Assembly (NCBI GenBank): GCA_021815365.1
Contig: JAKAGZ010000022.1
Span: forward strand, 1 to 32,537
Length of the DNA: 32,537 bases
Source: Bacteroidota bacterium
Lineage (GTDB): Bacteria; Bacteroidota; Ignavibacteria; Ignavibacteriales; Ignavibacteriaceae
Reading direction: 5' to 3'
Each line of letters starts with the position of its first letter. Position 1 is the stretch's first letter. Made by a program: the position numbers and the translations under genes. Positions 1 to 32,537 of the stretch are shown here, piece after piece. The notes beneath the pieces were generated by a model, which was not told the origin of the DNA, made no database searches, and saw nothing but the letters and a program-made list of their open reading frames with translations.

Positions 1-298
1 GGTATTTCTTTCTAACACACCTGTTAAAATTTAGTATAATCTTCATACCTCGTTTGTTTATATACGTTAAATTTAATATTGAATTTCATTACTTCTGCTT
101 GTCGCATAGCGATCAATTCTGATTAGCCCGAAATTTTCTTCCGCCTAACAAATTTCTTCTTTTAATCCGTCTAACGTTAAGTGTTTTATCCTAACCATCC
201 TGACTGGTTGTAACTTAGCAAGTTATCCCGAAAATTCCAAAAGAATTTCTAACTTGCCAGATGCGTCTGGCTTGCCCAATGTCTGTGTAGGAATATTT
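1..298. other. Intergenic sequence at left edge, no gene seen
   Basis: I see no convincing coding frame here on either strand. The stretch is AT-rich and holds five copies of CTAAC in the same orientation (12, 145, 171, 191 and 249) plus a small perfect hairpin (gccaga/tctggc, 256-271) just beyond the stop of the minus-strand MFS gene. The hairpin has no T-run after it on the minus strand, so it is a poor Rho-independent terminator. Confidence 0.5.
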
Positions 299-1603
299 TT
301 ATTGTTGTTTTCTAATTTGCGGATTAAAGAACCAGATAGAAGCCGCGAATAAAATAATCATAGTTGAGCCAAAAAGAATGGCTGCAGGTTCAGTAAATTT
401 TTCGGCAAGCACACCCATCAGTAATGCACCCAAAGGCATAAAGCCGAAAAATGTAAAAGTGTAAACTCCCATCACTCTGCCGCGGAAAGAATCTTCCACC
501 AGTCTTTGAACCATCGCATTTGCAAGATTATTAACAAGTATTATTGAGAAACCAACGCCGAACAGCACAAACAATGCTATCGGCAAAATTCTTACCATAG
601 AAAAAATTATCAGCAGTACGGGGAATGTGAACAAGCCAAGGGTCAGAAGTTTTCCTGTGTATTTAAAACGTCCGAGCGAAGCAATAAAAAGTGCGCTCGC
701 CATTGCACCAAAGCCGCGGGCTGACTGCAGGAACCCGTTCGTGGCTGCATCTCCGTGAAGTATATTTACTGCCCACGCTGGCAGCAGTGTAAAGTAAGAG
801 ATTCCAAATACGCTCACCATTCCTACAATACTTATTAGTGTGAGAATTGTCTTTTCCTTTTTTATATATCTGAAACCTTCAATTAATTCTTCAAAAGCAC
901 TGCTGGTTTTCTTTTCCCTTTCAATTGGTTTAAGTTTCATTAATTTCAAAGCAGCCAGCACTCCGATGAATGACAGTCCATTAATTGTAAAACACCACGC
1001 AGGTCCGAACAGCGCATAAGTAATGCCGGCAATAGCCGGGCCAATTGCTGTGCCGGTATTGAACATCGTTGCATTTAATGCGATTGCATTTGTAAGATCT
1101 TCCCTGTCAATCAGCTCGAGCACAAATGATTGTCTTGCCGGTGCATCGAATGCGTTTGCAATTCCGAGTAAGAAGGCAAGTGATATAATGTGCCAGGGTT
1201 TTACAAGTCCGGTAAAGGTAAGAGCAGCAAGAATAAATGCGAGTGTCATCATAACTGTCTGTGTGATCATCAGAACTTTTTTCCGCTGAAAGCGGTCGGC
1301 AACAACGCCTCCGTAGATCATAAAAATCCATGCAGGCAAACCCATTGCGAAACCAACATAGCCGAGATAAAGAGGGGAGTGGGTTAGTTGAAAGATCAGG
1401 AATCCTTCGGCTGTTCTTTGCATCCACGTGCCGAAAAGTGAAAGCATCTGTCCGCGGAACCATAAATTGTAGTTTGGATGTTTGAGCGCAGTAAAAGTTT
1501 TTTTCCAGCTTACCTGTTTTCTCAGCCCGGTAACAAAATTTTGAAGTTTGGATTGTCCCTGTGGTGCAGGCGAGTTATTTAAAAGAAGTTCATTTTTATT
1601 CAT
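299..1603 (-). CDS. MFS transporter, EntS/MFS_3-like exporter
   Basis: A 434-residue inner-membrane transporter of the major facilitator superfamily, probably a proton-driven exporter of a small molecule; the substrate cannot be told from sequence. After a polar cytoplasmic N-terminus of about 45 residues, alternating hydrophobic segments consistent with 12 membrane helices follow. The loop after the second helix carries MFS motif A (GGVVADRFQRKKV, about residues 98-110). A sentence-like Asn-Ala-x-Asp-Ala-Pro-Ala-Arg-Gln motif in the middle of the N-terminal half is typical of the MFS_3/enterobactin-exporter-like group. The ATG start sits before the polar tail. The gene is monocistronic by position: the neighbour upstream on the same strand is 130 bases away. 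Family assignment is secure; calling it a siderophore exporter would be over-reading. Confidence 0.9.
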   Translation of the reverse strand: MNKNELLLNNSPAPQGQSKLQNFVTGLRKQVSWKKTFTALKHPNYNLWFRGQMLSLFGTWMQRTAEGFLIFQLTHSPLYLGYVGFAMGLPAWIFMIYGGVVADRFQRKKVLMITQTVMMTLAFILAALTFTGLVKPWHIISLAFLLGIANAFDAPARQSFVLELIDREDLTNAIALNATMFNTGTAIGPAIAGITYALFGPAWCFTINGLSFIGVLAALKLMKLKPIEREKKTSSAFEELIEGFRYIKKEKTILTLISIVGMVSVFGISYFTLLPAWAVNILHGDAATNGFLQSARGFGAMASALFIASLGRFKYTGKLLTLGLFTFPVLLIIFSMVRILPIALFVLFGVGFSIILVNNLANAMVQRLVEDSFRGRVMGVYTFTFFGFMPLGALLMGVLAEKFTEPAAILFGSTMIILFAASIWFFNPQIRKQQ

Positions 1604-1733
1604 TAATCACAGCATAAATCAGAAAATATCTCAACAATTAGTCGTGTAAAGTTAATCTCAAATTTATGGAAATACAATCGAGTGTCTTTCGAACTTTGTG
1701 ATTTAAATAAAACGAAGCGGCAGCTTCATCCTT

Positions 1734-2438
1734 TCACACTTTTCCTTCAAGATACTCCAGTCTTTTCTTTTCCGGGAACTTTTCAATTGCATACCTCAGC
1801 ATTGTTCTCGGCATTTTTTTGTAATGAGCTATTAAAAATTTCTCTTCAGTTTTTAGGCTCCGTTTCCCGATCTCCCTTAACATCCAGCCGACTGCTTTGT
1901 GTATAAGATCGTGTTTGTCAGTTAAAAGTATTTTTGAAATTTTTAATGAATCAGAAAAATCTTTGTTCCTTATAAATTCAAAAGTCGAAATTATAGAAAT
2001 TCTTCTTTCCCACAGATTCCGGGACTTTGCAAGCGTCAATAAAATTTTCCTGTTGCCTTTCAAAAGATGTTTCCCTAAAATATTCGGTGCAGTTAAATCA
2101 ACAAGGTCCCAGTTATTAATCATTTTAGTATTTGCGAGATAAAAACGGAATATCTCTTCTTTTGTTTCCCAGTTTACTTTTGAATATCTATCAACTAAAA
2201 TTAATAGTGCACAAAGTCTTTCCTCGTGAAATTTTGATCTCAATGCTTTCTGTATCTCCGCTAATGTCAGGTCCTGGTTGGCTGCGGCTATTTCTCTTAT
2301 TTGTGGAACTTTTATTCCTAAAAATTTATCTCCTTCGCCGTATTCTCCTTTTCCTGTTTTGAAGAACCATTTCAAAGTTTCGGCAGTTTTTTTATTTCCT
2401 GCTTTTTTTAGTTGATGCTTAAATGTTTTTAATGACAT
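1734..2438 (-). CDS. DNA alkylation repair protein, AlkD-like HEAT-repeat glycosylase
   Basis: A 234-residue, all-helical HEAT-like-repeat protein of the AlkD family, monofunctional DNA glycosylases that remove cationic N3- and N7-alkylpurines without flipping the base. The active-site residues known from Bacillus cereus AlkD line up: Trp110 and Asp114 in the motif NNWDLVD (AlkD Trp109/Asp113), an Arg145-Arg146 pair in LWERRIS (AlkD Arg148), and Trp185 in AVGWMLREIG (AlkD Trp187). Length is normal for the family (about 220-240). No good Shine-Dalgarno site precedes the ATG. It lies 18 bases from the small DUF6132 gene's stop-side neighbourhood, on the same strand, and may be co-transcribed with it. 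It likely acts in the cytoplasm as a housekeeping repair enzyme. Confidence 0.9.
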   Translation of the reverse strand: MSLKTFKHQLKKAGNKKTAETLKWFFKTGKGEYGEGDKFLGIKVPQIREIAAANQDLTLAEIQKALRSKFHEERLCALLILVDRYSKVNWETKEEIFRFYLANTKMINNWDLVDLTAPNILGKHLLKGNRKILLTLAKSRNLWERRISIISTFEFIRNKDFSDSLKISKILLTDKHDLIHKAVGWMLREIGKRSLKTEEKFLIAHYKKMPRTMLRYAIEKFPEKKRLEYLEGKV

Positions 2439-2472
2439 AAGCTAAAGATACGGGGAAAGTAAATAATAACTT

Positions 2473-2715
2473 TTATTTCGATTTGGATTTCCAATTTATA
2501 AACAAAGCACCAATCAAACCACCGTAAACTGTACTGATGTAAGGATTGCCTGTTATAGGGCAACTTCCCGAAGTGCAGCCGATAAAGTAATAGTACAAAT
2601 ATCCTCCCGCTCCACCGACTATTACAGGGATAGAAATTTTCAGGAGTCTAAATATTCTTTTTTTGATAACCGCACTTTCCTGGTTTTCCTGCTGAAGCTG
2701 TTGTTGTTCGTTCAT
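2473..2715 (-). CDS. DUF6132-like small membrane protein
   Basis: An 80-residue protein with a glutamine-rich N-terminal tail (about residues 3-12) and two hydrophobic segments, roughly 27-48 and 59-73. Between them is the conserved loop CTSGSCPITGNPY, with two cysteines and a proline-glycine turn, which I recognise as the hallmark of the DUF6132 group common in Bacteroidota. Similar Cys-containing loops occur in YeeE/YedE-like and rhodanese-linked sulfur proteins, but function is unknown. The start ATG has only a weak purine-rich upstream region. It lies upstream of the AlkD gene on the same strand with a 34-base gap, so the two may share a transcript. Confidence 0.8.
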   Translation of the reverse strand: MNEQQQLQQENQESAVIKKRIFRLLKISIPVIVGGAGGYLYYYFIGCTSGSCPITGNPYISTVYGGLIGALFINWKSKSK

Positions 2716-2945
2716 TTCTTCGTTTTAAGTTTGTTATAATTTTTTCCACATAGTGGTGAATTTTCATCAGAGTTTGATTCTGGCTTTGCTGAAAGGGTTC
2801 TGCATCACAGAAATAATTAACAAAAATATAACCTGTAAATGACCGGGAATCAATCAATTAAGGCAGAATTTATTTACATTTCCTCCTGCCAAAAATTTTA
2901 TTTTGACAGAATTAAAACTCAAACAACTTTTTATCGGTACTCAAA

Positions 2946-4580
2946 ATGAAAAAAATAACACTGCTGCTGATCTTTTCATTCCTGTTTGGAAATAAAATCA
3001 ACATTGCGCAGCCTCAACAACATTCACCAAAACTTGTAGTCGGTATTGTAGTTGACCAGATGAGATACGATTATCTTTACCGTTTCTATTCTTTGTACGG
3101 TGAAAATGGTTTTAAAAGATTAATGCACGAAGGAAGCAATTTTACTTTTGCACATTATAATTATGTGCCGACTTACACGGCACCCGGACATACTTCAATT
3201 TATACAGGCACTACTCCATATTTTCACGGAATAATTTCAAATGAGTGGTATGACAGAACATCAAAAAAAATTATTTACTGCACAGAAGATAACTCGGTAA
3301 AAACAGTCGGCGCTGAAGATCAGAACGGGGAGGAATCACCAAGAAGACTTTTGTCAACGACGATTACAGATGAGCTGAAACTGGCAACTAACGGGAAGTC
3401 AAAAGTCGTTGCAATTTCGATAAAGGACAGGGCATCAATTTTGCCTGGCGGGCATTATCCCGACGCTGCATATTGGTATGACCCTGAAAACGGTGATTTT
3501 ATTTCCTCAACTTATTATATGAAGGAACTTCCTGAATGGGTAAAATCTTTTAACGAAAAAAAATTAGCCGATAAATATATGTCCTCAGGCTGGTATCTTT
3601 CTTATCCTCTTGAAAAATATAAAACAAACCTGCCGGACAATCAGCCTTTTGAAAAAGATTTATTTTCCGAAAGTAAAAATACTTTTCCGCATTTGTTTAA
3701 AAATTTAAATTCAGGGAAAAAATATGACCTGATAAGATCAACTCCTTACGGGAATGATCTGCTTGCAGATTTTGCCAAAAACGTTTTAAAGTATGAAGAC
3801 TTAGGAAAAAATAATTATACAGACTTCCTTGCGATAAGTTTTTCTTCTACTGATTTTATAGGTCACGAGTATGGTCCTAACTCTGTAGAAGTTGAAGACA
3901 CTTACGTCAAGCTTGATTCTGTAATTGCAGACTTTTTAACAGAGCTTGATAAGCAGGTTGGCAAAGGAAATTATATTTTATTTTTAACTGCTGATCACGC
4001 TGTAGCAGAGAATCCATATTTTCTCAGCGAAAGAAATATTCCCGCCGGCTGGTTTGACCCGGCAATTATGAAAGACTCGTTGCTGAATTTTACTGCAGCT
4101 AATTTCAAAAGCACGGATGTTATTGAAAGTTTTTCAAACAAACAGATATTTTTAAATTATAATGTTGTCAGATCCTTAAAGCTAAGTCCCTCCAATGTCA
4201 GGGAAGTTTATGCAGATTATATCAGGCAGACATTTCCGCAGGTTTCCCAGGTATACACGAGGGATAATCTGGAAAAATTAACGGCACACAGAACTTCATC
4301 GAATTTAATTCTGAATGGTTTCAACCCTAAGCGTTCGGGTGATATCGCATTTGAGCTTCAGCCGGGTTATCTTTTCGGTTCCGGCGGCGAGGCAACGACA
4401 CATGGTTCAATTTACCCTTATGACACTCACGTTCCATTAATATTTTATGGCTGGCATATTCCAAAACAAACTGTGAACAAACCCGTTTACATTGTTGATA
4501 TTGCACCGACTATAGCAGACTTGCTGAAAATACAGGAACCGAGTGCCTGCATCGGAATACCGATAATTAATGAAAAGTAA
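2946..4580 (+). CDS. PafA-like alkaline phosphatase (phosphate monoesterase)
   Basis: A 544-residue secreted or periplasmic enzyme of the alkaline phosphatase/nucleotide pyrophosphatase superfamily. A signal peptide covers about residues 1-21. Residues match the well-studied Elizabethkingia PafA with a shift of one or two: zinc ligand Asp37 (GIVVDQMRYD), nucleophile Thr78 (PTYTAPGHTS), Asn99 (ISNEWYD), and Lys160 and Arg162 (SIKDRASILPGGH). Further metal-site motifs are present in STDFIGHEYGP, LTADHAVAENP and ATTHGSIYP. In PafA the Asn/Lys/Arg set distinguishes phosphate monoesterases from diesterases, so monoesterase activity and a role in phosphate scavenging are expected. The length agrees with PafA. 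It is the only plus-strand gene in the first 13 kb; a TTGACA at 2903-2908 could be a -35 box but I see no good -10. It ends just before a palindromic element. Confidence 0.9.
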   Translation: MKKITLLLIFSFLFGNKINIAQPQQHSPKLVVGIVVDQMRYDYLYRFYSLYGENGFKRLMHEGSNFTFAHYNYVPTYTAPGHTSIYTGTTPYFHGIISNEWYDRTSKKIIYCTEDNSVKTVGAEDQNGEESPRRLLSTTITDELKLATNGKSKVVAISIKDRASILPGGHYPDAAYWYDPENGDFISSTYYMKELPEWVKSFNEKKLADKYMSSGWYLSYPLEKYKTNLPDNQPFEKDLFSESKNTFPHLFKNLNSGKKYDLIRSTPYGNDLLADFAKNVLKYEDLGKNNYTDFLAISFSSTDFIGHEYGPNSVEVEDTYVKLDSVIADFLTELDKQVGKGNYILFLTADHAVAENPYFLSERNIPAGWFDPAIMKDSLLNFTAANFKSTDVIESFSNKQIFLNYNVVRSLKLSPSNVREVYADYIRQTFPQVSQVYTRDNLEKLTAHRTSSNLILNGFNPKRSGDIAFELQPGYLFGSGGEATTHGSIYPYDTHVPLIFYGWHIPKQTVNKPVYIVDIAPTIADLLKIQEPSACIGIPIINEK

Positions 4581-4607
4581 TTTGGTTTACATTTCATTTA
4601 TTAATTG

Positions 4608-4759
4608 CGAGGCTGACCAAAAAGTAACTGTGTCATCACGATCCCGATTCATCGGGAGAAGTGATCTCAATTTTATTCTAAAAGCAAAAGATTGCTTCGT
4701 CGTCCGGCAACCGCCGGGCTCCTCGCAATGACATTTCTAATACTTTTTGGTCAGCCTCG
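4608..4759. repeat. Palindromic MITE-like element between convergent genes
   Basis: A 152-base element bounded by perfect 19-base inverted repeats (cgaggctgaccaaaaagta at 4608-4626, its complement at 4741-4759). Inside the ends a second, imperfect inversion follows: tgtcatcacga on the left against tgtcattgcgagg when the right side is read on the other strand. The right inner part holds a bacterial intergenic repeat type rich in GCAATGAC/GATTGCTTCG and ccggcaaccgccgg. No ORF of note is inside. It separates two convergent genes and, folded, could also end transcription from both sides. No target-site duplication is evident beyond AT-rich flanks. Confidence 0.75.
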
Positions 4760-4770
4760 ATAATTGATCT

Positions 4771-5418
4771 TCATTCTCCCAGTTTAACTAATTCAGTCGT
4801 TCCCTTCTTGTCATAGCGTTCGATTGTCATAATGTTATTCTTTATGCTGAATGTTGTTTTAAGCGGAGGAGTAAGCTCTAAATTTAAAGTAAAAGTATTT
4901 CCGGAGACAGTGTAAGTTCCGGTAATAGATCTGACGATCAAATCTACGTTTACAGAATTTTGTTTTGTAAATTCCTGTATGGCTTTATGTCCGTTGAAAT
5001 TTTCAGAGATCCATCTGCCAGTTAAGCCCGATCCTTTCTTTCCTTTGTTAAATCGTGTTGATTTAATAACAGTCTCGTTACCATTCTGTTTGCTGATCTG
5101 GTATAAAGTATCACCTGAAATTTTTATGATGCTTGTATCAACTTCGGTAGCAGCTTTCTGAGGGTCTTTAAAATATGTAATTACTTTGTTACCAAATGAA
5201 ACGTAGGAACCGGAAAAGGGAACTGTAATGCTATATTCAACTTTACCGCCTGATTTGAAATTCAAAATAGTCCTTGACTTGTCGCCGGGTCCGATAACAG
5301 TAGCCCATTTACCGAGCAAAGGATTCTTTTGATTTTTGTTATTACTTTTTTGCTGCGGAAATATGTTAACCAGAAATAAAAAAATGAAAAATATGATCAT
5401 AGCATTTTGTCTAATCAT
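4771..5418 (-). CDS. Secreted protein with two lipocalin-like repeats
   Basis: A 215-residue protein with a clear signal peptide (hydrophobic residues 8-20, then Pro-Gln-Gln). The mature part appears duplicated: one unit starts at GKWATV (Trp38), the other at GRWISE (Trp136), each about 90-100 residues of predicted beta strands ending in a threonine/charged strand (VIKSTRF and TTELVKLG). A Gly-x-Trp opening followed by alternating strands is typical of the small lipocalin-like domains that Bacteroidota secrete. I cannot name a ligand. A good Shine-Dalgarno site (agggag) precedes the ATG. It probably lies in the periplasm; no lipobox cysteine is present. Confidence 0.7.
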   Translation of the reverse strand: MIRQNAMIIFFIFLFLVNIFPQQKSNNKNQKNPLLGKWATVIGPGDKSRTILNFKSGGKVEYSITVPFSGSYVSFGNKVITYFKDPQKAATEVDTSIIKISGDTLYQISKQNGNETVIKSTRFNKGKKGSGLTGRWISENFNGHKAIQEFTKQNSVNVDLIVRSITGTYTVSGNTFTLNLELTPPLKTTFSIKNNIMTIERYDKKGTTELVKLGE

Positions 5419-5544
5419 AAAACACTCCCTAATTAAGAATAATAAACTCTGTATAAAATGAGATCATTCGTATTTATGAATTAAATATACAGGATTTCAA
5501 ACCCATTATTCAACGTTATAGTTCCTTCTGTAAAATTATAATTT

Positions 5545-6219
5545 TCATTTAAGAATTTTTTTTATCATATCAATCAGGTCACCTATTGGTATTTGCAGAC
5601 CGGGACCAGTGTATTTGTTCATTGCATGCTCAGAACCCTCCGGAAATTTTGATGCAAGGTATTTATGTATTTCCTCATTCAATTTTCTTTCTATTGTTGC
5701 ACGCAACAAAGCAGGGGACTGCGCTGTAAGTTTCTTATCTTTCAATTCTTTCGACTGTTCTTTCAGGATCAGGCTGCTGTATTCCGGGTGCTTTACTAAA
5801 AAAGTATCAAGAAGTGAACGTGCAAAATTAAGATCGTATTGTGTGCTGTCTGAAATTGAATAAAGCGGGGATGATTTTTCCGTTGTGTCGTTAATTATCC
5901 CTGTTAAATTTTTTTGAACAGGCTGCACCTTGTTATGATTTTTCTTTTCAGGCAGAGGGAATTTCTGCTTTTTGACCTTAATCCCTATTCCATTTTTTAT
6001 CTCAGTTTTTGCTTTGCCTCCGGAGGGAGTTCGCTCGCCTCGCTGCGAAGCGGGCTGCAAACCACTGCTGAAATTTATTATGATATAGCCTGGTATTTTA
6101 CGTTCAGGAGTTTCGATATTAATTATGAAGAATAAAACGAAAACAAACCCGTGTAAAATAAATGAAATTAAAAATGCTGTTTTATATGGACCCGGATTTT
6201 GCTTTCGTGAAAATTTCAA
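5545..6219 (-). CDS. TonB-like single-span membrane protein with an inserted GC-rich segment
   Basis: A 224-residue protein built like an energy-transducer/TonB N-terminus: a short basic head (KFSRKQNPGPYK), one membrane helix (about residues 14-34), a periplasmic linker rich in Lys and Pro, and a charged C-terminal region of predicted helices ending in GDLIDMIKKILK. I do not see the canonical TonB C-terminal domain (no YP..A...G.EG block), so energy transduction is not shown. The only start in frame is TTG at 6219; no in-frame ATG precedes the helix, and there is no obvious Shine-Dalgarno site. Residues about 54-68 are encoded by a GC-rich, palindrome-containing stretch (6016-6060) unlike the rest of the gene. 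Confidence 0.6.
   Translation of the reverse strand: MKFSRKQNPGPYKTAFLISFILHGFVFVLFFIINIETPERKIPGYIIINFSSGLQPASQRGERTPSGGKAKTEIKNGIGIKVKKQKFPLPEKKNHNKVQPVQKNLTGIINDTTEKSSPLYSISDSTQYDLNFARSLLDTFLVKHPEYSSLILKEQSKELKDKKLTAQSPALLRATIERKLNEEIHKYLASKFPEGSEHAMNKYTGPGLQIPIGDLIDMIKKILK
6016..6060. repeat. GC-rich palindromic insert inside a coding frame
   Basis: Within the TonB-like gene, 45 bases are strikingly GC-rich against AT-rich flanks. They contain the perfect 10-base palindrome cctccggagg (6017-6026) and an imperfect hairpin made from gcctcgc and gcgaagc (about 6037-6050). The insert keeps the reading frame and adds Leu-Gln-Pro-Ala-Ser-Gln-Arg-Gly-Glu-Arg-Thr-Pro-Ser-Gly-Gly to the linker. 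This is the behaviour of protein-coding palindromic repeats, such as the Rickettsia palindromic elements, though copies elsewhere in the genome cannot be seen from here. Confidence 0.5.
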
Positions 6220-6340
6220 GATGAATGCCTGTTCCCTGAAAATAATAATTGCTTGTCTTTGGTTGTACTCTGAAAGGCAGGTTCTGTTTCAGAAGAAATT
6301 CAAACGACAGAATAATAGGGATATATATCAGAGTCTAATT

Positions 6341-6382
6341 GAAAAATAAAAATGCCGGTTGAAATGTTAAATTCAGCCGGCA
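6341..6382 (-). terminator. Rho-independent terminator after the DUF2892 gene
   Basis: An 11-base stem (tgccggttgaa at 6353-6363 against ttcagccggca at 6372-6382, one G-T pair) with an 8-base loop lies 16 bases beyond the minus-strand DUF2892 stop. On the minus strand it is followed by a T-rich tract (complement of 6341-6352). The other side is also A/T rich, so it may work in both directions. Confidence 0.75.
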
Positions 6383-6398
6383 AATAAAAAACACAAAA

Positions 6399-6608
6399 TT
6401 ATTTGCTTTCTTTTTTAGCTGTGGAAATTCCCATTGGAAGATATACCGGGCACGAGCCGATAAAGCTTGTAATTAAGAAAGCAAGAGCTATAATACCAAG
6501 AATTATAGCAAGAACACCTGAAATTACATCAGTAAAGTACAAGATTGCGATCAGTATGGCTGCGAGAACCCTGATCGTTCTGTCGGCAGTTCCCATATTT
6601 TTTTTCAT
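6399..6608 (-). CDS. DUF2892 family inner-membrane protein
   Basis: A 69-residue protein matching the DUF2892 pattern: an N-terminal MGTADRTIR block, two hydrophobic helices (about residues 12-27 and 31-50), then GSCPVYLPMGIS with the conserved Cys-Pro pair. The same module is fused to rhodanese domains in proteins such as YgaP, which suggests a link with sulfur or thiol chemistry, but the stand-alone form has no established role. The ATG follows an AGAGGG Shine-Dalgarno site. A strong hairpin terminator lies just past the stop, so the gene is likely its own transcription unit. Confidence 0.85.
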   Translation of the reverse strand: MKKNMGTADRTIRVLAAILIAILYFTDVISGVLAIILGIIALAFLITSFIGSCPVYLPMGISTAKKESK

Positions 6609-6729
6609 TTTGTGACCCTCTTGATGTTAATAATAATGTTCAAACGAACATATAATTAAAACGGATTATAGTCAAATAAAATTAATATTGCCGTTAAGTT
6701 CAGGATGAATTTTTGTGATTAAAGTGAAA

Positions 6730-7419
6730 TCATTTCAATGCTACTTTCACATCTGAAAACCAGATTCTGAATTTATGATCAGCAACATTGTGCTGAGTTG
6801 AAATTTTTAATCCATTAAATTTTTTATATCCTTCCCACGTAAAAGCTCTTTGATTTTTAGCATTGCCGCCAGGTTTGTAAACCCACTCGTGAATTAAATT
6901 ATCTTTTCCGATATATAGATCAAAAATGTCTCCCGGTGTGTAGCCGCCCGCAGAAGGCGGATATTTTACAGTGATGCAGCGGGAATTCTTTTTACTTATC
7001 GGGTATGGTCTTGTACCTTCATCAGTTATATCTGCTTTTTTATCCCACACAAGATGAAAAGGGAATAACAGCCAGTACTGATCATTAATAAATCTTGCAT
7101 CAACAAAAGATTTTAAAGAATCATTTTTATTTATACTGCCCGTCGTGTAGGTATAGCTTATTTCTTTTCCATCCTTGCCGGCGCCTTTATAGATTACCTT
7201 GTTGGTTTCAGGCTCCCAGTACCAGTTCCTGGTAAAAGTTTTGTCTTTTGTTTTAACGTTAAAGCTATAAGATATAGACTTAACATTTTTGAAGTTACTG
7301 AAGCCATAAGCATCAGCGACTTTCTCAGCAAAAGATTTCTGGCTTTGTGAAAATATATGAACAGAAGACAGCAAAAAAATTATGACGGCAGCTGCAATGG
7401 TTTGTGTTTTTTTAATCAT
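6730..7419 (-). CDS. Secreted protein with LolA-like outline, unknown function
   Basis: A 229-residue exported protein with an N-terminal signal peptide (residues 1-25, ending in IFSQSQ). The mature chain alternates strands with many aromatic residues (TRNWYWEPETNKVIY, EWVYKPGG, AFTWEGYKKFNGLKI, FRIWFSDVKV). This order, a KxxxxxxYxF opening strand and a closing Phe-Xaa-Gly-Leu-Lys strand, resembles the half-barrel of LolA/outer-membrane-lipoprotein-sorting relatives and some DUF families of Bacteroidota; I offer that as a fold guess only. The ATG has a strong AAGGAG site seven bases ahead. Residues GYTPGDIFDLYIGKDN resemble the lipid-carrier group's central strand. Confidence 0.6.
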   Translation of the reverse strand: MIKKTQTIAAAVIIFLLSSVHIFSQSQKSFAEKVADAYGFSNFKNVKSISYSFNVKTKDKTFTRNWYWEPETNKVIYKGAGKDGKEISYTYTTGSINKNDSLKSFVDARFINDQYWLLFPFHLVWDKKADITDEGTRPYPISKKNSRCITVKYPPSAGGYTPGDIFDLYIGKDNLIHEWVYKPGGNAKNQRAFTWEGYKKFNGLKISTQHNVADHKFRIWFSDVKVALK

Positions 7420-7842
7420 AACTACTCCTTTTGTAAAGATTTTTTATTGCTTCTTTTGTTGCTGGAAAGATACCTTTTTGCCTGACTATGTTTCAGGTAT
7501 AAAATAATACACAAAAATAGTTTGGGTAAATTAGTATCACTAAAATCAAAAAAGGGATAAATAATTCTACGTTTTCTTTGTAACAGGATGCAGCATATAC
7601 CGGGATACCCGCAATGCCGAGGACTATGCACCAACACTATCTCACCGCACACCAGAGCGATCTGTGCAGGTTTCATATCATTATATCTTTGAGTCCACTC
7701 CTAAAAAGTCATTCCCGTGAAAACGGGGATCTGAAAGACCTCATATCTTAGAATAGATTCCCACCTGTCTGCCGCCAAGGCAGGCTTTCGTGGGAATGAC
7801 ATTCCGGTTATTTTGGCTTTTTAGAGCGGATTCATATATTTT
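7420..7842. other. Gene-free stretch with a GC-richer segment and a palindromic element
   Basis: No convincing gene is seen. A minus-strand frame open from 7676 to 7422 starts with an ATG but its first third is GC-richer and its second half is A/T-rich with no protein-like pattern; I regard it as chance. About 7585-7675 is noticeably GC-richer than its surroundings and contains small hairpins (cggg/cccg near 7601-7611; gcata/ctatgc around it). The right part is the palindromic element at 7701-7824. Confidence 0.45.
7701..7824. repeat. Palindromic GTCATTCCC-type intergenic element
   Basis: About 124 bases that fold on themselves. The outer ends are ctaaaaag (7701-7708) and its complement cttttTAG (7817-7824). 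Further in, gtcattccc (7709-7717) pairs with gggaatgac (7792-7800). The inner part holds gtgaaaacggggatct and a cctgtctgccgccaaggcagg hairpin-like segment. The GTCATTCCCG...GGGAATGAC arrangement is a repeat type scattered between genes in many bacterial genomes. It has no ORF and lies just past the stop of the minus-strand sodC gene, so it may also affect 3'-end formation. Confidence 0.7.
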
Positions 7843-8400
7843 TTATTTTGCTATACCGATCACACCGCAGCCAACCCTTGCACCAGCATTTCCAACAGGC
7901 TGGCTTTTGAGATCATCCCTTACAGTGTGAATTATCACTCCGCGGCCTATTATAGAATGTTTACCTTCGAATGAAAGTAAATTATCGGTCCATTCAAAAT
8001 GAACTTTACCGTTTGCATCAGCAGTTATATTTCCCATATCGCCCTCGTGCCTCATTTTTACTGTTGGTCCTGCGTGAGGCATGTTATCGGGATTAAAATG
8101 ACCGCCTGCAGACATTCCATCTTTTGAGCTGCAATCTCCGTACTGATGAATATGAAATCCGTGTTCGCCGGGTTTTAATCCTTCAATATCTGCGACCACT
8201 TTTATTCCGTTCTTCTCTTTCGTAAAGGTAATTATTCCGTGGTCTGTATTTCCCTCTGTTGGATATATAACGCAGACAGCTTTTGTTATTTTATTGTTAT
8301 CCATCATTTTCATATCCTTCATCATTTGCTGAGCTTCGGCAGAAAAGGAAAATAGGAAAATTGTTATCGTCAAACACAAAAAATTATTTTTTCCGAACAT
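7843..8400 (-). CDS. sodC: Periplasmic Cu/Zn superoxide dismutase
   Basis: Converts superoxide to hydrogen peroxide and oxygen in the periplasm. With the start chosen here the protein has 185 residues and a signal peptide of about 24, then a Met/Asp/Lys-rich spacer. All metal ligands are in place with the spacing of bovine SOD1: His83 and His85 (FHIHQYGDC), bridging His101 (GGHFNP), His109, His118 and Asp121 (RHEGDMGN), and His158. Cys90 and Cys178 can form the structural disulfide, and Arg175 fits the substrate-guiding arginine (NAGARVGCGVIG). An in-frame ATG exists at 8412, but the GGAGG Shine-Dalgarno site at 8406-8410 lies inside that reading and is correctly spaced for the ATG at 8400, so the shorter form is preferred. 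The Met-rich spacer (MMKDMKMMD) may bind copper; that is inference. Confidence 0.95.
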   Translation of the reverse strand: MFGKNNFLCLTITIFLFSFSAEAQQMMKDMKMMDNNKITKAVCVIYPTEGNTDHGIITFTKEKNGIKVVADIEGLKPGEHGFHIHQYGDCSSKDGMSAGGHFNPDNMPHAGPTVKMRHEGDMGNITADANGKVHFEWTDNLLSFEGKHSIIGRGVIIHTVRDDLKSQPVGNAGARVGCGVIGIAK

Positions 8401-8405
8401 CTTAA

Positions 8406-8410
8406 CCTCC
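8406..8410 (-). promoter_or_regulatory. Shine-Dalgarno site deciding the sodC start
   Basis: The minus strand reads GGAGG here, five bases before the ATG at 8400. Because it overlaps the first codons that would follow the alternative ATG at 8412, it argues for initiation at 8400. Confidence 0.7.
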
Positions 8411-8554
8411 ATTGTTACTAAAAAGAAAAAGGTGTTTATTTATTTAGGCTACGGAAAGTAAAACTTAATTAATTTGCTGAAAGTTACAACATAATTAATT
8501 TTCAATAAACTGTTTAGCCGGCACAGTTTTCATTCACACAAAATATAACAAACG

Positions 8555-9766
8555 CTACCTGAAATTATTTATTATTGTTTCTGATATAGTTTTCCCAATG
8601 CTTAAAGAAGCAGTTGCGCCGGGCGAAGGTGCATTTAAGACGTGGATCATTTTTTCACCTTCTATAATTCTGAAATCGTCAACGAGCTTTCCATCTGGTT
8701 CGAGTGCCTGTGCTCTTACGCCCGCACCATTGCGGTAAACATCATCGTATTGAAGTTCAGGAATTAATTTTTGCAGAGCTTCTACAAAAGCACGCTTGCT
8801 GTATGAGCGGTGAAATTCATGTACAGCCATTTTATAGTGTTTCGAAGCCATCCTCCAGAAACCGCTGTAAGCGAACATCTGAAGCATATCCGCGATAGAA
8901 ATATTTTTTTTGGAATACCCCTCACGTTTTAATGCAAGCACCGCATTCGGACCAGCTTCAATCCCACCTTTTATCATTCTTGTGAAGTGAACACCGAGGA
9001 ATGGAAATTTCGGATCCGGAACAGGATAGATCAGATTTTTAATGAGATATTCTTTTTCTTTTTTAATTTTATAATATTCTCCGCGAAATGGAACAATCTG
9101 CAAACCTGGTTCAACGCCGCAGAGTTTTGCAATTCTGTCCGATTGCAACCCTCCGCAGTTGACTAAAAATTTTGCTTTTATTTCGCCGCTTTCAGTTTCC
9201 AGGATTAATGTCCCGTTTTCTTTTTTCAAATTTCTGAACCTGCTTTTAGTTTTGATCTCTCCTCCTTTCGATTTAATTAATTTTCCATACACTTCGACAA
9301 CATCCTTGTAATCAACAATTCCTGTTTCACCAACGAACAAGCCTTCGATACCGTTTACGTGAGGTTCGTATTCTTTCAGTTCTTCTTTTTTCAATCTTTT
9401 AATTTTTTTCAATCCATTTTCTTTCCCGCGTCTTTCAAGCTCATTGAGTGCAGGTAGTTCATCTTCGTTTTCTGCAACCACAAGTTTTCCGCAGCGTTCG
9501 TGTTTAATATTATTTTCTTCGCAAAAACGGTACATCATATCTCTGCCGAGGGTACAATTTTTTGCTTTCAGTGAACCGGGTTTGTAATAAATACCGGAAT
9601 GGATTACGCCGCTGTTATTTCCTGTCTGGTGTGCTGCAAGATGGTCTTCCGCCTCTAAAATCACTATTGAGTAATTTCCTTTTTCCTGGAGATTAAGCGC
9701 AGTTGCCGTTCCTATAATTCCCCCGCCGATAATTGCTATATCGTAAATTTTTGATGAGCCTGTCAT
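8555..9766 (-). CDS. lhgO: L-2-hydroxyglutarate oxidase, FAD-dependent
   Basis: A 403-residue flavoenzyme of the DAO/LhgO family that oxidises L-2-hydroxyglutarate to 2-oxoglutarate, removing a toxic by-product or feeding electrons to the respiratory chain at the membrane. The N-terminal Rossmann motif is GGGIIGTATALNL (about residues 14-26). The LhgO block HQTGNNSGVIHSGIYY (about 46-61) follows, with the group's KAKNC and GEYY motifs further on. The C-terminal RAQALEPDGKLVDDF and NAPSPGATASLSIG segments are typical FAD-binding closing motifs. Length is normal for the family. It starts with ATG after a weak purine stretch, 125 bases past the stop of the DUF1501 gene, so it is probably separate from that operon. 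Confidence 0.93.
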   Translation of the reverse strand: MTGSSKIYDIAIIGGGIIGTATALNLQEKGNYSIVILEAEDHLAAHQTGNNSGVIHSGIYYKPGSLKAKNCTLGRDMMYRFCEENNIKHERCGKLVVAENEDELPALNELERRGKENGLKKIKRLKKEELKEYEPHVNGIEGLFVGETGIVDYKDVVEVYGKLIKSKGGEIKTKSRFRNLKKENGTLILETESGEIKAKFLVNCGGLQSDRIAKLCGVEPGLQIVPFRGEYYKIKKEKEYLIKNLIYPVPDPKFPFLGVHFTRMIKGGIEAGPNAVLALKREGYSKKNISIADMLQMFAYSGFWRMASKHYKMAVHEFHRSYSKRAFVEALQKLIPELQYDDVYRNGAGVRAQALEPDGKLVDDFRIIEGEKMIHVLNAPSPGATASLSIGKTISETIINNFR

Positions 9767-9891
9767 CCGTCTGTCCGTAAAAAATATTATTTGGTGCTCT
9801 AAATTACTTTTATATTGGTTTATATTAAACTGCTGAGAAGGAACACGAAATAAGAAAATGACAGAAAAATTTTCGATACTTGTTCACGGAG

Positions 9892-11157
9892 CTAACCTTT
9901 CATCAGTTTCATTCTTTTTCCATTCCAGCCGGGGAAGAGAATATGATCGTTTGAAATATTCAGATGTGTTCCTGCAACCCCTGAAAACACAGCCCTGAAA
10001 TCAGTAGTAACCGGTAAATCTCTGCCGTCTTCAAGCGCATCGGGATCAAGCGATTCAACTTTGCCATGAATTTTTCCCCCGTCAACTTTATTGCCAAGGA
10101 CAAAAAGACAGGAGGCTCTGCCGTGATCTGTTCCACCCGAGCCGTTTTCACGGACTGTTCTTCCAAATTCTGTCATCGTCATTAATACAACATCATCCTG
10201 AAGCGTGCCAAGGTCTGTCCAGAAAGCAGAAACAGAATCCGAAAGGTCCTGTGCTCTTCGCGCAAACGTTCCATTGTAAGTTCCTTCTCCGAAATGGGTA
10301 TCCCACCCGCCTGTTTCAGCGAAGGCAATTTCAAGTCCAACGCCGGATTTTATTAATTGAGCGATCTGCATAAGATTTCTTCCGAGAGGCGAATTGGGGT
10401 AAGCGGCGCCGTTTGAAGGAATGTAATTATTGACATTAATGTTTTTCAGTATTTTTACCGCCTCGAAACTTTCGCGTCCTGTTCCCTTCAGGATTTCCTG
10501 TGAAGTTTTTCTGTAAAGCACTTCAAACCCTTCCTCAGTCCCTTCTCCCATTGTATTATTGTAATTCAGGTTTAATCCAAAATCTTTCAGATCGGAAATT
10601 GCAAGAGCAGGTTCATTTCCGTAAAGTGACCTTGGCAGTGCTGCGGTCATCGAGACAGCTTTGAACGGCGTGGCTGCTTCATGACCGAGCAATCCTTCTG
10701 CACGATTTAACCAGCCGGAAGCAGTGCCCTTCCTTCCAGGCGTGCCGGTTTCCATATAATCCTGTGCATCGAAGTGCGAGCGTGTCGGGTCAGGAGAACC
10801 AACACCATGAACAATTGCTAATCTTCCTTCTTTGTAAAAATTATATAAAGAAGAAAACGAAGGATGCAGTCCAAATCTTTCGTCGAGGTCAATCAGGGAA
10901 TTTCCGTCAGAAGATTTTGAAGGCGACATTGCAAGCTGTCTTCTCAGCTCTTCATATTTCGGATCGTTGAATAAAGGCACAGCCATTAGCCCGTCCATCG
11001 CACCTCTTTGAAAAATGGCGACCAGAACTTTTTTCCTTCTGTTTGATTGAGTAGTTGCTGCCAATGCAGTCCTGCTGAGAAAAGAAGGTACTCCTCCAAA
11101 AGCTGCTGCAAGCACAGCCAGCCCACCTGATTTTAAAAATGCTCTTCGTGTTAACAT
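9892..11157 (-). CDS. DUF1501 protein with Tat signal
   Basis: A 421-residue exported protein. The N-terminus is a twin-arginine signal (TRRAFLKSGGLAVLAAAF, residues 3-20), so it is likely folded, perhaps with metal, before export. The family's hallmarks are present: AIFQRGAMDGLMAVPLF, AIVHGVGSPDPTRSHFDAQ, GGWDTHFGEG and EFGRTVRENGSGGTDHGRA. The last two lie where alkaline-phosphatase-superfamily folds bind metal, and DUF1501 is commonly grouped with that superfamily; no reaction has been assigned to my knowledge. It is 30 bases downstream of the DUF1800 gene with a good AAGGAG site, so the two form an operon, as they do in many planctomycete, proteobacterial and Bacteroidota genomes. Confidence 0.92.
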   Translation of the reverse strand: MLTRRAFLKSGGLAVLAAAFGGVPSFLSRTALAATTQSNRRKKVLVAIFQRGAMDGLMAVPLFNDPKYEELRRQLAMSPSKSSDGNSLIDLDERFGLHPSFSSLYNFYKEGRLAIVHGVGSPDPTRSHFDAQDYMETGTPGRKGTASGWLNRAEGLLGHEAATPFKAVSMTAALPRSLYGNEPALAISDLKDFGLNLNYNNTMGEGTEEGFEVLYRKTSQEILKGTGRESFEAVKILKNINVNNYIPSNGAAYPNSPLGRNLMQIAQLIKSGVGLEIAFAETGGWDTHFGEGTYNGTFARRAQDLSDSVSAFWTDLGTLQDDVVLMTMTEFGRTVRENGSGGTDHGRASCLFVLGNKVDGGKIHGKVESLDPDALEDGRDLPVTTDFRAVFSGVAGTHLNISNDHILFPGWNGKRMKLMKG

Positions 11158-11187
11158 AGTATTCTCCTTTACATAAAAATATTTAAT

Positions 11188-13128
11188 CTATCTTCTCTGG
11201 AACTCCGGCGAACCAACAATAAGTCCGACAACATTTGCAAGAGATTGTGAATTCACTTTCCCGTTCATAATTTTTGAAAGGTCCTTTGTGTCATCAGTGT
11301 TATCCCCGTTCACCAGGTCGTCATCAAAAGTTGAATCGTTTGCAATTGTTGTTTGGAACTTTTCAGAAGAGTGGTTTGAAGATGCTTTATCTGAGATTTT
11401 TTTGAAGAACTCAGGATCAGTTAGATTAGGTGTCAGCATTGAAACAGTTTCTGTGAGGTCTCTTTCAGGCATCATTATCCTTGCATAAATTTTCAATGCT
11501 GCTTCGAGTGATTCGGGCTCCCTGTAATTGTTTAATTCTGCGAGGTCAAAACTTATACCGTGGATTTTCCCTTTAGCAAGATTCAAACCGAAATTCATTC
11601 TGTTTAACAGCGAGCCTGTGTTTATCCAATAGCGTGCATTATCGGGATAGCCTGTTGGTGCCTGGTAAGCATAAAGAGGTTCGCCCATTTTATTTATCCA
11701 TTGCGCCAGCGGAAATGGATTCTGAACTTCAGCATTCAATGCCCTGAGTGCACTGATCGCAAGCTCGAACGGTGATTTTATTTTTGCCCTGCGTGCATCT
11801 TTACTCCAGAACTCCGGCGACTCAACAATAGTTCTCATTAATTCTTTTATGTCGCCGTTAGTTTCAATAAATTTTTGTGTTAATCTTTTTACCAGGGATT
11901 CCGGCGGGTTATCTGAAACAAATTTCTGCGCAAGCTCAAACGAGATATGATGTGCAGTTGCAGGGCTTGACGCCAGGATATCAAGTATTTTTTCACCGTC
12001 CTGAATTCCACCGCCGGCAGGAATTTTATTTCCAAGTACAATTTTTTCCCCGGCATCGTGAAGATCGGGACGAAAAACAAATTGATCGTCAACAACAAGC
12101 CCGAACTTTTTTCCTTTCTCAATTTGCTCTTCAAATTTTTCTTTATTTTTTCCGGAGGGGAGAATCGTCCAGCCAGTAAAAGCTCTTGCAACTTCAATAA
12201 CATCCTGCTGTGTGTAACCGCCGTCTACCCCAAGGGTGTGCAATTCCATCAGCTCCCTTCCGTAGTTTTCATTTAATCCTTTTTGTTTGCGGTTATTGTT
12301 CATCTGCCTGATCCTCTGCATCATCTGCTCTCTTCTTCCCTGGAATCTAAAACTGAAAGGAGAATTGTTCAACCGCTTTTCAAGTATATACTGCACGGTA
12401 GTTTTCTGTCCGGGATTAGCGGAAGACTCAGCATTGTTTAAATATAGCAGCATTGCTGGATGCTTTGCTGTAGCTTCAAGCAAATCCCTGAATTTTCCGA
12501 GAACATAGGGACGGATTGCATCGCGCTCATAGGTTAAAACGTATTCCCGTGCCTGGTTATTTGTAATCGAAACATTAAAATGGTTGAACCAAAAATCTGT
12601 CAAGATTTCTTTAAGCTGGTTTTCACTGTAGAGTGCGCGAATAATTTTTTGTCCATACAATGTACCTAACAATTCCCGTGGAGGCTTATATCCCTTTTCA
12701 TTCATAAAATTTTTTATTGCTCGCCTGAATTCAGGATCATCCCTATTTACGTTTTTAATATTATCAATAACGCCTGCTTCTTTTGCTTCGTACAAAATCA
12801 TTCCCGGTTTGGGATAAAGTTTTAAAATATCATCATTGCTCATTGTTAAAACAGGGTAGGGAGATAAAATATCATTCAGCTTGTTATCGGGCAGATCGGC
12901 ATTAAGCTGATGGTTGAACCAGTTTTCGATTCCCATTTTTATGACTTTGTCAACATCGCCGGGGCGGGCACCGTAGGTTAACCTCTCTAAAAGATAAGCT
13001 GCTGCTTGTCTTTCTGTAAGACCAGCCTCTTTGTAAGGAAAATGCGTCTGGTATTTTAATGCTGTGAAAATAAAAAGAAAAGAAAGAGCTAATCCAAATA
13101 AAGTAATTTTCTTATTTCCTTTTTTCAT
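11188..13128 (-). CDS. DUF1800 protein, exported partner of DUF1501
   Basis: A 646-residue protein of the DUF1800 family, first gene of a two-gene unit with DUF1501. It has an N-terminal hydrophobic segment (about residues 8-24) acting as signal or anchor. Family motifs follow in order: LLERLTYGARPGDVD (about 47-61), FWFNHFNVS, NYGRELMELHTLGVDGGYT with QDVIEVARAFTGWT, DLHDAGEKIVLGN and PTGYPDNARYWI. The length is within the usual range. Function is unknown; conserved pairing suggests that the two products work together in the periplasm or at the cell surface. The final 80 residues contain an Asp-rich insert (STFDDDLVNGDNTDDTKD) that may be a lineage-specific loop. A GGAGC site precedes the ATG. 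Confidence 0.92.
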   Translation of the reverse strand: MKKGNKKITLFGLALSFLFIFTALKYQTHFPYKEAGLTERQAAAYLLERLTYGARPGDVDKVIKMGIENWFNHQLNADLPDNKLNDILSPYPVLTMSNDDILKLYPKPGMILYEAKEAGVIDNIKNVNRDDPEFRRAIKNFMNEKGYKPPRELLGTLYGQKIIRALYSENQLKEILTDFWFNHFNVSITNNQAREYVLTYERDAIRPYVLGKFRDLLEATAKHPAMLLYLNNAESSANPGQKTTVQYILEKRLNNSPFSFRFQGRREQMMQRIRQMNNNRKQKGLNENYGRELMELHTLGVDGGYTQQDVIEVARAFTGWTILPSGKNKEKFEEQIEKGKKFGLVVDDQFVFRPDLHDAGEKIVLGNKIPAGGGIQDGEKILDILASSPATAHHISFELAQKFVSDNPPESLVKRLTQKFIETNGDIKELMRTIVESPEFWSKDARRAKIKSPFELAISALRALNAEVQNPFPLAQWINKMGEPLYAYQAPTGYPDNARYWINTGSLLNRMNFGLNLAKGKIHGISFDLAELNNYREPESLEAALKIYARIMMPERDLTETVSMLTPNLTDPEFFKKISDKASSNHSSEKFQTTIANDSTFDDDLVNGDNTDDTKDLSKIMNGKVNSQSLANVVGLIVGSPEFQRR

Positions 13129-13305
13129 AGAAGCTCCGTATTATCATGTAAACAGGCTACTGTTCTAAAACAATTTCAGTTTTTTGACATCAAAAGGAAA
13201 TCCAAAGTTTAATCACCGCAATTAATTTTTGATTAAAAAATATTAATAAGTACCCGGCTTTTCCAATGATTAATAAAAGTTTTCTTTTATATATATACTT
13301 TTGAT

Positions 13306-13313
13306 AAATTAGA
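13306..13313 (+). promoter_or_regulatory. Possible Bacteroidota-type -7 box before the aldo/keto reductase
   Basis: The sequence tacttttg fits the TAnnTTTG -7 consensus of Bacteroidota primary sigma factors and lies 45 bases before the ATG in a 230-base gap between divergent genes. I cannot find a clear TTG-type -33 box at the right spacing, so this is tentative. Confidence 0.25.
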
Positions 13314-13358
13314 TATAACCTGATTGAGATTTATAGAAATCACAGAGAGGATAAGACT

Positions 13359-14327
13359 ATGTTAATGAAAAAATTTGCAAAAACCGATATAAAGATTTCA
13401 CAGCTTGGTTTCGGATGCTGGGGAATCGGAAAAACAATGTGGATCGGCGCCGATGATGCTGAATCTAAAAAAACATTACACCGGGCAATTGAGGAAGGGA
13501 TAAATTTTTTTGATACCGCACTGGTTTACGGAAATGGTCACAGTGAAACTCTTGTCGGAGAAGCTGAGAAAGAGTCAGGCAAGAAATTATTTATTGCTTC
13601 CAAAGTTCCGCCTAAAAATATGATATGGCCCGCGCCGGATAATGCAAAGTTAAAAGAGACGTTTCCGAAGAATTATATAATTAAACGTACAGAACAAAGT
13701 TTAAGAAACCTGAACAGGGATTATATAGATCTTATGCAGTTTCATGTTTGGAATGATAAATGGACACACGAGGATGACTGGAAAGAGGCAGTCCTCAAAT
13801 TAAAAAAAGACGGCAAGGTAAAGTTCTGGGGAATTTCTATAAACGATCATCAGCCTGAAAACGGAATTGAAGCAGGAAAAACAGGGCTGATTGACAGCTA
13901 CCAGGTTATTTTTAATATTTTTGATCAGAAGCCTGCTGAACAGCTCTTCCCATTCTGCAAAAAAAATAATATCAGCATAATTATCCGCGTTCCATTTGAC
14001 GAAGGCGCATTGACAGGCAATATCGGACCAGGCACAGATTTTCCTATGGGCGATTTCAGGAATAATTATTTCAGGGGCAACAGGAAAACTGAAGTAAAGC
14101 TGCGTGTTGATAATATCTGGAACGATGTAAAGAAGGAAACCGGTTCTATGTCGGAAGCAGCATTGAGATATATTATCAGTTTTGATGCTGTCACTTCTGT
14201 GATTCCCGGCATGAGAAAGGAAAAAAATCTTCTTGCAAATATTGCAAGTATCAGTAAAGGTCCTCTTTCTTCCGAACTGTTAAAAGAAATGAAAACGCAT
14301 AAGTGGAATAAAAATTTCTATGAATAG
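13359..14327 (+). CDS. Aldo/keto reductase
   Basis: A 322-residue NADPH-dependent oxidoreductase of the aldo/keto reductase superfamily, cytoplasmic TIM barrel. The catalytic tetrad is visible: Asp52 and Tyr57 (FFDTALVYGNG), Lys82 (FIASKV) and His129 (LMQFHVW). The C-terminal part has the cofactor-binding SEAALRYIISF and SVIPGMRKEKNL motifs, placing it with the AKR-11/YajO/general-stress-like group. Its substrate is not readable. The first ATG follows GAGAGGA by about eight bases; a second ATG two codons on is possible. It is read divergently from the DUF1800 gene and may be the first gene of a plus-strand run, although 71 bases separate it from the next. Confidence 0.92.
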   Translation: MLMKKFAKTDIKISQLGFGCWGIGKTMWIGADDAESKKTLHRAIEEGINFFDTALVYGNGHSETLVGEAEKESGKKLFIASKVPPKNMIWPAPDNAKLKETFPKNYIIKRTEQSLRNLNRDYIDLMQFHVWNDKWTHEDDWKEAVLKLKKDGKVKFWGISINDHQPENGIEAGKTGLIDSYQVIFNIFDQKPAEQLFPFCKKNNISIIIRVPFDEGALTGNIGPGTDFPMGDFRNNYFRGNRKTEVKLRVDNIWNDVKKETGSMSEAALRYIISFDAVTSVIPGMRKEKNLLANIASISKGPLSSELLKEMKTHKWNKNFYE

Positions 14328-14398
14328 AAATTTAAATCATAATGACTGACCTGTAAGCTCAAAAATAATATAATTCATTTTTCAAAACGGAAAAGCAC

Positions 14399-14953
14399 TT
14401 GAACAAAAAAACGATTACTGTTTTCGGCAGTTCGCTTCCAAAAGAAGGAGACGAGGAATTTGAAACGGCATATCAACTCGGGAAATTATTAGCAGAGCAA
14501 GGATTCATTGTTTGCAGCGGCGGGTACAGGGGAATTATGCACGCTGTTTCAAAAGGCTCTGCCGAGGCAGGCGGCGAAGCAATCGGAATTACTGTTGATC
14601 TCTGGGGCGCAAAACCAAGTGAGTATCTTACAAAAGAAATCCGGTGCAAAACTTTGTTTGAAAGAATTTCAAAGTTAGTAGAAACCGGCGACGGGTTTGT
14701 TATTCTTCAGGGCGGCACTGGAACATTGCTCGAGCTTGCGGTTGTATGGGAACTGCTCAACAAAAATTTATTGAGAAGAAAACCGATCGCATGCCACTCA
14801 CAAATGTGGAAAGAAATAGTTGCAATAATGGAAAAACAAATAGCAAAAGAAAAACGGCTAACGGGGTTAGTCAAAACCTGCGATTCAGTTGAAGAAATTA
14901 TTAATTATTTAGTTAGCCAAACGAGATCATTCGATGAAAAAATTCAGAAGTAG
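14399..14953 (+). CDS. LOG-family nucleotide-binding protein (lysine decarboxylase-like fold)
   Basis: A 184-residue Rossmann-fold protein of the LOG/TIGR00725 superfamily. Motifs: ITVFGSS at the first strand, CSGGYRGIMHAVSKGSAEAGG (about residues 39-59) and GGTGTLLEL (about 105-113) with Glu112 as the expected catalytic acid. Classic LOG enzymes have PGGxGTxxE and cleave cytokinin or AMP ribosides; here the Pro is Gln (LQGGTGT), as in several uncharacterised relatives, so exact chemistry is open. The start is TTG at 14399, the only suitable start ahead of the first strand; the upstream purine stretch (cggaaaag) is weak. Its 3' end overlaps the next gene by 20 bases, implying coupled translation. 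Confidence 0.87.
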   Translation: MNKKTITVFGSSLPKEGDEEFETAYQLGKLLAEQGFIVCSGGYRGIMHAVSKGSAEAGGEAIGITVDLWGAKPSEYLTKEIRCKTLFERISKLVETGDGFVILQGGTGTLLELAVVWELLNKNLLRRKPIACHSQMWKEIVAIMEKQIAKEKRLTGLVKTCDSVEEIINYLVSQTRSFDEKIQK

Positions 14954-16073
14954 AATTTTATTTTTGCTGGTTTTAACCGCTGCGCTTTGTGCACAGGATA
15001 AAAAGGAAGTAACAATTAAAGTACAAGCACCTAACCTTCAGCAAGGTTCTGTAATTTATGTGACAGGAAACAATGATGATCTGGGTAACTGGAATCCTGC
15101 AGCAGTACCTCTTAAGATGTTAAAAGACAGTATATGGACGAAAACGTTTGAGTTTTCAAAAGGAGAAATTGTAGAATTTAAAATTACAAGAGGCTCGTGG
15201 GATAAGGAAAGATTGAATAAAGACGGCTCAGTTCCTTCAAATACTGTATTAAAAGTTACAAGCGATACAACAATATATTTTGTTGTTAACAAATGGGCTG
15301 ACCAGTTTGAAAGAAAAATTACTGCACACGGACAAATCACCGGCGATGTGGAATATATCAAGGGGCTTGAGGGCGACGGGATTCTGCCGAGAGATATTAT
15401 AATCTGGCTGCCGCCGGACTATGAAAAAAATAAAGAACAAAGGTATCCCGTTCTTTATATGCACGACGGACAAAATATCATTGATCCTGCTACGTCTTCT
15501 TTCGGTTATGACTGGCAGGTTGACGAAGCTGCCGACAGCCTGATAAAAGCAAGGATAATAAAAAAAATAATTATCGTGGGAATTTACTCAACTGCTGACA
15601 GAAATCTTGACTACGGCGGAGCTAAATCAGATGACTATATGAAATTTGTTGTGAAAAAACTAAAGCCATTGATTGACAAAAAATACAGAACAAAACCTGG
15701 CAGAAAAAATACCGCAGTTGCTGGCTCGTCCCTCGGCGGACTTATTTCTTTTATGATGCTCTGGAAATATCCGGATGTCTTTTCAGAAGGAGCCTGCATA
15801 TCGCCGGCATTCCATATTGAAAAATATAATTGTCTTCCAATGGTTGAAAAAACCAAAAGTAAAAAGCCGGTTAGAATTTATATTGATAACGGCGGCGTTG
15901 GGCTTGAAGAAAAATTACAGCCCGGTGTTGATGAAATGCTGGCTTTGCTCAAAGAGAAAGGTTATAAAGAAGGGGAAGATCTTGAATATTTTAAAGATGC
16001 AGACGCAGAACATAATGAACGATTCTGGGCGAAAAGAGTCTGGAGACCTTTGGAATTTTTATTTGCCAGATAG
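14934..16073 (+). CDS. Secreted CBM20-esterase (Esterase D family)
   Basis: A 379-residue secreted two-domain protein. Residues 1-20 form a signal peptide. About 25-120 is a starch-binding-type CBM20 beta sandwich (VYVTGN-like strand, LGNWNPAAVPL with Trp53). About 140-379 is an alpha/beta hydrolase of the esterase D/PF00756 family, with YPVLYMHDGQN, the nucleophile elbow AGSSLGG (Ser266), Asp318 and His360 (DAEHNERFW) as the likely triad. Relatives include feruloyl and enterobactin-type esterases, and other bacterial proteins with the same CBM20-esterase layout. The natural substrate, perhaps an acylated glycan, is not shown. It overlaps the LOG gene by 20 bases and ends three bases before arsC, so all three are likely co-transcribed. 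Confidence 0.9.
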   Translation: MKKFRSRILFLLVLTAALCAQDKKEVTIKVQAPNLQQGSVIYVTGNNDDLGNWNPAAVPLKMLKDSIWTKTFEFSKGEIVEFKITRGSWDKERLNKDGSVPSNTVLKVTSDTTIYFVVNKWADQFERKITAHGQITGDVEYIKGLEGDGILPRDIIIWLPPDYEKNKEQRYPVLYMHDGQNIIDPATSSFGYDWQVDEAADSLIKARIIKKIIIVGIYSTADRNLDYGGAKSDDYMKFVVKKLKPLIDKKYRTKPGRKNTAVAGSSLGGLISFMMLWKYPDVFSEGACISPAFHIEKYNCLPMVEKTKSKKPVRIYIDNGGVGLEEKLQPGVDEMLALLKEKGYKEGEDLEYFKDADAEHNERFWAKRVWRPLEFLFAR

Positions 16074-16076
16074 AAC

Positions 16077-16499
16077 ATGAAAAAAATATTAATTCTTTGC
16101 ACAGGAAATTCCTGCAGAAGTCAAATGGCAGAAGGTATCCTGAAATCTTTCGATAAAAATTTAGTTGTTCATTCTGCCGGAGCGAAGCCTGCTGCACGTG
16201 TTCATCCGAAAGCAGTTGAAGTTATGAAAGAGATCGGAATTGATATCAGCAGAAATGAACCGAAACCTGTTGACCGGTTTTTACATGATTCTTTTGATTA
16301 AGTTATAACTGTTTGCAATAACGCAAAAGAGAGCTGCCCGGTCTTTACAGGAAAAGTTGATAAAAGACTGCACATCGGGTTTGATTGTCCGGCTGACATA
16401 ACTGGAAGTGAAGAAGAAATTTTCAGTGAGTTCAGAAGGATACGCGATGAGATAAAAGAAGAGTTCTATAAGTTTTATTTAGCCGACCTGACAACGTAA
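16077..16499 (+). pseudogene. arsC: Arsenate reductase (thioredoxin-coupled type) interrupted by in-frame TAA
   Basis: The frame from ATG 16077 to TAA 16499 reads as a complete ArsC of the low-molecular-weight phosphatase fold, 140 residues plus stop, except that codon 75 (16299-16301) is TAA. Before it: the P-loop CTGNSCRS (Cys8, Arg14) and HSAGAKPAARVHPKAVEVM. After it, without any shift: VITVCNNAKESCPVF with the two redox cysteines seven apart, as Cys82/Cys89 of Staphylococcus ArsC, then HIGFDCPADITGSEEEIF and FRRIRDEIK. The stop replaces the aromatic residue of the usual FDYVITVC-like strand, so one base change from TAT or TAC explains it. The rest shows no decay, so the mutation is recent or a sequencing error; the N-terminal half alone (74 residues) lacks the redox cysteines and should be inactive. 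Confidence 0.85.
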
Positions 16500-16516
16500 T
16501 TGACAATTTTAATATT

Positions 16517-17023
16517 TTAATCCTTCGCAGCGATCGGTTTCCTCTTCCAATAAACATAATCTGTTTCAGCGGGAGTTTCACCGATCATCCTTACAAGCTG
16601 AGCGATCTGTCCCCTGTGATACCACGAATGCCCGAATAGCTGAGTGAGAATTTCTTCAACCCTGTTCGTGTACCAGAGATCTTCAGTGCTTTTATATTCA
16701 AAGACCCTGTTCAGTTTTTTTTCATCTAACTTGCTTAAATAATCTTCCCACGCCGAGTACATTTCATCTGCCATCGGCTGTATGTTTTCGATTTTAATAT
16801 TTTCCGGGAATAAATTTTCCGGCAGGTCTTTCAAAAATCCGAGCCTGTAAAGCCACAACGCTCTTGCGCTGACTATGTGTGCAAAGAGATCAACTGCTTT
16901 ACGGAATTCTTTTGTTTTTCTTTTTTCTTCGGGAACTGCAAGCAGGGATGCTATTGTTTTTACGTGAGCATCTTTTTCATATTCGAACCAATTTCTATAC
17001 TGATTAATTGTAAAGTTTTCCAT
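16517..17023 (-). CDS. DinB-like (YfiT/DUF1572-type) four-helix protein
   Basis: A 168-residue protein of the DinB/YfiT-like superfamily, four-helix bundles that often bind a metal through three histidines and include thiol-dependent transferases (mycothiol or bacillithiol S-transferases). Visible features: an LFAHIVSARALWLYRL helix with one conserved His near residue 49 and HSWYHRGQIAQLVRMIG with two more histidines near 130-134, the usual triad. ETPAETDYVYW near the C-terminus is also typical. Despite the name it is unrelated to the DinB DNA polymerase that happens to be the next gene on the same strand. The function is a guess; a detoxification enzyme is plausible. It is 132 bases from the polymerase gene. 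Confidence 0.88.
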   Translation of the reverse strand: MENFTINQYRNWFEYEKDAHVKTIASLLAVPEEKRKTKEFRKAVDLFAHIVSARALWLYRLGFLKDLPENLFPENIKIENIQPMADEMYSAWEDYLSKLDEKKLNRVFEYKSTEDLWYTNRVEEILTQLFGHSWYHRGQIAQLVRMIGETPAETDYVYWKRKPIAAKD

Positions 17024-17155
17024 TCGATCCTTTTGTTAAATGTTATTGTAAATCAGTGTTATAAGTATATAAAGATATGATGTTACTTGCTATACGCTAT
17101 CTCTGAACGCTAAACGTTATGCACTTTGTACTCCGCGCCCTTTGCACTTCTTCTT
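17024..17155. other. Intergenic stretch with word-like near repeats
   Basis: No gene. About 17090-17150 has repeated short words (acgcta twice; gcactttg and ctttgcac; gctatacgctat), a style seen in dispersed intergenic repeats. No clean promoter or hairpin terminator could be read. Confidence 0.35.
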
Positions 17156-18376
17156 TCAGTCATCTTCAATTTCAAGGTTCGGAATTTGCGTGAACGCAAT
17201 TCTCATCGGGGCAGAATCGAGAGCGGTGTGAGAACCGCAAAAATAAACCGAGTTATTACCATAACGCCTGTTGAGAGAATCTATCGCAGTGTAGAGAGAT
17301 TTTGATCTGTCATAATTCTCAAACAGTGTCGGGATATGTTTTTCTTCTTCTATCAGCTTGAACAGTGAAACTGAAACAGCCAGCGGCGTCTGATGCTTAA
17401 GGGTGTTTTTTGCCCACATTTCATCCAGGTAGTGAAGCAGGTCTTTTGTACTTTGAGTATGTGGGAATCTCATGGCATCTTTCCATCTGTCTCCGCCGGT
17501 ATACTTAACTTTAACGAACATGCATCCTGTAACATATCCGAGGTATCTCATTCTCATTGCAGCTTTTTGAAGAAGACGATTAAGCACAGCATAAGAGCCT
17601 TCTGTATTTCTGAATTTTGGAGAAAGCACGTGCGAGTGCCCGACCGTTGACCTGTGTGTTAACGGGCGCAGCACAATTTTTCCGCGGAGCTGGTCGTACA
17701 TTCTTTCACCTTCAATGCCGCGCCACAGGCGTTTCATCATTTTCTTATCGAGCGCATAAAGTTTTTCGATTGAATCTATGCCGTAATACAGCAGGCGTTT
17801 GTTCATTCTTCTTCCAATACCACAAAGATCGCTTGGCTTGAGTTTATAAAGAATGTCAGGCAGGTCTTTTTCCTCGATCACTACAAGCCCGTCTGGCTTT
17901 TGCATATCTGTTGCTGTTTTTGCGAGAAAAGGATTCGGCGCAATACCGATAGAACAGCGGAGATATTTTCCGACCTTTTTGCTGATCGTATCTTTAATAT
18001 GCCTTGCAAGCCTGACGGCTTCCTCTTTCTGTTTTTGCTTCCCGAGAAGATTGCAAACCATCTCATCAATTGAAATTACTTTCTCAACAGGGATGCAGGA
18101 TTCAACAGCAGCGACCAGTTCATTATGAAATTGTACGTAAACTTTATGTTGAGCTTCTACGACCTTTAAGGCTGGACAGAGTTTTTTTGCATCTCTGATA
18201 GAAGTGCCGGTTCTGATTCCAAAAGCTTTTGCTTCATAACTTGCTGCTATGCAGCAGGTCGTGTCCGTCATAACAGGCGCAACAGCAACCGGTTTGCCGC
18301 GCAGTTCAGGGCGAAGCTGCTGCTCAACAGAAGCGAAGTAGGAATTGAAATCCAGAAACAAATTGCGCAGAGGCAT
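17156..18376 (-). CDS. Y-family DNA polymerase (DinB/Pol IV-like)
   Basis: A translesion polymerase of the Y family, about 406 residues with the start chosen here. Catalytic carboxylates are intact: the first motif is LFLDFNSYFASVEQ (Asp in LDF), and the Ser-Ile-Asp-Glu motif near residue 102-105 supplies the other two, so it is not an ImuB-type inactive paralogue. SYEAKAFGIRTGTSIRDA is the conserved nucleotide-binding stretch, LCGIGRRMNKRLLYYGI is the helix-hairpin-helix thumb, and the little finger follows (RSTVGHSHVL onward). Aromatic Tyr/Phe after Ser may be the steric gate. I see no clear beta-clamp motif at the C-terminus, which ends in an acidic tail; QIPNLE is the nearest match. A TTG four codons upstream is possible, but ATG at 18376 gives the family's normal N-terminus. 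Confidence 0.9.
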   Translation of the reverse strand: MPLRNLFLDFNSYFASVEQQLRPELRGKPVAVAPVMTDTTCCIAASYEAKAFGIRTGTSIRDAKKLCPALKVVEAQHKVYVQFHNELVAAVESCIPVEKVISIDEMVCNLLGKQKQKEEAVRLARHIKDTISKKVGKYLRCSIGIAPNPFLAKTATDMQKPDGLVVIEEKDLPDILYKLKPSDLCGIGRRMNKRLLYYGIDSIEKLYALDKKMMKRLWRGIEGERMYDQLRGKIVLRPLTHRSTVGHSHVLSPKFRNTEGSYAVLNRLLQKAAMRMRYLGYVTGCMFVKVKYTGGDRWKDAMRFPHTQSTKDLLHYLDEMWAKNTLKHQTPLAVSVSLFKLIEEEKHIPTLFENYDRSKSLYTAIDSLNRRYGNNSVYFCGSHTALDSAPMRIAFTQIPNLEIEDD

Positions 18377-18450
18377 AAATCCACACAAACTTACTTGTTT
18401 AAATGGATGAGAAAATTATTAAAAGAATTTATTTAAAGCCAGACAAATTT

Positions 18451-19509
18451 TTAATTTAAAAATTTCAAAACCGCATCGTAAACCATGTCTACATTAAGTT
18501 CTTTTATACATTTGAACTTAATATCTCTGCGGAAACAGATAAGCGGACGGGGAGAATAAATAAAGCAGGGGGAACACTCAAGATTCAGTGAAACGATTCT
18601 GTAGTTTGTTTTCCATGGATGGATGTAAGCCGGGTTGGTAGGACCAATTATTGCAACAACATTCATCTGCATTGCGGAGGCAACATGCATAAGGCTGGAG
18701 TCGTTTGAAACGAAAACTTTACAGTGCTTCATCAGGGCAGCGCTTTGCGGCAGATTTAGTTTTGTAACAGAAAAAATATTTGGTGAATCTGCCAGCGATC
18801 TGATATTTTCCTTCAGCTCATCTTCATCGGGTCCCCCGAAGACCAGAACTTTCGCATTATGTTTTTGGATTAATCTTTTGCCCAGCTCAGCAAATTTTTC
18901 CGATTCCCATCTTCGCTTGATATGATTTTTCAAAACAGCAGTCCCTGGGTGAAAACCTATAACAAGATCTCCTTCGGTAATATTCTTTTCGTTCAGAAAT
19001 TCTCCGGCGGCAGCTTTGTCATCTTCGTTCAGGAAAAATTCAAAAGCAGGTTCTTTATCGAATTTTTTATTTAAGAGCTTTTCAATAAGGAGGATGTTAG
19101 TCTGTGCATTATGAAGGGAATCGTTTTCTGTTATCGTTATGTTGTTAAGCCAGCCGAAGTTTTGAAAATTTTTCCGAAGGTAATTTACACCTGCTCTTTT
19201 TTTAGCGCCAAGCAGAAAGTTTATAACATTATATTCTTTCCTGTTTGAAGGATAAACATTAATTGTTGCATCATATTTTCTGCGCAAGCCCAAAATATAG
19301 TTCAGGGAATTAAGTGTGCCCTCTTTCAGAAATTCAAAAAAATATACGTTATTTACCTGCGGATTTCTTGAATAGATATCCTTGACTCCACGGAACATTA
19401 CCAGCACGTCAATTTGAGCGTCAGGTAATTCCTTCCTGAGCAGTTTTAAGGCGGGAGTAAAAATAAGGGCATCGCCTATTCCTGATAAAGCGAGAATTAA
19501 GATTTTCAT
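18451..19509 (-). CDS. Glycosyltransferase family 9 (heptosyltransferase-like)
   Basis: A 352-residue GT-B enzyme of family GT9, which adds heptose or a related sugar from an ADP-activated donor to the inner core of lipopolysaccharide on the cytoplasmic face of the inner membrane. Seen: ILALSGIGDALIFTPALKLLRKELP at the N-terminal strand (first acceptor-side motif, including GDAL), VIGFHPGTA in the middle, and the donor motif KVFVSNDSSLMHVASAM with AIIGPTNP, the family's most conserved block. Length fits. A hairpin terminator lies just upstream, so it is separate from the large GT117 gene; its start has no Shine-Dalgarno site. The acceptor and the exact sugar are not known. Confidence 0.92.
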   Translation of the reverse strand: MKILILALSGIGDALIFTPALKLLRKELPDAQIDVLVMFRGVKDIYSRNPQVNNVYFFEFLKEGTLNSLNYILGLRRKYDATINVYPSNRKEYNVINFLLGAKKRAGVNYLRKNFQNFGWLNNITITENDSLHNAQTNILLIEKLLNKKFDKEPAFEFFLNEDDKAAAGEFLNEKNITEGDLVIGFHPGTAVLKNHIKRRWESEKFAELGKRLIQKHNAKVLVFGGPDEDELKENIRSLADSPNIFSVTKLNLPQSAALMKHCKVFVSNDSSLMHVASAMQMNVVAIIGPTNPAYIHPWKTNYRIVSLNLECSPCFIYSPRPLICFRRDIKFKCIKELNVDMVYDAVLKFLN

Positions 19510-19540
19510 TTATAAAATTTATTTTCCTTGCTGCAATTTA

Positions 19541-19572
19541 TTCAAAAAATAAGCGGTCAGGAACCGCTTATT
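19541..19572 (-). terminator. Rho-independent terminator after the GT117 gene
   Basis: A perfect 10-base stem (aataagcggt, 19548-19557; accgcttatt, 19563-19572) with a 5-base loop, followed on the minus strand by a run of T (complement of 19544-19549), 26 bases past the stop of the DUF2723 gene. It separates that gene from the GT9 gene transcribed in the same direction. Confidence 0.85.
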
Positions 19573-19597
19573 AAAATATAAAATATTTTTATGGTTT

Positions 19598-22543
19598 TTA
19601 TTTTTTCAATTTATTTACACTATCCTGCTGTGCAACAATACCCTGATATTTTTCCACGTTAGCTTTTACTGTAGGGTCATCGGGATACATCGTCTGAATG
19701 TGTCTCCACAGATCAAGCAGTTTCCGGTTTTCTCCAAGATTCTGATAAATATCTATCAGTACTCTGTATGGAGAAAGGTCTGAAGGATTTTCTTTCAGTG
19801 CATTTTGCGCTTCACTCTCAACTTCGTCGGCAATTTTTTTGTACTTATCTTTTTCTCCGGCATTTAAGTATATAACTCCGATCTCATTATAAATTCTGAA
19901 ATCGAGATTAATAGTGTTTCTCGGGATCTTCACCTGCATCGTGTCGAGGACGGCAATTGCTTTATCTTTTTGATTAATATTTTCATAATAGAGAGCAAGC
20001 CTGATAAATGCATTCCTGTAATTCTGAAGCATTCTCTGGTGATTATCGTCGAAGAAAATTTTTGGATTGTTCAATCCACGGAATTTAAATCCTCTCTTGA
20101 AGTCTTTGCTGTAGCCGAAATTTTCATGCAATAATTCCTGTTCAAGAGCAGGTCTGTTTACAAATTCAACATTCTGATTTCTCTTTTCGGGAACAAGACG
20201 CATTGCCATTCCTTCAATCTTTAAATAATCACCCAACCCTATTCTTGCATCTTCTGAACAGGTGACAGCAAAATAGATCGGACGTTTCCAGTTATTAGAT
20301 TCGATAATTTCTTTTACCATAATATCCTGTACGCGTATAGCTTTTATATTTCCGAAATTCAATGTAGGGTCCATCCTGAAAACAAGCTTTCCGCTTTTGA
20401 TAATTGTTGAATCCTGTATATCCATTCCTTTGGTATTTACATCAGCGGGTACGGGAACTGTTATATCCTGCGCCTGCCATTCAACTGGTCTGATTCGTTC
20501 TATCTGTGAATCTGACATTCTCATATTTACAGTTCCAACGTGATACGGATCGTTGTTCTTCAGTTCTTCGATATACCACGGAGTATTTACAAGGCTGAGG
20601 CAAACAACTTTGACGTCTCTCCTGACTCCTTCGACATCCTGCAAATACCACAGCGGGAAAGTATCGTTGTCACCATTGGTAAATAGGACAGCGTTCGGCG
20701 CACAGCTTTGTAAAAGATTGTACGAATAATCCCATGGAACCCAGTTCTTTGATCTGTCGTGTGTAAAATAATTTGCTCTGATCATATTTAATGGAACAGC
20801 AGCAAAGCTGAAAAGTAGCAGAGCAAAAATTAATATTTTTTGTTTTGAAAGATCGCTTATTTTTTCTGTTATTAAATCTATCAGTCCTCTGAGTCCAACA
20901 GCAATCCAGAGAGCGAAGATCATATACGCACCGACATAAAAATAATCTCTTTCTCTTGGCTGTGGCTGCTGCTGATTCTGGTAAAATGCAGTCAGGTAAC
21001 TCATAAAAATAAAGAGGATAAAAAATATGGAAGCGAGCTTCCAGTCTTTTTTAAAATGAAAATATAAACCAATCAGCCCAAGCAGGAAAGGAATGCCGAA
21101 GAGTGAATCGTGTATATCACCCGCAAAATGGATGTTGAAAATTTTCCCGAACGCATTACCAATTGTGTTAAAAGGCGCAATGTTAGGTCCTGCATCCTGC
21201 ACCCAGCTTTCTCTTCCTGCAAAGTTCCAGAGCAGGTAACGCGTCATCATGTGGTTCATCTGGTATCGCCACCAGAAATCAAGCTCGCTGGAATAGTTTG
21301 TGTAAACTCCCTGCTGGTAAGGTTCTGTTGCGAATCTTCTTTCAAAAATCGGGAAGTCCCCGTACTGCTCTCTGTCGAGGTATGTGATCAAAGTTGAAAT
21401 ATTTTTTGGATTGTTTTCATTCATCGGCGGATTTTGATTAGCACGAATGATAATCATAGTATAAGTTGAAAAGCCAAGCAGAATAAAAACAACGGACATA
21501 AAAACCAGGTGAAGCGTCTGTTTTTTTGTTTTTATGTAATGATGAACAAGATAGATCAGCACAGCAAAAATTACCAGAAAGAAAACCATTGCGGTCAAAA
21601 CGCTGTCGCCCGATATTGAAGCAAGAACGGTCGGCAGTATTTTCACAATTCCCGGGTAAGTAATAAATAAAGCAACACCTCCAACAAGAACAGGAAGGTA
21701 AAATGAACTTCTGTTGAATATTTTTTTCCAGAAAGCACCGATGACTAGTGCGCTGACAGCAGCTATGATCATTTTAAATTTAAAGTCAAAAGCCTGATAT
21801 TCCTCCGGCGACGGCGGTGTCTTGCCTGTTCTGGATGCCCAGAGCGCCATTGATACTAAAATTATAATTACAGCATGACCAATAAAAATATAACCTGATC
21901 TTTTACATGCTTCATCATCTGTAACATACTTGCGCATAACGATCATCATTCCCACGGCTACTATTGCAAGAACACTCATAAGATGAACGCCGGTTGAAAG
22001 ACCTATCAGGTAAGCGATCATAAAAATATATTTTTCATTATCGTTATTGTCAGCCTTTTCACTCCACAGCATCATCAGGTAAACAATAGCTGAGAAAAGA
22101 AATAAGCTCAAACCGAAAACAATACCTTCAGAACCGTTGAACCAGAAAGTATCGCTGAAAGAAAAAGCAAGCGCCCCGATAGCAGCAGGTAAATAAGTGC
22201 TGAGTGCATCAATTAAATTCTTCGGCTCCTTCCCTTTGAAATTTTCAATTACTTTTATCGTTATCAGGTAGAGGAATAAAACTGAAAATGCGCTGGAAAG
22301 AACCGACACAGTATTTATCCTGTGTCCGATATTTTCAAATATCGGTATCATTGAGAAGACTCTGTTTAGCAAAAGGAAAAACGGTGTGCCCGGCGGGTGA
22401 GGCACCTGCAGTGCATAGCCTGCGGCTGTAAATTCACCAACATCCCAAAAAGAAACTGTCGGCTGTGCAGTCATAAATAAAACTGTTGCCGAAATCAGAA
22501 AGATAATTGCCCCGATGATCCTGTAAAGTTTTTTGTAATTCAT
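19598..22543 (-). CDS. DUF2723/GT117 membrane glycosyltransferase with TPR-like tail
   Basis: A 981-residue polytopic protein. The N-terminal motif SFWDVGEFTAAGYALQVPHP (about residues 31-50), with Asp-Val-Gly-Glu-Phe and HPPGTP, is the signature of DUF2723 (CAZy GT117), GT-C-fold relatives of protein O-mannosyltransferases in which the first-loop acidic residues are catalytic. About 12-14 hydrophobic helices follow to near residue 580. A periplasmic section contains FTNGDNDTFPLWYLQDVEGV, also conserved in the family. The last 150 residues are TPR-like helices (RLALYYENINQKDKAIAVL, LIDIYQNLGENRKLLDLW). It probably moves a sugar from a polyprenyl-phosphate donor onto a protein or glycan in the periplasm; neither is known. 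Its own hairpin terminator follows. Confidence 0.92.
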   Translation of the reverse strand: MNYKKLYRIIGAIIFLISATVLFMTAQPTVSFWDVGEFTAAGYALQVPHPPGTPFFLLLNRVFSMIPIFENIGHRINTVSVLSSAFSVLFLYLITIKVIENFKGKEPKNLIDALSTYLPAAIGALAFSFSDTFWFNGSEGIVFGLSLFLFSAIVYLMMLWSEKADNNDNEKYIFMIAYLIGLSTGVHLMSVLAIVAVGMMIVMRKYVTDDEACKRSGYIFIGHAVIIILVSMALWASRTGKTPPSPEEYQAFDFKFKMIIAAVSALVIGAFWKKIFNRSSFYLPVLVGGVALFITYPGIVKILPTVLASISGDSVLTAMVFFLVIFAVLIYLVHHYIKTKKQTLHLVFMSVVFILLGFSTYTMIIIRANQNPPMNENNPKNISTLITYLDREQYGDFPIFERRFATEPYQQGVYTNYSSELDFWWRYQMNHMMTRYLLWNFAGRESWVQDAGPNIAPFNTIGNAFGKIFNIHFAGDIHDSLFGIPFLLGLIGLYFHFKKDWKLASIFFILFIFMSYLTAFYQNQQQPQPRERDYFYVGAYMIFALWIAVGLRGLIDLITEKISDLSKQKILIFALLLFSFAAVPLNMIRANYFTHDRSKNWVPWDYSYNLLQSCAPNAVLFTNGDNDTFPLWYLQDVEGVRRDVKVVCLSLVNTPWYIEELKNNDPYHVGTVNMRMSDSQIERIRPVEWQAQDITVPVPADVNTKGMDIQDSTIIKSGKLVFRMDPTLNFGNIKAIRVQDIMVKEIIESNNWKRPIYFAVTCSEDARIGLGDYLKIEGMAMRLVPEKRNQNVEFVNRPALEQELLHENFGYSKDFKRGFKFRGLNNPKIFFDDNHQRMLQNYRNAFIRLALYYENINQKDKAIAVLDTMQVKIPRNTINLDFRIYNEIGVIYLNAGEKDKYKKIADEVESEAQNALKENPSDLSPYRVLIDIYQNLGENRKLLDLWRHIQTMYPDDPTVKANVEKYQGIVAQQDSVNKLKK

Positions 22544-22640
22544 TTTTTTCTCTGAAAATATTTTACGTTAGATAAGATTAATTGCACAGAATGGAACTGA
22601 TGAACCAAGCCTAAAAAATCTGCCGATTAAAGAATTAGTT

Positions 22641-22859
22641 TTAACTTTTCTTGAAGAAAGAGTCATACTTTGATCTGTCTACAGTAATATTATACTTATC
22701 ATGTAATTCTTTTAACCTTTGCATTGAGAGAGTGTCGAATTCTTCTTCGTCTTTATGACGCTTGATGAACATCTTTAATTCTTCTCTCTCTTTCGGATCC
22801 ATTTTACGCTCATGCCTTTGAAGAGTTTCAAGATATTTTTGCTGATCTCTGAATGACAT
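22641..22859 (-). CDS. Small highly charged cytoplasmic protein
   Basis: A 72-residue protein with no signal or membrane segment, rich in Glu, Lys, Arg and Asp, predicted mostly helical (QQKYLETLQRHERKMDPKE, ELKMFIKRHKDEEEFDTLS) with a terminal DKYNITVDRSKYDSFFKKS. Codon pattern and composition look protein-like and it is bounded by ATG and TAA, but I do not recognise the family. It lies 97 bases upstream of the GT117 gene on the same strand; a link in one transcript is possible. It could be a small regulatory or ribosome-associated protein, but nothing in the sequence shows this. Confidence 0.65.
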   Translation of the reverse strand: MSFRDQQKYLETLQRHERKMDPKEREELKMFIKRHKDEEEFDTLSMQRLKELHDKYNITVDRSKYDSFFKKS

Positions 22860-23101
22860 AAAATGTCTCTTTTTTTTGAGTGGTATTATTGCTTATATTA
22901 ACAAAATATATTCAACAAATAAGATTTTTTAAGTTGTTCTCAAAAATCTTTACCAATGGTGCTAAAATAAATAAACTCATAGCAATTAAAAAGTAAAGAA
23001 CAGCCTTATTTATTGTGAATAAATCTTCAAGTGATTTTTAACTAACAAGTGTTTTGACGAAAATACATGAAATTTGTTCTATTAACATTTGAGGTTCTCT
23101 G

Positions 23102-23740
23102 ATGAAGAGCAATATAGTTCCGGTTGTTTCAATCATTTTAACCGTCTACAACCGGCAGGAATATCTTAAGAGATGCGTTGATTCAATTATTCATCAAAGC
23201 TTTAAGGATTGGGAAGTGATTGCCATAGACGATGGAAGTGAAGATGGTTCAGTACAGATTCTGGAAGAATACGAGGTAAAATTTCATAATGTTAGATTGA
23301 TAAAACAAGACAACATAAAGCTTGCAAGAAGCAGAAACCGTGGAATTGAGGTAGCCGGGTTGAAATATTTAACTTTTATTGACAGTGATGATGAGTACTC
23401 AGTGGATCATATTCAACGACGCGTTGACTTTATGGAAGCAAACAAAAACGTGGATTTTATTCATGGCGGAGTAAAAATAATTGGTAATGAATACGTCAGG
23501 GATAAAAACGATCCCCATAAATTTATTCATCTTTCTGAATGTTCAATAGGCGGGACTTTTTTCGGAAGAACAGAAGTGTTCCGCAGGCTGAATGGTTTTA
23601 GGAATATTCCCTATAGTGAAGATTCTGATTTTCTTGAAAGAGCCGAAAAGCTGTTCAATATCAGGAAGGTTAATTTTGATACATACATTTATCACCGTGA
23701 ATCAGAAAACAGCATTACTAATTCTTATGTTCCCCAATAA
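23102..23740 (+). CDS. Glycosyltransferase family 2, short
   Basis: A 212-residue GT-A fold inverting glycosyltransferase. N-terminal motif SIILTVYNRQEYLKRCVDSI (about residues 10-29), nucleotide-binding EVIAIDDGSEDGS (Asp43, Asp44) and the metal-binding TFIDSDDEYS (Asp94-Asp97) are all present, followed by GGTFFGR and the acceptor-side SEDSDFLERA. It probably adds a sugar to a surface glycan from a UDP- or GDP-sugar on the inner face of the membrane. It is shorter than most GT2 enzymes (250 or more) but has all core motifs, so it appears complete. A GAGG site precedes the ATG. Its end overlaps the rluE-like start by 14 bases. Confidence 0.9.
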   Translation: MKSNIVPVVSIILTVYNRQEYLKRCVDSIIHQSFKDWEVIAIDDGSEDGSVQILEEYEVKFHNVRLIKQDNIKLARSRNRGIEVAGLKYLTFIDSDDEYSVDHIQRRVDFMEANKNVDFIHGGVKIIGNEYVRDKNDPHKFIHLSECSIGGTFFGRTEVFRRLNGFRNIPYSEDSDFLERAEKLFNIRKVNFDTYIYHRESENSITNSYVPQ

Positions 23741-24305
23741 CTTCAGTTATTATATTGTGCATAAACCCTACGGTATGCTTTCGCAGTTTACCGATAAGGC
23801 TGGAAGAAAAACTTTATCAGGGCTTTATAATTTTCCGAAGAATGTTTACCCTGTCGGAAGGCTGGATCTGGACAGCGAAGGGTTGCTTCTTTTAACAGAC
23901 GACAAAACTCTTACTGATTATCTTTTAAATCCGCTTAACTCTCATGAAAAGGAATATTATGTTCAGGTTGAAAAAATACCGACTGAAAAAGAGTTAAATA
24001 GATTAAAAGAAGGTATCGAAATTGAAGGCAAAAAAACATTACCTGCAAAAGTTAAAATGATTGACCTACCTGATTTTCCTGCAAGAGTTCCGCCAATCAG
24101 AGAAAGAAAAAATATACCAAGCTGCTGGCTGAGTCTTGTCATAACCGAAGGGAGAAACAGGCAGGTAAGAAAAATGACGGCAAAAATCGGCTATCCAACA
24201 TTGAGGCTTGTCAGAGTCAGAATTAAAAATTTACTTTTAGGCAATTTAATTTCCGCTGGTGTAAGAGAGCTTACACCAGAAGAAATAAAAGGTTTAAGAA
24301 AGTAA
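23727..24305 (+). CDS. rluE: 23S rRNA pseudouridine synthase, RluE-like
   Basis: A 192-residue RsuA-family pseudouridine synthase lacking an S4 domain. It matches E. coli RluE, which modifies U2457 of 23S rRNA: HKPYGMLSQFTDKAGRKTL near the N-terminus, the catalytic YPVGRLDLDSEGLLLLT (Asp47) and LVITEGRNRQVRKM with LRLVRVRI further on. The frame is open upstream to 23592, but ATG at 23727 gives the normal family N-terminus and overlaps the GT2 gene by 14 bases, which suggests coupled translation. The pairing with a glycosyltransferase is probably accidental. Assignment to RluE rather than RluB/RsuA rests on length and motif similarity. Confidence 0.9.
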   Translation: MFPNNFSYYIVHKPYGMLSQFTDKAGRKTLSGLYNFPKNVYPVGRLDLDSEGLLLLTDDKTLTDYLLNPLNSHEKEYYVQVEKIPTEKELNRLKEGIEIEGKKTLPAKVKMIDLPDFPARVPPIRERKNIPSCWLSLVITEGRNRQVRKMTAKIGYPTLRLVRVRIKNLLLGNLISAGVRELTPEEIKGLRK

Positions 24306-24493
24306 TAATCCTCTAATTTTAACATCACTTATTTTTTCTGTTTCTCAACAACAATTTTTTCGGTTCAGAGGATGAAATTTATTTGCATGAATAAAAAAAT
24401 TTCAGGCAGATAAATGGATTTTCCATGCAGATTGAAAATATTTCTATCCAGGATAATCTCTTACATAATAATTAGTTAGAATCTGATTTCCAT
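24306..24493. other. Intergenic stretch before the lipoprotein module
   Basis: Gene-free, AT-rich. I see no hairpin terminator after the rluE-like stop. It leads into the promoter-like boxes at 24494-24522. Confidence 0.35.
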
Positions 24494-24522
24494 TTGGCAC
24501 AATAATTTACACAGATTATTAA
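24494..24522 (+). promoter_or_regulatory. Candidate promoter of the lipoprotein-barrel module
   Basis: TTGGCA (24494-24499), 17 bases, then TATTAA (24517-24522): a fair housekeeping-type -35/-10 pair. Transcription would start near 24529, leaving a leader of about 33 bases with a strong AAGGAG ribosome site ahead of the ATG at 24562. Confidence 0.5.
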
Positions 24523-24561
24523 AACTGAGTGAAGTAACCAACAAATATAAGGAGTAGTACT

Positions 24562-25527
24562 ATGGATAGAAAAGAACGTGCAGCATTAGTTAAGTACCTG
24601 ATTGCTTATGCAATTGTGGGTCTATTTATCTTTTTAGTGGGATGCAAAGATTCTGTTACAAATCCTGTTACAGACAACACTACTTTAAAAACCGCAGACA
24701 AACAGGCTATACAGCAAATTGCAGAGCAGGATTCTGCAGTTGCATCGTTTGATGCTAATTTTGATGAAGATCAGTCTATGAGTTTTCTTAGTAAAGAAGC
24801 GACTGCAATTTATCCGGTTTTTGTATGGCATCATGTAATATTGGTTAACAAAAGCTGGTCTTACAATATAGTTGGAGACACAGCTTACGTAACACTAACC
24901 AAATCGTTTGAAGGAGTTCTGAACATTGCAGCATCTACAACCGGCTCGGGACCCCGTACAAAACCCGACACTATAATTACTAAAGCATTTGCAACAACTA
25001 TAACAAGAAAGTTAATATTTGCACACAGAGACAGTACATCAAATCCACTTTTAAACTGGAAGCTTGTTGCAATTTCTCTGCCGCAAGGTGGAACGAATAC
25101 AAATAACATAGTAATAAATAAACTCACACTAACTTTTTCCAGTGGTAAACAAATTGTTATTACCTCTCCTAACGATTATTTCTTTTCAAGAGGACCAAAA
25201 GCCTGGGGACATTTTCCTGAGTTAAAAAGAAATGATAGTTTAACTGTAAATGTGGAGATATATAGTGCTTATGCCGATACAGATTTTGTAACCGTTACTT
25301 ATGGAGCAGATAAATTCGGACATCATAGAGAAAACAGAAAATTAAAATTAATTTCAAGTACTCCTTCCGGCAGCGGGTTTGTAAAAGTTTTTGAGCAAAC
25401 GTACAGGTCCCGACAATATCCCGGCTTCTTCCATGCTGTGATAAACGCATTTACAAAACAAACGATATACGATGACCAGGCACCTGTGGAAGCTAAGTTC
25501 TGGGGTATTCCTTATCTGGTCAGATAA
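24562..25527 (+). CDS. Lipoprotein of unknown function (first gene of module)
   Basis: A 321-residue lipoprotein. The signal is long, with a charged head (MDRKERAALVKY) and then a helix to the lipobox FLVGC, Cys28. Mature region: a Thr/Asn-rich linker and Gln/Ala-rich segment (about 29-60), then beta-rich sequence with many short strands (SWSYNIVGDTAYVTLTKSFEG, LTFSSGKQIVITSP, DSLTVNVEIYSAYADTDFV). WGHFPELKR and GFFHAVINAF contain possible ligand-binding aromatic/His residues, but I recognise no domain. A strong ribosome site and promoter-like boxes precede it and a hairpin terminator follows, so it can be expressed alone. Its neighbours also encode exported, beta-rich proteins, suggesting a shared envelope role. 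Confidence 0.75.
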   Translation: MDRKERAALVKYLIAYAIVGLFIFLVGCKDSVTNPVTDNTTLKTADKQAIQQIAEQDSAVASFDANFDEDQSMSFLSKEATAIYPVFVWHHVILVNKSWSYNIVGDTAYVTLTKSFEGVLNIAASTTGSGPRTKPDTIITKAFATTITRKLIFAHRDSTSNPLLNWKLVAISLPQGGTNTNNIVINKLTLTFSSGKQIVITSPNDYFFSRGPKAWGHFPELKRNDSLTVNVEIYSAYADTDFVTVTYGADKFGHHRENRKLKLISSTPSGSGFVKVFEQTYRSRQYPGFFHAVINAFTKQTIYDDQAPVEAKFWGIPYLVR

Positions 25528-25545
25528 ATATATCTGGCACTGTTG

Positions 25546-25579
25546 AGAGAATGCCCCGTGAGGGCATTCTCTGTTTTTA
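25546..25579 (+). terminator. Rho-independent terminator, or attenuator, after first lipoprotein
   Basis: A perfect 11-base stem (agagaatgccc, 25546-25556; gggcattctct, 25562-25572) with a 5-base loop, followed by a short T-run (about 25574-25578). It lies 19 bases past the stop of the first lipoprotein. Some read-through into the next genes is possible. Confidence 0.85.
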
Positions 25580-25665
25580 AATTGGAATAGTTCCTTTCTT
25601 TGAAGGGCTTAATGAAAGAGAAAATCAATTGCTAATGAACTATCACAATGTTAAGTTAAACTAAA

Positions 25666-26574
25666 ATGAAAAAGTTAAGTTTATATTTTGGAATTCTTCT
25701 GCTGTCCGGCTTGCTCATACTTGGGTGTGACAAGCCAGCACCAACCGAGCTTGTGCAGGACCAAAACCAGCTACAGGTGCAGGTTATTGCCAAAGATACA
25801 CAGGATGAATTTTACAGCAATGGTTTCGATACTACGGGCGTTGTCAGCGACCTGTCAAAGTTACAGAACGTTATTACTGTGACTGGTGCAAAGATTACTT
25901 ATCAAAACTTTACTGCCAAGGCTTCGCTTGCACAAACAATTTTTTTTGATATGAAGATGCCTGTTCATACGCAGCACGGTAGGATTGTTGGTTATAGAAC
26001 AGTTACACCTGGTACAGTAAAATTTAATGGTATAACTGCCAAACAAATACCTTTAAGAGTAATGTTCAGAGATCACGGAAGCTTTGGTGATTCTCTTCTC
26101 GGTGACAGGTACGTTTTATACAGCGGAAGAAATAATAATGTAAATCCATTCAATTATACAGCAGGATCCTTTGTCGGCTATTTCTTTAAGCCCGATAGTA
26201 TGGGAAGAGCGGTAAGTTTCAATATTAGAACACCCGCTGAAATAAATGCTAATGTTAAGATTAAAGGATCAAGGAAAAATAATAATCTTGAAGCAACACT
26301 TGAGTGGGATAATAGTTCTGCAGACCCGGTAGAAATAATTTTAGGCGCGTGGGTGCGTAACAGTAATTTAGCTTTTCCTCTTTACAGAATTAAACCAAAG
26401 GATAATGGAAGAGTAAAACTTCCAGCCAGTTTATTGAATTCTATTCCTCAGGACAAATTTGATAAATTTATTTTTACTTTTATAAGAAGAAATGAAGGTA
26501 CGCAGCCCTTTCTGAATGACAGGCTGCACATTAAGTCGCAAACTATTCATACAATAATTGTTGATATTCCTTGA
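25666..26574 (+). CDS. Lipoprotein of unknown function (second gene of module)
   Basis: A 302-residue lipoprotein with a classical signal (residues 1-20, LLILGC, Cys21). After a Gln/Val-rich linker the mature chain is predicted all-beta: KITYQNFTAKASLAQTIFF, GTVKFNGITAKQIPLRVMF, VSFNIRTPAEINANVKI, LEATLEWDNSSADPVEIIL, FIFTFIRRNEG. It may hold two or three immunoglobulin-like or jelly-roll sandwiches, but no family is recognised. No clear ribosome site is seen. Its stop overlaps the start of the next gene by 4 bases (ttga), so the two proteins are likely made together and may form a complex at the outer membrane. Confidence 0.75.
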   Translation: MKKLSLYFGILLLSGLLILGCDKPAPTELVQDQNQLQVQVIAKDTQDEFYSNGFDTTGVVSDLSKLQNVITVTGAKITYQNFTAKASLAQTIFFDMKMPVHTQHGRIVGYRTVTPGTVKFNGITAKQIPLRVMFRDHGSFGDSLLGDRYVLYSGRNNNVNPFNYTAGSFVGYFFKPDSMGRAVSFNIRTPAEINANVKIKGSRKNNNLEATLEWDNSSADPVEIILGAWVRNSNLAFPLYRIKPKDNGRVKLPASLLNSIPQDKFDKFIFTFIRRNEGTQPFLNDRLHIKSQTIHTIIVDIP

Positions 26575-28562
26575 GCAAAAGATTACTAATTATTTTCAGC
26601 ATAGTTATGTTTTTGAAAGTCGAAATACCGGCGCAAAGCTCATTTGAATTGAATGGTTACCAGGGCTTTTCTAAAAATACAAGTTCAATGATTGATAGTT
26701 ATGAAAGTAATCCCGGCAATTTTTCACTTATAAAAGATTGGGGGTTATTGATTTCTTATGGAAGTGAATTTTCACCCTCAGCTACAAATTCAAATTTATA
26801 CCTGGTCGCTTTATCAAAAAGCATAAATAGCCACAACCTGTCGGTTCGTTATACCCCCGGGTACCAGAAAGAATTTTTTTTCAACAACGGGCAGTCTATT
26901 ATTCTTCAGGATTCAAGTGCACAATCGTTAAGCTCAAGGTTTACTTATAAAGAATTATTTGGCTTCGGGTATTCTTATAAATTTTCTGATAACTTCAGTG
27001 CCGGCTTTGATCTCAGGTATTTTACTGAGGAGTTTAACCAGGAAACAGTGACCCCTATTTTTTCAGATTCTCTTACTTTAAAAAGAGAAAACCTGGTAGA
27101 CAATATAAATTTCTGGAAAGCAGACCTCGGAATTAATTATTCTGTAAATAATAATATTTCATTTACCCTTGCTTCAATAAACCTGATGAATTTTGGTGAG
27201 ATGCAGCCCTCTGAGCAGAACAGTATTTATGATATGAGAAAACAAAAAGGCGCTCTGATTGGAATGACATTAACCCCAGTTGAGAATTTAAAATTCAATT
27301 TCTTATACGAAACTACGCGGGCATTTCAGACCGGTTTTAACAGTTTGCTTGAAACAAGCTCAGGCAATTTCGGATTTGGACTGACCGCATTCCACGATAG
27401 ATTTCAGCAGCCATATCTAGCGGGAATAATTCCAACTATTTCCTATTCAACAAAATCTTTTGGTGTAGCTCTTTCAGGGGTAAAATATTTTTCCAACAGG
27501 AACCAGGAGAAAACGCTTTCAGATTTCCAGATGAATGGAATAAACAATATTATCAATAACCGCTACAGCTATAATAAAGCTGTTCTCTCGGTTACTTTTA
27601 GCTTAAATACAATTACTGAACAGAAAATTAAAATTCTCGATGTAAATATAGTTAAAGATATATACCCTACTTTTTCGGATTTATATATAGATAATCCTTT
27701 TGCTTACGGCAGAGTTGTGAATCTTACTGATAAGCCAATCACTGTAAAATCATCCTGCAGGATTAACAGTCTTAATATAGATAGAATACAGTCAAAGCCT
27801 GTTACAGTAAATTCAAGGGATACAGTAAATGTTCCGTTTTATACTATCATACCGGATTCGTTTACTAAAGACAAAACAGAAATATCTTATGCTGATTTTT
27901 ATGTTTCTACCGATAATAATAATCCCGATGACGAATTTCAAAAACCGGTTTTGATATACAGTGTTAATTCCTGGGATGATGTTGTATCTCACTTAAAATA
28001 TTTTATTGAGAAAGACCTGAACTTCTCAATGAACTATGCTAAAAATATTTTGAGTGAGCATAAGGGTGAGCTTGATACTATCAGCTATGCTCTATCAACA
28101 TTTTATAAAGCAAAAATTTTATTTAATGCGATTGTAAAAAATCTGGTTTATGTGGCTGACCCAAACGCAAGCTCTGATTATGTTCAGTTTCCACACCAAA
28201 CCTTAAAGATAAAAGGCGGAGATTGTGATGACCTGAGTGTTTATTACAGCTCGATTCTTGAAAGCGTAGGAGTACAGACAGCACTAGTTGACTATAAACC
28301 TCAATCAGGGCTTGGGCATGTAAGTATTTTAATTAATACCGAACTCTCTCCAAGCCAGGCAAGATTAATTACCGATAATGATACAAAATTTTTTGTAAGA
28401 AAAAACACACATGGTGTTGATGAGATCTGGATAGCCGTTGAAACAACTTCTCTTACAAATTTCGATACATCCTGGGAACTCGGGTCACAAAAATTTAATA
28501 CCGAAGCTATTTCTGATTTTGGGCTTGCAAAAAACAGAGTGCAAATTATTGATGTCGAGTAA
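26571..28562 (+). CDS. Outer-membrane-barrel-like protein fused to a transglutaminase-like domain
   Basis: A 663-residue exported protein starting at TTG in a 4-base overlap with the upstream stop. Residues 1-22 form a signal peptide. About 23-345 is Ser/Asn/Phe/Tyr-rich with regular amphipathic strands (YLVALSKSINSHNLSVRYTP, FGFGYSYKFSDNFSAGFDLR, ALIGMTLTPVENLKFNFLYE), as in PorV/FadL-type outer-membrane barrels. About 350-470 looks like an Ig-like/CARDB sandwich (FAYGRVVNLTDKPITV). The C-terminal part has GGDCDDLSVYYSSILESVGV, a transglutaminase-type nucleophile motif with Cys552, then GHVSI (His583), then IWIAVETT (Glu624), where Asp is usual. The core resembles bacterial transglutaminase-like cysteine peptidases. 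A barrel joined to such an enzyme in one chain is unusual. Activity is not shown. Confidence 0.75.
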   Translation: MSKRLLIIFSIVMFLKVEIPAQSSFELNGYQGFSKNTSSMIDSYESNPGNFSLIKDWGLLISYGSEFSPSATNSNLYLVALSKSINSHNLSVRYTPGYQKEFFFNNGQSIILQDSSAQSLSSRFTYKELFGFGYSYKFSDNFSAGFDLRYFTEEFNQETVTPIFSDSLTLKRENLVDNINFWKADLGINYSVNNNISFTLASINLMNFGEMQPSEQNSIYDMRKQKGALIGMTLTPVENLKFNFLYETTRAFQTGFNSLLETSSGNFGFGLTAFHDRFQQPYLAGIIPTISYSTKSFGVALSGVKYFSNRNQEKTLSDFQMNGINNIINNRYSYNKAVLSVTFSLNTITEQKIKILDVNIVKDIYPTFSDLYIDNPFAYGRVVNLTDKPITVKSSCRINSLNIDRIQSKPVTVNSRDTVNVPFYTIIPDSFTKDKTEISYADFYVSTDNNNPDDEFQKPVLIYSVNSWDDVVSHLKYFIEKDLNFSMNYAKNILSEHKGELDTISYALSTFYKAKILFNAIVKNLVYVADPNASSDYVQFPHQTLKIKGGDCDDLSVYYSSILESVGVQTALVDYKPQSGLGHVSILINTELSPSQARLITDNDTKFFVRKNTHGVDEIWIAVETTSLTNFDTSWELGSQKFNTEAISDFGLAKNRVQIIDVE

Positions 28563-28612
28563 AGATAAAATAATCCGGTTGCTGCCGGTAGAAAATATAA
28601 AGAGGTAAGTAT

Positions 28613-29293
28613 ATGAAAAAAGTATTAATAATTTTTATTCTAATGTGCTTTGTAGTTCCGGCTCAATCTTTTAAAGTTGAAAAGATAAAAGGAACTGTAA
28701 AAGCTCAGATCGGTTCAGAAGAAAAATGGGTTGATCTGAAAGCAGGTAATGTTGTTTATCCAAATACAACCTTAGTTACTGGTGATAAATCATTCATACT
28801 ATTAAATAATGGGAAAGTAAACTTTCTTTTAAAAGAAAACTCAGCTCTTACAGCCGCGAATATTAAAACACTCACTCTGAATGAATTGCTGCTTGCGCTG
28901 GCAATGGAGAACCTGATAAATGTTCCGAAGAGTAAAGAAGAAGTGAGATCCAGCAATACTGCAGTTTATGGAGCCGAGAACAACGGTGTTAAAACTCCAT
29001 ATATCTCAGATGATAATTTTGGAATTTTGAAACTCCATGGTGCGGAACAATTAGCAGAAAATGGCTACAGGGAATCTGCAATAGTTACTGCCAAAGAAAC
29101 TTTCAGAAAATATCCTGAAACACAAAATCTTTCCTCATACAGAATTTATTTTGCTGATCTTCTTTATGATACCGGGTTAAACGAAGAAGCTTATGACGAG
29201 TACAGCTCAATAAATAAATTGCAGCTAAACGATGGGCAGAAAAAAGAAGTTACTGAAAAACTCGAAATGCTGAGAAAGAAGCTGGCAAAATAA
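28613..29293 (+). CDS. Secreted FecR-like protein with TPR-like C-terminus
   Basis: A 226-residue protein with a signal peptide (residues 1-19). Residues 20-95 match the FecR-type beta domain: VEKIKGTVKAQIGSEEKWVD, GNVVYPNTTLVTGDKSFILL, GKVNFLLKENSALT. A helix-rich region follows and then a TPR-like stretch (LAENGYRESAIVTAKETFRK, IYFADLLYDTGLNEEAYDEY) to the C-terminus. No membrane helix is present apart from the signal, so it is not a classical anti-sigma FecR; it is probably a periplasmic surface-sensing or scaffold protein. It follows the barrel-transglutaminase gene by 50 bases, with AGAGG upstream of the ATG, so it is likely the last gene of that operon. Confidence 0.8.
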   Translation: MKKVLIIFILMCFVVPAQSFKVEKIKGTVKAQIGSEEKWVDLKAGNVVYPNTTLVTGDKSFILLNNGKVNFLLKENSALTAANIKTLTLNELLLALAMENLINVPKSKEEVRSSNTAVYGAENNGVKTPYISDDNFGILKLHGAEQLAENGYRESAIVTAKETFRKYPETQNLSSYRIYFADLLYDTGLNEEAYDEYSSINKLQLNDGQKKEVTEKLEMLRKKLAK

Positions 29294-29318
29294 CTCTTCG
29301 CGTATAGAGGATATTTAA

Positions 29319-29513
29319 TTATAATACATGCAGCTTTGCATTAATATATTCTTTCAGTAACGTGAATTTGTTTTCAATGTAATATTCTCTTTCATCGGCT
29401 TCCAGAAGTGAGCCTAATGTTACTTTAAAATCTCTATCTTTAAATGAATTAATTACATTAAGCAAATCAACAAGAATTTCTTTTTTCGCTTATAGAAGTT
29501 TTCCTATATTCAT
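29319..29513 (-). pseudogene. Broken small ORF with in-frame stop and possible frameshift
   Basis: The minus strand from ATG 29513 to TAA 29319 reads as 64 codons plus stop, broken by TAA at codon 8 (29490-29492). The rest is protein-like: AKKEILVDLLNVINSFKDRD, then a Glu/Tyr-rich helix (ADEREYYIENKFTLLKEYIN). The upstream alternative frame reads on into a KTSISEKR segment and meets this frame at a run of six A residues (on the minus strand near 29481-29486), so a one- or two-base slip could rejoin the two. I do not recognise the family; size and charge recall an antitoxin or HEPN-type helix pair, but that is guesswork. No ribosome site is seen. Confidence 0.45.
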
Positions 29514-29583
29514 AAACACAAAAACATAACATTTTTGTTAAATACCTATATTTACCTATATCTTCGTGATTTAATTTTAGTGA

Positions 29584-29751
29584 TATAGTCTTGTCAACTT
29601 AAACGAACAGGTTTCAACAAACACCGGACGTATACAGTCAGTTTTTAGCCGGCTGATTAAAAGTCTGTCAAAGAAGAAAAAAGGTTCCGGCTCCCAATAT
29701 TCGTTTTTGATTTCAAAGAAATTTGATTTCAAGAGACCTCTGAAAAATTAA
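29584..29751 (+). pseudogene. Possible C-terminal fragment of a lost gene
   Basis: An open frame of 55 codons follows a TGA stop (29581-29583) and ends at a TAA within the left end of the palindromic element. It has no ATG. The translated text is protein-like (LVNLNEQVSTNTGRIQSVFS, then a Lys/Ser-rich stretch) but the family is not recognised, and the last residues come from the element itself. It could be the tail of a gene cut off by that element, or chance. Confidence 0.25.
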
Positions 29752-29883
29752 AAATAGAACGCGGATGACGCAGATTAAACGGATTAACACAGATCTAATC
29801 CGCGAAAATCAGCCAAATCCGTGTCTTCAGCGTGCTATTAAAAACACTGTGGCTTTATGTAATTCTATTTTTCAGAGGTCTCT
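29732..29883. repeat. Palindromic MITE-like element with ACGCGGAT/ATCCGCG core
   Basis: About 152 bases with 17-base perfect inverted ends (agagacctctgaaaaat, 29732-29748; complement at 29867-29883). A 7-base extra (taaaaat-type) duplicates the left inner edge. The core gcggatgacgcagatt (29761 onward) and the right part around ccgtgtcttcagcgt pair imperfectly, so the whole can fold into one hairpin. The words GGATGACGC, AATCCGCGAAAATCAG and AATCCGTGT are typical of an intergenic repeat type scattered through many bacterial genomes. It carries no gene. Confidence 0.75.
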
Positions 29884-29933
29884 CCAAAGGAATTTGAAAT
29901 CTGTTCCTTGCTTATTCATTAAAATAGTGGTAA

Positions 29934-29984
29934 TTTTGTACATCTTATTTCGCCCTATAAAGGGCGATTTTTGTTTGTACAAAA
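29934..29984 (+). promoter_or_regulatory. Nested hairpin in the rimP leader, terminator- or attenuator-like
   Basis: Outer stem ttttgtac (29934-29941) with gtacaaaa (29977-29984); inner stem cgccct (29951-29956) with agggcg (29961-29966), a 4-base loop and then a T-rich stretch (29968-29975). The inner hairpin plus T-run resembles an intrinsic terminator only 26 bases before the rimP ATG, which would fit control of the nusA operon by its own product, as known for nusA operons elsewhere. No binding partner can be read here. Confidence 0.5.
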
Positions 29985-29991
29985 GAAAAAA

Positions 29992-30447
29992 ATGAATTTT
30001 TTGGATAGTAATATTGCCCAGGTTGTCTCTGAAATTGTCGAAAGGAAAGGTTTCTTTCTTATTGATTTGATACTAAGAGGGACAAGCAGTAAAAGGGTGA
30101 TAGAAGTTTTTATTGATAGCAGCAGGGATGTTTCTGCTGAGGATTGTGCGAACATCAGCAGGGAAATAAACGCAGAGCTGGAAACACTGCCGGAAATCGG
30201 CTCTGATTATCGCCTCGATGTATCATCCCCGGGCGTGGATAAACCGCTGAAATTTTTGAAACAGTTTCCAAAACATGTTAACAGGAAATTTGATGTTTCT
30301 TATTTATCAGGTTATGAAACTAAAACTCTGACAGGTAAACTGCTCAGAGTTGACGGCGAAGACCTGGTTTTTTCATCCGGCAATAACGAAATAAAAATAA
30401 ATTTTAATAATATTAAAAAAGCAAAAGTAGTAATAAGTTTTTCATAG
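29992..30447 (+). CDS. rimP: Ribosome maturation factor RimP
   Basis: A 151-residue protein needed for assembly of the 30S ribosomal subunit. It shows the RimP layout: an N-terminal alpha/beta domain (IAQVVSEIVERKGFFLIDLI, VIEVFIDSSRDVSAEDCANI) with the family signature YRLDVSSPGVDKPLK (about residues 73-87), then a small Sm-like barrel (KFDVSYLSGYETKTLTGKLL, KINFNNIKKAKVVISF). The frame is open back to 29971 with a TTG, but ATG at 29992 gives the standard start; the upstream A-rich sequence has no clear Shine-Dalgarno site. It is the first gene of the rimP-nusA-infB operon, with 16 bases to nusA. Confidence 0.95.
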   Translation: MNFLDSNIAQVVSEIVERKGFFLIDLILRGTSSKRVIEVFIDSSRDVSAEDCANISREINAELETLPEIGSDYRLDVSSPGVDKPLKFLKQFPKHVNRKFDVSYLSGYETKTLTGKLLRVDGEDLVFSSGNNEIKINFNNIKKAKVVISFS

Positions 30448-30463
30448 TGGAGGAATATAAGAA

Positions 30464-31711
30464 ATGAACCTGGACATTGTTGAATCCTTTGCCCAGATGG
30501 TACGGGAAAAAGGAGTTGATAAAGATGTGCTCGCCGGAATTATCGAGGAAATTTTCGGTCTGCTTGTAAGAAAGAAATACGGTGAGGAAGCAAAATATGA
30601 TGTGGTTGTGAATATGGATAAAGGAGATATAGAAATATTCCTCGAAAGGGAAATTGTTGAAGAAGTTACTGACCCGAATCTTCAGATCAGTATCGGGGAA
30701 GTTAATAAGAGAGGAAATGATGAGGGGCTTGAGGTCGGTGACGATTATGTTGAAACGCTGAGTCTTGCAAGCTTTGGCAGAAGATTGATAACTCTGGCAA
30801 AACAAAGTTTGAATCAGAAGATACGCGAAATAGAAAAGGATGTTGTTTATAACGAATATAAAGATCTGCTTGGTGAAATAGTGGTTGGAGATATTTATCA
30901 GACAAGAAAAAATGATATTCTGGTAAATCATAATAAAAATGAGTTGATACTTCCAAGGAACGAACAGATACCTTATGAAAGATATAAAAAAGGAGAGACG
31001 ATTCGTGCAATAGTAAAGGAGGTTAAAAAAGGGAACAGCGGTCCGGCGATTATTATTTCAAGATCTGATAATATGTTCCTCCGCAGGTTGTTTGAAATTG
31101 AAATTCCTGAAATTTATGATGGGATCATCGAGATAAAAGCAATTGCCCGCAAACCCGGCGAACGTGCAAAAGTTGCGGTTGAATCGCACGACGACAGGAT
31201 TGATGCTGTCGGTGCGTGTGTTGGTATGAAGGGGGTCCGTATACACGCAATTGTCAGAGAGCTTAATAACGAAAACATAGATGTAATTAATTATTCAGAA
31301 GATCCTCTTATCTTTATCCAGAAAGCTCTTGCACCTGCCAAGCTGAAAAAGATTGAGCTTGATGAAGATGCCAAGAAAGCTGTTGTAACTGCAGACAGCG
31401 ACCAGGTCTCTTTGATTGTCGGTAGGAACGGCGTGAATATTAATCTTGCTATGAGGTTGACAGGATACGAGATTGAAATATTAAGAGAAGAAAAACCATT
31501 CGAGGAATATGAAGAAGATATTGAGCTTATTGATCTGAAAGAAGAACTTGGAGAGGATATTTACGAACTACTGATTAATAATCGTTATGATACTGCCCTT
31601 GAGGTGCTGCGGGCTGGCTCAGAAAAATTGCAGGAAATTGAAGGATTAGACGAAAAGAAAAGCAACGAAATAATTGAACTCATTAAATCTCAGTTTGAAG
31701 AGGAAGAATAG
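30464..31711 (+). CDS. nusA: Transcription termination/antitermination protein NusA
   Basis: A 415-residue NusA that binds RNA polymerase and nascent RNA, affecting pausing, termination and antitermination. Domains in order: N-terminal polymerase-binding domain (about 1-135), S1 domain (GEIVVGDIYQTRKNDILVNH through EVKKGNSGPAIIISR, about 137-200), KH1 (AIARKPGERAKVAVES, GACVGMKGVRIHAIVRELN) and KH2 (SLIVGRNGVNINLAMRLTGY). After an acidic linker comes a single helix-hairpin-helix-like segment (LRAGSEKLQEIEGLDEKKS), shorter than the two acidic repeats of E. coli NusA. A GGAGG-type site precedes the ATG. It is the middle gene of the conserved operon, with infB 23 bases downstream. Confidence 0.97.
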   Translation: MNLDIVESFAQMVREKGVDKDVLAGIIEEIFGLLVRKKYGEEAKYDVVVNMDKGDIEIFLEREIVEEVTDPNLQISIGEVNKRGNDEGLEVGDDYVETLSLASFGRRLITLAKQSLNQKIREIEKDVVYNEYKDLLGEIVVGDIYQTRKNDILVNHNKNELILPRNEQIPYERYKKGETIRAIVKEVKKGNSGPAIIISRSDNMFLRRLFEIEIPEIYDGIIEIKAIARKPGERAKVAVESHDDRIDAVGACVGMKGVRIHAIVRELNNENIDVINYSEDPLIFIQKALAPAKLKKIELDEDAKKAVVTADSDQVSLIVGRNGVNINLAMRLTGYEIEILREEKPFEEYEEDIELIDLKEELGEDIYELLINNRYDTALEVLRAGSEKLQEIEGLDEKKSNEIIELIKSQFEEEE

Positions 31712-31734
31712 GCAATAAACCGGTATTCAAAAGT

Positions 31735-32537
31735 ATGTCCGAAACTAAAGAAAAAAAGTTACGATTATTCAAGTTAGCCTCAGAATATAATTTATCTGCA
31801 GCGACGCTTGTTGAATTCCTTACCAAGAAAGGCTACGAGGTAAAGTCTCATATGTCGCTTCTAACCGATGAGATGGTAAAGGATATTAATGAGCATTATA
31901 AAAAAGACATTGAGAAAGCAGAGAAACATTATAAAAAGATTGCTGAGTTCAATAAAAAGCGTGCTGAAAAATCGGAAGAACAGGAAGATAAAAAAATAAT
32001 TGAAACCACTCCTGAAACAGTGGCTCCCCCGCCGGTAAAAGAAAAGGAGAAAGAAAAAATTGAGCAGAAACCGGAAGTGATTGAGGCAGAAGAACCTGTA
32101 CAGACTGAGGTAATTGGCGAAGCAATTCCCGTACAGGTTGTAGAGGAAGAGGAGAAAAAATTCAAATCGCCAATTGAAGAAGAAAAGGAAAAAAGAAGAG
32201 GATTAAGAGTTGTAGGAAAGATGGATCTTGCTGAACAAACAGAGCAAGCAGATAAAAAAGAAACTGAAGGAGAAAAGGTGCTTCAGCCTGCGACTGTTAA
32301 GAAAAAAAGGAAGAAGCCTAAAAAACACACACAGGAAATTACTGAAGAGTTGCCGCAGGCAAAGAAAAGAAGAAAAATTAAGAAATTTGAAATTGATCAG
32401 CGCGAAGTTGAAGAGGCAATAAGAAAAACACTTCTAAGTATGGATGATACAATAGCTCTTACACGTGCAAGCGCAAGGAAGAAAAAGAGAAAAGAGAGGG
32501 AGGAAAAGGAAGAAAGGATTCAGGAGCAGAAATCGCT
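31735..32537 (+). CDS. infB: Translation initiation factor IF-2, N-terminal part (runs off window)
   Basis: The first 267 codons of IF-2, cut by the window edge. The opening RLFKLASEYNLSAATLVEFL and KKGYEVKSHMSLLTDEMVKD match the IF2_N winged module (about residues 10-55) found in many bacteria. The rest so far is a low-complexity linker of Lys, Glu, Val and Pro with VVGKMDLAEQ, then a Lys-Arg run (VKKKRKKPKKHTQEI, KRRKIKKFEIDQREVEEAIR) that begins the second IF2_N-like/assembly domain. The GTP-binding G domain lies beyond the window. IF-2 brings initiator tRNA to the 30S subunit. Start ATG at 31735 is favoured by position after nusA and by family alignment, although the ribosome site (aaaag) is weak. 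Confidence 0.95.
   Translation, partial: MSETKEKKLRLFKLASEYNLSAATLVEFLTKKGYEVKSHMSLLTDEMVKDINEHYKKDIEKAEKHYKKIAEFNKKRAEKSEEQEDKKIIETTPETVAPPPVKEKEKEKIEQKPEVIEAEEPVQTEVIGEAIPVQVVEEEEKKFKSPIEEEKEKRRGLRVVGKMDLAEQTEQADKKETEGEKVLQPATVKKKRKKPKKHTQEITEELPQAKKRRKIKKFEIDQREVEEAIRKTLLSMDDTIALTRASARKKKRKEREEKEERIQEQKS

Follow-up and report, generated by a model that had tools for sequence, protein, structure and literature searches.

What do four consecutive genes for exported proteins contribute to the envelope of an Ignavibacteriaceae bacterium, and how might their expression be controlled? The genes, designated here g1 to g4, lie within the window, the whole 32,537-nucleotide stretch of contig JAKAGZ010000022.1 that was analyzed. 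We favor, at a probability of roughly 60%, a one-component envelope module under CHASE2/sigma54 control in which a barrel-enzyme processes or displays lipoproteins.

Conservation of the four-gene block

An ORF check of the window finds all four genes on the plus strand between 24562 and 29293, just as the preliminary description had placed them, and genome comparison shows that they form a conserved operon-like block in the Ignavibacteria and related lineages. The synteny is kept in dozens of genomes, and chance is therefore excluded. Whether the genes stay together elsewhere had been proposed as a check, and they do: g2 is seen only within the block and adjoins g3 in all 22 genomes with a direct g2 match, and g3 and g4 are adjacent in nearly all genomes. 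Gene g1 is also found alone in several families, where by eye the solitary copies have no sigma54-type promoter site.

The preliminary reading of an undescribed, co-conserved envelope module is thus borne out by synteny and by the two proteins without a family, but its FecR assignment, sigma70-type boxes and TPR scaffold are not (see below), and it did not include the CHASE2-sigma54 activator, the sigma54 promoter with its tandem repeats, or the spread of the block beyond the class. No description of the four-gene set was found in the open-licence PMC literature, in which searches combining PorV with transglutaminase, or Ignavibacteria with transglutaminase, gave nothing relevant. All four proteins lack a match in PADLOC, and a defense system was rejected.

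A candidate CHASE2-sigma54 control circuit

In most relatives the gene directly 5' of the block encodes an activator with a CHASE2 domain, transmembrane segments and a sigma54 AAA+ domain. In the window's genome this gene is on another contig, near rpoN (L095:10123-12591), and in family f1 it is likewise unlinked from the block. Its product matches Sigma54_activat (5.2e-69) and has a visible GAFTGA motif along with Walker motifs, as do its relatives. The CHASE2 match spans residues 26-304 (5.3e-29; 102 bits, Pfam cut-off 26.3), with hydropathy peaks at 12-30, 288-306 and 321-359 that correspond to predicted flanking transmembrane helices; the match shortens or disappears in the most distant activators. 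The activator also matches PADLOC RtcR models, through the AAA region only. Among 149 genomes, 34 contain both the activator and g3 and 109 contain neither, with two having g3 alone and four the activator alone (Fisher 1e-26, left uncorrected for phylogeny), and rpoN was found in 147, including the window's genome. Beyond the class, a 4-base overlap joins the activator gene to g3, and in those other classes the genes for the activator, g3 and g4 either overlap or directly adjoin one another. Searches of the open-licence PMC literature for CHASE2 together with sigma-54 or enhancer-binding found no instance.

The promoter-like boxes noted previously do not hold up as sigma70 promoters, with 21 boxes found and 19.2 +/- 4.7 expected from shuffles; the promoter signal is instead of the sigma54 type. 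A -24/-12 promoter-like site upstream of g1 (TTGGCACAATAATTTACA, 24494-24511, plus strand) has a perfect -24 box and a degenerate -12 box, reading TTTAC instead of TTGCW, and is the sole match to the relaxed sigma54 pattern in the whole window. This pattern occurs in 22 of 29 block upstream regions and in none of 177 controls, and in a second genome set, partly overlapping the first, in 34 of 64 block upstreams and one of 335 controls; it is missing from a quarter to a half of the block upstreams. The same region contains a tandem enhancer-like repeat, CAGGCA-N15-CATGCA, with a period of 21 bp (24403-24429, plus strand), which is a putative UAS. A CNNGCA pair with a period of 21 or 22 is present ahead of the first gene of the block in 22 of 29 genomes but only one of 176 control ORFs (51 of 64 against two of 335 in the second set), and arises in 0.26% of dinucleotide shuffles of the window's 420-bp upstream stretch. 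Within each genome scanned the pair is near-unique, and in 18 genomes the pattern mostly leads back to the block. Other targets of the regulator were rejected, the additional matches that were read being mostly coding sequence, with the exception of one DUF4382-like lipoprotein in G004.

The repeat and the activator HTH vary together, HTH sequence RTxVSEN pairing with CAGGCA/CATGCA repeats and RGTVAEY with CCNGCA; this covariation involves mainly two clades and therefore may represent one event. The predicted regulation of the block is well supported by sequence comparison, and we consider CHASE2/sigma54 control very probable. The CHASE2 domain, outside the inner membrane, would sense an envelope condition, the C-terminal HTH would bind the 21-bp tandem repeat, and the cytoplasmic AAA+ domain would open sigma54 RNA polymerase at the -24/-12 promoter that precedes g1. 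Solitary g1 copies and the unlinked activator of family f1 would also be expected if these were unrelated conserved neighbors with a coincidental promoter and repeat, but this is highly improbable given the co-occurrence, the spacing, the enrichment of promoter and repeat in two genome sets, and the overlap of activator and g3 genes outside the class.

Two lipoproteins, a barrel fusion and an exported protein

Gene g1 (24562-25527, plus strand) encodes a lipoprotein of 321 amino acids and g2 (25666-26574, plus strand) one of 302, with lipobox cysteines, Cys28 and Cys21 respectively, that are invariant in alignments of 26 g1 and 28 g2 relatives. Neither could be assigned to a family in the preliminary description, and there is indeed no Pfam or NCBIfam match to either protein, nor a consistent one among these relatives. 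An iterated HMM search mixed the two, but the alignment is limited to signal peptide and lipobox, and homology between them was rejected. The predicted g1 model (pLDDT 86.6) has a C-terminal Ig-like beta domain (residues 172-321) and an unassigned N-terminal alpha+beta domain that by eye looks NTF2-like. Whole-fold search matched the C-terminal beta sandwich only, with VIA Z scores of about 9 against beta sandwiches of the Wzt CBD, RhoGDI and NPC2 types, and because a Z near 9 reflects a common arrangement no function is drawn from these matches.

An internal hairpin, reported previously, is real. The terminator-like hairpin and T tract between g1 and g2 (25546-25577, plus strand) are also picked up by a terminator scan, and the hairpin itself (25546-25572) has a folding energy of -19.1 kcal/mol (z -3.8), a value reached in none of 200 shuffles. 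Most relatives also have a hairpin in this position, though its sequence differs. It is a putative partial terminator, and we propose that g1 output would be the highest and that of g2-g4 lower because the hairpin is leaky.

Gene g3 (26571-28562, plus strand) begins with a TTG codon within a 4-base TTGA overlap with g2 (26571-26574), an overlap already noted in the preliminary description, and a -4 junction is also present in L052, L053 and L054. Its exported product of 663 amino acids had been described as a barrel-transglutaminase fusion, and both profile and structure comparisons agree. The predicted model (pLDDT 84.5) has a FadL/PorV-type outer-membrane barrel (residues about 55-347; 26733-27611) that over residues 21-350 gives VIA Z scores of 20-23 against TodX, FadL and PorV, and the protein matches NCBIfam PorV_fam with an E-value of 2.2e-4, below the curated PorV/PorQ cut-off (NF033709; 20.9 against 90 bits). 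An NCBIfam ProA match was rejected as far under its cut-off (14.4 against 1500 bits). The barrel is followed by an Ig-like domain and a C-terminal transglutaminase-like domain (residues about 470-663; 27978-28562). Transglut_core of Pfam is matched by all 35 g3 relatives (best 2.2e-6), with the window copy just under the curated cut-off (21.4 against 23 bits). The triad consists of Cys552 (28224-28226), His583 (28317-28319) and Glu624 (28440-28442), conserved in 34, 35 and 35 of the 35 relatives respectively, and its motifs are also present outside the class.

The best barrel neighbors (TodX, CymD and FadL, Z 20-23) could point to an ordinary FadL-type operon for the uptake of hydrophobic compounds, in which the transglutaminase-like domain would be a structural extension, and catabolic operons are often under sigma54 control. 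We regard this as improbable, since PorV (8gl6_F, Z 20.9) and a Bacteroidota BAM-associated barrel (9n2d_B, Z 20.2) are within 1-3 Z with higher identity (14% and 11-12%), the g3 Cys, His and Glu are kept in 34-35 of 35 relatives, and no catabolic genes were recognized in the block neighborhoods read.

Gene g4 (28613-29293, plus strand) encodes an exported protein of 226 amino acids with a short N-terminal beta module and a helical C-terminal half. Its former label as a FecR-like/TPR scaffold does not survive: none of 21 relatives matches Pfam FecR (PF04773), which also has no match in the window's own genome, hhalign comparison with genuine FecR domains covers 30 columns at 43% probability, and one of 21 relatives matches a TPR model (E 0.016). 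The beta module is weakly LapA-retention-like, NCBIfam retention_LapA being matched weakly by 17 of 21 relatives (best 3.6e-6).

Proposed role and relation to known systems

In the favored module the activator would drive production of both lipoproteins, of g4 as a small periplasmic partner, and of a FadL/PorV-type barrel in the outer membrane, with its Ig and transglutaminase-like domains expected on the periplasmic side. The likeliest job of the Cys-His-Glu domain would be to cleave or transamidate the co-made lipoproteins, or partners, at the barrel, and this processing would serve assembly or display at the surface. That the enzyme domain acts on the co-made lipoproteins is put forward tentatively, at less than even odds, the choice of substrate being pure conjecture. 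Somewhat less probable still is that a CHASE2-sigma54 activator and a barrel with its own periplasmic cysteine-type enzyme form one genetic unit of a new class of envelope device, coupling surface processing of dedicated lipoproteins to operon transcription in a closed loop that involves neither a kinase nor an ECF sigma factor.

The block might instead be mainly a sensor, with the barrel, its periplasmic domains and g4 as messenger reporting the state of the outer membrane to CHASE2 and feeding back on the operon as in FecA-FecR-FecI. Overlapping or abutting activator, g3 and g4 genes argue that sensor and barrel are one unit, and the Burkholderia BiofilmReg operon pairs CHASE2 and FecR-domain proteins (PMC5192318). 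We consider this unlikely, because g4 could not be confirmed as a FecR, signaling would not require a conserved Cys-His-Glu enzyme domain, and two lipoproteins with a hairpin after g1 suggest a bulk product. The processing module resembles FecA-FecR-FecI in having, in some lineages, a barrel, an exported partner and a transcription regulator in one unit, but differs in its FadL-type rather than TonB-dependent barrel and its sigma54 activator in place of an ECF sigma factor.

A transglutaminase-like domain beside a weak LapA-retention match also recalls the Lap adhesin switch (LapG protease, LapA). This was rejected: the retention match is weak and partial, no di-alanine cleavage site is conserved in g4 by eye, Peptidase_C93 (PF06035, LapG) is absent among the 14 Pfam families matched by the 35 g3 relatives, and no GGDEF/EAL receptor partner was seen. 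Compared with PorV/PorQ and FadL/TodX, g3 shares the barrel fold but carries the C-terminal Ig-like and transglutaminase-like fusion. The activator is like NtrC-family enhancer-binding proteins in its AAA+ domain, GAFTGA and Walker A/B motifs and C-terminal HTH-like region, as is the block in its predicted sigma54-type promoter and upstream tandem sites at 21/22 bp, but in place of a receiver, GAF or PAS domain its sensor part consists of a periplasmic CHASE2 domain and transmembrane helices. BiofilmReg also encodes a CHASE2 sensor with exported envelope proteins, but in that operon the domain belongs to a histidine kinase, which is accompanied by a response regulator and a LysM-FecR protein, and there is neither a barrel-transglutaminase nor a sigma54 activator (PMC5192318).

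The signal sensed by CHASE2 domains is not known (PMC5192318). For the sensor described here a dedicated target operon is predicted, together with a defined promoter and an enhancer-like site. The system would offer a path from signal to output that spans both membranes and can be tested, in a bacterial group that is large and poorly studied. The barrel-enzyme may have its natural substrates in the two lipoprotein families, and in some lineages the CHASE2 activator gene overlaps that of the barrel-transglutaminase-like fusion.

The four-gene block and its conservation

The four plus-strand genes g1 to g4 lie in the window where the preliminary description had placed them (24562-25527, 25666-26574, 26571-28562 and 28613-29293). 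Its reading of g1 and g2 as lipoproteins of no named family is borne out, as neither has a Pfam or NCBIfam match and the lipobox cysteine is invariant (C28 of g1 in 26 relatives, C21 of g2 in 28). The TTGA overlap of g2 with g3 at 26571-26574 is real, with TTG as the g3 start codon, and the same -4 junction is present at loci L052, L053 and L054 in relatives. The sequence of the g4 N-terminus resembles a signal peptide. Neither the FecR-like assignment of g4 nor the sigma70-like promoter boxes survived testing, the latter being no more numerous than expected by chance; tests for membership of LapG and of curated PorV were also negative.

Of the 149 genomes examined from the class, 36 have g3, either complete or truncated at a contig end, and g4 adjoins it in nearly all of them; g2 was detected directly in 22, adjoining g3 every time; g1 is more widespread (60 genomes) and is solitary in some families. 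In the fetched regions, profile annotation gives a constant g1-g2-g3-g4 order and strand, and the expectation that the genes stay together also holds in a second, partially overlapping set of 80 named loci, drawn throughout from Bacteroidota/Ignavibacteria-type assemblies, which has the same gene order. In family f17, g1 is replaced by another lipoprotein. The hairpin 3' of g1 is genuine (z -3.8) and recurs in most relatives with differing sequence, suggesting that g1 is made in excess over g2-g4, an output resembling that of operons in which the major product comes from the first gene.

A CHASE2-sigma54 activator and its candidate target

In most lineages a gene on the same strand immediately before g1 encodes an activator with CHASE2 (Pfam 1e-25 to 1e-36) and Sigma54_activat (about 1e-70) domains and a conserved C-terminal HTH-like region. 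Searching with this C-terminal region identified orthologues in 38 of the 149 genomes, 34 of which are among the 36 bearing g3 (Fisher 1e-26, ignoring shared ancestry); rpoN is present in 147. The activator of the window's genome (823 aa; CHASE2 5e-29, Sigma54_activat 5e-69) is at G000:C107:122122-124593 (L095:10123-12594), after rpoN and, by eye, NnrU-like, hslV and hslU genes. The activator has this cluster (L095:5977-12594) as its setting in the window's family, and those of the relatives G125, G130 and G135 are much like it. In several families, genes for a TPR lipoprotein, a DUF4292 lipoprotein and an M23 peptidase lie upstream of the activator (L064:645-4384 by Pfam; L066:675-4311 and L105:5804-9560 by eye), possibly as part of a larger envelope cluster.

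A relaxed -24/-12 site (TGGCA[CT]N5[TA]T[GT]) lies upstream of the block's leading gene in 22 of 29 genomes, and its strict form (TTG) in 17 of the 29; neither form precedes any of 177 control ORFs taken from these regions. For the relaxed form, the named set gives 34/64 against 1/335. By eye, no such site lies upstream of the solitary g1 copies (L085-L088). Approximately 60-150 bp upstream of the site is a CNNGCA direct repeat with a 21- or 22-bp period (22/29 genomes against 1/176 controls; 51/64 against 2/335 in the named set); other spacings tested show no comparable peak. In genome-wide scans of a subset of genomes, the tandem repeat occurs almost exclusively at the block. In the window the repeat is at 24403-24429 and the promoter-like site, the only match in 32.5 kb, at 24494-24511, with a poor -12 box (TTTAC); none of 5000 dinucleotide shuffles of this upstream stretch gave both in the right order. 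The activator HTH covaries with the repeat (SRTxVSEN with CAGGCA/CATGCA; NRGTVAEY with CCCGCA/CCAGCA/CCGGCA), which may reflect a single split. In G004 (L189:549-1340 and 2012-2073), an extra target-like copy of the tandem repeat precedes a DUF4382-like lipoprotein gene and a sigma54-type site precedes another lipoprotein, hinting at a small regulon.

We propose that CHASE2 would sense the envelope state and that the AAA+ domain, at the tandem repeat, would switch on sigma54 polymerase at the g1 promoter; this regulatory half of the mechanism rests on comparative sequence evidence. A rival explanation is a signalling loop to CHASE2. The components belong to known superfamilies, but the literature searched contained no description of them in combination. 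The Burkholderia BiofilmReg operon ties CHASE2 to a FecR-domain protein, with a histidine kinase (PMC5192318).

The barrel-enzyme g3

The predicted g3 model (pLDDT 84.5) has a FadL-type barrel, an Ig-like domain (about 351-462) and a transglutaminase-like domain. The barrel matches TodX/FadL (Z 20-23), PorV (8gl6_F, Z 20.9) and a Flavobacterium BAM-associated barrel (9n2d_B, Z 20.2), and plain hydrophobic uptake is a second rival explanation. Both ends of the FadL barrel are on the periplasmic side, and because of this the g3 enzyme domain should, by analogy, face the periplasm. The catalytic-type residues are conserved among relatives (Cys552 34/35, His583 35/35, Glu624 35/35), and the motifs persist in distant copies. 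We infer that g3 probably cleaves or cross-links the lipoproteins. One relative (L084:2780-4786) has Tyr for the catalytic Cys and retains His and Glu, being either an inactive copy or a sequencing error. In the g1 model (pLDDT 86.6) the C-terminal part forms an Ig-like sandwich (Z about 9), and the N-terminal half looks NTF2-like by eye.

A second family (about 836-858 aa; L090:7792-10347, L090:10359-12581 and L089:8700-11210) has the g3-type Ig and transglutaminase-like region with a TPR motif and no barrel. At L090 these genes are followed by a CHASE2-adenylate/guanylate cyclase, another CHASE2-transglutaminase pairing.

Other classes and neighbouring features

Searching the whole phylum turned up diverged forms of both the activator and g3 in other classes. 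In G149, G243, G473, G157, G153 and G161 there is a 4-base overlap between the activator gene and g3, and a g4-like gene follows; activator-g3-g4 is thus the core and the lipoproteins are the variable part. A sigma54-type site lies ahead of an upstream lipoprotein gene in G149 and G473.

Between g4 and rimP, the window segment 29731-29890 has an inverted repeat at its edges (AGAGACCTCTGAAAAATTAAAAATAG / CTATTTTTCAGAGGTCTCT) and no ORF was seen within it; it resembles a small mobile or decayed element. The pseudouridine synthase ORF at 23592-24305 (PseudoU_synth_2 7.3e-23) shares about 150 bases with the glycosyltransferase ORF before it, and its true start is probably later than 23592.
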